A DNA stretch of 59,666 nt from Dehalococcoidia bacterium (GTDB lineage Bacteria; Chloroflexota; Dehalococcoidia; SZUA-161; SpSt-899), in NCBI GenBank assembly GCA_028711995.1, contig JAQTRE010000005.1, positions 1 through 59,666 of the forward strand, read 5' to 3'. Positions 1 through 59,666 of the stretch are shown one piece after another. Every line of letters begins with the position of its first letter. Positions within the stretch are counted from its first letter, which is position 1. Under the pieces are notes generated by a model. The model was given only the letters and a program-made list of their open reading frames with translations, did no database searches and was not told where the DNA came from. The translations under genes were made by a program, and so were the position numbers.

Positions 1-122
1 AGCAATTCCCTCCCAGTTATCAACGCCAACCACGATTGCCGACAGCAAAACCTTTGAGCTGAGTGAGACCAGTGTCATATCCGCAACCGTGACCACCGAC
101 CTGTTCATCACTCCCCGGATCG

Positions 123-308
123 TCATCTTGGCCAATCGGCAATCCATTTCTCAAATGCGCAGCGAAGTGGCTGCGGAAGGGCATCTCGCTGAGGCACATT
201 CTTAATCACGTTGCCTGCGAGTCTGTCCTTATCGACACGTAGCCCTAACTGTGTGTGATATTGCGACTCGTATACCGTATAGGCCGTTTTGTATAGATTC
301 ATAACCAT
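123..308 (-). pseudogene. possible IS200/IS605 tnpA N-terminal relic
   Basis: A 61-codon open frame beginning MNLYKTAYTVYESQYH, which resembles the start of IS200-type Y1 transposases (a short basic lead, then a YHIVW-like strand). After QYH the frame departs; shifting by one base gives a VWATCRYRKD-like continuation, so a frameshifted remnant is likely. The HUH pair and the catalytic tyrosine are absent. Bases 1-122 next to it show no recognisable gene. The call rests on a short match and is weak; it could be a chance frame. Confidence 0.25.
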
Positions 309-318
309 GACATACTTT

Positions 319-705
319 TCAGAAGATACGGGATACGGCTCTCATCCCTGCCAGTACATGCGAGAAGTTCCCGTTGCTGCAACTGAGCGCCACCAGATGA
401 GCTTCAAAGTCCCCATCCGCTTTCTTGCTATAAACCCGCTGACCCTCATGCCCGCAAAGAGCAATATCGAACCCTTCTTCCACAAACCGTTTCTTGACTC
501 GGTCAATCTTTCGGGTACCAATGTTCAGCACCCGGGCTATTTCACTGTTCGTAGGATTGTGTTCTTGAACTTCCCCTTCATCGCAGTTCAGGAGAATGAG
601 GGCATTCAAGACCTTTCGAGAACTATGTTTCCCTTTTTCTGTAATCTTCTTGAGTTCCTTGCGTTCCTCGTCCGTCAATCTAACTTTATATTTCAACAGC
701 GGCAT
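319..705 (-). pseudogene. IS630-family transposase, N-terminal helix-turn-helix relic
   Basis: The start at 705 (MPLLKYKVRLTDEERKELKK) sits behind a strong GAAAGGAGG site. Residues 1-90 are the N-terminal helix-turn-helix of IS630-type transposases (NSEIARVLNIGTRKIDRVKKRF is the DNA-binding part), followed by the family linker FEAHLVALSCS. Just after this the frame goes off and stops, so the DDE catalytic domain is lost. A second, different IS630-type N-terminal relic lies at 43858. No function is expected. Confidence 0.65.
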
Positions 706-753
706 AGCAACCTCCTTTCTGGGGATTACCATACCGCATTTGTAGCGTCAATT

Positions 754-915
754 AAAGTATGACATGACACTAGTCCGCGCTAAACAATAGGCAATGTTGC
801 GCGCGATTACGTATCCGCCTTCCTTGTTATAGCCCGTGCCCATCGGTGCCATGACGATCCGATTCTTGAGAGTCATTTTGCCTATCTTTGTCGGTTCGAA
901 TAAGCGCCGCAGCAT
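754..915 (-). pseudogene. relic of the N-terminus of an OYE-family flavin oxidoreductase
   Basis: Reading down from the ATG at 913-915, the frame gives MLRRLFEPTKIGKMTLKNRI and then VMAPMGTGYNKEGGYV before running into unrelated sequence. The pattern (LFEP-x-K-I-G-x-M-x-L-KNRI-x-MAPM) is the FMN-barrel start of NADH:flavin oxidoreductases, closely parallel to the intact OYE start at 4374. Only about 50 codons remain. It lies directly downstream of the flavoprotein gene ending at 956, so a second OYE gene probably once ended this operon. Too short to have activity. Confidence 0.6.
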
Positions 916-955
916 TCGTCGATTCTGATATCGTCGATGAGACGAAGTGGTAAGC

Positions 956-1540
956 CTATAGACCTGCCATGAAAATCACCTTGCGAGCAGTTTTCCTGGC
1001 GTCTATCAACAGGTCTTTGCGGCGAGTAACTGCGTCTTTCTTGAACCCAAGTCCACAACCGCGAATCACGTGTATTCGGGCAAAGCCGATCATATCGAAT
1101 ACAAATCGGTAGCGGTTGGGGAGATCGGTGAAAGATTCTGCATCGGCTCCCTGGGTAACAACAAATACAACAGTCTTTCCTTCCGACAGTCTGACCCGGA
1201 AGGGACTGCCAACGATTTGAGGCGCACAAAACGAATAGCACCTGTCGATGAACCCCTTGGTTTGCGACGATACGTCCAGGAAGTAGACAGGCGAAGCAAC
1301 AAGGAGAACGTCACATTCTCGCACGGCTTGTAGGACAGGAGTCAGACCATCCCGCTGAACGCATTCTGCGCGATCGGTCTTGCAGAGACCACATCCCAGG
1401 CATCCCCTGTAATTCAACTTACTGAGCCGGAAGCGCTCAATCTGAACTTCGAGTCGTTGCGCCTCATCGAGAAATGCTTCAGCCAGGGTGTCGCTACAAC
1501 CCCCTTGTCTGGGGCTTCCGAATACCGCTACAAGTCTCAT
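956..1540 (-). CDS. iron-sulfur flavoprotein / NADPH-dependent FMN reductase family
   Basis: A 194-residue flavodoxin-fold protein, probably a cytoplasmic electron-transfer flavoprotein. The start MRLVAVFGSPRQGGCSDTL carries the FMN phosphate loop (GSPR-x-GG-x-S). Residues 47-58 hold a compact cysteine cluster, C-x2-C-x2-C-x6-C (GCLGCGLCKTDRAEC), as in iron-sulfur flavoproteins that bind a [4Fe-4S] cluster beside FMN. The segment ASPVYFLDVSSQTKGFIDR is the usual second FMN-contact loop. The ATG overlaps the stop of the upstream crotonase by 4 bases (ATGA), so the two are translationally coupled. It may pass electrons to or from the enoyl-CoA-metabolising enzymes upstream; its partner is not visible. 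Confidence 0.85.
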   Translation of the reverse strand: MRLVAVFGSPRQGGCSDTLAEAFLDEAQRLEVQIERFRLSKLNYRGCLGCGLCKTDRAECVQRDGLTPVLQAVRECDVLLVASPVYFLDVSSQTKGFIDRCYSFCAPQIVGSPFRVRLSEGKTVVFVVTQGADAESFTDLPNRYRFVFDMIGFARIHVIRGCGLGFKKDAVTRRKDLLIDARKTARKVIFMAGL

Positions 1541-2322
1541 TTTCCTTTGAATACGACCTTTCTTTTCTCGACGAATGCGTCGATGGCTGCATTCGCATCT
1601 TCAGTGGCAAGGGTCATGCCGACAGATCTGGCCTCAAGCTCCAGCACCGATGCCATATCCATGGTCAATGATTGATAAATAGAAGCCTTGGCTAAGCCTA
1701 TTGCCTTTGATGGGCCGTTGGCCAGTCTGGTTGCGAGTTCTCTGGCCGTGGCCTCCAGTTTGTCGGCCGGCACCACGTGATTGACCAGTCCGATTCTCTC
1801 CGCTTCAAAAGCATTTATCGTCTTTCCGGTGAAGATCAGTTCGCAGGCACGGGCAACACCGACTAGTCGCGTCAAGAAGTATATCCCGCCAGTGTCCGGA
1901 TGGAATCCCAGAGAGATAAAGGCAGAGCAGAAACTGGCGTTTTCGGCTGCAATGATGATGTCGCAAGCAAGGGCAATGTTTAAGCCCCCACCTATAGCAG
2001 GACCATTAACTGCCGCGATTAGCGGCTTAGGCAGGTTTCTCATGGCGGAGACCATCCTGGCCCCGTCATGGGCAAGCCCCATGACCGTTATCGGGTCTCT
2101 CGATGACGCAAAGAGCTTGGGAACATCCCCTCCCGCACAAAACGCCCTGCCAGCGCCGGTGACGATGACGGCTCTGATTTCATCGTCCCTTTCCACCTCG
2201 CCCATTACCTTCGTCAAGTCAGACATCAGTTCGGGGCTCATGGTGTTCAGCTTTTCTGGTCGGTTGAGGGTAATTGTAGCCACCTTATCCTGTTTTTGCA
2301 GTAGAATGGTCTCATAATTCAT
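1537..2322 (-). CDS. enoyl-CoA hydratase/isomerase (PaaG-like crotonase)
   Basis: A 261-residue crotonase, the normal family length, behind AGGAGG. It has the start pattern ITLNRPEKLN, the oxyanion-hole loop AFCAGGD at about 61-67, and the second loop NGPAIGGGLNIALACD. The two glutamates of classical enoyl-CoA hydratases are not seen: the GGGCEL position reads GGGLNI, and the QPE position reads SAF. Instead ISLGFHPDTGG carries an aspartate, the arrangement of PaaG-type isomerases and 4-chlorobenzoyl-CoA dehalogenases. Double-bond or epoxide isomerisation is therefore more likely than simple hydration. It lies 15 bases after the OYE gene and overlaps the flavoprotein gene, forming a three-gene operon. 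Confidence 0.85.
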   Translation of the reverse strand: MNYETILLQKQDKVATITLNRPEKLNTMSPELMSDLTKVMGEVERDDEIRAVIVTGAGRAFCAGGDVPKLFASSRDPITVMGLAHDGARMVSAMRNLPKPLIAAVNGPAIGGGLNIALACDIIIAAENASFCSAFISLGFHPDTGGIYFLTRLVGVARACELIFTGKTINAFEAERIGLVNHVVPADKLEATARELATRLANGPSKAIGLAKASIYQSLTMDMASVLELEARSVGMTLATEDANAAIDAFVEKRKVVFKGK

Positions 2323-2337
2323 GATTGCCTCCTAGCG

Positions 2338-4374
2338 TTAGATACTGTTCCCGATCTCGAAACCAGAAGCGATAGCACCTCCAATCCTCTTGACCGAATT
2401 CTCACCAGTGGCGTCGCCGATCAAGTAGACGGCAGGGATTTTCCCCTCCTGGCTGGCAGACAGCTCCGAATTCTTCTTGAGACCCAGTGTCAGTACGACC
2501 GTATCCGCCTCGAAGAAGTCTTCGCTACTGTCTGCCCGGATCACTCGGACACCTTTGTCCGTTATCTCCTTCACCTTGACCAGGGTCTCCATTTGGACCC
2601 CGCCTTCCTTCAGCATAGACAATTCTGTCCATCTGGAGACCGGACCGATGTCAGAGCCCAAGCGTTTGGATTCTTCCAGAATGGTCACCTTCTTTCCTTT
2701 CTCCATCAGCGTTAGTGCAAGCTCGCATCCTGCAAACTGCCCGCCGACGATAACCACCTTTTTCCCGATCGGGAAAGGCAAACCCATGGACTTCCTCATG
2801 AGTGATGGTTGACCGGCGGCATGCTTCGCGACAAGAGTGCTGACTTTCCACGATAGGCCTTTCTGAGGCGGGATCCCGTTGATCAGATTCTTGATATCAT
2901 GACCGGTGATTACATGGTTGCCCTGGACACCGGGCACTTCCGGAATGACGGCTTCACCACCGGGAGCTATGATAAGCACGTCCGATTTTATGCTTTCCAG
3001 CATATCGGGGGTTACCTCCGTCCCCAACCTCACATCAATAGGCAGGCTCTCGACCTGTCTGGTCATCCACCTGAGCAGCTTCTCAACCTTGTCGTTCAAG
3101 ACGGCTCCCAATATCATGAGACCGCCCAGACTTCGATCCTTCTCGAAGAGAACCACTTTATGGCCCCGGATTGCAGCTACCCTGGCTGCCTCCATGCCAG
3201 CAGGTCCGCCTCCGATGACGACCACTCGCTTGCTCTCCAAGGCAGGTTTTATCGGCTCTGCTCCCAGCTCAGCGTTCACGCTGCAAACTACGGAACTGCC
3301 CGACATCACCGTCTCGATGCACCGGCAACAGGCAAGACAATGGCGGATATCATCGATCCTGCCTTCTCTCGCCTTGTTAGGGAATGCAGGATCGGCAAGG
3401 AGGGCACGCGCCATACCGACCATATCGGCTCTTCCTTTTCCTATTATCTCCTCGGCCAGAGCAGGGTCGTCGATTCTGTAGGCAGCGACCACCGGGAGAC
3501 TGGTCACCTTTTTGACCTCCTCAGCCGCGTAAACGAAAGCCCCGGCCGGCACCCATTGCTGAATCATTGGCCTATTGGTTTCATGCCATCCTACCTGCAC
3601 ATTGAGGGCCGCAACCCCCGCTCTCTCCAAGACCGGCACCGTCTTTTTGGTGTCCTCCATGGTGTTGCCACCCTCCATAAACTCGTCGGCGGAAATGCGG
3701 CACATGAGGGGGAAATCGCTCCCGGCCTTCTTCTTTGCCGCGTCAATGATTTCAAGAAGGAATCGCCTCCTTTTCTCCGGGCTTCCGCCATAATCGTCGG
3801 TGCGTTTGTTGGAATACGGTGAAAGAAATCGATTAATGAAGTAGCCTATCCCGGCATGGAATTCCACAATATCGAATCCGGATTCTCGCGCCCTTCTGGC
3901 ACCTTCTCCGAACTGCTCCACGATCTGGCCGATCTCATCGATTCTCAACTCCCGGACCGGACCAACGCCGGGACCTCCCGGTCCCTCAGAAGGTCCGACT
4001 GCTTCCAGAGGGGCGTCCTTTCCGGACCTCCATTCATAGTTGAGGAGTATTTGGGCAGCTATTTTGGCGCCATGGTCATGCGCTGCCTGTGTCAGAGTTC
4101 TGAGGCCGGGGATGAATTTATCGTCCCAGATGCCGACCCCCATAGTGACAGCCGTATATTGAGGCTTGGTGAACTCGAAATGGGCCGGATAGCAGCATCC
4201 TAGAATGATCAAGGCCGTACCGCCTTCAGAGGCCGTCCTCACGAATCGGATCAGCCGGTCATTCACTCGGTAGTTCTCTCCCAGCCCAGTGCCCATGCCC
4301 TGCTGGATTATCCTGTTTCTCAGTTCCACATTCCCTATGTTGATCGGCTCAAACAGTCGGCTGAGCTTGCGCAT
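2338..4374 (-). CDS. NADH:flavin oxidoreductase / 2,4-dienoyl-CoA reductase-like (OYE) Fe-S flavoenzyme
   Basis: A 678-residue protein with the layout of FadH and 2-enoate reductases. An FMN TIM barrel occupies about residues 1-330 (FEPINIGNVELRNRI; EFHAGIGYFINRFLSPYSNKRTDDYGGS, which includes the substrate/proton-donor region). A cysteine cluster near 345-365 follows (C-x2-C-x2-C-x11-C, one residue tighter than in FadH). Then come an FAD domain (VVVIGGGPAGMEAARVAA) and an NAD(P)H domain (KVVIVGGQFAGCELAL). Such enzymes reduce C=C bonds of enoic acids or enoyl-CoAs using NAD(P)H. The start is behind AGGGGGGTAAGCA. First gene of a three-gene operon (OYE, crotonase, flavoprotein). The exact substrate is unknown. 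Confidence 0.88.
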   Translation of the reverse strand: MRKLSRLFEPINIGNVELRNRIIQQGMGTGLGENYRVNDRLIRFVRTASEGGTALIILGCCYPAHFEFTKPQYTAVTMGVGIWDDKFIPGLRTLTQAAHDHGAKIAAQILLNYEWRSGKDAPLEAVGPSEGPGGPGVGPVRELRIDEIGQIVEQFGEGARRARESGFDIVEFHAGIGYFINRFLSPYSNKRTDDYGGSPEKRRRFLLEIIDAAKKKAGSDFPLMCRISADEFMEGGNTMEDTKKTVPVLERAGVAALNVQVGWHETNRPMIQQWVPAGAFVYAAEEVKKVTSLPVVAAYRIDDPALAEEIIGKGRADMVGMARALLADPAFPNKAREGRIDDIRHCLACCRCIETVMSGSSVVCSVNAELGAEPIKPALESKRVVVIGGGPAGMEAARVAAIRGHKVVLFEKDRSLGGLMILGAVLNDKVEKLLRWMTRQVESLPIDVRLGTEVTPDMLESIKSDVLIIAPGGEAVIPEVPGVQGNHVITGHDIKNLINGIPPQKGLSWKVSTLVAKHAAGQPSLMRKSMGLPFPIGKKVVIVGGQFAGCELALTLMEKGKKVTILEESKRLGSDIGPVSRWTELSMLKEGGVQMETLVKVKEITDKGVRVIRADSSEDFFEADTVVLTLGLKKNSELSASQEGKIPAVYLIGDATGENSVKRIGGAIASGFEIGNSI

Positions 4375-4509
4375 TGCTTACCCCCCTTTGCATACTGAGG
4401 CTGTTTAGTTTTGTTTTTCAGCCTCGATTTCGACCCTTGTTGTAATGCCTTCACCCCCACGTATCTGGTAGAATCAACTCAGATTCAGATTGAGGGGGGA
4501 GAATCCTTT

Positions 4510-5841
4510 ATGAGAACAGCCAATCAGCTCACCTTCACCACCTATGAGGCATCCCTTAAGCTCAAACCCAGTGATCCGATCAAGATGATCTTCGATAAAA
4601 TCGACTGGTCCTTTGTCCATCGCCTGGCCAAAGACAAGTATTCCCCTCAAGGAGCAGACGGTTACGATCCACTCTCGTTGTTCAAGGCGCAACTCCTGAT
4701 CTATCTGGGCGAGGTGAAATCGGACCGGCATCTGGCGGCTACCCTGCGATACGATGCCAGACTCTGCCTCCTTTGCGGATTCAACTTCCTGAAGACGCCT
4801 TCCAACGGCACCTTCACCAATTTCCGTGATCGTCTGGGGGAAGATATCTTCTATGAGGCCCTTCATTGTCTGATTGCCCAGGCCATCACCTTAAAGGTTA
4901 TCCGGGGAGGCCATACCGCCACCGATTCCACTCACTTATGGGCACATTCCAGCCGGTTCGGCAAAAAGACCTGCTCCTGCAAGGGGAAGTGCGATTGCCC
5001 CCGGAGCTATTCCGATTCCGACGCCCAATGGGGACACAAGACCAAGGAATATGCTTTCTTCGGCTACAAGGCTCATCTCATCGTAGATGCCAAATCCCAA
5101 TTGCCTCTGGAAGTGATCGTCACCCCGGGCAATGACAACGATTCCCCCTATGCCAACCCGCTCCTCAAGGGAGCCAGAAAGAAGCATCCCGACAACCGGA
5201 TCGCTTCCAATGCTGCCGATTCTGCCTATGATGCTTATGAAAACTATCGGTTCGCCATTGAGGAAATGGGGGTGGCTCCGATTATCGCCTTGAATCGGCG
5301 CAATGGACCGGATGCGCTTTCCGTCGGCGAACTCACCCTTTCAGCGGATGGCCAATACACCTGCATGGCGGGATTCCAAGTCGTCTACTGGGGAAAAGAG
5401 TCCCGGAGGAATCGGCTTAAATTTCGATGTCCGGCAGCTCTGGGTAAATGCCAATGTCTCTCCCAATCGGTTTGTTCGCCTTCAAGCTATGGAAAAACCT
5501 TTTATCTTCACCCTGATCGCGATTATCGTCTGGTCGGGCCTGTTCCGAGAGGAACCGCTCGCTGGAAAGAGAAGTACAATGCCCGCACCAGCGTGGAGAG
5601 AGCCTACTCCGAAGAGAAGGGTTCTCATCGTCTGGATAGCCCCAGGGTCAGAGGATTGCCCAGGATCAAGATCCATGTCTACTTGGCCTTATGCGGGCAA
5701 GTGGCCAAAAAAGATCGGGGCTGTGATCACCGAAGAGCTCATCAAGCCTCAACCATCGCCATGCCCGATAAGAGCTTAGCCGAGCCGTACAACGGATGCA
5801 CTATCGCATATTCAAGGGATGATACTGTCTGTGCAAGCTGA
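4510..5841 (+). CDS. transposase, IS1182/IS5-type DDE, probably frameshifted near its end
   Basis: The start at 4510 (MRTANQLTFTTYEASLKLKP) follows a GGGGGGAG site. The N-terminal DUF772-like part (YDPLSLFKAQLLIYLGE) is followed by a DDE domain with candidate acids in TATDSTHLWA, AADSAYDAYENY and SVERAYSEEKG. A cysteine knot lies in the middle (CSCKGKCDC). After VYLALCGQVAKK, at an A6 run near 5706-5711, the reading frame goes to an atypical tail, whereas the next frame continues KIGAVITEEL. This suggests a slippage site or an inactivating indel. Opposite in strand to the surrounding genes, it separates the OYE operon from the SDR gene. Clear terminal repeats were not resolved. Confidence 0.75.
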   Translation: MRTANQLTFTTYEASLKLKPSDPIKMIFDKIDWSFVHRLAKDKYSPQGADGYDPLSLFKAQLLIYLGEVKSDRHLAATLRYDARLCLLCGFNFLKTPSNGTFTNFRDRLGEDIFYEALHCLIAQAITLKVIRGGHTATDSTHLWAHSSRFGKKTCSCKGKCDCPRSYSDSDAQWGHKTKEYAFFGYKAHLIVDAKSQLPLEVIVTPGNDNDSPYANPLLKGARKKHPDNRIASNAADSAYDAYENYRFAIEEMGVAPIIALNRRNGPDALSVGELTLSADGQYTCMAGFQVVYWGKESRRNRLKFRCPAALGKCQCLSQSVCSPSSYGKTFYLHPDRDYRLVGPVPRGTARWKEKYNARTSVERAYSEEKGSHRLDSPRVRGLPRIKIHVYLALCGQVAKKDRGCDHRRAHQASTIAMPDKSLAEPYNGCTIAYSRDDTVCAS

Positions 5842-5992
5842 TTATGCTGTTGTTAAGGTGCCCAAACCCTCAATATCGAGGGCTTAACCGATGAGAATGT
5901 CATCTGAAAACTATCCCGCTGGTTTTGAAAACCGAGTCAACCTCCAACCAGAAAAATCTAACCGCTATTCTCAAACGGCATCACACTTAGAA

Positions 5993-6188
5993 TCATTTCT
6001 TCTTCAGCGGCTTCTCTTTAAAGGAGCGCTCTGTTTCTTCAAGAGTGCCATTGATCCCTTTCTCTTTTAAGGATTTGAGTAGATTGAACTCGCCGGGCCC
6101 GGATTGAATATTGGTTTGCCAGGTTTGCTCCTCAACGCCAGCATACAGGCTCGCTCCATGACTTACCCGGATTGTATTCCTCAAATCA
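5993..6188 (-). pseudogene. relic of a crotonase C-terminus
   Basis: Directly after the SDR stop the minus strand encodes ASLYAGVEEQTWQTNIQ and then FNLLKSLKEKGINGT, ending FKEKPLKKK. This matches the last 50 residues of the intact crotonase ending at 53306 (YAGVEEQTWQTNIQFRPGEF, FKEKPLR). The rest of the gene is gone, removed up to the SDR on one side and bounded by the IS1182-type element on the other. It is one of at least four crotonase fragments in the window. Confidence 0.75.
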
Positions 6189-6980
6189 TCACACGGGGCC
6201 GAATTGCTGGCGTAACATTTCCTCAGTGAGAAGCTGACCGTGAAGCTTCGAGCAAGCAACCAGAACGGCATACTTCCCCCACATTTGAGGTGACTGCACA
6301 GGAACAGACGGTGGCGGTTCGGGATGGAGAATTAGCATGCCTTCTGTGGCGGTCCACACGGGCTCGAAAGCATTAACGGTAATATTGTGTGGGGCGACCT
6401 CCTTCGCCAATACGACGGTCAGGACGTTGACAGCCGCTTTGGTCATCGAATAGGCGACGCTGGTTGAGGTGCCCAGCCTTTTTTCCAGGTCAGGATCAGC
6501 GGCTATGAAGCTGATAGCAGAGGAGACATTAATAATACTGCCGGATCTTCGGGCTATCATGTGGGGCAACACTGCTCTCGTGCACATAACGGGCCCTCTG
6601 ACGTTCACCGACCACAACAGATCATACTGGTTTAAAGGGACTTCGAGGAGGGTTCCCCGGGTACTTATGGCTGCATTGTTGACCAGGATGTCGACATGTC
6701 CGAAATGGTTCAGTGCCTGGGATACGAGGTTTTCGATGTCTTGCTCCTGCGTTAGATTGGTCTTGATTGCCAAAGCTTGCCTGTTCATAGCTCTTATCTC
6801 ACTGGCAGTCTGGTGGATTGTACCTGGCAACTTCTTCCCTTCAATTTCGGTTCGGGCAGCCACAACAACATCGGCTCCGGCGCGAGCCAACTCGAGGGCA
6901 ATCGCCTTCCCGATTCCGCGGCTGCTTCCCGTAACTATCGCAACTTTGCCACTGAGCATACCCGACAAATATTTGACCAT
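6189..6980 (-). CDS. SDR-family NAD(P)-dependent oxidoreductase
   Basis: A 263-residue short-chain dehydrogenase, the usual length. It has the cofactor loop TGSSRGIG (about 17-24), the structural motif NNAA (about 99-102), catalytic serine in NVSSAIS, and the YSMTK active site (Tyr-x3-Lys). The C-terminus HGQLLTEEMLRQQFG is typical of the family. Likely reaction: oxidation or reduction of a hydroxyl/keto group, perhaps a 3-hydroxyacyl-CoA or alcohol. The start at 6980 lies behind AAAGGATGAGAA; an internal ATG at 6959 is possible. It is followed at once by a crotonase relic, which suggests it once sat in a beta-oxidation-type operon. Confidence 0.85.
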   Translation of the reverse strand: MVKYLSGMLSGKVAIVTGSSRGIGKAIALELARAGADVVVAARTEIEGKKLPGTIHQTASEIRAMNRQALAIKTNLTQEQDIENLVSQALNHFGHVDILVNNAAISTRGTLLEVPLNQYDLLWSVNVRGPVMCTRAVLPHMIARRSGSIINVSSAISFIAADPDLEKRLGTSTSVAYSMTKAAVNVLTVVLAKEVAPHNITVNAFEPVWTATEGMLILHPEPPPSVPVQSPQMWGKYAVLVACSKLHGQLLTEEMLRQQFGPV

Positions 6981-7218
6981 TTCTCATCCTTTCGAGAGTG
7001 CATTCATAATAGACTCCCCTTCTTGGGATCTCCACGAGGGGCAGTTCCTTTCAGCCAGTGCTCTCTAATCTTAGCTGGCTAAACGCCCTTTTCAAATGAT
7101 TCTTTACACGTACCCAAACAAGACAGAAGTTTCAATCTAAACCTCCATGAAACCCTATTCATCAAGAGAATAACCCCTCAGACCCTGATCCGTGAATACG
7201 AAATTCTAGCTTCGTTTG

Positions 7219-7237
7219 GGTATTACCCTGTAATACC
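7219..7237. promoter_or_regulatory. palindrome GGTATTAC-CCT-GTAATACC next to the RHH gene stop
   Basis: Perfect 8-bp arms with a 3-bp spacer, beginning two bases past the stop codon of the RHH gene. The same octamer occurs twice upstream of that gene. It could be an operator, an end of a small mobile unit, or a weak termination hairpin; no U-tract follows on the gene strand. Confidence 0.5.
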
Positions 7238-7239
7238 AA

Positions 7240-7515
7240 CTATCTTGAAAGAGATTTTAGCTGTTCCTTATCCAAAGAGATACCGTATTTGTCGAGCACG
7301 GCAGATGCTATTTCAGACCAATTTCTGGCAGCGTTCTTTTGCTGCTTTATGAAAGCAATGAAATCGGGAGTTGTAACCTGCTTCTTGTTCTGCAGCCAAT
7401 CGGTCAAAGACTCCCTCAATATCTCCGAAACTCCTCTGCCTTCTTTCCCAGCTATCTCCTTTAGCTTTGAATATATCTCTTCTTCCAGTTTGAATGTCAC
7501 TACCACCTTTGCCAT
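7240..7515 (-). CDS. ribbon-helix-helix (CopG-like) DNA-binding protein
   Basis: A 91-residue protein. The N-terminal ~45 residues (MAKVVVTFKLEEEIYSKLKE, then GRGVSEILRESLTDWL) have the RHH layout: a short beta strand VVVTFKL for operator contact, then two helices. The remaining ~45 residues (FIAFIKQQKNAARNWSEIAS...) form a helical tail of unknown role. No toxin partner is seen on either side, so a ParD-type antitoxin role is unsupported. The GGTATTAC repeats that flank it make an autoregulated repressor plausible. Its neighbours are an SDR gene and a thiolase relic on the same strand. Confidence 0.75.
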   Translation of the reverse strand: MAKVVVTFKLEEEIYSKLKEIAGKEGRGVSEILRESLTDWLQNKKQVTTPDFIAFIKQQKNAARNWSEIASAVLDKYGISLDKEQLKSLSR

Positions 7516-7523
7516 GACCGTAT

Positions 7524-7541
7524 GGTATTACAGGGTATTAC
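7524..7541. promoter_or_regulatory. tandem GGTATTAC direct repeats upstream of the RHH gene (candidate operator)
   Basis: Two perfect copies, at 7524-7531 and 7534-7541, start exactly 10 bases apart (one helical turn). They lie 9 bases upstream of the RHH start codon. RHH proteins commonly bind tandem short repeats on one face of the helix, so this is a good candidate for autorepression. This is an inference from spacing and position. Confidence 0.55.
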
Positions 7542-8094
7542 GATTTTCAACCACCCCGAAGGTGTCAATAACGATGAATCTCTTGGACTTCAGACTCCTG
7601 TGAGAATCCACGGATTAAGGCTCAGAGGTATTCTCTTGATTTTTCGCTCAACGCAAAGTTGCCTTTCTTATTACTAAGCTGGCAGCCCAGTAATGCACAC
7701 GACACATTCGAAACCTCCGGGCTTTTGCCCACCCTGACTATGTGCAAGGCCCAGCTTGGGATTCTTGAGCTGCCGTGCGGGATTATCTACCTTCCCCTGC
7801 AACTGCTTATAGCACTCCTAGATATTACTCACACCACTGGCTCCTACCGGATGACCGATAGACTTCAGCCCGCCATTGGGATTGACCGGCAGGGATCCAT
7901 TAAAAGCGAAGGCCCCGGCGTCGACATCCTGGCTGCCTTTGCCAATATCTCTGAACCCAAGGCCCTCACCAGCAGTTCGCTGATGCTGAAGCAGTCGTGG
8001 ATTTCGGCGAGGCTGATCTCCTTGCGAGGATCTTTGACTCCGATAGATGCGTACGCCTTCTTTGACGCCCTCTCCGTCTCTTTCCAGTGAGTCC

Positions 8095-8217
8095 AGTGAA
8101 ACTCCGCCGACAGGAGTCGGCGGCTTCTGGAATACGCGACTCTTGACCCTTGTCCAATTGTCGCGCGCCTTCGGCAGCCTATCCATCCCCGGACAGGAGT
8201 CTGGGGCTTTGACGGCA
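8095..8217 (-). mobile_element. palindrome-ended mini-element, copy B (inside thiolase relic)
   Basis: A 123-bp non-coding element. Read on the minus strand, the left end starts TGCCGTCAAAG right after TTACTC (8218-8223). It has a left hairpin at 8187-8206 (arms CCCCAGAC / GTCCGGGG, loop TCCT) and a right hairpin at 8104-8123 (arms CCGCCGAC / GTCGGCGG, loop TCCT), and ends GAGTTTCACT. Near-identical copies lie at 33776-33898 and 44264-44388. The layout (subterminal hairpins, fixed left flank, no inverted repeats) is that of IS200/IS605-derived palindrome-associated elements. Confidence 0.8.
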
Positions 8218-8270
8218 GAGTAATAGTGTCGGTATCCACCGCAGCCATCCCTTGGCCGATGGCCAGTTCG

Positions 8271-8308
8271 AGTGAAACTCCCCCAAACAAGCTGGGGGGA
8301 GTTTCACT
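8271..8308. repeat. 38-bp palindrome with mini-element right-end tips
   Basis: Arms of 14 bp (AGTGAAACTCCCCC and its complement) separated by a 10-base loop. The outer 11 bases AGTGAAACTCC are the same as the terminal 11 bases of the palindrome-ended mini-elements (reverse strand). It interrupts the start of the thiolase relic 53 bases from copy B, so it may be a fused pair of right ends or a solo hairpin. Confidence 0.6.
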
Positions 8309-8377
8309 TCCTCGGTGATGGCAGACGGTGCTTGACTCATGGTTTCTTCTCCTCCTGTTTGGGCGGCCAAAAAGGGT

Positions 8378-9253
8378 TTACCGTCCCTTCGCCAGGGTGT
8401 TCGGAATATCTTTAGCCAGATTCTCAACCGTCCACGGCACTCCTCTGCTGAAAATGCTCTTTACCGGCTCAAGCGGCCACGAGAAACGCGATATCTCGCT
8501 ACCGGATACATCAAAGATCTGATTGGTTATGCTTGCCGCTGCCTCGCTGCACAGATATACCACCATTGGCGCTACAACGCTGGGGTCTCTGTCTCCTGCC
8601 GGAGCAACCCCTGTGCGCTCTCTCTCCTTTTTCGCTGCTTCACTCATGCTCAGTCTGGTATCGGCATGCGGGAAAATGGCATTACTGGTCACGCCGTTCT
8701 TCCCCAAGGAGTTGGCAACAACGCCAGAAAGACACAACATCCCCGCTTTGGCAGCCCCATAGTTTGCCTGCCCCACGCTTACCCCATAAGACGCATTCGA
8801 GGACATGAAGATCAGTCTGCCATAGTTCTGTTTCCGCATCAGGGGTAGAGCATGCCTGGTGCAGAAGAAACTGCCATAGAGATGGGTCTTCACCACGATG
8901 TCCCATTCCTGCTCCGACATGTTGAACACCATGCGGTCTCTGGCGACCCCTGCGTTGTTGACCAGAATATCTATCTCGCCGAAGTTGTCTACGGCGGTTT
9001 TTATTATGTTTTCTCCACCATGCCAGGTGGCCACGCTATCGAGATTCGCAATGGCAATCCCCCCTTCTTTCGTGATATCAGCAACCACTTTGTTGGCGGG
9101 AGTACTGTCTTGTCCGCTGCCGTCCAAAGCTGTCCCATAGTCATTCACTACAAGTTTGGCTCCCTCCCTTGCCATAAGCAGACAAATCTCCCGGCCAATC
9201 CCGCCGCCCCCGCCTGTAACCACAGCGACTCTACCTTTGAGCGATTCTCCCAT
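8378..9253 (-). CDS. SDR-family dehydrogenase, 3-hydroxyacyl-CoA / 17beta-HSD4-like
   Basis: A 291-residue short-chain dehydrogenase. It has TGGGGGIG in the cofactor loop (about 14-21), a VVNDYG strand, NNAGVARD (about 106-113), MSSNAS with the catalytic serine, and YGAAK (Tyr-x3-Lys). The insertion GTALDGSGQDSTPANKVV after VVNDYG is typical of the 17beta-HSD4/MFE-2 dehydrogenase subgroup, which oxidises (R)-3-hydroxyacyl-CoA. That makes the second oxidation step of a beta-oxidation route likely. The stop lies 38 bases before the start of the thiolase relic, so the two were one operon. A crotonase relic lies upstream. Confidence 0.85.
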   Translation of the reverse strand: MGESLKGRVAVVTGGGGGIGREICLLMAREGAKLVVNDYGTALDGSGQDSTPANKVVADITKEGGIAIANLDSVATWHGGENIIKTAVDNFGEIDILVNNAGVARDRMVFNMSEQEWDIVVKTHLYGSFFCTRHALPLMRKQNYGRLIFMSSNASYGVSVGQANYGAAKAGMLCLSGVVANSLGKNGVTSNAIFPHADTRLSMSEAAKKERERTGVAPAGDRDPSVVAPMVVYLCSEAAASITNQIFDVSGSEISRFSWPLEPVKSIFSRGVPWTVENLAKDIPNTLAKGR

Positions 9254-9380
9254 TTCAGTAACCCTCCTTATTGCATCTATTTGACTCGGATAACGAAGTT
9301 GAACACATCCTAGTAACTTGTAACGCTAATAATTTCGGATATGGCCGATAGCTTTTCAGCGGTCATAAACTTCCCCTTGT

Positions 9381-9403
9381 CCCCCTCTTTGTGAAAGAGG
9401 GGG
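9381..9403. repeat. hairpin CCCCCTCTTT-GTG-AAAGAGGGGG
   Basis: Perfect 10-bp arms with a 3-base loop, lying in the ~440-base gap between the SDR start (9253) and a crotonase relic. It is not followed by a T-run in either direction, so a plain terminator is doubtful. The remaining gap (9254-9690) shows no recognisable gene; the 96-codon minus-strand frame at 9363-9653 has no family resemblance. Confidence 0.5.
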
Positions 9404-9690
9404 AAGCGGCAGGGCGGCAGGGGGCGTTGAACATACGATCATTTGGCTTCTCTGAATTATCCCTCTTCAGCGATGGAATGCGTGTTACACAGTACTGGGT
9501 GAACATGCCAAACTTCGGTTTGCGATCATGTTGAGCATACCCCATTAGCGCCCCGGAACTCCTAGAAATACCACACTGCACCACTCTGTGATGCATAAGG
9601 CATCTTCCGATGCCAGTTGCACATGCGCGTACAAAGAGAGCCTCCGACGCCATTTGTCCTCTACGTCCATATCAGCTTGGGAATGAATGT

Positions 9691-9800
9691 CTACCTTAAC
9701 GGCTTCTCTTTGAAGTAGCGCTCCTCTGCTTGAATCGCGCCATGGATTCCTTTCTGCTCCAGTTCTTTGATCAAATCTCGGTCTGCTTCATCTACGGGTC
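9691..9800 (-). pseudogene. relic of a crotonase C-terminus (second copy)
   Basis: The minus strand reads VDEADRDLIKELEQKGIHGA and then ERYFKEKPLR before a stop at 9691. This matches the tail of the crotonase ending at 53306 (FNLIKSLKEKEITGA, NYFKEKPLR). The similarity continues past the stop codon (TAG, then an ATTCATTCCCAA stretch in both), showing duplication of the gene plus its downstream DNA. The 5' part is replaced by an IS5-type relic. Confidence 0.75.
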
Positions 9801-9810
9801 TCTGGTTTAA

Positions 9811-10282
9811 GTTTCGTTCTTCGTCGATGGAGGCGTGTCGATGATGGTGGCATCTACAATGGTTCCCTCACGCAACAGGAGTCCCTTGTCAGCCAGATAC
9901 CCTTTGTCTTCTCGAATATCTTTTCCGTGAGCCGATTCTCTTCCAGGTAATGCCGGAAGTTCAGAATGGTGGTTTCATCCGGTATCACATTGACTTCCAG
10001 ATCGATCCGGGCAAAGCGTCTCATCGATTCACTATCATGAAGCGAATCTTCCATCGCCGGATCGGATAATCCGTACCACTGCTGCAGGAAGTAAATCCGC
10101 AGCATCCGCTCCACCGGCATCGGTTGCCGTCCATTGCCTTTCTTCGGATAGCGCTTCCAGACAATCTTCAATAATTCTTCCCACGGGATCACCTGATCCA
10201 TCTCTTCCAGAAACCTCTCCCGACGAGTCCTCTTCTTCTTGTTGTCATAAGCCAGGCTGGCAAAAGTGGGTCCATTTATCAC
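9811..10282 (-). pseudogene. IS5-family transposase, N-terminal relic with frameshift
   Basis: The frame MINGPTFASLAYDNKKKRTR and onward contains the DUF772 N-terminal domain of IS5-type transposases (VERMLRIYFLQQWYGLSDPAMEDSL, then IPDETTILNFRHYLE). After KIFEKTK the frame is lost; the neighbouring frame continues REGTIVDATIIDTPPSTKNE, which holds the first catalytic aspartate. The element then ends abruptly against a crotonase relic. A possible IS5 C-terminal relic lies far away at 22985. Confidence 0.8.
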
Positions 10283-10355
10283 GGCAGAACTCCTTGAGTT
10301 GATCTGCCATTATTATCGCATGATTCGGGACTTATTCAGAGGTTCCTCAGGTTTA

Positions 10356-10450
10356 TCACAGATGGCGTTTCTGCTTATAGGACTCCAGGGTGTCGATAGA
10401 AGCTTTTGTCTTTTCCTTGGTCTGTGCCTCAGAGTAGTCTCGTGCATGTG
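10356..10450 (-). pseudogene. relic of a 2-hydroxyacyl-CoA dehydratase subunit C-terminus
   Basis: The minus strand gives HARDYSEAQTKEKTKASIDT and then LESYKQKRHL before a stop at 10356. It aligns with the end of the intact dehydratase subunit that stops at 11933 (RDYSELQTKAKIDAFIETME, THKRKPR). Only about 30 codons are clear; upstream frames are broken. It shows that a second copy of the dehydratase gene once existed downstream of the intact set. Confidence 0.65.
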
Positions 10451-10501
10451 GTCAACGAAAGCGGGATAATTACAGCATCGGAAATACGGGACATGGATAC
10501 T

Positions 10502-10637
10502 TTAAAGGCCACGCCTCTGTGCTCCCTGACATCGAGCACATGTCGCCGTGCTCAGCAAATTGAATACCTGGGATCGATCAAGCTTCAGTGTGGCAATTCC
10601 TTCCTTCTTGGAATAAGCTATGTTCTTGAAATCAATG
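10502..10637 (-). pseudogene. relic of a crotonase N-terminus
   Basis: Just after the CaiB gene the minus strand reads DFKNIAYSKKEGIATLKLDR, then SQVFNLLSTAT, behind a GGGGGAGG site. This is the characteristic first strand of crotonases (YSKKEGIATITLNRPEVFN). The start codon seems to have become ATT, and the frame stops after about 45 codons. A very similar relic lies on the plus strand at 54919. The flanking 10283-10355 holds nothing recognisable. Confidence 0.65.
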
Positions 10638-10682
10638 CCAACCTCCCCCTTAGCATCTCACTCATTGCGAACATCTCGTTCC

Positions 10683-11894
10683 TTAGACTATGCCCTCATC
10701 TTTTAGGTTCGTGATATTGTCCCAGTTGTAACCCAATTCCAGCAAAATTTCCTCCGTATGTTGGCCCAACTCGGGAGCGGGCAGCCGGATGCCTGCAGGA
10801 GTTTTGGAAAAATGCAAGGGCATCCCAACCATCTTTACCTTTCCCCGCGCAGGATGGTCGAAGTCGGCGATGTAACCATTTTCCAATACTTGGGGGTCAC
10901 GAATGACATCATTGATGTCATTCACCGGCGCATAGATGAGGTCCCCCCCCGCCTTCTGAAATTGTTTCATCCATTCATCACGGGTTTTAGTAGCAAAAAC
11001 CCGGTCCATGATAGGAATGATTTCCTTGGAGTTCTGCGACCTTTTGTCCATTGTGGCAAAACGTGGATCTTTCTCATATTGGTGCATGCCCATGGCTTGG
11101 CAAAGAGTTGGCCAATAGCGATCAGCCTGAAGCATAGCAAAGGAAATCCATTTACCATCCTTGCACTGGTAGTGATTGGAGAGAGGATTCCCTTCCTCGG
11201 CACGCCTTTTCCTGGGTAACGCCTGCCCAAGATCCAAGGAGGCAGCTACGTTAAGCGCCTGCAAGTGAATCATACTTCCGAGTTGGGAAACATCCACCTC
11301 CTGGCCTATGCCGAGACGTTCACGGGCTATTAAGGCAGCGAGCACAGCGTAAGATAGCATTATAGCTCCGGTTTGGTCGGCAATACCTCCCATCATCATG
11401 AGAGGGGGCATATCGGGCTCGCCAAGCGTGCTCATGATCCCTGATCGAGCCAAGCCACAGCGATCGAAAGCTGGGGCCGCAGAATCAGGACCCTTAGGAC
11501 CATATCCCGAGGCCGTGGCGTATATGAGCTTTGGATTGTGTTTGGAAAGAGTGGCATAATCCAACCCGATCCGTTCGGGCACGCCTCTGCGGAAGTTGTG
11601 AACCAGAACGTCAGAAGTCTTAACCAGACGATAAATGAGTTCCTTTCCCGCATCCTGTGCAAGATCGACGGTCAGACTCCGCTTGTTGTGATTGTTGGTA
11701 TCAAAATAGAAGTTCCCGGGACTGCTTTTGGTGCTAAGTCCAGCTATGCGGGACATGCCTCGAGCGGGATCACCACGCCGATCTTCGATCTTGATGACAT
11801 CGGCCCCAAGATCGCCAAGCATGGCAGTGGCTACCGGCCCTTGTTGCCAGATGGTCCAATCGATGACGCGTATGCCTTCTAATGGTTGTGACAT
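10683..11894 (-). CDS. CaiB/BaiF-family (class III) CoA-transferase
   Basis: About 403 residues from the ATG at 11894, chosen because GGAGGAAT lies 8 bases before it; the open frame runs 14 codons further. Class III motifs: PLEGIRVIDWTIWQQGPVAT at the start, MLGDLGADVIKIE (about 30-42), and GGIADQTGA carrying the likely catalytic aspartate at the position that forms the acyl anhydride. These enzymes move CoA between carboxylates. In the context of two dehydratase subunits and a D-2-hydroxyacid dehydrogenase, it is the natural candidate to activate the 2-hydroxyacid (FldA/HadA-like role). It lies 38 bases downstream of the dehydratase gene on the same strand. Confidence 0.88.
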   Translation of the reverse strand: MSQPLEGIRVIDWTIWQQGPVATAMLGDLGADVIKIEDRRGDPARGMSRIAGLSTKSSPGNFYFDTNNHNKRSLTVDLAQDAGKELIYRLVKTSDVLVHNFRRGVPERIGLDYATLSKHNPKLIYATASGYGPKGPDSAAPAFDRCGLARSGIMSTLGEPDMPPLMMMGGIADQTGAIMLSYAVLAALIARERLGIGQEVDVSQLGSMIHLQALNVAASLDLGQALPRKRRAEEGNPLSNHYQCKDGKWISFAMLQADRYWPTLCQAMGMHQYEKDPRFATMDKRSQNSKEIIPIMDRVFATKTRDEWMKQFQKAGGDLIYAPVNDINDVIRDPQVLENGYIADFDHPARGKVKMVGMPLHFSKTPAGIRLPAPELGQHTEEILLELGYNWDNITNLKDEGIV

Positions 11895-11932
11895 GCTAGT
11901 GATTCCTCCTAAGATTCTCCCTGACAATTTAC

Positions 11933-13237
11933 TCAACGGGGTTTCCGCTTGTGCGTTTCCATGGTCTCGATGAAAGCGTCGATCTTTGCTTTCGTCTGGA
12001 GCTCCGAGTAGTCCCGGTCGTCCACGATATCGCTTTCCATAAACAACGTGGGAATCCTGACATAATCGCGCAGAACGTTCTCAAAATACATCTGACCCAC
12101 AGTGGTGGCGCGACAGGAGATACTGCCGTGCATCACCAAGCCATCGGCTTGATATTCGTCTATCCAGTCCAACAACCGCTGAACACGGGGATGTCCCGGT
12201 CCCTGAAGGGCTTTTTTCTGCTTGGTGGTAAAGCGATGGTAATACCAGCGGGCCAAACGCTCCAGCGGATCATTGTACTTGTGAGCATCCTCGAATGGCT
12301 CGAACTGGCAATAACAGGTCTCGATAACACATACCGCTCCCTGGTCCTCGAAGTGGTTGAAGAGGTTCATACTATGCCATGGAGGCAGACCGCCACCCCA
12401 GATAAGTCGATATCTTTCCTCCGGCACCACTCCGATATGATTGCGGACCCGTTCTTCCAGCTCGTCGTACAACCCCTTGTAAAAATTGATCGATTCGGGA
12501 TCCGACGGATGAAACATGCCGGGAACCACGCAACTCAACATGTCCTCGGTAGGCATGGGGCACGGAACGGAACGGCGTATCTCGTAGCACCTCCACCACA
12601 TCGTCCGGGTCTGCTCGGCGGTGACTACGGCTGCCATCAGCTTGTCCTCGTCCATCTTCCGCCCCAGAGTTTTCTCCAGAAACGCCTTCAGTCGCTTGAG
12701 CTCCTGAACCTGATAGGGTACATAGAACTCCCGTACCTTATCCGGGTCAACATTGTTGGGGGGCATGAGCACTTCAAAGGTAAAGTAAGGCACATCCATA
12801 TACCGCCCCATCGCCTGATACCACTTGAAGCGCGGATCGCAACCGGCGCTGGAACCGATAAGCATGGTGGGATCGGCCATGCCGCCCTCCGGAGCATCCG
12901 GAGGGATCATCCCCAATTCCTTGCGTTTGGCAGCATGACCGAGGCCTGTGCGAACATAGCCACATATGACATTGGAAAAGCCATCAGCCTCAGCAGCCTC
13001 AAGAAGGGGACCGGCCCCTTTCTTGGCCGCGCACACCGCCCCATAGTTTTCAGTGTATACGGGGACAACATCCATAGCATAAAGCATCTCTTCGGCGATG
13101 GATGCCACCATCACCCAGGCCACTGGCGCTCCCTCGTTCACTGCCTCACGTGCCTTCGAATACATCCGCTTTACGATCTTGTAACTCTCTTGGGCAGTCT
13201 TGGTGGATTTGGTTGCGGTAGTTTTATCCTTGCTCAT
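11933..13237 (-). CDS. 2-hydroxyacyl-CoA dehydratase / benzoyl-CoA reductase family subunit (larger)
   Basis: About 434 residues from the ATG at 13237 (MSKDKTTATKSTKTAQESYK), behind GGGGAAGATATTGAG; the open frame extends upstream only in overlap with the previous gene. Family features: AEEMLYAMDVVPVYTENYGA near the start, NVICGYVRTGLGHA, SSAGCDPRFKWY, and SISCRATTVGQ near the C-terminus. The cysteines in these segments are candidate [4Fe-4S] ligands. Family members remove water from (R)-2-hydroxyacyl-CoA or reduce aromatic rings by ketyl-radical chemistry and need an ATP-driven activator, which is absent here. Paired with the gene at 13257, 19 bases away. Confidence 0.87.
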   Translation of the reverse strand: MSKDKTTATKSTKTAQESYKIVKRMYSKAREAVNEGAPVAWVMVASIAEEMLYAMDVVPVYTENYGAVCAAKKGAGPLLEAAEADGFSNVICGYVRTGLGHAAKRKELGMIPPDAPEGGMADPTMLIGSSAGCDPRFKWYQAMGRYMDVPYFTFEVLMPPNNVDPDKVREFYVPYQVQELKRLKAFLEKTLGRKMDEDKLMAAVVTAEQTRTMWWRCYEIRRSVPCPMPTEDMLSCVVPGMFHPSDPESINFYKGLYDELEERVRNHIGVVPEERYRLIWGGGLPPWHSMNLFNHFEDQGAVCVIETCYCQFEPFEDAHKYNDPLERLARWYYHRFTTKQKKALQGPGHPRVQRLLDWIDEYQADGLVMHGSISCRATTVGQMYFENVLRDYVRIPTLFMESDIVDDRDYSELQTKAKIDAFIETMETHKRKPR

Positions 13238-13256
13238 CTCAATATCTTCCCCTTGT

Positions 13257-14423
13257 TCAACTGATCGTCTCCAGAAACGCCTGGATACGTGTCTTGAGTT
13301 GGCCCACATTCGTTGCCATGTAGTCGTCCTCAATGTGCAACACCGGATAACCCTGGCCCTGCAGATAGTCCCTGACGTCCGGCACATCCAACTCTACGGT
13401 ATCGCAAAATCGGATCACGTAGAGGACTACGCCATCGACCTGCCAGTCGCGGGCAAAGTCCCGGATGTAGCCAAACCGATTCTCCATATCGGCCAGATAA
13501 TTGCCGGGCGACTCGCGGTACGTGCGGGCACAGTTCGTCTTAAAGAGATAACGGTCCACCAGGCCATCGAGCAAATCCTCGGTGATTTCTACGTCATGCC
13601 AGAAGGCTTTCGTGCCCGTGCAGATGTCATCGACGACCACATTGGCGCCACAGTCCTCCACCAGCTTGATGAAGGCTTCATTGTCGATATCGGTACCGTA
13701 CACCATCACCCGGGCCGGTTTCTTCCCCGACCTGTTTCCCTGCCGGTTGCCGACCTCCTTGATAACCTCCTGAATGAGTTCGTTGGCTTCGCGGACAGGT
13801 ATCGTCATGGCAACGGTAACCAGCCGGATCACCTCTCTCCCCGTTATGAGGGGCGGATCGATTTTCCTCAGGTGATAAAGCTGACGCAACAGCGCACGAC
13901 TCTGATTATGCAGCTCTATAGCCTGGCACAGTTTCTCATCAGTGAGTTCGGCCCCCGCAACCTGCTCCAGAGCGTTTTGCAGCCTGCCTAGCGCGACTTT
14001 GAAGAATTCAGCCGAAGCCGGCTGCAACATGTGAGGCACATCGAGGTAGTGATTAAGAGCCAGAGGCTTATAATGCGTCCAGAGGTCGTATATCTTGAGC
14101 ACCGTATCGCAGCTGTGGGGAATCACCAAGCCGTCAAGAAAGTCATACTTACCCTTCATAGCCAGATCAAAACAACTGCGCACGAAGGAGCACATGATCG
14201 TCTCTACATAAGAGTCCGCCTTGGTAATGGGCTCATTGACATCTCCCATTATGCGTAGGGGTACCATATCAAGGGCCGTAATCATCTCGACCGGTGGGAA
14301 GCAGCACATATAACCAATGACTTTCTTTCCCTCCTTTTGAAGCTCCCGGGCTCGCTGAGTACGGTCAAGATACAACTCATCCGCCTTGGCAAGACCCTTG
14401 GCCTGAGTTGCTTTTCTCATCAT
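13257..14423 (-). CDS. 2-hydroxyacyl-CoA dehydratase / benzoyl-CoA reductase family subunit (smaller)
   Basis: About 388 residues from the ATG at 14423 (MMRKATQAKGLAKADELYLD), behind AAAGGAGGATTC. Family features: KKVIGYMCCFPPVEMITALD (the usual GY-x-C-x3-PEE-like segment), IMCSFVRSCFDLA, LVIPHSCDTVLKIYDLW and VVLYVIRFCDT. The cysteines in these segments are the likely cluster ligands. PHSCDT is shared with BcrC and HgdB/FldC-type subunits, so ring reduction and 2-hydroxyacyl dehydration cannot be separated by motif alone. The downstream CoA-transferase and the upstream D-2-hydroxyacid dehydrogenase favour dehydration. It probably forms a heterodimer with the next gene. Confidence 0.87.
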   Translation of the reverse strand: MMRKATQAKGLAKADELYLDRTQRARELQKEGKKVIGYMCCFPPVEMITALDMVPLRIMGDVNEPITKADSYVETIMCSFVRSCFDLAMKGKYDFLDGLVIPHSCDTVLKIYDLWTHYKPLALNHYLDVPHMLQPASAEFFKVALGRLQNALEQVAGAELTDEKLCQAIELHNQSRALLRQLYHLRKIDPPLITGREVIRLVTVAMTIPVREANELIQEVIKEVGNRQGNRSGKKPARVMVYGTDIDNEAFIKLVEDCGANVVVDDICTGTKAFWHDVEITEDLLDGLVDRYLFKTNCARTYRESPGNYLADMENRFGYIRDFARDWQVDGVVLYVIRFCDTVELDVPDVRDYLQGQGYPVLHIEDDYMATNVGQLKTRIQAFLETIS

Positions 14424-14666
14424 GAATCCTCCTTTTCCTAAATTCCACCGAGGGGGCAAGATGTTCTCAACCGCTTTATATCACATACCTTTATCCACTT
14501 GAAGATACGGGCAACAAACATCGTTGAGGTCAGATACTACATTACACTGTCCTACCGGCCACCAGCATTACCGGCTTCCCCATTTCTGCTCGTATTTCTC
14601 TTCGACTTGAGGATTAACAAGGCCGTGAGGCCACTGCTTCTTCCTCCGGTTTATGTGTGGGCTATT

Positions 14667-15689
14667 CTATTTCTTACCCCATTTCTTTTGCCACAGATCC
14701 TCTGCCTTGGGATTCACTGCGTAGTGAGGAAACTTGCCCTCAAGAGCCATGATCACCTGGGTGATCGGCTTGCCCCACATCTCCTCCTGCGCTTGCTGAG
14801 AATAAAACGCGCTATGGCCGGTAAGGTCGACATTTTCCATCTTGAGCAACGGGTTATCTGGCTTAATGGGCTCATCCCATGTTACATCAAGGCCTGCCCC
14901 GGCGAAGAGTCCTTCCTTTAGCGCCAGGATGAGACCTGGCTCGTCCGCACAACGACCCCGAGCAGTATTGACGAAATAGGCAGTCTTTTTCATCTTCTTG
15001 AACTGTTCATAACCGATCATGCCCTCCGTCTCTTTGTTAAGTGGGGTATGCATGGTGATAAAATCCGACTGCCTTAGGAGTGTATCCAGATCCACCGGCT
15101 CTATGTAGCGGTTCTTCATCACTGCCGGAAGGACATACGGATCATAGGCGATAACCCTCATGCCCAACCCATGGCACTTGAGAGCAGTAGTCATACCGAT
15201 TCGACCCACGCCGATCACGCCCACGGTCTGATCGCGCATCCGGTACATGGGAGAAAGAACTGCTAGAAGTCCTTTCGAGTCCTTGAGCGTGCAAATTTGT
15301 GTCTCCTTTACTGCCTTGTTGATTTTGACATACTTGTGGCCCAGCGCCAGTATGAATGTGACGGCCAGCCCTGAAACCTCATCCAAACCGTAATCGGGGA
15401 CATTGCAGACGGCTATCCCCAGTTCAGTGGCCGCGTCTACATCGATCTTTTCATAGCCTACGCCAGCACTGGCAACGACACGACATTTGGGAAGAGACTG
15501 GAGCACACGGCGGGTGAATGGCTGCACTGAAGTACCACCCATTACTGCATTAGCGTCTTTTGCGTTGGCGATAATATCGTCTTCCGTCATCCAATTACCT
15601 TTCACCAAAGTATGTCCCAACGGCTTCAGTAGTTCTCCTTTGAAATTGCAGCTGGGCATGTCCAAACATTGAACGACTTTGAAACCCAT
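14667..15689 (-). CDS. D-2-hydroxyacid dehydrogenase (NAD-dependent)
   Basis: A 340-residue protein. It has the Rossmann loop GVIGVGRIG (about 157-165), NTARG with the substrate-binding arginine, an acidic residue in DVTWDEP, and the catalytic histidine in TGHSAFYS; all are in place, so it should be active. It interconverts a 2-oxoacid and a D-2-hydroxyacid with NAD(H). Behind GAAGGAGGGAGTTC and 244 bases upstream of the dehydratase subunits, it probably supplies their 2-hydroxyacid, as HgdH or FldH do in amino-acid fermentation. A decayed copy lies directly upstream at 15950-16395, and a third, interrupted copy at 55318. Confidence 0.88.
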   Translation of the reverse strand: MGFKVVQCLDMPSCNFKGELLKPLGHTLVKGNWMTEDDIIANAKDANAVMGGTSVQPFTRRVLQSLPKCRVVASAGVGYEKIDVDAATELGIAVCNVPDYGLDEVSGLAVTFILALGHKYVKINKAVKETQICTLKDSKGLLAVLSPMYRMRDQTVGVIGVGRIGMTTALKCHGLGMRVIAYDPYVLPAVMKNRYIEPVDLDTLLRQSDFITMHTPLNKETEGMIGYEQFKKMKKTAYFVNTARGRCADEPGLILALKEGLFAGAGLDVTWDEPIKPDNPLLKMENVDLTGHSAFYSQQAQEEMWGKPITQVIMALEGKFPHYAVNPKAEDLWQKKWGKK

Positions 15690-15703
15690 GAACTCCCTCC
15701 TTC

Positions 15704-15925
15704 TTATGTTTTGTTAACTATTGAGATTCCTTCTCCAGTTCTTTCAGGCACTTGGCTTGCTCTACCCTCATCCCTCCGTATCCCTTCCACCAGCGGTAAC
15801 ACGTCTGTTCGGTTACCCCGATCTTTCTGCTGGCTTGTCCTATCGTAGTCCTCTGGACTCAACAGCACTTCCACTTCACGTAGCTTGTTGATGATTTGTT
15901 CCGGTGTGAATCCATTCTTGGTCAT
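15704..15925 (-). pseudogene. IS3-family OrfA relic
   Basis: From the ATG at 15925: MTKNGFTPEQIINKLREVEV, then LLS, after which a frameshift leads to VLPLVEG-like sequence. It is the helix-turn-helix OrfA of an IS3-type element (EQIINKLREVEVLLS, then a KIGVTEQ-like recognition helix in another frame). A close relative, also broken, is at 50873. It is inserted next to the D-2-hydroxyacid dehydrogenase relic. Confidence 0.7.
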
Positions 15926-15949
15926 TAATGCCCCCTTTCTTCTCAGTCC

Positions 15950-16395
15950 AAGTCTGATAGCAAACTTGGACCGGTTTTCGGTGGGGCACCTCAGTACGTG
16001 CAATCTGCCCAAAGTCCACCAACCCGAGAGTGAGCCCCCGGAGGCGAGACATGGGAGGCATGATCTCATATCTGATCTGACACCTCTTCAATACAGTAAT
16101 CGTGAGTATTCGTGACCAAGATGCCGCGCTCTGTAGCAGTGGTGAGGCCTATCTTCTCATAGCCGATGCCAGAACTCACGATGATGCGACACTTTTCGAG
16201 GCTGTCGATCACCCTCTTGCTAAAATCCTATCCCCCGATAACCACAGCATCAGCATCACGGGCCAACTCTACTATCCTTCCTGGCTGCGACAAAGCTTCT
16301 TTACGGACTGGATATCCAATCCCTTTTAGGCAGTTTCATCTACGGGAATACCCGAGAGTAAGAAGGTCATTACAACTTTCAAGGGCACGGGAAAC
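15950..16395 (-). pseudogene. relic of a D-2-hydroxyacid dehydrogenase
   Basis: Several stops and frameshifts, but clear segments on the minus strand: ELARDADAVVIGG, DFSKRVIDSLEKCRIIVSSG, IGYEKIGLTTATERGILVTN, THDYCIEEVSDQ, then LRGLTLGLVDFGQIARTEVP (Rossmann region). These follow the same order as the intact enzyme downstream (RRVLQSLPKCRVVASAGVGY). The C-terminal half is missing and replaced by an IS3 OrfA relic. It separates the ferredoxin-oxidoreductase genes from the intact dehydrogenase. Confidence 0.75.
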
Positions 16396-16409
16396 TCCTT
16401 CCGTATTTT

Positions 16410-16637
16410 TTATGTTAGCTCGGCGAACTTATAAACCTCAATGCCGATTTCGGGACAAAGCCAGCCACAGATACCACAGGCGTTACAGCGCTCAGCTTGG
16501 GAAAATACAGCTATCGAAGTGCCTGTGGAATTCAGTTTTTCAGCGCCTATGGTGATGCAGTTTCGAGGACAGAATTCCGCACACAGACCACAGCCCTTGC
16601 ACAGTGCTGCGTTAACAGTTATCTCACCCTTAGCCAT
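16410..16637 (-). CDS. 2[4Fe-4S] ferredoxin, delta subunit of 2-oxoacid:ferredoxin oxidoreductase
   Basis: A 75-residue protein with two cluster motifs: CKGCGLCAEFCP (C-x2-C-x2-C-x3-CP) and CNACGICGWLCP. Behind AAGGGGG. It carries electrons from the thiamine-diphosphate enzyme to soluble ferredoxin. It lies at the end of the gamma-beta-alpha set; 134 bases separate it from the gamma gene, in which no other gene is seen. Confidence 0.85.
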   Translation of the reverse strand: MAKGEITVNAALCKGCGLCAEFCPRNCITIGAEKLNSTGTSIAVFSQAERCNACGICGWLCPEIGIEVYKFAELT

Positions 16638-16771
16638 TTGGTTTCCCCCTTCGAATATGTCAGACAGTCTTGAAATTCTCTACTAATGTAGTGTTCTCTA
16701 TATGAGCCGACACTAATCGTGTCTCACACGATCATTGAGAAGGTGTCCAAATTTGGAGTTATTTCCAGACA

Positions 16772-17320
16772 CTACACTAGCTCTGTCCCTCGCCTTAGTG
16801 CCTTCTTATCCAGATTCAGCAGTGCCTCTCGTCTGCCTCCACCCAGTTTCTTTTCCAGTACCTTGTCTACCAGTTCGACTGAGCCTACACTAGTTGCCTT
16901 TAAATAGGCCCCAAGAAAGATCAAGTTGGCTGCTCTGCTGTCTCCCAACTCGATAGCTACCTGTGTGGCAGGTATGTCCACCACCTTGATATCCTGACGG
17001 CCGATCTTTCCCGGAGTAACGGCTTTGTCGAAGAAGAGCACGCCCCCCGGTCTAAGACGGCGCTCATAGCTCTGCAAAGATGGTATGCTCATAGCAATGG
17101 CTGCCTCTATCTCTAACGCCACAGGCGAGGCTATATTATCGTCAGAGAGGACTACAGTGCACTCGCTAGCGCCTCCCCTCACTAAACCTCCGTAGTTGGG
17201 GAAAAACAGCACATTCTTGTATTTGGCCATGCCAGCCTCAGCTAGAAGACGCCCAAATAGAAGCGCACCTTGCCCTCCAAGACCGCCAATCATCACAGTG
17301 AAGGATTTGTTCATTGTCAT
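16772..17320 (-). CDS. 2-oxoacid:ferredoxin oxidoreductase, gamma subunit (Kor/Vor type)
   Basis: About 182 residues. The start MTMNKSFTVMIGGLGGQGAL is chosen at 17320 because GAGGAG lies just before it; an ATG at 17335, overlapping the beta gene by 4 bases, is the alternative. It has the family hallmark GGLGGQGALLFGRLLAEAG and the FFPNYGGLVRGGASECTVVLSD segment. It forms the interface domain between the alpha and beta subunits. Together with the beta, alpha and ferredoxin genes it makes a four-subunit enzyme for CoA-dependent oxidative decarboxylation of a 2-oxoacid. Confidence 0.86.
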   Translation of the reverse strand: MTMNKSFTVMIGGLGGQGALLFGRLLAEAGMAKYKNVLFFPNYGGLVRGGASECTVVLSDDNIASPVALEIEAAIAMSIPSLQSYERRLRPGGVLFFDKAVTPGKIGRQDIKVVDIPATQVAIELGDSRAANLIFLGAYLKATSVGSVELVDKVLEKKLGGGRREALLNLDKKALRRGTELV

Positions 17321-17331
17321 TAAATTTCTCC

Positions 17332-18090
17332 TCACTCTATCTTGTCTACGTTCTTGAACTCGCCCAACGGATATTCGGCGATCATCTTCTCATCAATATA
17401 TTTGAGACAATCAACCGCTGAGAGCGCCCAGTTAGTGGGACAAGCGCAGAGTAGTTCCACCAGGCTAAAGCCTACGCCGTCAAGTTGTTTTTGCAGCGCA
17501 ATCTTCACTGCTTGTTTGGCTCGCCGGTAATTGGCCGGGGTATGTACTGTCCAGCGTGCTGAGTAGACTACTCCCCTCATCCAGGCAGCCAACTCTGCTA
17601 CATGAATGGGATAACCCTCCCGGCTGGCCTGGCGACCGTCCGTGGTAGTTGTGCTGTTCATACCTATCAGGGTAGTGGGTGCCATCTGCCCACCGGTTTG
17701 ACCGTAGCATGCGTTGTTCAGGAAAATGGTAGTCAGTTTCTCACCCCGCAACATGGCGTGTAAAGTGTTGCCCAAGCCAATGGCTCCCAGGTCACCGTCT
17801 CCTTGAACGGTAAATACCACGGCATCGGGATGCACCCGCTTAATGCCCGTAGCTGTTGGAGCACCCCTTCCATGGGCCGCTGACATCCAATCTATATTTA
17901 GCTGCCACTGGAGACCGGCGCTGCAACTGGGACCTACCACGCCCACGGCTCGGCCACCCACATCGAGTTCTTCCATAACCTCGGCGACAAGCCTGGTCAC
18001 AATTCCATAGTGACAGCCCGCACAGTAGGAGCAGCGGGCCTGGGTCATCAATCTGGGTCTACCTACGATTTTATCTTTCACCTGGCTCAT
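17332..18090 (-). CDS. 2-oxoacid:ferredoxin oxidoreductase, beta subunit (thiamine-diphosphate binding)
   Basis: A 252-residue protein. The thiamine-diphosphate motif is VQGDGDLGAIGLGNTLHAML, followed by LNNACYGQTGGQMAPTT. CSYCAGCHYG near the N-terminus (C-x2-C-x2-C) plus a later cysteine (SCSAG) can bind a [4Fe-4S] cluster. It catalyses decarboxylation of a 2-oxoacid (2-oxoglutarate, branched-chain or aromatic; not resolvable). Its ATG overlaps the alpha stop by 4 bases. Confidence 0.88.
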   Translation of the reverse strand: MSQVKDKIVGRPRLMTQARCSYCAGCHYGIVTRLVAEVMEELDVGGRAVGVVGPSCSAGLQWQLNIDWMSAAHGRGAPTATGIKRVHPDAVVFTVQGDGDLGAIGLGNTLHAMLRGEKLTTIFLNNACYGQTGGQMAPTTLIGMNSTTTTDGRQASREGYPIHVAELAAWMRGVVYSARWTVHTPANYRRAKQAVKIALQKQLDGVGFSLVELLCACPTNWALSAVDCLKYIDEKMIAEYPLGEFKNVDKIE

Positions 18091-19175
18091 AGTAGGCTCT
18101 TGACCTCCTGTAATACTCTTTCAGGGTGGATCATACCCGATGGTGAGGAGTCATGGCGGCCCCAAATTCCCAACAGGTGCACTGGCACCTGGCCTTGCAC
18201 AATACATTGCACGTCTTCCACCAGCTGACCCTGGCTGTCTTCAACAACCAGCACGTTTCCTGCCCTCAAGGCCTGTTCTCGCAAGGCCTGTTTGGGGAAG
18301 GGCCACAGCGTTATCGGCCTCAGTAGGCCCACTCTTATGCCTTCGGCCCTAGCCATATTTACAGCCCCCTCAGCTATCCTGGCGGAGGAGCCATAGGCTA
18401 CCAACAGCAACTGGGCATCTTCCGCCAAGTAGGTGATATACCTGGTTTCGGCTTTAGCTACGTTGTCATATTTGGCCTGAAAATGACTGAATATCTCTGG
18501 AATACCCATGCCATATATTTCAAACGTGAGGCGATGGCCGCTGGAGATGATATTGCGCTTGCCTCCTTTGGCTGCAGTACCTCTCAATGCCCAATCCTTC
18601 TCTGGCAGGGGACGAAATTCCAGAGGTGTGAGTTCCACAGGCTCGGCCATGCGGCCTATAGTAAAGTCGGAGAGCACCAGCGTCTCCATTCTGTATTTGT
18701 CAGCCAGGTAGAAAGCTAGTTGGATATAGTCGAAGCAGTCCTGAGGGGAAGCTGGCGCTAGTACGATGACATGGTACCCGCCGTGGCCCCCTGCCTTGGT
18801 GGCCTGAAGGTAGTCAGTCTGGCCGGTCTGAATAGTGCCCTGGCCGGGACCCAACCTCGCTACATCAACTACCACCGCGGGTGTCTCTGTAGTCGACATG
18901 TGTGACATAGTCTCTTGCATCAAGCTGATCCCCACGCTCGAGGTGGAGGTCATGGCCCGGGCACCAGCGGCGGCCGCCCCATAAAGCATATTGATGGCAG
19001 ACAGCTCGTCTTCAGTCTGTACGAAAACGCCTCCTATCTTACGGAGCTCGCGAGACATGAATTCGGGGATCTCATTCTGGGGGGTAATAGGATAGCCAAA
19101 GTAATAGCGACAGCCAGCAGCCAAAGCACCACGACAAATGGCTTCGTTACCATCAATCAACACTCTCTCAGTCAT
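18087..19175 (-). CDS. 2-oxoacid:ferredoxin oxidoreductase, alpha subunit
   Basis: About 362 residues from the ATG at 19175 (MTERVLIDGNEAICRGALAA), chosen because GAGGAG lies before it; the open frame extends 19 codons further. The alpha signature GYPITPQNEIPEFMS and the segment FVQTEDELSAINMLYGAAAAGARAMTSTSS are clear, and the transketolase C-terminal-like domain begins at about DAQLLLVAYGSSAR. The length is right for four-subunit Kor/Vor enzymes. It begins 38 bases after the stop of the nitronate-monooxygenase relic, so the operon once ran through both. Confidence 0.88.
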   Translation of the reverse strand: MTERVLIDGNEAICRGALAAGCRYYFGYPITPQNEIPEFMSRELRKIGGVFVQTEDELSAINMLYGAAAAGARAMTSTSSVGISLMQETMSHMSTTETPAVVVDVARLGPGQGTIQTGQTDYLQATKAGGHGGYHVIVLAPASPQDCFDYIQLAFYLADKYRMETLVLSDFTIGRMAEPVELTPLEFRPLPEKDWALRGTAAKGGKRNIISSGHRLTFEIYGMGIPEIFSHFQAKYDNVAKAETRYITYLAEDAQLLLVAYGSSARIAEGAVNMARAEGIRVGLLRPITLWPFPKQALREQALRAGNVLVVEDSQGQLVEDVQCIVQGQVPVHLLGIWGRHDSSPSGMIHPERVLQEVKSLL

Positions 19176-19212
19176 ACGGTCACTCTCCTCAGGGCCCCGT
19201 AAAGGCCAACTA

Positions 19213-19930
19213 TCAAGATACAAACCTGTCATTTAGAGTTCTGAGAATCTGTTCAGCCTCAGCGTTCGTCTGCTGGATGACCTCGGCACAGGTTGGAATA
19301 TTCACGAATCACCCTATTACCTTGACCGGCAGGGTAAAAAGCACGCGCTAGAGACGCGGCCGAAAAGTCTGTTTTGAAGAGTTCTTGGGCTGAAAATCGT
19401 ATCTGGCCCGTGAGCTAATTTCCTGGGCTTCCGGGGTTTTCGGCCGGATTTCTAGGTCATGTCCAGCGAACGTCTTGCGAGATGGTACCATCCCATCAAG
19501 GTACTTGAACAGAGACGCATTTATGCGTCTAACAGCCTTGGCAGTTTCTATCATGTCCTTAAAACTGGCGTTACACGCCTTCTTGGCGCTCAGAAAATCA
19601 GGTATTATATATTCCACGGATGCGTCCACCGCCACGCATGATAGGGTTTTCTCCCTGCTAGACATCAACCCATCTCAATCGGTACTCGTCACGGCATCTT
19701 CAGATTTTGCTTCTATGTATCTCTTCTTGATTTCCACCGGCATCGGTCTCTCCTGAGTAATTGCGAATCTTATCCCCATGTCAATCCATTCAGGGAAGGC
19801 TGCGGCTAGGCCTTTACCATCGCAGAATCCTCCTGCTGCTACCACTGCGATATTAACTGCTTCTGCTGCTTCGGGGATCGAGACAGTTGAAGCTATCTTG
19901 CCAGAATGTCCTCCCCGCAGTGCTCAATCG
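19213..19930 (-). pseudogene. nitronate monooxygenase / FabK-like relic
   Basis: On the minus strand: GGHSGKIASTVSIPEAAEAV, NIAVVAAGGFCDGKGLAAAF, WIDMGIRFAITQERPMPV, then a stop and frame changes, and at the end IPTCAEVIQQTNAEAEQILR before TGA at 19213. This follows the FMN-barrel C-terminal half of nitronate monooxygenase-like enzymes (GHTG...AAGGIADGRGLAAAL...MGTRF...) and its tail. The N-terminal half is absent; the relic begins where the BbsF-like CoA-transferase ends. It once linked the CoA-transferase pair to the oxidoreductase genes. Confidence 0.7.
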
Positions 19931-21153
19931 AAAACGCCTGTTTCTATCAGATCGAGAAACTCCTCATCAGACATTTCCAAAAACTCCCGACAAACGAATT
20001 CATTATGCTCACCCAAACAGGGAGCTGACCTTTTGACAGAAGCAGGTGTCTTTGAGAGTAGATAAGGAGGTCCGTCATATGAGTGTGGCCCCATCTCGGG
20101 ATGATCGATGACCCAGAAATGGTGCCGATATTTGAGCTGACTATCTTCTCGTAGATCTCGACCGTTACTGACCACCCCCGCAGCTATACCCGCAGACTGG
20201 AGCTTATCCATCAGTTCCTCAGCACGATGACTTCTGGTCCATGATCCAATAATCTGATCCAAGTATTCTTCACTCTGCTTCCTGCTGCCAAGTGTGGAAA
20301 ACTTAGGATCTTGCCCCAACTCGGGGCGCTCCATTAACCGGCACAATTCCTGCCATTCCTGGTCTGAGAATACCGCGATAGCGCACCATCGGTCTTCTCC
20401 AACACAGGGGTAAACATTATGAGGACAAGCGTAAGGGCACTCATTGCCTGCTCTTTTCAAAACCCGGCCATTCACAGAATAATCCAAGGCTGCCGGTGCC
20501 AGAAACTGTATTCCCGCCTCATACTGAGAGAGGTCTATATATTGTCCTTTGCCCGTGCGACGACGATAGTCCAAAGCCGCCAAGATTGCTACCACGCCAA
20601 AGCGAGGAGCAATGACATCGGTATATGCCCCGAAGGGTTGAGCCGGCACCCGATCTGGCCAGCCCGTTATTTCAGTGAAGCCAGCCAGAGACACCAGTTG
20701 GGTGCCCACACCCGGTTGTCTCGCTTGTGGGCCAGTCTGTCCCTGATTGGTGGAGCTCACCATGATGACGCTCGGGTTTACGGTCTTCAGTCTATCGTAA
20801 TCCAAGCCTAGTTCTTTCATTACTCCGGGTCTAAAGCTTTCCGCCACTACATCGGCCCAGGCTACCAGTCTCATGGCTATATCCAATCCTCTGGGATGGC
20901 TCAAGTTAAGCGTGATACTGTACTTGCCACTAGCGTACATTGCGAAATAACCACTGCGATTGACCCCTGGTTTTTTGTCCTTAAATGGAGAGCCTGTTCT
21001 CAAGGCTTGAACTTTACTCAAGCCGCCTTCAACAAGAACCACGGTGGCTCCGTTATCGGCGAGGAATTTTGTCATCATCGGGCCAGCGACGAACCATCCG
21101 AAATCGACCACCTTGAGCCCCTCAAGCGCCTCCCTTCCTCTGCTCTGATTCAA
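19924..21153 (-). CDS. CaiB/BaiF CoA-transferase, BbsF-like subunit with catalytic Asp
   Basis: A 409-residue class III CoA-transferase. Motifs: LEGLKVVDFGWFVAGPMMTK, LADNGATVVLVE, and QPFGAYTDVIAPRFG, where the aspartate of YTD is the expected acyl-anhydride residue. GQYIDLSQYEAG follows. Its ATG overlaps the stop of the partner gene (21150) by 4 bases. Two adjacent, divergent CaiB genes are the pattern of BbsE/BbsF-type heteromeric transferases (for example succinyl-CoA:benzylsuccinate CoA-transferase). The substrate here is unknown; adjacency to a 2-oxoacid oxidoreductase suggests an organic-acid substrate. Confidence 0.87.
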   Translation of the reverse strand: MNQSRGREALEGLKVVDFGWFVAGPMMTKFLADNGATVVLVEGGLSKVQALRTGSPFKDKKPGVNRSGYFAMYASGKYSITLNLSHPRGLDIAMRLVAWADVVAESFRPGVMKELGLDYDRLKTVNPSVIMVSSTNQGQTGPQARQPGVGTQLVSLAGFTEITGWPDRVPAQPFGAYTDVIAPRFGVVAILAALDYRRRTGKGQYIDLSQYEAGIQFLAPAALDYSVNGRVLKRAGNECPYACPHNVYPCVGEDRWCAIAVFSDQEWQELCRLMERPELGQDPKFSTLGSRKQSEEYLDQIIGSWTRSHRAEELMDKLQSAGIAAGVVSNGRDLREDSQLKYRHHFWVIDHPEMGPHSYDGPPYLLSKTPASVKRSAPCLGEHNEFVCREFLEMSDEEFLDLIETGVFD

Positions 21154-22427
21154 ATGACACCTTCCATTTTCAAATCAATGCGTTCATGGGGCAACATTCC
21201 CAATTCTTGGCCATAAATAGTCTCGTTGTGCTCACCGATGCAAGGTGCCCGGAATCGTATGAGACATGGTGTGTCCGAAATATGGGCAAAACTGCCCGGG
21301 TAGGTAATCTTGTCTGACAGCTCTGGGTGTTCAACTTCCACCCAGAAACCCCGCGACTGAAGCTGAGGGCTTGCTAACAAATCTTCTATGCTATTACCAG
21401 GGTAGAGCATCAGGCCATGCGCTATGGCTCCCTGATAAAGCTCGTCCTTCGTGTGAGACAGGAACAGTTTGGAAATCCGTTCAGAGACGGCATCGTGGAA
21501 TCCCTTGTCCAATGTCATCATGTCAACGGTATCCCAGTCTATCGATGTTATGAACTCATCAGCCAGCCCCTCCATTTCCAGCCACTTCACCATAGCTCGA
21601 TTAAAGGGAGCAAACTGAGGGCCTCCAAAGACCGCATAACTTACACAGCCATCCTTGCAGGGCCAAGTCTGGGGTTGAAGAGCACCCGAACCGATGCCGC
21701 TACGAAATGAGCCAGTTCGCTTCAGGTAGGTCCCCGTCAATTCCCAATAGGGACGGGCCATCATGAGCAGCAAAACCACGCTCTGCTGCATCGAGACATC
21801 CACGTGCTGGCCCTCACCCGTTGATACTGCGTGATAGTGCGCCATAAGCGTACCCACGGCAGCATCCGTTGAAGCGTGAAGGTAAGCTTGAGGCGCCGAA
21901 ATCCGAACCGGGGGGCGATCTATATCGCCCGTGAGGTATAGATAACCTCCCAACGCCATTCCGATCAAATCAGGACCTTTGTAATCTCGATAAGGGCCAT
22001 CTTGCCCAAATGGGGTGATGGAAGTATGTATGAGTCGCTCATTCACTTGGCGCAAGTCCTCATAACCCAGTCCCAGGCCATCGAGAAATCCCGGAGGGAA
22101 AGATTCTATAAGAAAGTCAGCACGTCTTACTAATTTCTTGAGTATTTCCTTTCCGGCATCTTTGGTGATGTCGAGCGTGATCCCTCGTTTATTGTAGTTA
22201 TAAGCGAACCATAGAAGGCTTTTCTCGGGATCATCCATATCTTTATAGAAGGGGCCGATATTGCGGCCCGGGTCTCCTTGAGGCGATTCTATCTTGATGA
22301 CATCAGCGCCCAGATCACCCAGAATTCGGCCACAAAGATAGCCCTTCTCATCGGTCAAGTCCAGGACACGGTAAGAACTCAGTGCCTGATCGCGTCGATT
22401 TGCTGTATCACTCACGAGGTGTTGCAT
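21150..22427 (-). CDS. CaiB/BaiF CoA-transferase, BbsE-like subunit lacking the canonical Asp
   Basis: A 425-residue class III CoA-transferase. Motifs: YRVLDLTDEKGYLCGRILGD, LGADVIKIESPQGDPGRNIG, NKRGITLDI and GEGQHVDVSMQQSV. At the catalytic-aspartate position the sequence reads ISAPQAYLHASTDA, with no aspartate in the usual place (the nearest is a few residues later). This matches BbsE-like partners, thought to be structural or inactive. First gene of the long minus-strand set; about 550 bases upstream (22428-22984) contain no recognisable gene. Confidence 0.85.
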   Translation of the reverse strand: MQHLVSDTANRRDQALSSYRVLDLTDEKGYLCGRILGDLGADVIKIESPQGDPGRNIGPFYKDMDDPEKSLLWFAYNYNKRGITLDITKDAGKEILKKLVRRADFLIESFPPGFLDGLGLGYEDLRQVNERLIHTSITPFGQDGPYRDYKGPDLIGMALGGYLYLTGDIDRPPVRISAPQAYLHASTDAAVGTLMAHYHAVSTGEGQHVDVSMQQSVVLLLMMARPYWELTGTYLKRTGSFRSGIGSGALQPQTWPCKDGCVSYAVFGGPQFAPFNRAMVKWLEMEGLADEFITSIDWDTVDMMTLDKGFHDAVSERISKLFLSHTKDELYQGAIAHGLMLYPGNSIEDLLASPQLQSRGFWVEVEHPELSDKITYPGSFAHISDTPCLIRFRAPCIGEHNETIYGQELGMLPHERIDLKMEGVI

Positions 22428-22984
22428 TATCCTATTTCTTCTCCCTCGACCTTAACGGGGACTTCAATAGTACCAACTGATCATATTCCCTCGAAAGGAA
22501 TCGTGTCTGCCCCCATTATTTCGAGGAAATAACGTTAGTGGCCATTCTTTATTTGCCCAAGCCGCGCACAATTACCCTCTGGGCGTTTCATCTTTCACTT
22601 TCCACTTCTGACTGGTCTGGTATTATCACACTCCTTGCATACTGTAAGGCCTCTATCAGACGTTCATCTGCCTCTCGGCACTTGACCACCAGGAAGCAGT
22701 TAGCCGTCAGTAAAATCTTCACCCTGTTTGGTTTATGATCTTCTCCTGCAGTCCGACTCCATGTACTCACTGCAGAAAGCACCATACCCAGCGCCCTTCT
22801 TAAGATCATTACCGATGTTGCCCAAGAACGTTATCCTCCCTTTCCGACTACAAACCCCAGACAGCATCTACTGCCATGTACTTGTTTTCGCTCACCTGTC
22901 TGACGTTTGCCATAGCCATGAAACATAGAGGAACCCTTCCCAAACGATCACGTTCTTCGATATCTCTATTGATCACCCTTTTTT

Positions 22985-23160
22985 AGCACACATCGAAGAA
23001 GCGTGCAATTAGAAAAGCACTCCTTGTAATCATTTTGTAAGGATTGACCTCGTATCTCACTTTCCGATAACCCCACAGATGCTTGACCACTTGGAAGACA
23101 TGTTCTCCTTTTGCCCGTGTCCGATGCTGCTCATGATTCCAGTCTTCGTCAACAGGTGTC
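22985..23160 (-). pseudogene. IS5-family transposase C-terminal relic
   Basis: On the minus strand: NHEQHRTRAKGEHVFQVVKH, then LWGYRKVRYEVNPYK. This is the C-terminal segment of IS5-type transposases (R-x-R-AKVEHPF-x-VVK-x-LWGY-KVRY), which includes the last catalytic glutamate (KGEH). It may be the far end of the same element type as the N-terminal relic at 9811-10282. The region 22428-22984 just before it has no recognisable content. Confidence 0.65.
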
Positions 23161-23436
23161 AGCGGATGCCCTAGGCAACTTGTATTTGGTTCGCAAGTAT
23201 CTACTGATGATACGGGCGTAGTCTGCTCAAAAGCACAGAATTCCCCCTCAGAAAGATGGGGGGAAGAAGGAAAACGAACCAAATTGAGCTTCTGAAACTC
23301 GATTTCAGAGGGCGCAAATAGCCTGAAGACACTTTTGGCCACTTGATCAGAACTTACTCGGATCGGATGGTTATGAAGTGGTCTAATAGAAATGGACACC
23401 TGGAAAAGAGTGATAAACTCAAGGAGAGGTGTTCAG

Positions 23437-23754
23437 ATGAAAGGGATTCCACAGGGGAGGTACACGAAGGAGTTTCGAGAAGAAGCGGTGAAGCTGGTAA
23501 CGGAAGGGAATCTGTCATTGCCGAAGGCTGCGCGGAGCTTGTTATTGCCGCCGTCGACATTGGGGAACTGGTTAAAAGGTTATAAGGCAGGCAAACTGGG
23601 AGAGGTGGGCAAGACACAGAGGCCTTTGACCGAAATAGAGATGGAACTGGCTCGAACAAAGCGGGAGCTGGTTGAGACCCGGATGGAGCGGGACCTGCTA
23701 AAAAAAGCAGCCGTGTACTTTGCGAAGGAGTCGCTGCCCGGTACGCGATGGTAA
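23437..23754 (+). CDS. IS3-family OrfA (helix-turn-helix)
   Basis: About 105 residues from the ATG at 23437 (MKGIPQGRYTKEFREEAVKL), behind AAGGAGAGG. A helix-turn-helix of the transposase_8 type (NLSLPKAARSLLLPPSTLGNW) is followed by a leucine-zipper-like helix (LTEIEMELARTKRELVETRM). An A7 run lies at 23700-23706; copy 2 has six A at the same place. Such runs are common -1 frameshift sites that fuse OrfA and OrfB in IS3 elements. Confidence 0.8.
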   Translation: MKGIPQGRYTKEFREEAVKLVTEGNLSLPKAARSLLLPPSTLGNWLKGYKAGKLGEVGKTQRPLTEIEMELARTKRELVETRMERDLLKKAAVYFAKESLPGTRW

Positions 23755-24609
23755 ATGAGATGCGGCTTCAATACCCGATACCGATGATGTGCCGCATTTA
23801 TGATGTATCGGCAGGCTACTACGCCTGGTTGGAGAGACCGACGTCGAAGCGATCTCGGGAGAATGCGCGACTGGAACTTGAGGATTAAGGCAGCGCACAA
23901 GCGGACGCGTCAGACCTGCGGTCCTGATCGGTTGCAGTGCGATCTGGATGAACACGGCGTCCATGTCGGGGTATGCCGGATCAAACGCCTCCGGAAGAAG
24001 CTGGGCATACGCTGTAAACAGACGAAGAAGTTCAAGACCACCACTGACTCAAAGCATGCCCTACCGGTAGCAGAGAACTTACTGAATCAGCGGTTTAAAG
24101 TATCTAAACCTAATACCGCATGGGTGAGCGATATCACCTATATCCCGACAGGGGAAGGATGGCTGTATCTGGCCGGCCACAAGGATCTTTGCACCGGTGA
24201 GATCGTTGGATATGCCATGGGCGAACGGCTGACGAAGAGTCTGGTGAGTCAATCCCTGTTCCGGGCAGTGGCAGCGAAACGACCGGCAAAGGGACTGCTT
24301 CACCACTCCGATCGGGGAAGTCAGTATTGTTCTTATGAATAACGGGAGTTACTCGAACGGTTTGGAATGAGGGCATCGATGAGCCGGAAAGGGAACTGCT
24401 ATGACAATGCGCCCATGGAGAGCTTCTGGGGAACGCTCAAGCAGGAGCTGATTAACCACTGTTATTATCGAACCAGGCAGGAGGCGATTCGGGACATTAC
24501 CGAATATATCGAGGTCTTCTATAATCGGCAGCGTCGGCAGGCAAGGCTGGGGTATATGTCCCCGATTGCCTATGAACAAAGTCTTTATGCCGGACAACTG
24601 GCGGCATGA
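23751..24609 (+). pseudogene. IS3-family OrfB (integrase-type transposase), inactivated
   Basis: It starts MVNEMRLQYPIPMMCRIYDV. A short deletion near 23880 shifts the frame (LELR-IKAAH in place of LELEIKAAH), and an in-frame TAA at 24340-24342 follows GSQYCSYE. After it, MRASMSRKGNCYDNAPMESF resumes to 24609. The DDE residues (DITYIPT, HSDRGSQY, ESFWGTLKQEL) are each visible, but spread over broken segments. The intact counterpart is at 46116. Confidence 0.82.
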
Positions 24610-24620
24610 ATGGTTTGGTG

Positions 24621-25792
24621 ATGCTCCTATAGATGTCAAACACATTGAACGATATTCGGTTTGATCAGGCCATGGAGAATAGCAAATACTTCGCGAGAAA
24701 CGTAGCGTTTCAAGCAGCGGATGACTTCCGTTTTCGTCTTCCCTTCCTCGGTGCGCCGTTTCAAATATGCCTTGGTTCTCTCGTCATAGCGGAGCCTTAC
24801 AATGACTATTCGATGGATGGCGGCATTCGCTCGGCGGTCGCCACCACGATTAAGGCGGTGCCGATTAGTTTTGCCTGATGAAGCAGGTATCGGATTCACC
24901 CCACACAAGGCGGCAAAAGATGCCTCAGATTTGAGTCGCTCAGGGTTACTTCCCGCGGTGATCAGGAGCGCGGCAGCAGTGTCAGGTCCAATGCCAAAGG
25001 ATTGCGTCAGTCCCGGGGCAAACACTGCCGTAAGCCTCGCCAGATGGACATCGAGAGCTTCTATCTCCCGGGTAAGCTGGATGTGACGCCGGGCCAATGA
25101 CCACAAAGTGTATTTAGCCGCTGACGGCACCGTCAGCAGTTTCCCAGGACGCCACCTCGCACAACGGGCTATCAGTTGACTAGCGGTGAGATCCCTCAGT
25201 GCAGATCGAAGTTCAACCGGGGAAGTAAACACCAGCGCCTTCATTTGATTGATCGACTGGGTGCGAGCCTTCATTGCCGAGTCTTTGGCGCTCTTGATCA
25301 TCCGAATCATCTCCACCGTGTCGACACCGGATTTTGGCTCTTCCCGGGCCACTCCAGCGAGCACAGCTCTGGCAGCCATTTCAGCATCAGTGGGATCACT
25401 CTTTCCGATCCTGCGGCGGGTGGATCGGTCCGGCCGATTTACCTCTATGATCCTGTGCCCTCTATCGCTCAGAAAACGAGACAGGCCGGCCCCGTAGGAG
25501 CCGGTGCCTTCGATGCCGAAAGCGTCTATCTCCCCTAGACTATTCGCCCAGCCCTCCAGGCTCATGTATCCCACCATGGTTGTTGGCACGTTGCGCTGAC
25601 CAATCCGAGCGCCAAGTTTGGTGATGGCTACCGCCACATGCTCGTCCTTGTGGGTGTCAACGCCAACAATGATTCCAGAAACAGGAACGCCACTTTGAGA
25701 AATCACAGTCTGTCCTCCTTCATTAGACTGGTACCCTCAAGCCAGGCGAACGGACAGGACTGCGACGAGGCTTATTTAGCCATGCTCCTATA
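24621..25792 (-). mobile_element. IS110-family insertion sequence with ATGCTCCTATA direct repeats
   Basis: An 11-bp perfect direct repeat ATGCTCCTATA at 24621-24631 and 25782-25792 brackets the IS110 transposase gene (about 1.17 kb in total, normal for the family). The left copy sits exactly where the IS3 right tip is cut. IS110 elements lack terminal inverted repeats and use a bridge RNA; the non-coding leader here (25707-25781) is short, unless the real end lies further right, up to about 25865. Confidence 0.6.
24636..25706 (-). CDS. IS110-family transposase (RuvC-like DEDD recombinase)
   Basis: A 356-residue protein with a GTG start at 25706 behind GGAGG. The N-terminal RuvC-like domain carries IIVGVDTHKDEHVAVAI (first Asp), FGIEGTGSYGAG (Glu) and KSDPTDAEMAARA (last Asp pair). 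The C-terminal transposase_20 domain holds FGIGPDTAAALLITAG and NPIPASSGKTNRHRLNRGGD, with the serine region used for strand exchange. Full length, with no visible lesion, so probably active. Directed against the flanking IS3 genes. Confidence 0.87.
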   Translation of the reverse strand: MISQSGVPVSGIIVGVDTHKDEHVAVAITKLGARIGQRNVPTTMVGYMSLEGWANSLGEIDAFGIEGTGSYGAGLSRFLSDRGHRIIEVNRPDRSTRRRIGKSDPTDAEMAARAVLAGVAREEPKSGVDTVEMIRMIKSAKDSAMKARTQSINQMKALVFTSPVELRSALRDLTASQLIARCARWRPGKLLTVPSAAKYTLWSLARRHIQLTREIEALDVHLARLTAVFAPGLTQSFGIGPDTAAALLITAGSNPERLKSEASFAALCGVNPIPASSGKTNRHRLNRGGDRRANAAIHRIVIVRLRYDERTKAYLKRRTEEGKTKTEVIRCLKRYVSREVFAILHGLIKPNIVQCV

Positions 25793-25865
25793 AGGTCACT
25801 GCTCGCCGGGTTGGGTACTTCTCGTGGCCACCCTCAGGTCAAGTCGACAGATCACCAAGAAGGCA

Positions 25866-25943
25866 CTGAGCCGGTCCACTATGGAGTCAGACCCCACCTG
25901 AAAGTGGTCTGACTAATATTATCGCAGTCCACTATTGCCACCC
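25866..25943 (+). repeat. hairpin-bearing repeat module, copy 1
   Basis: Begins GGCACTGAGCCGGTCC; hairpin at 25887-25914 (arms GTCAGACC / GGTCTGAC); then TAATATTATCGCAGTCC and ACTATTGCCA. Copies occur at 46992-47058 (nearly identical) and, inverted, at 49956-50025 (diverged but with a compensated stem pair). Probably an end of a transposon: here it leads into a truncated DDE transposase. Confidence 0.65.
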
Positions 25944-25950
25944 GACGTCA

Positions 25951-26535
25951 GTGGCTTCGGTAGAGCGGATATCGGAGGCTTATCTGGTATCTATCCTTGC
26001 GGCCATGCTCTCGGAGTTTCCCTTTGTCATCCGGGGATTCCATTCCGATAACGGATCGGAGTTCGTCAACTATGAGGTAGGCGCGATGTTAAACAGATTG
26101 CTGGTCCGCTTTACCCGGTCCAGGCCCAGACATAGCAATGACAACGGCCTGGTAGAATCCAAGAATGGCGCCGTGATCCGCAAACATCTGGGATATGCGC
26201 ATATCCCGCAGCGATATGCCCAGCAATTCAATGCCTACCATGCAGAGTTTCTGAATCCCTACATCAATTTCCACCGGCCTTGCTTCTTCCCGGTGACCGT
26301 GGTTGATCCCAGAGGCAAGGTCAAAAAGACGTACCCTTTGGAGGAGGTGATGACTCCTTATGAGAAGCTGAAATCGTTGCCTGGGGCACAAGAATATCTG
26401 GTTGGGGGAGTAACCTTCGCCAGGCTTGATGCTATTGCGGGTCGAATGAGCGATAATGAATTCGCCAAAAGGATGGTGAAAGCACGGTCCGATCTCTTTG
26501 AGAGAATAGCCAGATCTGACGGACGGGGACTCTGA
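25951..26535 (+). pseudogene. DDE integrase-type transposase, N-terminally truncated
   Basis: 195 codons encoding the second half of an integrase-core transposase: FVIRGFHSDNGSEFVNYEVG (second Asp) and RPRHSNDNGLVESKNGAVIR (catalytic Glu), followed by YINFHRPCFFPVTVVDPRGK. In-frame codons upstream (VHYCHPTSVASVERISEAYL) run into the repeat module without a start codon, so the first catalytic Asp and the N-terminal HTH are lost. After it (26536-26639) only AT-rich spacer is seen. Confidence 0.75.
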
Positions 26536-26639
26536 ATCGGGGGCTCATCGGTTTATCCACCTATCCACACTGTTCACAAAGAAAGAAAAAGTAGCAAAAA
26601 GAAAGAAACGATTATTATGACCCCTTCAGGCTCATCTTG

Positions 26640-27078
26640 TGTTGGAAGAGACTGCACCTGCGCCTCACGCAAGGTAGTAAACATATCTCGATTCAGCAGC
26701 TCATCTCTCAGCTTGGCGTTGAAAGATTCGATATACTCATTTTCCCACGGACTCCCTGGTTCGATAAACAGCGTGGTTGCGCCCAGATCATGTTCAATTG
26801 CCAGATCTCCCTCCGAAGCCGACGGAGGAAGATCTCCGTCGGCTTCATTCTTCCCTTGCCCGGAAATGCGTCCTCTTCCTGAGATTCGCGTTTCCACTGG
26901 CCTCACATCGTCTCTCCCATTGATACTCAGATTCCGTGCGACCTCGGCTGTACTACAAGCTCTCCTCCGTAATCAGCCTCACTGTCCGCTTGAACTCTGT
27001 TGTATAGGTGTGTCTTTCTCCTGTCATCCGAACACCTCTCCTTGAGTCTACCACTCTTTTCCAGGTATCCGTTTCCAT
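26640..27078 (-). pseudogene. IS3-family relic (OrfA start and OrfB fragment)
   Basis: On the minus strand an IS3 left end (CTGGAAAAGAGTGGTAGACT, as in copy 1) and RBS AAGGAGAGG lead to MTGERHTYTTEFKRTVRLIT from the ATG at 27027, which soon stops. Downstream, a fragment of OrfB remains: LFIEPGSPWENEYIESFNAK, then LRDELLNRDMFTTLREAQVQ (catalytic Glu region). The large middle part is deleted. Confidence 0.7.
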
Positions 27079-27123
27079 TAGGCCACTTCACATTGATGTT
27101 GCGAAAGCTATCAACTGTGACGA

Positions 27124-29445
27124 TTACGCCTTTGATGGGAAGGCATCTTTATCTTTGCGGAATCTTTTGTCGAACCATAGCACAATCGCCGGCATTACCA
27201 ACAGACTGCTAACCAAGCATAGCAGCACGTCGATTACCGTCATGACGCCGAAGTTGCTCAGAATAGGCAGATTGGTGGCAGTGATCAGTGCCGCAAAGCC
27301 GCCTGCCACCGTCAAACCGGAGACTAGGATAGCCCGTCCGATCTTGGTCATGGCGATTGACATGGCCTCGTCAGGCCCTTCGCCCTTGTCCCGCTCCTCG
27401 TAGTATCGGTATAGGATCAGGAGTGTAAACTCAGTGCCGATAGCCACAATCTGTGCAGGCATGGTCGCCATGAAGATGGTAATCTTCAGACCCAGCAGAT
27501 ACATTATGCCGCTGGACCAGCCCAAGATCAAGACGATCGGGAGCAGGGCGCTGATGATCCTGAAAATCCGTAACTTCATCAGGACTAGGAGGGCTACAAA
27601 GATCAAGCCGATGCCAACGTAGGTGATCCTGTTCCGAGCATCATTAAGGTTCTTGTCAAGCAATACCGCTATGTCCATGGTGGACCCGGTGACGAGCACC
27701 TTGTCGACAGACGCCGGAGGATTGGCGAAGACTTCTGTCCGTAATCCTTTCCCAAGGGGCCCCAATGAGGAGGCTTCGATGGTGCTCGTCATAACCAGAA
27801 TATGGAGCTTTTTGTGGTCGGGAGTGATGAAATTGCGCTTCAGCGTATCCGGCAGCATGGCCAAGAGATTGTTCATCCCCTCTTTGGTATCGGGTAGTGT
27901 ACCGAAGCCGCTTATAACGTCGCCGAGGCTGGTACAACTGAGGACAACATGGCCTGCGCCAGAAGTCTTGGGTGAGTAAGTCTGCAGGATTTCAGCCTCT
28001 TTTGCCATTACATAGTTGATCACCTCGGGATCGGTCACATCATCGGCTTCTACAACGATGTCGAACGGGATGGTGCCACCAAAATATGTAGTCAGAAGGC
28101 CGTATTCCTTCATATCCTTCGTGTTCTTGTTGACATAGGAATCTCCTGCGTTAGTAGTCGGAATCCTGTGATCCACTGCCCATCCGGCTATGGTAAGTGC
28201 CAGGAATACAGGAATGATGATGACCGCGTATTTGTTGAGGAGGGGGGTGACTTTCCTTAGTTGTCTTTCGAGGATACCTACGGATGTCTTGGCAGCTTCC
28301 TCAGCGGTCACCGGCTTCTTGTTTCGGTCACGCCGATACAGAATCGACATCAACAGCAGCGTGGCCACAACGAAACTGACGATTATGCCGATGGCGAGCA
28401 TCGAGCCGAAACTCCTGATCATCGGCGTTCCCGAGATTCTCATGGCGAGAAAGGCCAGCACGGTGACGATGATGGCGATAAAGATCGGCGGCCCGACGTG
28501 CATGAAGGTATGCCGAATACCCTCATCCGCCGTCTCCCCTTTCAGCGATTCCTCCTCATACCGGTTCTGGAATTGGATGGCATAATCGACCCCCAGTCCG
28601 AGCAGGATGGGGAACATCGCCATGGACACGAAAGTGGTCTTGAAGTCCAGCGCTCCGGCTATTCCAAACGTATAGAGAACCGCAACAAGCACCACAGCCA
28701 GTGTCAGCCACCGCCACAAAAAGGAGCCGCGCAGCCGCAAAAGGATGGCGAGAATGATCAGCATCAGGATGAGTGCCACTGACATGCATCTGACCAGCGC
28801 AGTGTTGATTTGCTTGGCTACGGCAATGTACCACACCGGCTGTCCAGCCGTAGTGACTTTGACGTTTCCCTCGAAGCCTGCGGCCTTGGTAATTTCCTTG
28901 ATGTGATTGACGACGCGTTTCTCAACAGGCTGAGGCGGCATACCTTTGAAGGTCGTGCTAAAATATGCGACTTGAGAGTTTATGAACGCACCGGCAAAGG
29001 CGGGATTTATCTGGCCGGTCTTTGAATCGAGAATTAGGTCCTTCAACGGCACGTCCTTTGGGGTGGCGGGATTCTGTAACGTCATGCCTATGTAGAAGGC
29101 CGGGGTAGTGATATAAAGAAGCTCGGGGATCTTGGATATTTCCTGCTGGCAGTAAGCATAAGCCTTCAGATTAGCTTCGCTCAGAAGCGTATCCATCGGA
29201 TGAGGGTCCTTTGGGTCCGCCACCACGAAAACCACCAGTGCGTCGGTCCCAAATGAATTGGCGAGGACGTCAATTCTCTTGCCCTCCTCGCTGTTCTTGT
29301 TAGCGAAACTGAATGCGGTGACATCGGTCTTGACAAAGCTCACTCCGTAGCCCGCGAGTATTATTAGAAGTATAGCAACAATCGTCACCGCCGTAAGATG
29401 TTGCTTGACATATTCCCATGACTTTACCATTATTGAGCCAATCAT
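27124..29445 (-). CDS. RND/MMPL-family exporter, membrane protein
   Basis: A 773-residue inner-membrane transporter. One helix near residues 17-36 is followed by an outward-facing loop of about 170 residues. Five helices follow at about 215-370 (LILMLIILAILLRL..., then MFPILLGLGVDYAIQFQNRY, the RND helix-4 signature). Another helix near 400-420 precedes a second large loop, and five more helices run at about 605-755. This 6+6 helix layout and the GVDYAI-x-F-x-NRYEEE motif define the proton-driven MMPL/HpnN group, which exports lipids or other hydrophobic compounds. Start behind AGGAGGAGGAACAAGAAACT. The region 29446-30019 upstream (574 bases) shows no recognisable gene. It may export or import the hydrophobic substrate of the nearby pathway. 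Confidence 0.87.
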   Translation of the reverse strand: MIGSIMVKSWEYVKQHLTAVTIVAILLIILAGYGVSFVKTDVTAFSFANKNSEEGKRIDVLANSFGTDALVVFVVADPKDPHPMDTLLSEANLKAYAYCQQEISKIPELLYITTPAFYIGMTLQNPATPKDVPLKDLILDSKTGQINPAFAGAFINSQVAYFSTTFKGMPPQPVEKRVVNHIKEITKAAGFEGNVKVTTAGQPVWYIAVAKQINTALVRCMSVALILMLIILAILLRLRGSFLWRWLTLAVVLVAVLYTFGIAGALDFKTTFVSMAMFPILLGLGVDYAIQFQNRYEEESLKGETADEGIRHTFMHVGPPIFIAIIVTVLAFLAMRISGTPMIRSFGSMLAIGIIVSFVVATLLLMSILYRRDRNKKPVTAEEAAKTSVGILERQLRKVTPLLNKYAVIIIPVFLALTIAGWAVDHRIPTTNAGDSYVNKNTKDMKEYGLLTTYFGGTIPFDIVVEADDVTDPEVINYVMAKEAEILQTYSPKTSGAGHVVLSCTSLGDVISGFGTLPDTKEGMNNLLAMLPDTLKRNFITPDHKKLHILVMTSTIEASSLGPLGKGLRTEVFANPPASVDKVLVTGSTMDIAVLLDKNLNDARNRITYVGIGLIFVALLVLMKLRIFRIISALLPIVLILGWSSGIMYLLGLKITIFMATMPAQIVAIGTEFTLLILYRYYEERDKGEGPDEAMSIAMTKIGRAILVSGLTVAGGFAALITATNLPILSNFGVMTVIDVLLCLVSSLLVMPAIVLWFDKRFRKDKDAFPSKA

Positions 29446-30019
29446 AGTTTCTTGTTCCTCCTCCTCTCTATCTCTCTATTGCCCAGATATTATCGGGGCA
29501 GTCTACATCAAACTGACGATCAACCAGATTAGGTGCAACCGAATACCTATATTGGCTGGTTACCTTAGACCACATAGTACTTTTTCCAATGATTCCCGCT
29601 TTGATCATCAGGCTTCGTGCTCGATACCGCCCTACCAAACACCTTACCCTTTGCAGCTTCTCACCTATCCATCGGCTGCCGTAAACCCTTTTGTCTGTTA
29701 ATGAATCTCTCTGACACGAGTCATCAGAACAATCTCATTGTGTTGGTAATCAGCGAAATGGGACGGTTTTTGAACTGAACACTTTAGCATGACAAACAAG
29801 TGGCATTGACCAACTCTTTGAGGTTTTATTATGGTATCTGCGATACTTAATGTTCGTATCTTCACCTCCCTTCGGCGTTCCATTATCTGCTCTCTCCTGC
29901 CGTGTAGAACATCAGCGGATGCCCTGCTGTTCCTTTGCGATCAATATGCCACTAGATTCCCCAAGATTCAAATTCCTTCCTCTTTCCGGTACTGGAATAA
30001 GCCTTGTCGCCGCTTGCCC

Positions 30020-31372
30020 TCAAATGTTGTACGCTGATGCCAATCTCCTAACTAACTCTGTGACATCGCGAACTCCAAGTCTATCCAAATTCAAGATCAA
30101 TTCCTCGGTTTTAGAGATCTCGGACTTGGGTAATACACCTCGAGTAAATTTGCGGTATAGTTGCATGAACTCCTGCATGACCAGCGGCTCTTTTGGCGAT
30201 CCAATTGCATACGTCCTTTCGCCTGTGAATTGTTGGCCATCCTTGGTTCTGATAACTACGCGAACCGGTACCAGAAATCCCTTGCCGGCCAACTCGGGGC
30301 GAATTATCACCTTCACCTTCGATCGCGCTTCTTGGAGCCTTGGATCATTTATAGCTTTCTCAGTGCAGTGTTCGAGGCCTACATCCCCATCCAACATTGC
30401 AGATCCACAGGTATGTTGGATGCTGAACTGAAGATCGCTTTCAGTCTGGGGTTGTGGACGACTGCAGATTTCGTCCTCTGGCCTTACGTATACTTCGATG
30501 GCTTCCATCTGCTCGTAGGACAGACCGTGCTTCGCCCTCAATTCGATCACTAAATCGATAGGGCGATGAGTCATCAGACAGCTAGGGTACTTTTTGACCC
30601 AAATTTCCTGAAACAGCCATTGCCGTCCCAAGTCTTCTACCATTTTCTCCGGAACTACCCTGTCTTTTCCAAGCAATCTAGATAGGAATAATCCGGTGTC
30701 ACTGTTGCCAGTCAGGCCCTCTCTGGCTAAATCAGCAGCCACCATTCCGTGCATAGCTTGCATAGCAGATTCAAGGAAGTGGGCTTCGGTGCCCAAATTA
30801 GACATCCACAGATTGACCCCAGAAGTAGAAAGTCCAATTGCGTTAGCGGTTTCCCTAACGCCCAAGCCACGAGCTTTAGCTGCCGCCACGGCCGGCCCCA
30901 CAGCAGGGGTGACAAATGCTAAACCCACGTGTTCACCGGGAAACATACAGGTTCTATGATGAACCTCAAGGCCCACAATGATTGCTTCCATTAGATCTTT
31001 TCCAGAGAGCTTCGCTTCCTCAGCAAGGGTGAAGAGCAGAGGGATTACCGTTATGTCCCAACCTGAGCCTCCTGTTGGCATGATGCTGTCGTCCTCCAAC
31101 TCACTAGCATGAGCGAAAAAGGCGTTCAGAAAGACAGCTTCCCAAAGACCAGTCTTGAAATCATTCCCCATCACTGACGCATGCTGAGGTAAGTTTCGCG
31201 TTCTAATGAGATCAGACACCTTACGGCCCGAAGGTTTGGTTGCCCCTACTACCATCCCTGCGACAGTCTTAAGTGTCAAACCTTTAGCGAAGTCCACTAC
31301 ATCTCTGGGAATCGATTCATACTTGGTGTTAACCGCAAATTCTGCTAGCGCTGTGCCGACATTCTTGGCCAT
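30020..31372 (-). CDS. MmgE/PrpD family protein
   Basis: A 450-residue protein of normal family length: ALAEFAVNTKYESIPRDVVD, an all-helical core with AFFAHASELEDDSIMPTGGS (the usual HA-x-E-x-DD segment), and a smaller lid domain from about residue 270 (KKYPSCLMTHRPIDLVIELR). The family includes 2-methylcitrate dehydratase, cis-aconitate decarboxylase and iminodisuccinate epimerase, all acting on C-C-CO2 systems. Start behind GGAGGAACAG. Same strand as, and 96 bases after, the large Fe-S/FAD oxidoreductase. The specific reaction is unknown. Confidence 0.85.
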   Translation of the reverse strand: MAKNVGTALAEFAVNTKYESIPRDVVDFAKGLTLKTVAGMVVGATKPSGRKVSDLIRTRNLPQHASVMGNDFKTGLWEAVFLNAFFAHASELEDDSIMPTGGSGWDITVIPLLFTLAEEAKLSGKDLMEAIIVGLEVHHRTCMFPGEHVGLAFVTPAVGPAVAAAKARGLGVRETANAIGLSTSGVNLWMSNLGTEAHFLESAMQAMHGMVAADLAREGLTGNSDTGLFLSRLLGKDRVVPEKMVEDLGRQWLFQEIWVKKYPSCLMTHRPIDLVIELRAKHGLSYEQMEAIEVYVRPEDEICSRPQPQTESDLQFSIQHTCGSAMLDGDVGLEHCTEKAINDPRLQEARSKVKVIIRPELAGKGFLVPVRVVIRTKDGQQFTGERTYAIGSPKEPLVMQEFMQLYRKFTRGVLPKSEISKTEELILNLDRLGVRDVTELVRRLASAYNI

Positions 31373-31467
31373 TCTGTTCCTCCTCTCATATTAACTGACC
31401 GGGGTGAAACTCACCCTTTGAAAGGCCCCGTTTTGGCTACCATTCCTCCTGGTCACGGTGCCTGCTT

Positions 31468-33633
31468 TCACAACACTGACCCCACAGCTGGCGTAATCCG
31501 CAGCCTCAGATGACATCTGAGACATCTTTTGGCTTCCTGAATTGCCTGTTTCTGGTCGAAGCCAAGCTCCACTTCGGCAAAGCTGGCCAATCTCTGTTCA
31601 ACAGGCAATAATGGAGTCCTGCTCCGAGGCCACGAGGCGAAGTCAGAATCCGGCCCTAGCCAAGGGTCAGGCGCGGTGGTGGCGAGAGTTACATCCACGA
31701 TTCCGTCACCACCCAGGTATTTGTCTATTGAACTGGCGGCGCCTTTTCCGGCGGCGATAGCTTGGATAACAGAGGCTGGCCCAATCACCCCATCACCCCC
31801 AGCAAAAACACCTGGTCTGCTGGTAGCAAAGGTAACGGGGTCAGCCTCGACTAATTTGTCCCTGATCGGAAGGCCAAAGCCATCAGGGATTTGAGGTTCC
31901 TGGCCAATAGCAGCGATAACTGTGTCTAACTCAAGACTGAATTCACTGCCCTCAATTGGCTCAGGACGACGCCTACCCTGAGCATCCCACTTCTTGCCGA
32001 GTTTCATACGCACACAGATCAAGTTGATTCTGCCGCTCTCTGTAGACGTCACGCTTACTGGAGCCACAAGAAAATCGATATTCACGCCTTCACGCAACGC
32101 TTCCTCAATTTCCTCTGCACTGGCGGGCATCTCCGCTCTGGTGCGCCGGTAGAGAACGTTCACCTGCTCAGCACCAAGACGTAGGGCGCTACGGGCGGCA
32201 TCCACGGCAACATTGCCTCCGCCAACCACTGCCACCTTTTTACCCAAGCTCACTTCCCTCCCCAGAGCCACTTCTCTAAGGAAACATACGCCCTCCAGCA
32301 CGCCTGGGCTATTTTCCCCCTTGATACCCATCCGGACACCTTTATGAGCCCCAGGGGCGACCAAAACAGCCTCATAGCCATCCTTAAATAAAGTGTCCAC
32401 AGAGTCGATCCTGGTTTCTGTCTTTATATCAAAGCCAACTCTCTGTATTTCCTCGATTTCGCCCCGTAGTACATCCCGCGGCAGGCGATAGGCAGGTATC
32501 CCTAACCGCATCATGCCCCCAGGCTCCGGCATCGCTTCGAAAACAGTCACCTGGTGACCGAGCTTGGCCAAGTGGTAAGCCGCAGTTAGCCCGCATGGTC
32601 CTGAACCTACAATAGCCACTCGTCTGCCTGTGGGCAACGCATGCTTGCTCTGTTGCCGTAGTCGATCACCATGTTCGGCGGCATACCGTTTAAGGGAGCA
32701 TATAGCTACAGACTCGTTGACTTGGCCCCTGCGGCAAACCATTTCACAGGGATGAGAGCAGACACGCCCAAGTACAGAGGGAAAAGGCAAATTTTCTCTG
32801 ATGATTGCCGTCGCCTCGGTAAATCTGCCCTCGGCCATTGAAAGAATGTAGCGCGGGATATCCACCCCTGCAGGGCAGGCAAAACGGCAAGGAACTAGGG
32901 TTGCCTCTCGATCCTCCCCGAGCCCACCTTTATCCCTCAGCGCCCCCGTAGGGCATACCTCAACACAGGCGCCACAGAATTTACAACCTGAATCCTTCAG
33001 AGAATTGCCTGAGACAGGTGCGACGCCCACAATAGTCCCATCTTGCCCATGGACGAAATCGATAGCTTTGACGCCCCTAACCTCCTGGCAGATCTTCACG
33101 CACCGGCCGCAGACGACACATAGACTAGGGTCTCGGTCAAACAGGGGATGGCCCGTCTCAACAGGGGCAATCCTGTAACTCATAGGAATGTTAATTTCCT
33201 TAATCCCAATGAAGTCTGCTATTCGCTGCAGTTCGCAATGTTTGTCACTGGGGCAGATGGCACATGGCCTTAGCGTTTCTCCTTGCTCAACAAGGTGATG
33301 GGGATTGCACTGCTCGGTAGCTCTTTTGGAGCAGATAAGGCAAGCGTGCGGATGTCGGCTCAGAATCAATTCTAAGCTGTTCCGTCTCGACTGGTCCACT
33401 TGGGGAGTACAGGTTCTCACCATCATGCCCTCATCAGCTGGCGTAAGGCACGAGGGCACTGAGTCTGGCAGACCTTCGATTTCTACAATGCACAGTCCGC
33501 AAGTACCGAGCGGAGTTAAATCGGGGTGAGCGCAAAGGGAGGGAACATAGATACCAGCCTGACGGGCTACCTGTAGCACACTCTGCCCGTTGGTAGCGTT
33601 CACTACCCGACCATCGATGGTAAGAGTTAGCAT
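31468..33633 (-). CDS. NAD(P)H oxidoreductase: [2Fe-2S]/[4Fe-4S] NuoG-like N-terminus fused to GltD-like FAD domain
   Basis: About 721 residues from the ATG at 33633 (MLTLTIDGRVVNATNGQSVL), behind GAAAGAAGG. The 79-codon upstream extension of the open frame lies in a repeat element and is not native. Order: a [2Fe-2S] plant-type domain (CAHPDLTPLGTCGLC...C); a NuoG-type His-Cys segment; a 2[4Fe-4S] domain (CVVCGRCVKICQE; CKFCGACVEVCP); a GltD Fe-S bridge (CRFACPAGVD, CSHPCEMVCRR); FAD binding (RVAIVGSGPCGLTAAYHLA); NADPH binding (KVAVVGGGNVAVDAAR); and an end LRCHLRL. Such proteins move electrons between NAD(P)H and ferredoxin or partner dehydrogenases. It may re-oxidise the FAD dehydrogenase encoded upstream. 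Confidence 0.86.
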   Translation of the reverse strand: MLTLTIDGRVVNATNGQSVLQVARQAGIYVPSLCAHPDLTPLGTCGLCIVEIEGLPDSVPSCLTPADEGMMVRTCTPQVDQSRRNSLELILSRHPHACLICSKRATEQCNPHHLVEQGETLRPCAICPSDKHCELQRIADFIGIKEINIPMSYRIAPVETGHPLFDRDPSLCVVCGRCVKICQEVRGVKAIDFVHGQDGTIVGVAPVSGNSLKDSGCKFCGACVEVCPTGALRDKGGLGEDREATLVPCRFACPAGVDIPRYILSMAEGRFTEATAIIRENLPFPSVLGRVCSHPCEMVCRRGQVNESVAICSLKRYAAEHGDRLRQQSKHALPTGRRVAIVGSGPCGLTAAYHLAKLGHQVTVFEAMPEPGGMMRLGIPAYRLPRDVLRGEIEEIQRVGFDIKTETRIDSVDTLFKDGYEAVLVAPGAHKGVRMGIKGENSPGVLEGVCFLREVALGREVSLGKKVAVVGGGNVAVDAARSALRLGAEQVNVLYRRTRAEMPASAEEIEEALREGVNIDFLVAPVSVTSTESGRINLICVRMKLGKKWDAQGRRRPEPIEGSEFSLELDTVIAAIGQEPQIPDGFGLPIRDKLVEADPVTFATSRPGVFAGGDGVIGPASVIQAIAAGKGAASSIDKYLGGDGIVDVTLATTAPDPWLGPDSDFASWPRSRTPLLPVEQRLASFAEVELGFDQKQAIQEAKRCLRCHLRLRITPAVGSVL

Positions 33634-33775
33634 CTCGTCAAAACCTTCTTTCGAGAGTATTGGTTTTCTCAGAACGGATGCGGAAATGTCATTACCAGCC
33701 AAGTACTGCCCCCGCTTTAGCCACCCTACGTGTCGACCTGTGGTAGAGGCGCTTGGCTGATAGCTATCCCGTGCT

Positions 33776-33898
33776 AGTGAACCTCCGCCGACAGGAGTCG
33801 GCGGCTTCTTGGGTACACGGCTCTTGACCTTCGTCCAATCGCCGTGCGCCTTCGGGCGCCTATCCATCACCAGACCGGAGTCTGGTGGTTTGTCGGCA
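33776..33898 (-). mobile_element. palindrome-ended mini-element, copy C
   Basis: 123 bp between the FAD dehydrogenase stop and the next gene. The left hairpin has arms CACCAGAC / GTCTGGTG; relative to copies A and B the second base pair changed from C-G to A-T on both arms, keeping pairing. The right hairpin CCGCCGAC / GTCGGCGG is unchanged, and the end is GAGGTTCACT. The left flank reads TTTAGTC, a variant of TTACTC. It contributes the false N-terminal extension of the downstream open frame. Confidence 0.8.
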
Positions 33899-33900
33899 GA

Positions 33901-35382
33901 CTAAACCCACGCTTTCTCTTGCGCAGCATTTTGACCCGCGATACGACCAGTCACAAAACAATTCATAAGTGCAGTGCCACTGGTATACAATTTGCCTGTG
34001 GACCCACCTGCAGTCTCACCGCCGGCATATAGTCGCGGGATCTCTTTGCCAAAGACGTCTATTACCCGACATCTGGAATTAATCTTCAATCCCCCCGCAG
34101 TCAAGACGAACACGGTCTTATACTGCATGGCGTAGAAAGGGCCACTCTTGATGGGAACAAGGTGCAAAGTCCTGCCAAATTCAGGGTCTATGCATTTCCC
34201 AGCATTCTCACTAAAGGTGAAAACCGTATCCTGGAGAGTATCGGGATCCATACCTATCTGCTTTGCCAACTCGGCGAGCGTTGATGCTTTCTTCACCATG
34301 CCCTGTTCGATTTCGTCTTTCAATCCCGCACTGGCCATGTGCAGGACTGTTGGACAATTTCTCAGGGCATTTTGATCAAAAATGCACCAGCACGCTTGGT
34401 CTTCGACCTCTCTCATCTTCGGGCCCAGCAATTCATAGTGCATATACTCGTCAACAAATCTGCGGCCCTTCTTGGTCACGAGAACGCACGGTGCCTCTTT
34501 CATAATTGTGATTCTGGGCGCATATATCAGCCTCACTTGCTTACCAGGTTTGACAGTGATAAGGCCTCCCGGCACTCCTACCAACAGGTTGAGCAAACCC
34601 ATATTCACCAGATCAGCGCCCAACGCTTGGGCTACCCTTATGCCATCTCCATCAATACCCATGAGAGCACACATTGGCAAACTTCCCACATATGCTGGCA
34701 GATAATTGCGTACCATCTCTTCGTTGCGAGAGAACCCACCCGTTGCTAGAATTACCGCCCTCCCAGCCCTGATATATTCCTTGTCTGTCTTGACGCCGAC
34801 CACCTCTCTCGTGGCAGGATGCCTTATCAGCTCTCGTACTGGGTTTTCTAGCATTACTCGGATGCGTCGTTGATCGATAGCCTTCCCCAGTGGATTCATC
34901 AAGCCCTCACCCGTACCCTCCTGAACAATGTGGCCCCTCGGTTTGGCTGGCGTCAGGCTATCATATTGGGGGAGTCTTTCCAATCCCGTGAACATTAGCA
35001 GTTCAGGCGGGAACTTGACACCCAGATTCATAAGCCACTCAATACTCTCCGCTGATTTCTCCGCATTGCTTCTCAGGCGCTCTTCATCTGCCTGTCCCTC
35101 TGCGGTAGCCTTAAGGTACGTCAAGAACGCATCAGCGCTGTCGTCGATACCCCTCGCCTTTTGAAAGGAAGTGCCAGCAGCAAGTATTATGCCTCCGGAG
35201 ATCAAAGTATTACCGCCTGGCTTAGGCATCTTCTCAAGGATAAGCACTTCAGCTCCTCTATCATGTGCCTCAATAGCAGCGGCAGCCCCGGTTGCTCCAT
35301 ATCCGGCCACCACAATGTCCACCTCTAGGTCCCATCTTTCAGGCAGCACTGTGTTCTCTTTAAGTTTTCTCACTGTTGCCAT
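33901..35382 (-). CDS. FAD-dependent oxidoreductase (fumarate-reductase / 3-ketosteroid-dehydrogenase flavoprotein type)
   Basis: A 493-residue protein of the FAD-binding-2 family. The nucleotide loop is VVAGYGATGAAAAIEAHDRG (about 21-40), then EKMPKPGGNTLISGG, an alpha/beta capping domain in the middle, AGRAVILATGGFSRNEEMV, and the C-terminal FAD segment LYAGGETAGGSTGKLY. No secretion signal and no heme motif, so it is cytoplasmic. Such enzymes oxidise or reduce alpha,beta C-C bonds next to carbonyls. Its stop codon abuts mini-element copy C, so the last residues may be altered. It lies in line with the carboxylase trio and may desaturate or reduce the carboxylated product. Confidence 0.85.
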   Translation of the reverse strand: MATVRKLKENTVLPERWDLEVDIVVAGYGATGAAAAIEAHDRGAEVLILEKMPKPGGNTLISGGIILAAGTSFQKARGIDDSADAFLTYLKATAEGQADEERLRSNAEKSAESIEWLMNLGVKFPPELLMFTGLERLPQYDSLTPAKPRGHIVQEGTGEGLMNPLGKAIDQRRIRVMLENPVRELIRHPATREVVGVKTDKEYIRAGRAVILATGGFSRNEEMVRNYLPAYVGSLPMCALMGIDGDGIRVAQALGADLVNMGLLNLLVGVPGGLITVKPGKQVRLIYAPRITIMKEAPCVLVTKKGRRFVDEYMHYELLGPKMREVEDQACWCIFDQNALRNCPTVLHMASAGLKDEIEQGMVKKASTLAELAKQIGMDPDTLQDTVFTFSENAGKCIDPEFGRTLHLVPIKSGPFYAMQYKTVFVLTAGGLKINSRCRVIDVFGKEIPRLYAGGETAGGSTGKLYTSGTALMNCFVTGRIAGQNAAQEKAWV

Positions 35383-35560
35383 GATTCCAAACGCCTCTTC
35401 TTCTAATTCGACGGAACTAGACTTCCCGAGCTTGATTCAAGACCCACCAGCCTCAAGCGCACCTTCCTGACTGCTCCACGTCAGGCACCGCTGGAATTCT
35501 TCCCCAAATTGTTTCTCAAGGTGAAACACCCGAAGCGTTAGTCGCCTACATGAAACTGTC

Positions 35561-36034
35561 TCACATGGCCATTCTTTGTTTGACCCAGCCCTGTTCATAT
35601 TCTGTGATCGTTTGCCACGTGATCTGCAATTTCCCCTGCTTCCACTCCCCCTTTTCTTTAACATATTCGTCGGTGTAGTAGCCTACCATCCAGTACGCCT
35701 TGTCCGCGGCAACTAAATGGATCATGGCCTGAAGCCCCCAAATACCTTTGGCTGTTGTGTCAGTAACGATTTCGATTTGAGGGTTATGCAGGTGATGGAC
35801 ACTAAAAGTACTTCCCGCGGTGAGAAAGTCTCCGATGGCTTTCCTGCCCTTGTAGAGACCAAGTACTCCATAATCAGCGACCGCCTTTTCAGAGAAGGTA
35901 GCTATTGCGTCCTCGAGCCTACCCGTGTCAACCGAGAATACATACCTATTCTTGAGGTTCTTGATAGCCTCGATATCCTCCACCCGTTTGATTCGTTGCT
36001 CTAACTTTGCAACAGTGGCTTCTGGGCTTTGCAT
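35561..36034 (-). CDS. SnoaL/NTF2-like small protein
   Basis: About 157 residues from the ATG at 36034 (MQSPEATVAKLEQRIKRVED), behind GGAGG; 20 upstream codons are non-native. After a helix comes the NTF2-like cone fold: IEAIKNLKNRYVFSVDTGRL, IATFSEKAVADYGVLGLYKG and STFSVHHLHNPQIEIVTDTT. These are typical of SnoaL-like proteins, which include ketosteroid isomerase-type enzymes and ring dehydratases. Some members are enzymes, others bind ligands. It sits between the FAD dehydrogenase (179 bases away) and the carboxylase subunit (91 bases), on the same strand. Confidence 0.75.
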   Translation of the reverse strand: MQSPEATVAKLEQRIKRVEDIEAIKNLKNRYVFSVDTGRLEDAIATFSEKAVADYGVLGLYKGRKAIGDFLTAGSTFSVHHLHNPQIEIVTDTTAKGIWGLQAMIHLVAADKAYWMVGYYTDEYVKEKGEWKQGKLQITWQTITEYEQGWVKQRMAM

Positions 36035-36124
36035 ATTTGGCCTCCGTTTTGAACCATTTTTAATTCGATTCATTCGTCCAACAGCGGATGGCATAAAGCT
36101 ACAAGGCAGAGGGTTGATCCACTA

Positions 36125-38287
36125 TTACTTCCTTTTATACCAAATAAACTTGCGTTCATCTAATTCCACATAGTTCGTCGGTGGTATGATGAGTGTAGTC
36201 ATTGGATGCTCGAGAATGGCCGGGCCATCAACCCTGTTCCCAGCGTTCAGCAACTCCATCTCCCAGAGGTCAAATTTGAGCCAACCTCCGTCCATATAGA
36301 TCTCTCTTTGTCCCTTGTAAGCCCTTTTCGAAGGTTCCTTGCCTTCAAGTGGGTATGAGGGTATGACAGGTTTAACCTTTTGTGCTATCGCCTCGACGTA
36401 AATCTCAGTTATCTGATAACCTACCTCAGGATAGCGCGCTGCAGCAGGGTATATCGCAGTATAGGTCTTCTCGAAACTGTCGATGACTTTTTGTATATCT
36501 GCCAGAGTCTTTACCCTCCCGCTCTCGAGCGGAACCTCCCAGGAAAATATCTGCCCCACGTATCTGGCAGACATTCCATATCTGAAGGTCACCTGGGCTC
36601 TTGAGAAGTTTTCGGCCGCAAGTTCTGCGTAGCCACGTTGCTCCAACTGCTGGAATGTCTGGCTCAAAGCCTTACCCTGCGCAAGCTTGAATTCCTCCGG
36701 CATGCCGGGAGTCAAGAACACATTGACCGCTTGATCATAGCGATGGAAATAGTCGGCGCTGGCCACACCAAAAGCGGAAAATACTGCCGCCCAAGGTACG
36801 ATGAGCACTTTGTCAAACTTGATGGCCCGCTCAAGCCCCCACAAATGCAACGGGCCTGCAGCGCCATAGACCAGCAAAGTAAAATCACCAGGATTGAGGC
36901 CTTTTGATAACAGTACTCCATTGATATGGTCCGCAACCTTTCCGTGCAACAAATCCAGAATCTTGCTTGAAACGTCATATAGGTCCTGACCCAAAGGCTT
37001 GGCCACGCGCTTTTCCAACTCTTTTAGTGCTTTCTCCCTGCTGACTTTTACAGTGCCGCCTAGATAGTAGTCAGGATTCAGCAGCAGCAGAGCGAGGTCA
37101 ATGTCTCCGATCGTGATCTCCGAGGCTTGCCAGCAGGTACCTAGGGCGGCTCTCACGCTTTCGGGTCCTATGGTGATCCTCTTGGTCTCCGGATCAGCGT
37201 GAATCACATGGCTGGTCCCCGCTCCTATGGAGTCTATTGAGACCATGGGCATCCTAAGCTTGTGGCCGGCGAAACTGGGCTGTTTATCAATCGGCAACTG
37301 TCCCGCGGCAATAAGCCCGATGTCGCAGGTAGTGCAGCCCAAGTCCCAGCAAACGATATTAGGTATACCTAAAAGGTCGGCGATGAATTTGCCGCCAAGC
37401 ATGCCGCCTACAGGTCCGGATATAGCAGCTTCAGCAAGCTTGGGATAGCGAATATCAGCAACTGCGCCATAAGATAGCAGGGTCAACAAGTCGTGCTTAT
37501 ACCCCGCTTTCTTGGCCGTTGCTTCCAAAGAGAATAGTCGTTTCCTGGCAACTTCAGCCATGTAGCACTGCAGCAAGACAGTCTTCAATCTTTCATTTTC
37601 ATTAGGTAACGGACATATTTCGTGAGAGACAACGACAGGGACATCAACCCCTCGCTCTTTCACTAACTGCCTGGTGATTTCGCCTATCCTCTTTTCATGA
37701 AGCGGGTTCACATAGGATGCCAAGGTCAGAACTCCTATCACCTCAACTCCGTCGTCCAGAAGTTCGTTGACACCCTTAACCACATCTTCCTCACGTAGCG
37801 GAATGACGACGCGCCCAGGCTCATAGTGGTGAGCAGAATAGTAGCTACCGCACGAGATGCGCTCCGTGACCTCTTTAACGTGCTGTGGCTGCACCAACCA
37901 GGGGTTGTGCTCGTGCAGCTGCTGATGCAATACATCCTCGTAGGTTTGTCCTATCCAGGTCAAGCCTTTCTCCATAATCGGCATGTGCCCGAAGCCCCTG
38001 GTTACCAGCAATCCCACCTTACTCCCACTCTGGGTAACCAGGATATTCACCATTGTTGTGCCAGCATAAATGGAGGCACGTGTTTCTTGGAAAACCTCGG
38101 CAGCGGTCATGTTCCAACGTCTGGCCGCATCTGTTATAGAGCCGACATAGCTGACAGCTTCATTATTGTTGTCAGTTAAGCATTTCCCGGTTGCAAATCT
38201 TCCTTGGTCATCAATAAGGAAGGTGTCAGTCATTGAGCCACCAGCATCCTGAGCCCATAAGTATTTATCTTGTGTCTTCTTTGTCAT
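36125..38287 (-). CDS. hydantoinase A / acetone carboxylase beta-like subunit (HyuA family)
   Basis: About 720 residues from the ATG at 38287 (MTKKTQDKYLWAQDAGGSMT). The ASKHA-fold phosphate loop DAGGSMTDTFLIDDQG opens the protein, and NIVCWDLGCTTCDIGLIAAG (second phosphate segment), VSIDSIGAGTSHVIHADPET and LVYGAAGPLHLWGLE follow. These belong to the ATP-dependent HyuA/AcxA family (hydantoinase, 5-oxoprolinase, acetone and acetophenone carboxylases). In this group the subunit phosphorylates the ketone enol and carboxylate. One base separates it from the gamma-like gene (TAA-C-ATG), and the large HyuB gene lies before that. The substrate is not readable; the three-subunit set favours a ketone carboxylase. 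Confidence 0.86.
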   Translation of the reverse strand: MTKKTQDKYLWAQDAGGSMTDTFLIDDQGRFATGKCLTDNNNEAVSYVGSITDAARRWNMTAAEVFQETRASIYAGTTMVNILVTQSGSKVGLLVTRGFGHMPIMEKGLTWIGQTYEDVLHQQLHEHNPWLVQPQHVKEVTERISCGSYYSAHHYEPGRVVIPLREEDVVKGVNELLDDGVEVIGVLTLASYVNPLHEKRIGEITRQLVKERGVDVPVVVSHEICPLPNENERLKTVLLQCYMAEVARKRLFSLEATAKKAGYKHDLLTLLSYGAVADIRYPKLAEAAISGPVGGMLGGKFIADLLGIPNIVCWDLGCTTCDIGLIAAGQLPIDKQPSFAGHKLRMPMVSIDSIGAGTSHVIHADPETKRITIGPESVRAALGTCWQASEITIGDIDLALLLLNPDYYLGGTVKVSREKALKELEKRVAKPLGQDLYDVSSKILDLLHGKVADHINGVLLSKGLNPGDFTLLVYGAAGPLHLWGLERAIKFDKVLIVPWAAVFSAFGVASADYFHRYDQAVNVFLTPGMPEEFKLAQGKALSQTFQQLEQRGYAELAAENFSRAQVTFRYGMSARYVGQIFSWEVPLESGRVKTLADIQKVIDSFEKTYTAIYPAAARYPEVGYQITEIYVEAIAQKVKPVIPSYPLEGKEPSKRAYKGQREIYMDGGWLKFDLWEMELLNAGNRVDGPAILEHPMTTLIIPPTNYVELDERKFIWYKRK

Positions 38288-38288
38288 G

Positions 38289-38852
38289 TTATCGCCCCTT
38301 TGCCCACTGAGCAATTAGATCCGAGCTCTTATCTTCAAACCAGTCCGGCCGCTCATCCGGTAGCGGTTTACCTAACCATTCCCTATACAAGGTGTCCAGG
38401 TCAGGTAGCATATCGAACAGCGGTGGATACCCGCTTGGCAGAACTTCCACGGCGAGCTGAGCCAGACATCCTGGACAATAGTATTCCCTCATCTCTACCA
38501 GATTAGGATCGGGTATAGCCTCTTCCACCGTGACTACCTCTGCCATCTCTTGGCGGGACCTTCTGACAGAGATTCGGCAACTCAGTTTCCAGTTAACCCG
38601 GTAATCACCGAATTCCTGCCCGCAATCACACTTAACCACCCGACCAGCACCCTCCTTGGCCACAATATAAAGGTGATCCCCGATGCGGAGCAGTATCTTA
38701 TCCCTCCAAGGAACCTTTTCCTGTAACAACTCCACGTACTTAAAGAAACGGTCCTCATCCTTAGGAGACAGACGAATTATTCTCTTCGCTTCTCCCCAGG
38801 GGATTTTGCCCTCCACCAGCAGCTTTAAATTTTCCTTGGTCACTTTTTCCAT
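38289..38852 (-). CDS. acetone carboxylase gamma-like small subunit
   Basis: About 187 residues from the ATG at 38852 (MEKVTKENLKLLVEGKIPWG), behind AGGAGAG, 10 bases after the HyuB stop. It has two paired cysteines forming a zinc-ribbon-like site (VVKCDCGQEFGDYRVNW and YYCPGCLAQLAVEV), as in the gamma subunit of acetone carboxylase. The end LYREWLGKPLPDERPDW fits that family. Hydantoinases lack this subunit, so its presence between HyuB and HyuA is the main reason to call the set a carboxylase. Confidence 0.82.
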   Translation of the reverse strand: MEKVTKENLKLLVEGKIPWGEAKRIIRLSPKDEDRFFKYVELLQEKVPWRDKILLRIGDHLYIVAKEGAGRVVKCDCGQEFGDYRVNWKLSCRISVRRSRQEMAEVVTVEEAIPDPNLVEMREYYCPGCLAQLAVEVLPSGYPPLFDMLPDLDTLYREWLGKPLPDERPDWFEDKSSDLIAQWAKGR

Positions 38853-38862
38853 CGTTTCTCTC

Positions 38863-41040
38863 CTATATCTGGTATTCCTCAGGAAGGTGCCACATCTGTG
38901 TGAATTCCCTACGGAATTTTCCGTATTTGAGACAATCGCCATACATATTGCGAACAAGCTCGGGTAACTCCTTATTCAGTACCTTCTCCCTCTCTTGATG
39001 CCACCAATCCTTGACAAGAACGGATCTCTCCTTCCGCCTGCTCCGCATCTGCTGCCGCAGTTTAGCGCTCTCGTTAGCTTTCACCTTGCCTTTCTCGTCG
39101 ATAACAGCTCCGTAAACACTCTCTACTACGTCAGGACTCAGCCACCCATAACGAACGTCATTCTCCAGCAGACTCATCTCCCTCTCCAGTGGGTCCCCCC
39201 ATCCACCCTTGGCGCCAGCGGCTATTGCAAATAGATCGCCGTCCTTCACCGGAATATTAGGTGTAGGATGGTCATAAACTGCCACTCGGCCAGCCTTGAG
39301 CCTGCCGTCCTTTAACCATTCCCTGATCTCAACTATATCCCTGGGGTACGTCCCACCATTTGCCAGAATTTCCCTCATATTTGTGTCATGCACAAAGACA
39401 CCGGCAGCGTTCGGCGCAAGATAGCCACCGGACATTCCAGAACAGCAATGGCCAGTCCCATGAGTGATCATGTAAAGGTTCACGTTCAGATTTTGCCCGG
39501 GATCGACGATGAGAAAGGTCTGACCCGACCCGAGGCCACCCCTGAACTTGCCATGCCCGCAGTAGTTGGGGATCAACTTTTTGCCGAGGTGCAGATTAGT
39601 CGGTATCATGAATTCACAGGCCTCAACCTCGCCCATATCACTCTGCGGGTTTGGTCCCGAACATGAGACGACCTCACCGTCCTTGTAGGGTGTTGCAGCA
39701 CTAGCTTCAGCACCCATAAGACTCCAATCACCCGCTCCCCAACGAAATCCGTCAGCGAATACTCCGGCCTGCCCATAAATGGCCCCCGTGGCACCTCCTG
39801 GGAAACATTCCTCCAGGAATCCTCTGGAAAAGTACGCGCGGCTGAAAACATCCCTGAACATAAACAGGTACTTAGCGGGGGCCTCAAGTAAAGTTGTTGC
39901 CTGATAGGGGTTTTGAGGATTGCCCAAGGTCCCTGGTGGTATGTTCCAATCGGTCACATACAACAGAGATGTATTGAGGGTTAGGGAATAGGCAAACATT
40001 GGCCAGGGGCCTAGCGAACTTACCATCAGGATTGCGGGCTTATAGGAGTTGGCATAAAAACTGTCCTCGCTGCTCATGCCTTCCACGTCAATTGATATGG
40101 TGGCGTTAGGGCGTATTAGGACTTCCGCCGGCAACTGAAGCATCCAATCCTTATTAGAGTTGGGAAAGAGTGCGCCCCCGATTCCCTTGTACCTTACCGT
40201 GCTGAAGTAACGATATTGATATTTGCCCGGGATTGCCTGATTTTTGATCCTCTGTAACTGTACTCTTCTCTCCCTCTCAAGTATCTCGTGTAGCCCTTCC
40301 CTGAAATAGTCCACCCCAAACTCTTCCACGACTTCCAAAATCTTATCATGCAGCCCCACTGACCCTGCGACACGCATCTTGTCATCCAGAATATTGAGGG
40401 TCCCCATTCTCGTTCGCCTCTGCCAGAATAGGTCCCACCACCTGTGTTGCAGAAAATCCTCTCCGGTCTTCAAAGGAGGGCAGGTAAAGCCATCAGTAAA
40501 CGTGTCAAAGGTGATAGTGCCAAGGCCGCCAGTCTGGAATGACCCAACGTCCAAAATATGATTGCACCCCGCACTCCAGGCAATCAATTCCCCCTCATGA
40601 AAAATTGGAACCCAGGTGTAGCAGTCATTATGGTGGGGAGCACCATAATAAGGATCGTTACAGAAGAACAGATCTCCCTTCCTGACTCCAGGGTTGTCTT
40701 CGAAACCCAGTTTAGCTATACTGTCTATGAAAAAGGGGAAACTCTGGACATGGCCAACAAGCCCATAAGAAGCGGCGACGCAATCACCCTCTGCAGTTGC
40801 CAGCATAAAAACCAATTCACCCATCACTACAGCCGCAGGATTGGCTGTTATCAACCTTGCAGTCTCCCTGCAACTCACACACGCAGCCACCAGCTTCATC
40901 TGGAATCGCATGAACCTGGCCGGGTCATTTTCTATAAGTTCGAGTTTCTCCAGCCCATAGCAGTAACCCGTCTTCTTGAAAAGTTCGTCTCTCTCCTCCA
41001 CAACTTTCTTGAGTGTTTTACCCTGGTAACATAGTCCCAT
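38863..41040 (-). CDS. hydantoinase B / acetone carboxylase alpha-like subunit (HyuB family)
   Basis: A 725-residue protein behind AGGAGGCAAA. HyuB/AcxB motifs: FFCNDPYYGAPHHNDCYTWV (metal-site region, His and Asp), AWSAGCNHILDVGSFQTGGL, CGHGKFRGGLGSGQTF, and AIAAGAKGGWGDPLERE near the C-terminus. This subunit binds Mn in acetone carboxylase and holds the carboxylation site. It is the first gene of the carboxylase set, 271 bases downstream of the OYE gene. That gap shows only a possible short relic (LTGLYKFEAGRTWFERGLRG, unidentified). Confidence 0.86.
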   Translation of the reverse strand: MGLCYQGKTLKKVVEERDELFKKTGYCYGLEKLELIENDPARFMRFQMKLVAACVSCRETARLITANPAAVVMGELVFMLATAEGDCVAASYGLVGHVQSFPFFIDSIAKLGFEDNPGVRKGDLFFCNDPYYGAPHHNDCYTWVPIFHEGELIAWSAGCNHILDVGSFQTGGLGTITFDTFTDGFTCPPLKTGEDFLQHRWWDLFWQRRTRMGTLNILDDKMRVAGSVGLHDKILEVVEEFGVDYFREGLHEILERERRVQLQRIKNQAIPGKYQYRYFSTVRYKGIGGALFPNSNKDWMLQLPAEVLIRPNATISIDVEGMSSEDSFYANSYKPAILMVSSLGPWPMFAYSLTLNTSLLYVTDWNIPPGTLGNPQNPYQATTLLEAPAKYLFMFRDVFSRAYFSRGFLEECFPGGATGAIYGQAGVFADGFRWGAGDWSLMGAEASAATPYKDGEVVSCSGPNPQSDMGEVEACEFMIPTNLHLGKKLIPNYCGHGKFRGGLGSGQTFLIVDPGQNLNVNLYMITHGTGHCCSGMSGGYLAPNAAGVFVHDTNMREILANGGTYPRDIVEIREWLKDGRLKAGRVAVYDHPTPNIPVKDGDLFAIAAGAKGGWGDPLEREMSLLENDVRYGWLSPDVVESVYGAVIDEKGKVKANESAKLRQQMRSRRKERSVLVKDWWHQEREKVLNKELPELVRNMYGDCLKYGKFRREFTQMWHLPEEYQI

Positions 41041-41311
41041 TTTGCCTCCTATAAATGCTTAGACTGCGACTAGCTCTCTTCGCCAAGTCTTTGTTCTGCT
41101 TTCGTTAATATCCTGTCTTATAGACCTTTTACCTTTGCATTCGGCTGGACTGTGTATCCTCTCAGCCCCCGCTCAAACCAGGTTCGACCAGCTTCAAACT
41201 TGTACAAACCCGTCAACACTCCCAGGCCAGTTTTTGAACGGCCTCAATTTTGGTTTCTGGATTGCCTGACTTTCGCAATCGGCTCTGCAACTGGTTGACG
41301 CAATATCACTC
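41041..41311 (-). other. 271-base gap with an unidentified coding relic
   Basis: The minus strand shows a short frame LTGLYKFEAGRTWFERGLRG, then YTVQPNAKVKGL and a stop. It reads like a protein C-terminus but matches no family I recognise. No promoter or hairpin stands out. Confidence 0.25.
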
Positions 41312-43243
41312 CTAGATCACACGAGACGTATGAAAGCCTTCCCACATGGCGTGCAGGATGTTGCGTGGCCGGACACAGTCGCCCACGGCATATAGCTCGG
41401 GGACCGTGCCTTCGAGCGCATCGCGAAGCGCTGACTGGGGTTTGAACCCCAAGGCCACTACTATAGAATCAGCCTTCAACTCTCTCCTGGAGCCACCAGC
41501 GTCAACGATAGCACCGTTCTTAGTTACTTCCAGAAGTTTTGTGTTGAGCATCACCTTTACCTTGCTCTTCTCTACCAATTCCATAAGCCCCATCATGGCA
41601 GTAGCGCTCATCCCCTCTGGTACCAATTGCCCCATCATTTCTACAACGGTCACCTTCCCGCCCTTTCTAGCTAGGTAAGCAGCGGTTTCACAACCAACCA
41701 GACCTCCACCGACCACGACCACGGTTGAACCTGTCCCCTTCTTGCCGAGAAGCACATCTAGCGCACTGACCACATTCTCTGCACCTATGCCTGGGACTTC
41801 CGGAACCAGCGGGCTGGCACCGATGGCGATGATTACCACATCAGGTTTTACTTTTTGAATCAGTTCCGGGGAGGCTTCCATCATAAATGCAACTTTCACA
41901 CCCAGCTTCCGAACCTGGGTTGAGAGGTAGTCTATCAGAGGCCTGATGTCCTGTTTGAAGTCGGGGACAGAGGCGGGTATCAGCTTGCCACCCAGTCTAG
42001 CTTCCTTCTCCCAGAGAGTTACTTCATGACCCCTTGAGGCTGCTACTCTAGCCGCCTCCATTCCGCCCGGCCCACCTCCCACTACCAGCACATGTTTGCA
42101 TTTCTCCACCGGCGTTAGAGTATACTCCCTTTCCAGACCGGCAGCCGGGTTCACAGTGCAGCTGAGATATTTGCCTCCAAATGCACGGCCAAGGCATCCC
42201 TCATTGTCTCCGATGCATGGCCTGATGTCGTCTAGCTTTCCTGCCTTTACCTTGTTTGCCCATTCTGGATCAGCGATAAGCGGTCTTCCCAGACCGACGA
42301 AATCAGTCTTCTGCTCCTGGAGAGCGCTCTCGGCTACTTCCGGGCATCCCAGCTTGCCATCGGCGATTACAGGGACGTTGACCACTTTCTTCACTGCCTC
42401 AGACAGGTAAATCCAACTGGCTCGAGGCTCATACGTGAACGGTATGGTGCGATGCCATATTTCGTAGCAGCCCCCGGAAACATGCAGCGCATCTACCCCA
42501 GCCTTCTCCAAACGTTTGGCAATCTTTAACCCTTCCTCCAGCTTGCGCCCACCCTCAATACCATGGTCAGCCGTGAACTTGTAGATCAGGGGGAAACCCT
42601 TTCCTACGGCCGCCCTTGCGGCGCCAATTATCTCCATCGGAAATCTGAGCCTGCCATCAAGGTCACCGCCGTATTTATCGGTGCGCTTGTTCCAAATCGA
42701 ACTCGTGAATTGGTCCATGAGGTAACCACCGTAACCATGTATCTCTATGGCATCCACCTCAGCCATTTTGGCCATCCCGGCAGAAATTGCATAGGCATTC
42801 ACCAACTGATCAATCTCCTCCACAGCCAACTCACGAGTGATTACACTAGGATCCCACATACAGGGAACCGCCGAGGCAGAAACGGGTTGAATCGGATTGC
42901 CTTGGGTGAAATTTATCCGCCCAAATCCCGGCGATAGTTGAATTACAAGCTTCGCTCCATAGTGATGCACGGCGTCGCAAAGCTCGTTAAGCCGCCCTAT
43001 GTGCTTCTGGTCATCGAGCCTGCTGACGATCGTTGTCATGCCACTCTCCACAGCAGTGCTGACAGCCACAACGCCGGTAAAAATCATGCCCGTACCACCC
43101 CTGGCGCGGGCGCTAAAGTAATCTACCAACCTTCGGGAAAAACCCTGGTCCAAGTCCAGAAGCCCAACCGTACCCATCGGACACATCGCTACTCTATTTC
43201 TCGTCACCATGTTTCCAATCTTGCCCGATTCAAATAGCTTCAT
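41312..43243 (-). CDS. OYE-family NADH:flavin oxidoreductase with altered Fe-S motif
   Basis: A 643-residue FadH-type protein. The FMN barrel starts LFESGKIGNMVTRNRVAMCP, with HGYGGYLMDQFTSSIWNKRT and DKYGG. The Fe-S segment is RPCIGDNEGCLGRAFGGKYL, then SCTVNP. FAD (LVVGGGPGGMEAARVAA) and NAD(P)H (VVVVGGGLVGCETAAYLA) domains follow. In FadH-like enzymes the cluster motif is C-x2-C-x3-C-x11-C; here the second cysteine is aspartate (CIGD), leaving three cysteines. The enzyme should reduce a C=C bond of an enone or enoyl-CoA. It is the first gene of the minus-strand set leading into the carboxylase genes. Confidence 0.86.
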   Translation of the reverse strand: MKLFESGKIGNMVTRNRVAMCPMGTVGLLDLDQGFSRRLVDYFSARARGGTGMIFTGVVAVSTAVESGMTTIVSRLDDQKHIGRLNELCDAVHHYGAKLVIQLSPGFGRINFTQGNPIQPVSASAVPCMWDPSVITRELAVEEIDQLVNAYAISAGMAKMAEVDAIEIHGYGGYLMDQFTSSIWNKRTDKYGGDLDGRLRFPMEIIGAARAAVGKGFPLIYKFTADHGIEGGRKLEEGLKIAKRLEKAGVDALHVSGGCYEIWHRTIPFTYEPRASWIYLSEAVKKVVNVPVIADGKLGCPEVAESALQEQKTDFVGLGRPLIADPEWANKVKAGKLDDIRPCIGDNEGCLGRAFGGKYLSCTVNPAAGLEREYTLTPVEKCKHVLVVGGGPGGMEAARVAASRGHEVTLWEKEARLGGKLIPASVPDFKQDIRPLIDYLSTQVRKLGVKVAFMMEASPELIQKVKPDVVIIAIGASPLVPEVPGIGAENVVSALDVLLGKKGTGSTVVVVGGGLVGCETAAYLARKGGKVTVVEMMGQLVPEGMSATAMMGLMELVEKSKVKVMLNTKLLEVTKNGAIVDAGGSRRELKADSIVVALGFKPQSALRDALEGTVPELYAVGDCVRPRNILHAMWEGFHTSRVI

Positions 43244-43671
43244 TCACTCATCCTCTTTAATTAAGATAATCACATATCACTGAATCCTGGATAAATACCC
43301 CAACCTAGGCTTACCAGCTTTATTCAGCTTTTGACTCCTGCTTCAACCCGATATCCATGAGGGAACATGTTTAGCATGTCGGGCAGACACCTCAGCACTC
43401 CTACGATTACGTTACTTTGCGCCTACATTAACGTACCACAAGACGAGTGTCAATTAGTTTGCCATCCCTTGTAAGGATGTTGTAAGGGAAATCAAAAGGC
43501 CGACGAAGACTTGTATAGTCGTGGGCCGCATTGCCAAACTGTAGCGAGTGCTGGGACACCTTGCATCCTCTGAACCCTTGGGCTCGTTTAGGCACACTCC
43601 GGCCCAATAATCGCACACAACCGATGGATTACTGAACCAGTTTCGCAGATTTGGCGCAAAACCTTAGGGGT

Positions 43672-43790
43672 TTAAATGGCATCGATCTGCTTCTCCGTTA
43701 CGCCTTTGTACCGCAACTCAGGCACTATGTCTTCGAGAAGATGGCCAGCCATACCCGCGATACTTCCGCTAATCACGCTTGAAGGCTAGT
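43672..43790 (-). pseudogene. possible phosphotriesterase-like amidohydrolase C-terminal relic
   Basis: The minus strand reads GMAGHLLEDIVPELRYKGVT, then EKQIDAI and a stop, with TPKVLRQI beyond it. This resembles the last helix of phosphotriesterase-family amidohydrolases (LL-E-FVPEL-GVTEEQI-x-L-NPK-LL). Only about 40 codons remain. The rest of 43244-43857 holds no recognisable gene. Confidence 0.4.
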
Positions 43791-43857
43791 ATCTTGTAAC
43801 ACAATATATTTCGTATAATGTGGTATAATCACGGTAACTTCCCGAGGAGGTTTTGCC

Positions 43858-44060
43858 ATGAAGCCACGCTGTCGGGTGACCTTGACAGCGCCAGAGTGCA
43901 TGGACCTTGAAGCCATGACCAAGATGGCCAGAACTGACGCAAAACGTTTCCTTTACGCACGAGCTTTGCTCCTGTGTGATGCGGGCCCAGAAGGGCCTGC
44001 TTGGGTTGTAGCGGATGCAGCCGAGGCGATGGGAGTGACGTCTCGTACCATCGAACATCT
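43858..44060 (+). pseudogene. IS630-family transposase, N-terminal helix-turn-helix relic
   Basis: From the ATG at 43858 behind GAGGAGG: MKPRCRVTLTAPECMDLEAM, TKMARTDAKRFLYARALLLC, then VADAAEAMGVTSRTIEHL. This is the HTH start of an IS630-type transposase. It is cut after about 67 codons, exactly where the hairpin end of an IS200-like element begins (44061). Confidence 0.72.
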
Positions 44061-44117
44061 GTAAAGTGCCACGGGCTCTGCCCGTGGCACTTTACAGGTC
44101 AAGCGAAGCTTGACCTG
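44061..44117. repeat. two adjoining perfect hairpins (right end of an IS200-like element)
   Basis: Hairpin 1, 44061-44095: 16-bp arms GTAAAGTGCCACGGGC, loop TCT. Hairpin 2, 44095-44117: 10-bp arms CAGGTCAAGC, loop GAA. They overlap and follow the C-terminal codons of the tnpA fragment on the minus strand. Imperfect or perfect subterminal hairpins at the right end are the hallmark of IS200/IS605 elements. Confidence 0.65.
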
Positions 44118-44262
44118 AATCCTGGACACCTTGCCACTTCACATACTCAATGACCTGTTTCTCATTCAGCCCTATTGTGGAAACAAAGTATCCTGGTGAC
44201 CAGACCACCTGCTCCTTCCAGTAGACCTTCTCCAAACATGCAAACTTTTCCCTCAGATTACT
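44092..44262 (-). pseudogene. IS200/IS605 tnpA C-terminal fragment
   Basis: The minus strand reads NLREKFACLEKVYWKEQVVW, SPGYFVSTIGLNEKQVIEYV, then KWQGVQDSGQASLDL and a stop at 44092. These are the helix with the catalytic tyrosine region (SPGYFVSTIG) and the usual GQ-x-LDL tail of Y1 transposases. The 5' part is replaced at TTACTC (44258-44263) by mini-element copy A. A parallel fragment at 50240-50530 keeps the uninterrupted sequence across this point. Confidence 0.78.
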
Positions 44263-44263
44263 C

Positions 44264-44388
44264 TGCCGTCAAAGCCCCAGACTCCTGTCCGGGGATGGAT
44301 AGGCCGCCGAAGGCGCGCGACAATTGGACAAGGGTCAAGAGTCGCGTATTCCAGAAGCCGCCGCGACTCCTGTCGGCGGAGTTTCACT
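44264..44388 (+). mobile_element. palindrome-ended mini-element, copy A
   Basis: 125 bp. It starts TGCCGTCAAAG right after TTACTC. Left hairpin 44275-44294 (CCCCAGAC / GTCCGGGG). The internal GACAAGGGTCAAGAGT resembles the DKGQ codons at the end of the tnpA at 56.5 kb. Right hairpin CCGCCG(CG)AC / GTCGGCGG with a 2-base insertion; ends GAGTTTCACT. Its left flank is IS200 tnpA and its right flank is IS3 orfA, so the copy sits at a junction created by recombination or deletion. Confidence 0.8.
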
Positions 44389-44439
44389 AAACTGGGTGAA
44401 AGCCTACAAGGCTGGGAAGTTGGGGGATGTGGGCAAGAC
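44389..44439 (+). pseudogene. IS3 copy 2, orfA 5' fragment
   Basis: Encodes NWVKAYKAGKLGDVGKT, the same segment as NWLKGYKAGKLGEVGKT in copy 1 orfA. It is cut upstream by the mini-element and downstream by the nested IS at 44440. The gene resumes at 45977. Confidence 0.75.
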
Positions 44440-44560
44440 TGTAGATCGTCAGCTAAAATGGGACACAAAAAGGGGTGAAGGAACCGAACAGGGGGAGGGG
44501 TGGGGTAGCACAAGCTCCAGTGAGGTAGTAGAGTAATGTCAATACAGAAAGGAGCTAAGC

Positions 44561-44968
44561 GTGTCCCAGAACAACGAAGAGAAAGCGAATGCTGCTGAAG
44601 CCAGGACTCAGGAGACCAGAGGGTTCATGCAGCAGGTCAGGGTGGCTGCGCGACATAAGTATACTCCGGAAGAGAAGGTGCGCATTGTCCTGGAGGGGTT
44701 CAGACGGGAGGTGGGGGTAAGGGATCTCTGCCGGCGGGAGGGGATCAAGCCTGGGGCCTTCTACGCCTGGACCAAGGATTTCATGGAGGCAGGGAAGGAG
44801 CGGCTGACCCGGGATACGGTGAGGGATGCCACACGCCAGGAGATTGAGCAACTGAAACGGGAAAACGGTGAGCTCAAGCATCTGGTAGCCGATCTGTCTC
44901 TGGAGGTGTACCGGCTCAAAAAAACAGCCATTCCGCCCCTGGAGGGCCACAAAGGTACCAACGGATGA
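44561..44968 (+). CDS. IS3-family OrfA (helix-turn-helix)
   Basis: 135 residues with a GTG start behind AAAGGAGC. HTH: YTPEEKVRIVLEGFRREVGV, then RDLCRREGIKPGAFYAWTKD. A coiled-coil-like helix follows (EIEQLKRENGELKHLVADLS). It overlaps OrfB by 4 bases (ATGA), so expression is coupled. Intact and probably functional. Confidence 0.85.
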   Translation: MSQNNEEKANAAEARTQETRGFMQQVRVAARHKYTPEEKVRIVLEGFRREVGVRDLCRREGIKPGAFYAWTKDFMEAGKERLTRDTVRDATRQEIEQLKRENGELKHLVADLSLEVYRLKKTAIPPLEGHKGTNG

Positions 44969-45924
44969 GTGGCGTGGAGAAAGTCTTGGTTCTGGACCGG
45001 GTGGAGACCCTGACTGGGCAAAAGAGGCAGGCGCTGGCAGAGCTGGGAATACCCCGGAGTACCTACTATCGGTGGCGGCATGGGGAGTCATTTCCAGGGA
45101 AGAGGAGAAGGCCATGGAACCGGATCACTCCCGAAGAAGACGACAAGGTACTGGCCCTGGCCCGTGAGTTTCCTGAGTTCAGCAGTCGGCAACTCTCAAC
45201 CTGGATTACCGATCATGAAGCTTTCGCCATATCGGAGTCAACGGTGTACCGCATCTTAAGAAGGGAAGGGCTCGTGAAACGTCAGGAGACCAAACCAATG
45301 GCCGGTAAGGAATACCACACCAAGACCACGCGGCCGCACCAAATGTGGGCCACGGATGCCTCCTACTTCCGGGTGGTCGGCTGGGGCTACTATTACCTGG
45401 TGACCGTGATGGATGACTATTCCCGCTTCATCCTGGGGTGGAAGCTGCAAAAGGATATGACGGCCAACTCCCTCATCGAGGTAGTCCAGGAAGCGATTGA
45501 TACCACCGGCATGACCGATATCCCCGTTGAGGACCGTACCAAACTGCTCTCAGATAACGGAGCCGGTTATGTCTCCAGAGCCTTCCGGGATTACCTGCAC
45601 CTGGTGGGCATCGGTCATATCCTGTCCGCACCGTTCCATCCTCAGACCAACGGAAAGGTGGAGCGTTATCAGCAGTCTCTAAAGCGAGAGGTGAACCAGT
45701 TGCCCTATGAGCTTCCCAGCCTGCTGGAACAGGCCATTGCCGACTTCGTCGACTACTATAACTATCGCCGTTACCACCAGGCACTCAGCAACGTCACGCC
45801 TGCTGATGTCCTATATGACCGGAGAGAGCAGATACTGGAACGCCGGAAGGAGGTGAGGTCACAAACACTCAATCATCGCAGAGCTTACAATCAGTCCTTC
45901 AAAGAGCTTATTCTCTCCACCTGA
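44965..45924 (+). CDS. IS3-family OrfB, integrase-type transposase
   Basis: A 319-residue protein. An N-terminal HTH_21-like segment (LGIPRSTYYRWRHGE) leads to the rve integrase core with Asp in MWATDASYFRVVGWGYYYLV, Asp in LLSDNGAGYVSRAFRDYL, and Glu in HPQTNGKVERYQQSLKREV. All three DDE residues are present at normal spacing, so the element may still be mobile. Its IR ends and target repeat are intact. Confidence 0.88.
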   Translation: MSGVEKVLVLDRVETLTGQKRQALAELGIPRSTYYRWRHGESFPGKRRRPWNRITPEEDDKVLALAREFPEFSSRQLSTWITDHEAFAISESTVYRILRREGLVKRQETKPMAGKEYHTKTTRPHQMWATDASYFRVVGWGYYYLVTVMDDYSRFILGWKLQKDMTANSLIEVVQEAIDTTGMTDIPVEDRTKLLSDNGAGYVSRAFRDYLHLVGIGHILSAPFHPQTNGKVERYQQSLKREVNQLPYELPSLLEQAIADFVDYYNYRRYHQALSNVTPADVLYDRREQILERRKEVRSQTLNHRRAYNQSFKELILST

Positions 45925-45976
45925 AGACCCAAAAGTGTTCGATTCAAAAAGTGTCCCATTTCGCTGATTGACAACA

Positions 45977-46994
45977 GGCAAGACATATAGGCCGTTGACC
46001 GAAATAGAGCTGGAACTGGCCCGGACCAAGAGGGAATTGGCAGAGACTCGGATGGAGCGGGACCTGCTAAAAAAGCAGCCGTGTACTTTGCCAAGGAGTC
46101 GCTGCCCGGTACACGATGATGAAGGAGATGCGACTTCAGTACCCGGTGCCGATGATGTGCCGGATTTACCAGGTATCCGCCAGCGGCTACTACGCCTGGT
46201 CGGAGAGACCGCCGTCGAAGCGATCTCGTGAGGAAGCGCGGTTGGAACTGGAGATCAAGGCAGCACATAAGCGGACGCGTCAGACCTGTGGTCCTGATCG
46301 GTTGCGGCGCGACATGGAGGAACACGACATCCATGTCGGGATATGGCGGATCAGACGCATCCGGAATAAGCTGGGCATACGCTGTAAACAGACGAAGAAG
46401 TACGAGGCCACCACTGACTCCAAGCATGCCCTGCCGGTAGCAGAGAACTTATTGAACCAGCAGTTTGAGATATCTCAGCCCAATACGGTCTGGGTGAGTG
46501 ATATCACCTACATCCCAACAGGGGAAGGCTGGCTGTATCTGGCCGGCCACAAGGATCTTCGCACTGGCCAGATCGTCGGCTATGCCATGGGAGAGCGTTT
46601 GACCAAGAGCCTGGTGAGCCAATCGCTGTTCCAGGCTGTGGCCGCCAAACGACCCGCAAAGGGGTTGATTCACCACTCCGATCGGGGCAGTCAATATTGC
46701 TCTTTTGAGTATCAGAAGCTGCTGGACCGGTTTGGAATGAGGGCATCGATGAGCCAGAAAGGGAACTGTTATGACAACGCACCCATGGAGAGCTTCTGGG
46801 GAACGCTCAAGCAAGAACTGGTCCACCACTGTCGGTACAGGACCAGACAGGAGGCGATCCGGGATATCAGCGAGTATATCGAAGTGTTCTACAACCGGCA
46901 GCGGCGACAGGCCAGACTAGGGTACATGTCCCCGGTGGCTTATGAGCAACATCTCTATGCTGGACAGCTGGTGGCATGAAGGGGTTTTGGTGTC
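45977..46994 (+). mobile_element. IS3-family insertion sequence, copy 2, right part
   Basis: Resumes orfA (KTYRPLTEIELELARTKREL) after the nested IS, then an intact orfB, and ends TTTTGGTGTCCA at about 46994, the complement of the left end TGGACACC seen in copy 1. An A6 run lies in orfA (GCTAAAAAAGC), where copy 1 has A7. Confidence 0.78.
46116..46979 (+). CDS. IS3-family OrfB transposase
   Basis: A 287-residue integrase-core transposase. N-terminal HTH_21: MKEMRLQYPVPMMCRIYQVS. The core has Asp in WVSDITYIPTGEGWLYLAGH, Asp in HHSDRGSQYCSFEYQKLLDR, and Glu in NAPMESFWGTLKQEL. It is full length, unlike copy 1 at 23751, which has a stop and a frameshift. Its own orfA is split by the nested IS, so it probably cannot be made as the usual fusion. 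Confidence 0.87.
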   Translation: MMKEMRLQYPVPMMCRIYQVSASGYYAWSERPPSKRSREEARLELEIKAAHKRTRQTCGPDRLRRDMEEHDIHVGIWRIRRIRNKLGIRCKQTKKYEATTDSKHALPVAENLLNQQFEISQPNTVWVSDITYIPTGEGWLYLAGHKDLRTGQIVGYAMGERLTKSLVSQSLFQAVAAKRPAKGLIHHSDRGSQYCSFEYQKLLDRFGMRASMSQKGNCYDNAPMESFWGTLKQELVHHCRYRTRQEAIRDISEYIEVFYNRQRRQARLGYMSPVAYEQHLYAGQLVA

Positions 46995-47058
46995 CACTAT
47001 GGAGTCAGACCCCACCTGAAAGTGGTCTGACTAATATTATCGCAGTCCACTATTGCCA
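46992..47058 (+). repeat. hairpin-bearing repeat module, copy 2
   Basis: From TCCACTATGGAGTCAGACC to GCAGTCCACTATTGCCA, nearly identical to copy 1 at 25879-25943. The hairpin GTCAGACC / GGTCTGAC is intact. The downstream transposase coding seen at copy 1 is missing, and the PAS-winged-helix gene follows at once. Confidence 0.65.
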
Positions 47059-47096
47059 TCCGCCCTCAAATTGAAGAGCCAGTTGTCCGGAGGACA

Positions 47097-48266
47097 TTAT
47101 CCCCGATCCGACAGCATGTATCCAAAGCCACGATTGGCGATGATGAATCGTGACTCCCTTGCGTTATCCCCCATTTTCAACCTGATCCGGCACAGATTAA
47201 CATAGAGTAGCTCTTTGTCACCCAGTGAACTGCTGCCCCAAACCTCATTCACAAGTTGATCTTGAGTGACAACTGAACCCGCATTTCGAGCCAGACAGGT
47301 CAACAGTTTATACTCAGTGGCACTCAGACTAATTTGCTGTCCCCTTATGGTGACTCTGCATCGAGAAAAGTCGATTGTCAGGTCACCGGATCGGAACACG
47401 TTCTCACTGGCCAACTCGCTGCTGCCTCCGTTCTCTTGGGCATTTGTCACATGGTTACCACACGACCTCAATGCTTCTAGATGTTGTGTATCTGCATCCT
47501 TCAGTCCCCTTCTCTTTGTCAAATCGCTCACGTAGACAATCAAGGCAATCGTGTCCGCATACGTCCTGAGGTAGCCACTAGAAATACCTATAGGTATGCT
47601 GACACCGTCTTTTCTAATCATCAACGATTCACATAGCCCTGGTGCGACTTCCTGCCCTTTTCTCAAAGAGTGAATATCTCTTTCACTATTCTGCATTTCC
47701 CCAGGGACTAAATCTCGTAATGACAACGACTTCAGCTCATTGATAGTGTATCCTGATAATCGCAAGAAATTAGCATTGGCAAGAAAACAATTGAGCCCAT
47801 TGCTACCTCTATCCTGAAAGGCAGCAATGCACTCGCCAATTGGTCTTATGTCTTGGAATATGCCAAAATACTTTTCGAGATCCGCTCCTTCTTTGACTTG
47901 TAGCTTCGATTCCGATTTACTCCTCTTCCTCTTGAGGACCCCTGCAATGGCTGGCTGGAGTCTGTATTGGATAGGCCATACGATACAGTGGTATGAAACT
48001 TTTTCGTGCTTGACATTCAACGCGACGGCATCGAACGATCCAAAGAGTCCCTGCTGTCCCAGTACTTTGCGGTGTACACTTGACACGTTGCCTGCACACT
48101 CTGGGGATACCAGCGACGTCCACTCACGCCCAATGTGATCCTTCGGGGAAAACCCGTCGCTCTCCATTACTTCTCGTCTGTTATACACAACCCTCCCGCT
48201 TTGAAGCACAAAATGCGCATATCCTAAGTTCAGCATGTTAGCCAATTGTGTGTTCATTTGTTGCAC
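47097..48266 (-). CDS. PAS-domain protein with C-terminal OmpR-type winged helix (transcription regulator)
   Basis: 389 residues with a GTG start at 48266 (or the ATG at 48257); no clear Shine-Dalgarno. A PAS-like region at about 10-100 (NLGYAHFVLQSGRVVYNRRE, then GREWTSLVSPECAG) and a second at about 135-255 (FLANANFLRLSGYTINELKS, MIRKDGVSIPIGISSGYLRT) precede a winged helix from about 290 (GDLTIDFSRCRVTIRGQQIS, LSATEYKLLTCLARNAGSVV, RFIIANRGFGYML). No receiver domain and no kinase, so it is a one-component sensor-regulator. It is cytoplasmic and may sense a small ligand or redox state. Divergent from the Lrp-like gene, with a 586-base shared upstream region. Confidence 0.84.
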   Translation of the reverse strand: MQQMNTQLANMLNLGYAHFVLQSGRVVYNRREVMESDGFSPKDHIGREWTSLVSPECAGNVSSVHRKVLGQQGLFGSFDAVALNVKHEKVSYHCIVWPIQYRLQPAIAGVLKRKRSKSESKLQVKEGADLEKYFGIFQDIRPIGECIAAFQDRGSNGLNCFLANANFLRLSGYTINELKSLSLRDLVPGEMQNSERDIHSLRKGQEVAPGLCESLMIRKDGVSIPIGISSGYLRTYADTIALIVYVSDLTKRRGLKDADTQHLEALRSCGNHVTNAQENGGSSELASENVFRSGDLTIDFSRCRVTIRGQQISLSATEYKLLTCLARNAGSVVTQDQLVNEVWGSSSLGDKELLYVNLCRIRLKMGDNARESRFIIANRGFGYMLSDRG

Positions 48267-48852
48267 TACAGTACGTACTTTGTCCAGTTAGCGTAACGGT
48301 AATTGCACTTTCATTGCCACCAAATCAGATTTCAATCTGTTTGTTGAGTATTGTACATTGTAACAGCATTCAGCAACATTGTCAATATATTTCCTACAGT
48401 AAGTATACGAGCGTAACTTAATTTGGCATATACATTACACATTGTTACCATATACCATACAATATGATACTATAAAAACAGACCTGTTATGAACACCAGC
48501 ACCTTGGTGTACGCCTTACTCCAGAGGTTTTTCTGATCTGTTCAATGTGTAACCAATGGCAATTGATCCAAACCCTGCAGGGGTAAGGGACTGATGTAAA
48601 AAGTGATGTTAAAAGATGTTACAATCTCAATGATCTGTATGTAATAGAATCTCGGGTTAAATCTGCGGCTCTTGACTCTTATATGGACACTTGATTACCG
48701 TCTGGTTGAATCCCTTGGCTGAACGGGTTCCAGTGACAGGGCTAGCTGGTAGATGTGACTTATCCTGGTCTGCTATCTGAATACCCACTTAACGATTCTA
48801 ACCTATGCTTTCAAGGTGTCCAAACTAATAGCATTATGCATGAGGTGTTCAA
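48267..48852. promoter_or_regulatory. divergent AT-rich intergenic region with TGTTAC/GTAACA-like repeats
   Basis: 586 bases between two divergent regulator genes, clearly richer in A+T than the surroundings. Repeated short motifs recur in both orientations: CATTGTAACAG (about 48357), CATTGTTACC (about 48440), GATGTTACAATC (about 48613) and TGTGTAACCAATGG (about 48545). These may be operator half-sites for one of the regulators. No gene is seen. Confidence 0.4.
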
Positions 48853-49878
48853 ATGTCAGTGAATGATCCCCAACCGATGTCATGGCCACCAAAGAATCGA
48901 CATTTCGCAACGCCCAATGGGGAAGGCAATATGGACAACAGTGGTCTCCCCATAGTCAAGCTGGATGAATTAGACCTTGAGTTGGTGAAAGAATTGGAGC
49001 TTAATCCCAGGCAAAGTGTTCGTGATCTGGCCACAAAGCTGAGAGTAAGTCATGCAACCGTTCACAAGAGATTTCGCTGGTTGGTTGACGAGGGAATGAT
49101 CAAATTTGGTGCCGTGTGTGATCAGGCAGCCTTGGGCTTTCAAGTGAGCGTGGTGGTGGCATTACATACACGCTCAGGTAAAGCACATGTGGTTGCGAAT
49201 GAGTTAGCCCATAACTCGAGCATTATGTTTGTCTATTTGACTAGCGGTCGCTACGATATTATCGTCTCTGCAGTTTTCTGCAACCGGCAGGAGGTACTCA
49301 TCTTTCTGGACCAACAATTGAGTCGTATTCCAGATGTCATCAACGCCGAAACAATGATGGTGCTAAAGTTTAAGAAGCGTTCTTGGATGTATTTGCGTGG
49401 CGAAACGGTTGGCTACCAAGAGGCTGCGCGTTCTGTCGACCAATCAGAACTTAGCTTGATTAGGGAACTTGAACTGAACCCCAGAGCGAGCATCCCCCAT
49501 CTGGTAAAAAAGACAGGAATGAGCAGACCGTCTGTAACCAGCAAACTGCAGGCGCTGCTAAACGACAACATTCTTAAAGTGGTCACCGTTGCAGATCCGT
49601 TGCGATTTGGTTTTGGTGTGGAAGCAATGATACTTATGAGGGTCGAATTGGGCAGCATCAGTTCAGTAGCTGACACCTTCACGGCTGACAGGAGAATTTC
49701 CAAAATACTCATACTTGCCGGTCGGTTCAACATAGTGTTACGGGTGATGTTTGAAAATGTGACAGAGATGTCCCATTTCTTGACGATGGAATTAGGCAGT
49801 ATTCCTAGCATTGTAGAGAAGGAGACAATGATCCATGTAGCGCATCCAAAGCGAGTGTTTTCATTACCGGATCGATAA
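48853..49878 (+). CDS. tandem Lrp/AsnC-family regulator (two HTH-RAM modules)
   Basis: A 341-residue protein; the ATG at 48853 has a weak site, and the ATG at 48931 behind GGGGAAGG is an alternative that leaves both modules intact. Module 1: LDELDLELVKELELNPRQSV, RDLATKLRVSHATVHKRFRW, then a RAM-like ligand domain (VVVALHTRSGKAHVVANELA). Module 2: DQSELSLIRELELNPRASIP, LVKKTGMSRPSVTSKLQALL, and a second RAM domain (AMILMRVELGSISSVADTFT). Ordinary Lrp proteins (~150-160 residues) dimerise; here two units are fused. It probably responds to an amino or organic acid and may control the nearby acid-degradation genes. Confidence 0.85.
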   Translation: MSVNDPQPMSWPPKNRHFATPNGEGNMDNSGLPIVKLDELDLELVKELELNPRQSVRDLATKLRVSHATVHKRFRWLVDEGMIKFGAVCDQAALGFQVSVVVALHTRSGKAHVVANELAHNSSIMFVYLTSGRYDIIVSAVFCNRQEVLIFLDQQLSRIPDVINAETMMVLKFKKRSWMYLRGETVGYQEAARSVDQSELSLIRELELNPRASIPHLVKKTGMSRPSVTSKLQALLNDNILKVVTVADPLRFGFGVEAMILMRVELGSISSVADTFTADRRISKILILAGRFNIVLRVMFENVTEMSHFLTMELGSIPSIVEKETMIHVAHPKRVFSLPDR

Positions 49879-49955
49879 GTGCACTCGGTGCATTGCACTG
49901 ATGGTGAAGACCATAGGACGATGCTCCCATTTTGGGTGAGGTAAGATAGAAAAAA

Positions 49956-50025
49956 CGGACTGCGATAATATAATCAGGCCACTTTCAGGTGGGGCCTGAC
50001 TCGAAAACGGACCGGCTCAGTGCCT
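49956..50025 (-). repeat. hairpin-bearing repeat module, copy 3 (inverted)
   Basis: The minus strand reads GGCACTGAGCCGGTCC, then a hairpin with arms GTCAGGCC / GGCCTGAT (49973-50000), then TATATTATCGCAGTCC. Relative to copies 1 and 2 one stem pair changed from A-T to G-C on both sides. It overlaps the start of a transposase fragment on the plus strand. Confidence 0.6.
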
Positions 50026-50173
50026 CAATCGTCGAATTCCCGACTTGGGAACCAGGCAACGCTACATCGTTGCCTGGGAGAACGACCGGAATAATCGGCA
50101 GTCCAAGATACACTGGCATTTCTCCACTACCGATGCACGTACCAAGCTGAAACATCTTTATCCGAACCTATAG
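50002..50173 (+). pseudogene. transposase C-terminal fragment (IS630-like, tentative)
   Basis: The plus strand encodes QCLNRRIPDLGTRQRYIVAW, ENDRNNRQSKIHWHFSTTDA, then RTKLKHLYPNL and a stop. W-x-F-(S/T)-T-x-(D/E)AR-x-KLK-x-LYP is a C-terminal pattern of some DDE transposases. There is no start or catalytic core. The region 49879-49955 before it is spacer. Confidence 0.5.
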
Positions 50174-50239
50174 GTGGTACTGGATACTAGCACCAGGTAT
50201 TTGTATGTGCGGTCTAGCCTTTCGTGAAGTTCCGCGACT

Positions 50240-50530
50240 TTATTCCAACCTCCTCTCTAAATACTTCTTGCATCTGAAATGATCGATAAGTAGATCCTGG
50301 ACACCTTGCCACTTCACATACTCAATGACCTGTTTCTCATTCAGCCCTATTGTGGAAACAAAGTATCCTGGTGACCAGACCACCTGCTCCTTCCAGTAGA
50401 CCTTCTCCAACCATGCAAACTTTTCCCTCAGATTACTCGCCGTATATTGCTTCATCTCACCAACTACGTCGCTCACTGCATACTTCGGCGGAATCACTAT
50501 CACCATGTGTATATGATCCAATAAACCCGA
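50240..50530 (-). pseudogene. IS200/IS605 tnpA fragment (uninterrupted homolog of the copy A site)
   Basis: On the minus strand: LDHIHMVIVIPPKYAVSDVV, GEMKQYTASNLREKFAWLEK, VYWKEQVVWSPGYFVSTIGL. The HUH pair (HIH) and the catalytic-tyrosine helix region (SPGYFVSTIG) are seen; the N-terminal ~45 residues and the proper C-terminus are missing. At 50434-50445 it reads CAGATTACTCGCCG, the sequence that at 44258 is broken by the mini-element after TTACTC. 50531-50872 holds no recognisable gene. Confidence 0.75.
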
Positions 50531-50872
50531 AGGGCAGAGTTCTTAGAGGTAGGGGAGTAGAACATGCGTATCCAAATAGCGACATATTAAGTGACGATAT
50601 GAACATAATATCGTTATTGTCATCAGCTATGTCTCTAAATTGTGTCTACTAATTGACAGCAATGGTTATCAATGTTACAATAAGCGAAATTCTTATATGT
50701 ATGCAGAGAGAGAACCTCTCTCCTCGATCAGCTTGGAGCCATCAATTGTCGTAGGGCCATCCGGTTTTACAAAGTGTTTCAAGTCAACTCTTGAAATGAA
50801 TATGACCTTGCCCCGCAAAAACTGATCCAGGTAAAATGTTAGACTTGGACAGGATCGAAAGGGGGACTTGTA

Positions 50873-51165
50873 ATGGCAAAGAAGCGGTATGGAGCCGAGC
50901 AGATCATCAACAAGCTGAGGGAAGTTGAGGTGATGTTGAGCAATGGTTCCATGATCGGGGAAGCCAGCCGAAAGATCGGGGTGACCAAAAGGCGTATTAT
51001 CGGTGGCGCAAAGAGTATGGCGGGATGACGGTGGAGCAGGCCAAGCAATTGAAGGATCTGAAGAAGGAGAATGCGCGGCTGAAGAAGTTGGTAGCGGATC
51101 TGTCGTGGATAACGCCATCCTTAAAGAGGTATCGCAGGGAAACTTCTGAGCCCGTCGAAGAGACG
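50873..51165 (+). pseudogene. IS3-family OrfA relic
   Basis: From the ATG at 50873 behind AAAGGGGG: MAKKRYGAEQIINKLREVEV, MLSNGSMIGEASRKIGVTK, then a one-base frameshift to YYRWRKEYGGMTVEQAKQLK and DLKKENARLKKLVADLSW. This is a helix-turn-helix OrfA of the same type as the relic at 15704. No orfB follows; 51166-51454 shows no clear gene. Confidence 0.75.
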
Positions 51166-51454
51166 TCAGGTAGTGGCTCATGTCTGTGATGAGCTTAAGA
51201 TCTCTGAGAGACAGGCTTGTCAAGTGGTGATCAAGCAGCCCAGGACAATGCAGGTGGTCGCATACTTGACATTCTCATAGCGGCAGGTCAACGTCCTACA
51301 AGGGAAGAAGTCCACGCCGGTAGCCAGAGCGGACAGACTTTCGATAGAAGTCGCCTCGATAACATCGGGCGCAACAAGGAAGCAAGAGAATGACGATTTA
51401 CCTGTGTGGAAGAGGGCAAGACCTTCATGAACAATATAATACTGGGAGGAATAG

Positions 51455-52378
51455 ATGCAGAAGCAATACCATTACAAGAGGGTGGTTCCGGGGCGTGCGC
51501 CTTACTGTCTCTATGAGGTGGATCGAGAGGCAAAGATAGCCCGGATCACCTTTAACAAGCCGGAGAAGCTGAATATGGCTGACTCCGAGGAATATATGCA
51601 GTTGACAGCCCGGATCATCGAAGCCGGAGAGGACCCGGATGTGAAGGTGATCATTTTGAAAGGTGCAGGAGATCATTTCTCCAGCGGAGCGGATACGTCG
51701 CTGATCATCGGTGATGATACGCTCAAACCGGGTGAGGTAGAGCGGCCTCGAAGCCAGGGTTTCCGTACTGTAGAGCTGCGGAACTCGGCTTACGGGCGCA
51801 GGTCATTCAATCAGACACCCCATAACAGCCCCAAAGTAACCATCTGTCAGGTACACGGATATTGCTACGGCGGTCATTTCCAGATCGCTTCCGGCTGTGA
51901 CTTCATAGTCGCCAGTGATGAGGCCAGGTTCACCCATCCGGGATACCGGTATATCGGTCCTATGGGCGAGGATATGGTTCTGATGATCCTCAAAATCGGT
52001 TTGACCAAAACCAAGGAAATTATGTTCACAGGCCGAGGGATGACTGCCCAGGAAGCGTTGGACTGTGGACTGGTCAATAAGGTTGTTCCTCTGGACAAGC
52101 TTGAGGATGAGACTAACAAGCTGGCGGAGTTGATTTGCCGCCAGGCTGCCGACTCGTTGTATATCGGCAAACAGAACTTCAATACGGCGTTGGCCATCAT
52201 GGGGAAACAGGCGCAAGCTTCGGCCGGATTGGCAGCCCATGTGTGGGCGCATATGATGCGAAGCGAGCCGGATGAGTTCAATCTGATCCGGTCGGGAAGA
52301 GAGGGAGGCACGAAGGGCGCCTTGGCAGCGAACAAAGAGCGCTGGAAAGATAGTTCGCTGGTGAAGCCGAAGGAGTAA
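51455..52378 (+). CDS. crotonase-family enzyme A (enoyl-CoA hydratase/isomerase superfamily)
   Basis: A 307-residue protein behind GGGAGGAATAG; longer than standard crotonases by about 45 residues, mostly around GDDTLKPGEVERPRSQGFRT. It has ITFNKPEKLN, the first oxyanion loop HFSSGADTSL and the second VHGYCYGGHFQIASGCD. At the classical glutamate positions it has Gln (HFQIAS) and Gly (FTHPGY). An acidic pair in GPMGEDM lies near the place where isomerases and dehalogenases have Asp. A plain hydratase function is therefore unlikely. Its partner B starts 5 bases after it, the two are clearly paralogous, and a CoA-transferase follows. Confidence 0.82.
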   Translation: MQKQYHYKRVVPGRAPYCLYEVDREAKIARITFNKPEKLNMADSEEYMQLTARIIEAGEDPDVKVIILKGAGDHFSSGADTSLIIGDDTLKPGEVERPRSQGFRTVELRNSAYGRRSFNQTPHNSPKVTICQVHGYCYGGHFQIASGCDFIVASDEARFTHPGYRYIGPMGEDMVLMILKIGLTKTKEIMFTGRGMTAQEALDCGLVNKVVPLDKLEDETNKLAELICRQAADSLYIGKQNFNTALAIMGKQAQASAGLAAHVWAHMMRSEPDEFNLIRSGREGGTKGALAANKERWKDSSLVKPKE

Positions 52379-52382
52379 TGTG

Positions 52383-53306
52383 ATGGCCATAAAGAAGCAG
52401 GAAAGCTACCAAATTGCGGATGCCAAGTTCTTCCAGAAGTCGGAGAAACCCTATTGTATTTATGAAGTCGATAGGGAGAAGGGGATTGCTACTATCACCT
52501 TCAACAAGCCGGAGAAGCTGAATGCGGCAACCCCGGGCGATCTTCTGGAGTTGAGAGACCGGGTGATCGATGCCGAAGAGGATACCGACGTCAAGGTTGT
52601 GGTTTTCAAAGGAAGCGGAAAGTGTTTTTCCACCGGAGTAGATCTGGATTGGATAAAACAGGCCTACAATGAAAAGGGCAAGGAGAGGAGACCGAGCCAG
52701 AGATATCGGCATGCTCGTGCGGATAAACTCTACGGATTGAGGGGATTTTACCAGGTGGTGATGACCTGCCTCAAGGCCACGGTTGCTCAGGTTCACGGGC
52801 AGTGCTACGGCACAGCGTTCCAGCTTGCTGCCGTGTGCGATATCGTAATCGCCAGCGACGATGCCGAATTCACCGATCCTACATATCGCTTTATGGGGGC
52901 CTCGCCAGTTGACATGGTCCTCCTTTTCCACACCATCGGGCTGAAGAGAACCAAAGAGATGATGCTCACCGGAAGGCCCATCGGCGCCAAAGAGGCCGTC
53001 GAAGCTGGGTTGATCAATCGCGCGGTTCCAAAAGCCAAGCTGGATGAAGAGGTCAAGAAAGTCGTCGACATGATCTGTCGGCAGCCTTATGATGCAATTG
53101 TGACCGGAAAGGCTTGCTTTGAAACGGCTATGGATATTTCAGGCGTGGCCGCAGGCATTTATGCCGGCGTAGAAGAACAGACCTGGCAGACCAATATCCA
53201 GTTCAGGCCCGGGGAGTTCAATCTGATTAAGTCGTTGAAGGAAAAAGAGATCACGGGTGCCATTGAAGAGGAGAAGAACTATTTCAAAGAGAAGCCATTA
53301 AGGTAG
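52383..53306 (+). CDS. crotonase-family enzyme B
   Basis: About 307 residues from the ATG at 52383 (MAIKKQESYQIADAKFFQKS); the GTG at 52380 is an alternative. Layout as in enzyme A: ITFNKPEKLNAATP, CFSTGVDLDW (first loop), VHGQCYGTAFQLAAVCD (second loop; the usual GG is GT). The classical glutamates read Gln (AFQLAA) and Thr (FTDPTY); an Asp sits in ASPVDM. Its C-terminus (YAGVEEQTWQTNIQFRPGEF, FKEKPLR) occurs as relic copies at 5993 and 9691, so this lineage was duplicated at least three times. It may form a hetero-oligomer with enzyme A. Confidence 0.82.
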   Translation: MAIKKQESYQIADAKFFQKSEKPYCIYEVDREKGIATITFNKPEKLNAATPGDLLELRDRVIDAEEDTDVKVVVFKGSGKCFSTGVDLDWIKQAYNEKGKERRPSQRYRHARADKLYGLRGFYQVVMTCLKATVAQVHGQCYGTAFQLAAVCDIVIASDDAEFTDPTYRFMGASPVDMVLLFHTIGLKRTKEMMLTGRPIGAKEAVEAGLINRAVPKAKLDEEVKKVVDMICRQPYDAIVTGKACFETAMDISGVAAGIYAGVEEQTWQTNIQFRPGEFNLIKSLKEKEITGAIEEEKNYFKEKPLR

Positions 53307-53370
53307 GAATTCATTCCCAATCGAGACTGGAAAACAAGACTGAGTATTGAAGAAGAGAACTGAAGTAAGT

Positions 53371-53403
53371 ATAGTCAGGCTCTCAATATTGAAGCCTGAC
53401 TAT
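53371..53403. repeat. hairpin between crotonase B and the CoA-transferase gene
   Basis: 11-bp arms (ATAGTCAGGCT / AGCCTGACTAT) with an 11-base loop, in a 228-base gap with no gene. No T-run follows. It may attenuate or process the operon transcript. Confidence 0.5.
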
Positions 53404-53534
53404 GCTCAGAAGGTCGGGCAACGATCAGATGGCCGTGGCGCATCGCGAAAGCAAGTGAATACCTCTAAAGAGAGGGTATATTGGGGTTATCTTTACAGTG
53501 TTTTGCCACAGTGGCTGAAAGGAGCTGACAAGAT

Positions 53535-54863
53535 ATGGCGAATTGGATGAGCTGGGAAGAGGAATACAAAAGAAAGCTGGTCTCTGCAGAACAGGCGGCC
53601 AGCGTGGTCAAATCCGGGAATTTTGTCTCATTCACCTCCGGCAGGGAGCCACATGCCATTGGGCTGGCCATCGCATCTCGTTTGGGGGAACTGAAGAGTG
53701 TTGTGGTTAATGCTCCAACTCCGGGGTATGATTTCGGATGGTATGAGGAAGGCTGGCAGGATTCCTTCCAGGTGATCATCGGGATGCCCACTGCCACCTG
53801 CCAGGAAGCCATTGATACGGGACGGGTCGACCAGAGTGTGTACGGGCTCATTCCTCTTGACCGGCCACCCGGAAACAGGCAGCCGGATGTTCTCATCACT
53901 GAGGTGTCTCCACCGGATAGAAACGGGTTTTGCAGTTTTGGTGCCTCGTGCTGGAACAAGAAAGAGGAAATCCGGAATGCCAAGATTGCCATCGCAGAGG
54001 TAAATCCAAGTCTCATCAGGCCCTGCGGCGAGGACAACTACATCCACATTTCTGAGATCGACTATTTCGTGGAGCATCGGGCGACCGGCGGGGTTCCCGG
54101 AATGGGCACTCTGGCCGGAAGGGCGATCAAAGCTCCCGAGCCCTATCTGTCAAAGATCTGCGGCTACGTGAATGAAATACTGAAGGATGGCGACACCATT
54201 CAAATTGGCATCGGCCGGACCACTGAACCGCTGGTAAAGATGGGGATGCTCAACGGCAAGCAGGATATCGGATATCACTCCGAGGCGACGCCCCCGGGAA
54301 TTATCACCCTGATACAACAGGGAGTGATAAATGGGAAACGCAAAACCCTTCACCCTGATCTGGCTGTGGTTACCTCGATCGGCGGAAGCACCAGGGCTGA
54401 AATGGAATGGGTTGACAATAATCCTTTGATCCGTTTGGTCACAGTATCTTATCTGGAAGATGTCAGAACCATTGCCGCTCATGATAACATAGTGGCGATT
54501 AACAATGCCCTCATGGTGGACATTCACGGTCAGATCGTGGCCGACAGCCTTGGGCCTCGTGTTATGAGCGCCGCTGGCGGGCAGATACCTTTTGTCATCG
54601 GCGCTCATCTGTCCAAGGGAGGCCATGCCATTACAGTATTGCCGTCTACCGCAGTGAATGGCACTGTATCCCGCATTGTGGTTGCCTTGCCCGAACATAC
54701 AACGGTTACCATACAGAAAAACCTGGCTGATATTATCATTACCGAATATGGGGTCGCTCGATTAAAAGGTAAAACCAGGAAGCAACGAATCGATGCCCTT
54801 ATCAATATTGCCCATCCTCACTTTCGTGCCGACCTGAGAAAACAGGTCAGGCAACTTTTGTAG
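53535..54863 (+). CDS. acetyl-CoA hydrolase/transferase family (4-hydroxybutyrate-type CoA-transferase)
   Basis: A 442-residue protein behind GAAAGGAGCTGACAAGAT. Family features: KLVSAEQAASVVKSGNFVSF, GLIPLDRPPGNRQPDVLITE, VSPPDRNGFCSFG, IQIGIGRTTEPLVKMG, and GYHSEATPPG, where Glu is the expected covalent CoA-binding residue. C-terminal GGHAITVLPSTAVNGTVSRI and IITEYGVARLKGK. It moves CoA from acetyl- or butyryl-CoA to another acid; such enzymes are not related to the CaiB genes elsewhere in the window. It follows the two crotonases on the same strand, so it could activate the acid they act on or release their product. Confidence 0.87.
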   Translation: MANWMSWEEEYKRKLVSAEQAASVVKSGNFVSFTSGREPHAIGLAIASRLGELKSVVVNAPTPGYDFGWYEEGWQDSFQVIIGMPTATCQEAIDTGRVDQSVYGLIPLDRPPGNRQPDVLITEVSPPDRNGFCSFGASCWNKKEEIRNAKIAIAEVNPSLIRPCGEDNYIHISEIDYFVEHRATGGVPGMGTLAGRAIKAPEPYLSKICGYVNEILKDGDTIQIGIGRTTEPLVKMGMLNGKQDIGYHSEATPPGIITLIQQGVINGKRKTLHPDLAVVTSIGGSTRAEMEWVDNNPLIRLVTVSYLEDVRTIAAHDNIVAINNALMVDIHGQIVADSLGPRVMSAAGGQIPFVIGAHLSKGGHAITVLPSTAVNGTVSRIVVALPEHTTVTIQKNLADIIITEYGVARLKGKTRKQRIDALINIAHPHFRADLRKQVRQLL

Positions 54864-54918
54864 CGATGTCTTTTTCGGAAACCAAGCGCGCAATCAAACA
54901 AAGCGGAAGGCAAAGGTT

Positions 54919-55035
54919 GATTTTAGAAATATGGGCCACTCCAAAAGTGAAGGAATCGTCACCATAAAGCTTAATCGGCCCCAGATGTTCAATCCCCTGA
55001 CAACGACAGTAGCTGAAAACGTCGCGAGCCGATAG
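54919..55035 (+). pseudogene. relic of a crotonase N-terminus (second)
   Basis: The plus strand reads RNMGHSKSEGIVTIKLNRPQ, then MFNPLTTTVAENVASR and a stop. YSK-x-EGI-x-TI-x-LNRP-x-x-FNPL is the crotonase start; it parallels the relic at 10502-10637. The remaining gap to 55317 includes a short IS-like stretch (GATCCAAGTCTAACAT, also seen inverted near 50838). Confidence 0.7.
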
Positions 55036-56158
55036 GGTTTGTTTTGGATAATAATAGTAAAGTCTGATATTGCCAGGGGACCTCTGAATAAGTAGTCGAA
55101 AAATATCTTTCAGGTGTCTACACTCTCCAGAATTCTGTTTCAGAATCCCAAATGGGTGGTTTTCATCTTTCCCCCTCTTTTTATGAGGAAATTCTGTGCT
55201 TTTGGGCAGACTGATATGTCCCCGAAAACCGATCCAAGTCTAACATCTGAGATCAAGGGTGCATCATCCCGATCATGGCAGCAACTGCGAGATCCAATAC
55301 TGCAACAGGAGGTTCAGGTGAGTTTTAAGGTAGTCCAGCTTGTTAAGACAGACTTCATGCCCGATTATGCCCAGATATTCAAACAGGCTGGGGTAAATAT
55401 CGAAGTATCTGTCAAAACATGCCGCACTGAGGATGAGTGTATCTCTACTGCCCAAGATGCTGACGCCTTGCTTATCGCCACCATCGTCAATATCCTCTCG
55501 CCACGAGTGCTGAGGGCACTTCCGAAATGCCGTTTTATCCAGAGTATTGGCGTGGGTTATGAAGGAATAGATGTAACAACAGCGACAGAGCAGGGTATTA
55601 TGGTGGCTAACATTCCCGGCTTCAATGCCGAAGAGGTTTCGGACCATACCATGGCTCTTATTCTGGCCTGCACGCGAAAGATCGTCAGCCTGAACGAAGC
55701 GACCAAGGCCGGGAAATGGAACAGTAAGTTTTCAGTCTATATCCTGCGAAATATCTGGCCCGATCTGGCGCGCCTGCGGGGGCAGACACTCGGACTGGTA
55801 GGGTTTGGGGCCATTCCTAAGATGCTGGTACCCAAGGCAAAGGCCTTTGGGATGCGACTGATCACCTATGATCCCTATGCCTCAAAGAGCTTGTGCGATT
55901 CACTAGGGGTGGAAAAGGTGGACGAACTGAACCAACTCCTTGTGGAATCGGATATTGTCTCATTGCACACACCGCTCGATGATCAAACCAGGGGAATGAT
56001 GGGCATGGCGCAGTTTGAGAAGATGAAGCGCAAGGCTTATTTGATTAACACCGCGAGAGGACCTGTCGTCGAAACCCAGGCCCTCTATCAGGCTCTCGTC
56101 AAGGGCTTGATAGCCGGAGCTGCCTTGGATGTCGCTGATCCAGAGCCCCTTAATATGG

Positions 56159-56589
56159 AAGAATAGCCGTATATCGTCTGGACACCTCGATATCGTCGGC
56201 GGATATTTGTAAAGGGAGTAGACCAATATCTGACGGAACTGCTGATGAATCTGGAAGGGCTAGACGATGATATCGAGGTAATAAGGGTCAATGTGCAAGT
56301 CGATCATGTACATATAGTGACCATAATTCCGCCTCGGCTATCGGTGGGAAGTGCAGTCCAGTACATGAAATCGCAGAGCGCGAAAAAGCTGAGAGAACGT
56401 TTTGAGTTCATACGCAAAGCGATAAGTCGAGGCGGGATATGGTCCCGCGGATACTGTGTCTCAACCGTTGGCATGAATGAAGCGATGATCTTAAAGTATG
56501 TGGAACACCAAGAAAGAGAAGACAAGGGACAGTTGAGACTAGAGTTATGACGTCAAGAAGCCGCCGACTCCCGTCGGCGGAGGTTCACT
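56159..56589 (+). mobile_element. IS200/IS605 element with tnpA, left end missing
   Basis: Inserted in the dehydrogenase gene. The right end (hairpin 56561-56580, CCGCCGAC / GTCGGCGG, then GAGGTTCACT) matches the right ends of the three mini-elements at 8.1, 33.8 and 44.3 kb. The left hairpin expected for the family is not found next to the truncated tnpA. Confidence 0.78.
56167..56550 (+). pseudogene. tnpA, Y1 (HUH) transposase, 5'-truncated
   Basis: In frame from 56167: YIVWTPRYRRRIFVKGVDQY, then NVQVDHVHIVTIIPPRLSVG (the HUH metal-binding pair VDHVHI) and GIWSRGYCVSTVGMNEAMIL (catalytic-tyrosine region RGYCVSTVG), ending EDKGQLRLEL. Only the first ~12 residues are missing, and no start codon is present until 56245. 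The tail codons GACAAGGGACAG match the internal GACAAGGGTCAA of the mini-elements, which supports derivation of those from this type of element. Confidence 0.8.
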
Positions 56590-56780
56590 TGGATAACGTC
56601 ATTATCGCAGCCCACAGTGCCGGGGTTTCGCGGACAGCCATCTTCGAGGGGTTCAGAATAGCCGGAGAAGAGCTGATCAATGTACTATTAAAGCATCAAT
56701 GGCCCTCTGGTTTGGTGAATCCACAGGTCAAAGAGAAGTACCGGCAAAAGTGGGGATCAGTAAAGAGGCAGAGCGGTTAA

Positions 56781-57095
56781 TTATTTGATGCAGGATAACC
56801 ACCAGAGGAAACGTGATTTGACTATCCATTCGTAAACAGTGGCATCGGATGGATAATCTCCATAATCCTGTTGAAGCTGGCGTCTGATTGCGTTCTGGCT
56901 CATCCCTTCGTAATACATACTCAACGCCGATGCCACTTCATTAGCTGGCGTCTTCTTCATGTGAAAGCGAGTTCCGTCATCCTTGAATTTTCGGTTGCAA
57001 ACCTTGCACCAGTGTCTTGGCACTCCCTTGTAGTGACCGTACTTAGTTACCGCCGATGAGCCACAATGTGGGCAGGTTATTTTTGTTTCATCCAT
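56781..57095 (-). pseudogene. zinc-ribbon transposase, N-terminal part
   Basis: 104 residues: MDETKITCPHCGSSAVTKYG, HYKGVPRHWCKVCNRKFKDD (C-x2-C and C-x2-C zinc ribbon), then a helix-turn-helix-like part (NEVASALSMYYEGMSQNAIR, YPSDATVYEWIVK). This is the start of IS1/IS6-like or archaeal-type transposases with an InsA-like zinc ribbon. The DDE domain is missing; the end RFLWWLSCIK is off-frame. 57096-57221 shows nothing. Confidence 0.65.
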
Positions 57096-57221
57096 GATTC
57101 ACCCCTCCACAACCATTTAACCAAGAAACCCAAAACCAACCAAATGCGAGCAATACCGAAAAATCCCTCCATTTGACAAGGAACATTCAGCCAGAATGTC
57201 ACATGCCGTCCGGTGTATGGC

Positions 57222-58019
57222 TCATAATGGGCAGTATTTACACTTGCCGGGAACAATTCTCCGCAATCGGATGACCAGTATTTCCTCGTTGACCGCCTCC
57301 ATCTCGCGATCCCGCTCCGACCGCTTTGTGATGATCTCCTGCCACTGCGGCCATTGACATGCCTCTGTCATTAGAGAAGTCAGAAATTCCTTGCATTCTT
57401 GCCCCCCAGCATCTTGCATCACTACACATATCCACTCGTTGTAGCAGATCTCTATCACCCCCGGTTCGACACCTTCTTGTCGAAACTGTGGAGGCTGAAG
57501 TTTTTCTCCGGAGACACAATAGTGTTTGAAGGCGCTGGAGAGGCCATCCCGAATGCCCATCCCCTCGGCTTTGGGCACGTATTTGGCCGTCGGCAAGCCT
57601 TCAACAGCCTTCTTGAAGCTTTGGTCAACCTGCTGTTCCAGTGCCTTCAAGGATTCACTGAGGCGGTCCACCCGATCAATGGATTTCCATAACGGAGACT
57701 TTGGCAGGTGCTCCCGCAACGCCCCCCAAAACGGATCGGCTTTCAGACTGGGGGAGACATGATACCGGCCCACTTCCTTTTGGAGCTTCTCCGAAAAAGA
57801 GATAAGGTCCTTGTGATGGCTCTCCATGGCCTGACGCAGCAGGGCCTGTCTGGATTCGGTGAGGTCTCTTTCCTCCCGGGCCAGCTGAATTTGCTTCCTC
57901 ACGGTACGCGCATCGAATCCATCCCTCTGGGCGATCTTAGGAGGGGATTCCCCCTCCTCTTCGTGACGTCGCAGCCATTCCTGGCGGACGCTGAGCTTAA
58001 CGGCAGGTTTCTTAGCCAA
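57222..58019 (-). CDS. hypothetical protein with N-terminal helix-turn-helix-like segment
   Basis: 265 residues with a TTG start at 58019 behind GGAGGTGG. Not recognised. Residues 8-45 (VRQEWLRRHEEEGESPPKIA, then RDGFDARTVRKQIQLARE) look like a helix-turn-helix that selects DNA. A long charged helical stretch (about 45-130) may be coiled coil. The C-terminal part has several cysteines (HYCVSGEK, EICYNEWICVV, CKYCPL). It has its own consensus promoter (58061-58089) and is divergent from an integrase gene. This suggests a regulator of the mobile element, an inference from position only. Confidence 0.55.
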   Translation of the reverse strand: MAKKPAVKLSVRQEWLRRHEEEGESPPKIAQRDGFDARTVRKQIQLAREERDLTESRQALLRQAMESHHKDLISFSEKLQKEVGRYHVSPSLKADPFWGALREHLPKSPLWKSIDRVDRLSESLKALEQQVDQSFKKAVEGLPTAKYVPKAEGMGIRDGLSSAFKHYCVSGEKLQPPQFRQEGVEPGVIEICYNEWICVVMQDAGGQECKEFLTSLMTEACQWPQWQEIITKRSERDREMEAVNEEILVIRLRRIVPGKCKYCPL

Positions 58020-58060
58020 AGCACCACCTCCTCAAATATCAAAAGTTGTCTTGTATATGT

Positions 58061-58089
58061 ATTATAGTGCGCATATATATGTCTGTCAA
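58061..58089 (-). promoter_or_regulatory. perfect sigma-70 consensus promoter for the 57222-58019 gene
   Basis: On the minus strand, TTGACA (58084-58089) and TATAAT (58061-58066) are separated by exactly 17 bases (58067-58083), about 42 bases before the TTG start codon. No other promoter in the window was found to match so well. The rest of 58090-58437 contains no gene. Confidence 0.75.
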
Positions 58090-58437
58090 GAGCATAAGTA
58101 TGCAGAAGTTATGTCAGTTATATGTTCTAACTGTGTTGACATACGCACGGCTAGATGTTATCCTGCACTCGCAAACCCATGGGGCTTGCTGGTTGAAAGA
58201 CAAGATTTAGGAGGCCCGGAACCAATAATTGACAAAGCTGCTAATGGTGACGATTTTCTGAAGAACGGTTTATGGGTGCCGAACCGGATCGGACTCCCAT
58301 GATCAGTATGGATGGGATTGTGAACTATTCACGGGCTCGTCAGAAAGGGTCCGATGAAACGACGCCGACCGATGGATAATCGGCAATGAAAACGCGATGT
58401 GAACCACTTCCAGAAGGTTTGCCGGGGAGGTAGGCCC

Positions 58438-59136
58438 ATGAAGACTTATCTCGACCAGGAAGAACTGAAACGGCTGGAAAACGAGGCCGACAATCTCAGA
58501 GACCGCTTGCTCATCCGGCTGCTGTGCCGGTTGGGGTGTCGGGTGACCGAGGCCCTGTCAATTCAGGTAAAGGATATCGATGTTGAGCGGGGGATGGTCC
58601 GTATCATCCATCTCAAGTCCAGGACCAAGCTGGCCTGTCCCCGATGCGGGGCCAGGTTGGGAAAGGCGCACAGCTTTTGTCCCAAATGCGGCTCAGGGGT
58701 GGCCGAAGTGCTGGCCAGAGAACAGGAGCATCAGAGGATGAGAAACATCCCTCTCGATTCCGAGACGTTGAGGATGCTGCAAGAATATATCGATCGCGGT
58801 GGCCCCGTGGAGCGAAATGGAAAGTATCTGATCTTCGGCATCGGGCGCGGGCAGGCATGGCGAATCATCAAGCTGTACGCCCAAAAAGCCGGGCTGGGCC
58901 AACTGGTGAACCCGGAAACCGGCAAGGTGCACAACATTTCACCGCACCGACTGCGAGACGCATTTGCGGTGAATGCCGTAAAGCACGACGACAGCGGCGA
59001 TGGTCTCAGAATGCTCCAGGAACATCTCGGGCATTCCAGCTTCAACACGACCCTTCGCTATCGCAAGGTCAGCGGTGATGAGTCGAGGCAGTGGTACGAC
59101 CGATTATGGGGGAAAGATAACTCGGATGGAGCTTAA
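58438..59136 (+). CDS. tyrosine recombinase/integrase with internal zinc ribbon
   Basis: About 232 residues from the ATG at 58438 (MKTYLDQEELKRLENEADNL), behind GGGGAGG. Catalytic residues: Arg in LCRLGCRVTEALSIQVKD, His-x2-Arg in SPHRLRDAFAVNA, His in LQEHLGHSSFNTTLR, and Tyr in LRYRKV. Between the first Arg and the HRLR box lies CPRCGARLGKAHSFCPKCG, a four-cysteine zinc ribbon at about residues 66-84, not usual in this family. The N-terminal core-binding domain is absent (the protein starts at the catalytic domain). It probably acts as element integrase or resolvase. It overlaps the next gene by 11 bases. Confidence 0.85.
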   Translation: MKTYLDQEELKRLENEADNLRDRLLIRLLCRLGCRVTEALSIQVKDIDVERGMVRIIHLKSRTKLACPRCGARLGKAHSFCPKCGSGVAEVLAREQEHQRMRNIPLDSETLRMLQEYIDRGGPVERNGKYLIFGIGRGQAWRIIKLYAQKAGLGQLVNPETGKVHNISPHRLRDAFAVNAVKHDDSGDGLRMLQEHLGHSSFNTTLRYRKVSGDESRQWYDRLWGKDNSDGA

Positions 59137-59666
59137 GCCCACGAAAGGTGGATTTCTTCGCCCCTTTGGCACCGGCTGGTTTACCCGGGAATTCCTCTTG
59201 GGCCGAGCCCCTTACGGTTCACCAAAGATACACCCGGATGCCGGAGCCCCTCAAGCGGATATTTTGACCGCTTATAAGGAAGCCCTTATCAGAACGACGG
59301 CGGAAGACCGGGCCGTCCGGGAGGAGGAACGGCAAGCCAAACGGGAGCACCGCCCCTTCGATCCCGATAATATTGAGGGTCTGGTCGAGAAGCACCTGCA
59401 CCGTATTCCCTATAAATCCACCGGCATGCGGTATCACAGCTTTGTGACCTATTTTGCCACGCTGCAACGGCTGGGATGGGTAGAGGCCACCGGCCGTGAG
59501 GAACCCTCTGCCTTTCAGGACTATTATCCCGGCGCACCACCCCGGAAGTATTTTCGCTTGACCCAGGCGGGCAAGCAAGCCTCAGATGCTGCCTGGAGAA
59601 ATCCCTCAAAAGCCCTCTACCCCCAGTCGGAGGGAACCCCTCAAACCGATAGTCGTGTACTGATTG
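59126..59666 (+). CDS. winged-helix-like protein of the element, runs off the window end
   Basis: An open frame from the ATG at 59126 (MELKPTKGGFLRPFGTGWFT) to the end of the window, at least 180 residues without a stop. It overlaps the integrase stop by 11 bases in the +1 frame, so it is translationally coupled. Near 95-150: YKSTGMRYHSFVTYFATLQR, LGWVEATGREEPSAFQ, PPRKYFRLTQAGKQAS, a pattern like PadR-type winged helices (LEKLGWV...R-x-YFRLT-x-AG). A charged middle region (EEERQAKREHRPFDPDN) may be helical. It could be a recombination-directionality or regulatory partner of the integrase; that is an inference from overlap and position. Confidence 0.65.
   Translation, partial: MELKPTKGGFLRPFGTGWFTREFLLGRAPYGSPKIHPDAGAPQADILTAYKEALIRTTAEDRAVREEERQAKREHRPFDPDNIEGLVEKHLHRIPYKSTGMRYHSFVTYFATLQRLGWVEATGREEPSAFQDYYPGAPPRKYFRLTQAGKQASDAAWRNPSKALYPQSEGTPQTDSRVLI

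Follow-up and report, generated by a model that had tools for sequence, protein, structure and literature searches.

A truncated IS200-group element, its mini-elements and their apparent one-base retargeting in a Dehalococcoidia genome

Can a tnpA-bearing element that interrupts a dehydrogenase gene account for the transposase-less mini-elements (minis) found on the same DNA, and could it still move them? The stretch analysed here, 59,666 nts of DNA from a Dehalococcoidia bacterium (hereafter the window), had been predicted to contain both a likely parent of the minis and a source of trans-acting transposase. We propose that it holds a decayed tnpA-only IS200-group element (IS200/IS605 family) together with three of the four PATE-type mini-elements of the same family, moved by the mechanism outlined below, and we give this reading a probability of roughly 0.88. 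IS200-group insertion sequences and PATE-type mini-elements are both known kinds, and the part worth following is the apparent one-base retargeting among sibling minis.

The interrupted gene and the element within it comprise the following features:

55114..56163 (+), 5' part of a D-2-hydroxyacid dehydrogenase gene broken by the element (open reading frame; NCBIfam dehydrogenase matches; 77% identical paralog at G000:C46:15100)
56164..56166 (+), TAG stop, in frame with the dehydrogenase and the tnpA remnant alike and near the putative deletion junction
56167..56550 (+), 5'-truncated tnpA remnant (Y1-HUH transposase), 127 codons plus TGA
56557..56560 (+), right guide GAAG, identical in every copy with a right end (IS608 model, PMC5934647)
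56561..56580 (+), right-end hairpin CCGCCGAC-TCCC-GTCGGCGG
56581..56588 (+), right tip AGGTTCAC, whose last bases are the right cleavage site TCAC; the +1 base of the flank is T
56589..56780 (+), 3' part of the dehydrogenase gene (LDNVIIAAHSAG...) (open reading frame; paralog L046)

The frame 56167-56550 encodes an IS200/IS605 transposase (NCBIfam NF033573, E 4.5e-28, profile positions 14-126). Aligned to solved TnpAs, it keeps the HVH motif and the tyrosine of KYVEHQ, that is, the HUH motif and single catalytic tyrosine of a Y1-HUH enzyme. The N-terminus is missing: in phmmer alignments with solved TnpAs (IS608 and relatives), the match begins no earlier than about residue 17-26 of those proteins, and the stretch MRFxKSxHxxYxTEY(H), seen in the complete relative L028 described below and in L029/L030 (54-55% identical), is not there. 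The losses comprise the start codon and about 16 residues, and the earliest start is at 56245. The 3' end of the element reads GAAG-CCGCCGAC-TCCC-GTCGGCGG-AGGTTCAC, then T, and its hairpin is the only one retained. Position 56159, where the range originally given begins, is not the left end of the element, which appears to have been deleted. With N-terminus, start codon and left end all absent, the window copy is not a complete, potentially functional tnpA element.

The paralog in the same genome suggests how this came about. It reads EPINIDNPLLKLDNVIITAHSAG where the window has EPLNMEE, a stop, the remnant and then LDNVIIAAHSAG, so that about 4-5 host codons are gone beside the left junction. 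One deletion of very roughly 140 nts after insertion would account for the missing left end, tnpA start and host codons at once; the junction could instead be an assembly error.

The right end links this remnant to the minis. The window contains GTCGGCGG 10 times (1.4 expected), paired as hairpins at ~8.1, 33.8 and 56.6 kb; over the whole 3.3 Mb genome the right-end pattern finds 4 copies, against 0 in a reversed control, and misses mini44 because of a 2-nt insertion in the right hairpin of that copy. The minis of the window, and a neighbour of one of them, are:

8096..8219 (-), mini8, 124 nts; target TTAC at 8220-8223, guide AAAG
33777..33900 (-), mini33, 124 nts; target TTAG at 33901-33904, guide AAAC
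44262..44387 (+), mini44, 126 nts; target TTAC at 44258-44261, guide AAAG
44095..44262 (-), left flank of mini44, a remnant of another IS200-type tnpA (42% identity with the 56-kb TnpA)

A fourth mini-element, miniC7, lies on contig C7 and adds to the three originally counted. Like the parent, the minis have a left and a right hairpin; they are short and non-coding, with no repeated target at their two ends. These ends are those of an IS605-type transposon, both being shared with L028 and the right one with the tnpA element of the window. In the latter it spans 56554-56589 (36 nts) and agrees with the right end of mini33 at 35/36 positions and with that of mini8 at 92% over 37 nts, which upholds the predicted right-end match; mini44 is closely similar as well, with 2 extra bases in its hairpin. 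The tip GAGGTTCACT, supposedly common to all, is exact in mini33 and the tnpA element only, mini8 and mini44 having GAGTTTCACT.

The surroundings of the minis call for a few remarks. The flavoprotein gene at 33901-35382 (-) kept its frame after the insertion of mini33 because the target TTAG contains its TAG stop. About 47 nts past the mini8 target, at 8271-8309, lies a near-perfect palindrome, AGTGAAACTCCCCC-AAACAAGCT-GGGGGGAGTTTCACT, which shows the right-tip motif GGGGGAGTTTCACT on both strands and no GAAG guide; it is possibly a head-to-head pair of right-end tips. Within the tnpA remnant to the left of mini44, 44119-44263 is 99% identical to 50294-50438. The right flank (44388-44530) does not continue that remnant (compare 50294-50518) and resembles what lies beside a tnpA remnant of contig C217; it has probably been replaced in a later rearrangement.

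The MAG, 96% complete, yielded no intact and closely related tnpA. Other TnpAs of the assembly with at least 90 matched residues are at most 46% identical to the window TnpA, and a 30-residue TnpA fragment at a contig end, 63% identical, comes from the other TnpA family of the MAG. The segments 23608-24182 and 45977-46552, 85-88% identical, look by eye like two diverged copies of another, IS3-like transposase gene. Viral contigs gave no TnpA or left-end motif matches and plasmids gave none. Across the host family (8 genomes) and the host class (393 genomes sampled), the element family occurs in the window's own genome only, which suggests a horizontal arrival.

A scan of genome contigs did turn up a TnpA 72-73% identical to that of the window, in the Nitrospirae MAG HyVt-545, and it belongs to a complete element, L028 (L028:1245-1792; target TTAG), with a 142-aa tnpA starting at GTG and both ends present. 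L028 has subterminal hairpins at both ends and no terminal inverted repeats; its left end is TCTGCCGATAAAC-CACCAGAC-TTCA-GTCTGGTG-ATGGATAGGC and its right end GAAG-hairpin-AGTTTCAC. A complete parent with a wholly different left end would have spoken against the proposed parentage. The left end of L028 is that of the minis, with 40/43 identities to mini33, 39/43 to miniC7 and 35/43 to mini8 (blastn against mini33: 94% over 48 nts, E 8e-14), and its right end is 89-96% identical to theirs. The prediction of a likely parent family is thereby borne out, and a common origin of the mini-elements, the window tnpA element and L028 is strongly supported by these alignments. Since the complete parent belongs to a distant lineage and none of the 392 other host-class genomes sampled yielded the family, we infer the left end of the local parent from its relatives. 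Three more genomes of the class of HyVt-545 have left ends of the family, one of them with a right end as well; in the phylum sample of HyVt-545, six further weak matches besides the two known ones (E about 0.002-0.008) were judged on reading to be chance.

The leader of L028 contains GTCCAAACAATG, exactly complementary to the early tnpA codons CATTGTTTGGAC, and the predicted fold of 1289-1387 encloses the GTG start. Translational control has been described for IS200, whose regulation this 5' inverted repeat resembles, and the predicted pairing fits translational repression. In a related TnpA family from other MAGs (L029, L030 and L031, 54-58% identical), TTAG stands directly before the common left-end GCGGGCATACAAC at 3/3 loci.

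In IS608, the guide AAAG at the hairpin foot reads the left target TTAC while GAAT reads the right cleavage site TCAA (PMC5934647). The same reading can be applied to the present family, whose copies differ in both target and guide: TTAC with AAAG in mini8 and mini44, TTAG with AAAC in mini33, in L028 and in left ends from genomes G153, G154 and G161, and TTAT with AAAA in miniC7. Position 4 of guide and target is thus complementary in 8/8 elements, with three pair types (permuted guides: P 0.006, or 0.024 with mini8 and mini44 counted once; the independent lineages are few, and TTAG/AAAC makes up 5/8 elements). Between mini33 and miniC7 the guide base is the sole difference in the left ends, and it is matched by a difference in their targets. 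On the right, guide (GAAG) and cleavage site (TCAC) do not vary among copies. In 7/7 copies with a visible right flank, the first base beyond the element is T. All eight left ends have a TTAN target and a complementary guide base, with no duplication, as is typical of IS200/IS605 targets. Following the +1 preferences published for IS608 (C, about 70%) and ISDra2 (G, about 90%), we place the cut between TTAN and T; as the cut has a T on either side, a pentanucleotide target cut after the T fits the data equally. Taken at the level of sequence, the kinship of the family, the truncation, the ends and the agreement of guide with target are established.

What lies between the ends of the minis is harder to derive from a parent. 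In alignment A1, columns 58-64 pair with 84-90 and 67-72 with 77-81 to form a core hairpin. Six compensatory pairs (one left, two core, three right) occur in the mini hairpins and none in sliding controls, a covariation that, coming from only four sequences in two main lineages, supports these structures without proving them. The minis also fold, as DNA and as RNA, more stably than shuffled sequences (z to -5.6), most clearly mini33 and miniC7, whose cores differ at two bases. The codons for DKGQ from the 3' end of tnpA had been thought recognisable inside the minis; the match of GACAAGGG-CA to the window tnpA is not significant in any mini at the 1% level. What can be retained of that claim is GACAAGGGTCAA, identical at 12/12 positions between mini8/mini44 and L028 (P 0.0025 against the L028 3' part, 0.0025-0.0075 against the whole body) and not significant in mini33 and miniC7. 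This lone 12-nt match of core to parent, in 2/4 minis, is weak and suggestive only; as these letters also make up the top of the covarying core hairpin, a common ancestry of the stretch is possible, though unproven. Most of the ~48-nt core does not align with L028, and simple internal deletion from the known parent therefore fails to explain the minis. There is about an even chance that the core is a separately maintained hairpin module and that minis served by the same transposase were retargeted by one-base guide changes.

From these features we infer the family's activity, the mobilisation of the minis in trans and the order of events. The Y1-HUH TnpA of the family would have acted on single-stranded DNA, binding the left and right hairpins and cutting 3' of TTAN on the left and 3' of TCAC on the right, at sites set by pairing with guides at the hairpin feet (AAA plus the complement of N on the left, GAAG on the right). 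The excised circle would insert 3' of TTAN and before a T, the last target base being complementary to the guide. The parent would thus have entered the dehydrogenase gene, to lose its left end, tnpA start and a few host codons later. The minis would have retained the two ends, with a short structured core between them. An intact parent, since lost, missing from the assembly or present elsewhere in the population, presumably moved them in trans, and guide changes would have given them three target specificities.

Which transposase moved the minis is the point at which other explanations arise. It is very unlikely that the window tnpA is itself active and mobilises them in trans, even though its 127-codon frame is open, its HVH and YxxxQ residues are conserved and the near-identical pairs of minis suggest fairly recent movement. 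An in-frame TAG stands immediately upstream and translation from 56245 would cost 26 more residues; with left end and tnpA start lost by deletion, the window copy cannot supply TnpA. We therefore reject it as an active source, and with it the trans-acting role originally assigned to it. Mobilisation by the other TnpA family of the MAG is improbable too, if slightly less so. An apparently intact member of the same superfamily does exist in the assembly (C23:24329-24709, an open frame of 145 aa), but it is only 44% identical, and the subterminal hairpins that a TnpA reportedly binds are its own (PMC5934647); those of this element are CCACGGGC-TT-GCCCGTGG, with the right tip GGTATCTAC, unlike those of the minis. 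All other TnpAs of the MAG whose ends were readable are flanked by hairpins unrelated to those of the minis and were rejected as parents because their element ends differ.

The strong folding of the minis and their covarying core hairpin could also be those of TnpB-associated guide-RNA (omega-RNA) loci or of some other structured RNA rather than of transposable mini-elements. This we consider least probable of all and reject, since TnpB (PF07282) is absent from the MAG and Rfam gives no convincing match for the minis; their boundaries, the lack of target duplication and the guide/target pairing fit single-stranded DNA transposition. Past mobilisation by an intact TnpA of the same family is the most likely reading.

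Among known systems, IS608 of Helicobacter pylori resembles the present family in having a Y1-HUH TnpA, a subterminal hairpin at each end and no target duplication; its left TTAC/AAAG is identical to that of mini8 and mini44, and its right GAAT/TCAA parallels GAAG/TCAC here (PMC5934647). Unlike IS608, the present family is without tnpB, its target position 4 varies with the guide among copies, and the +1 base is T and not C. IS200-group elements with tnpA only likewise have one short tnpA between hairpin ends, whereas the window copy is truncated and a complete copy is known here from MAGs alone. The PATEs of Haloquadratum resemble the minis in having near-terminal palindromes, no inverted terminal repeats and no target duplication, in being too short to code, and in their IS605-type transposon-like ends (PMC3119063). 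The minis differ in that their core is a conserved covarying hairpin and that the guide varies together with the target from copy to copy. For some PATEs the core is reported to be a deletion derivative of the parent. The REP/REPtron systems with TnpA-REP (RAYT) also carry a tetranucleotide at the foot of their hairpins (PMC6006769), but the present family has two different hairpins, LE/RE polarity and four copies only, and its guides are AAAN and GAAG rather than GTAG/GTGG.

A complete relative in another lineage thus ties transposase-less minis to their parent family. IS608 has been retargeted experimentally through a changed guide (PMC5934647, citing earlier work). In a small sample of the literature, no natural guide-retargeting series inside one genome was found, which is no proof of novelty. 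As read from their sequences, sibling mini-elements inside one genome apparently underwent natural one-base retargeting; if true, this would parallel in nature the retargeting of IS608 by engineering. The insertion sites form a small natural data set from which the IS608-derived DNA guide rule can be read: where the guide base differs, the target base differs. If this is borne out with more copies, the target choice of the family would be predictable from sequence, and non-autonomous copies could switch target specificity independently of the transposase gene.
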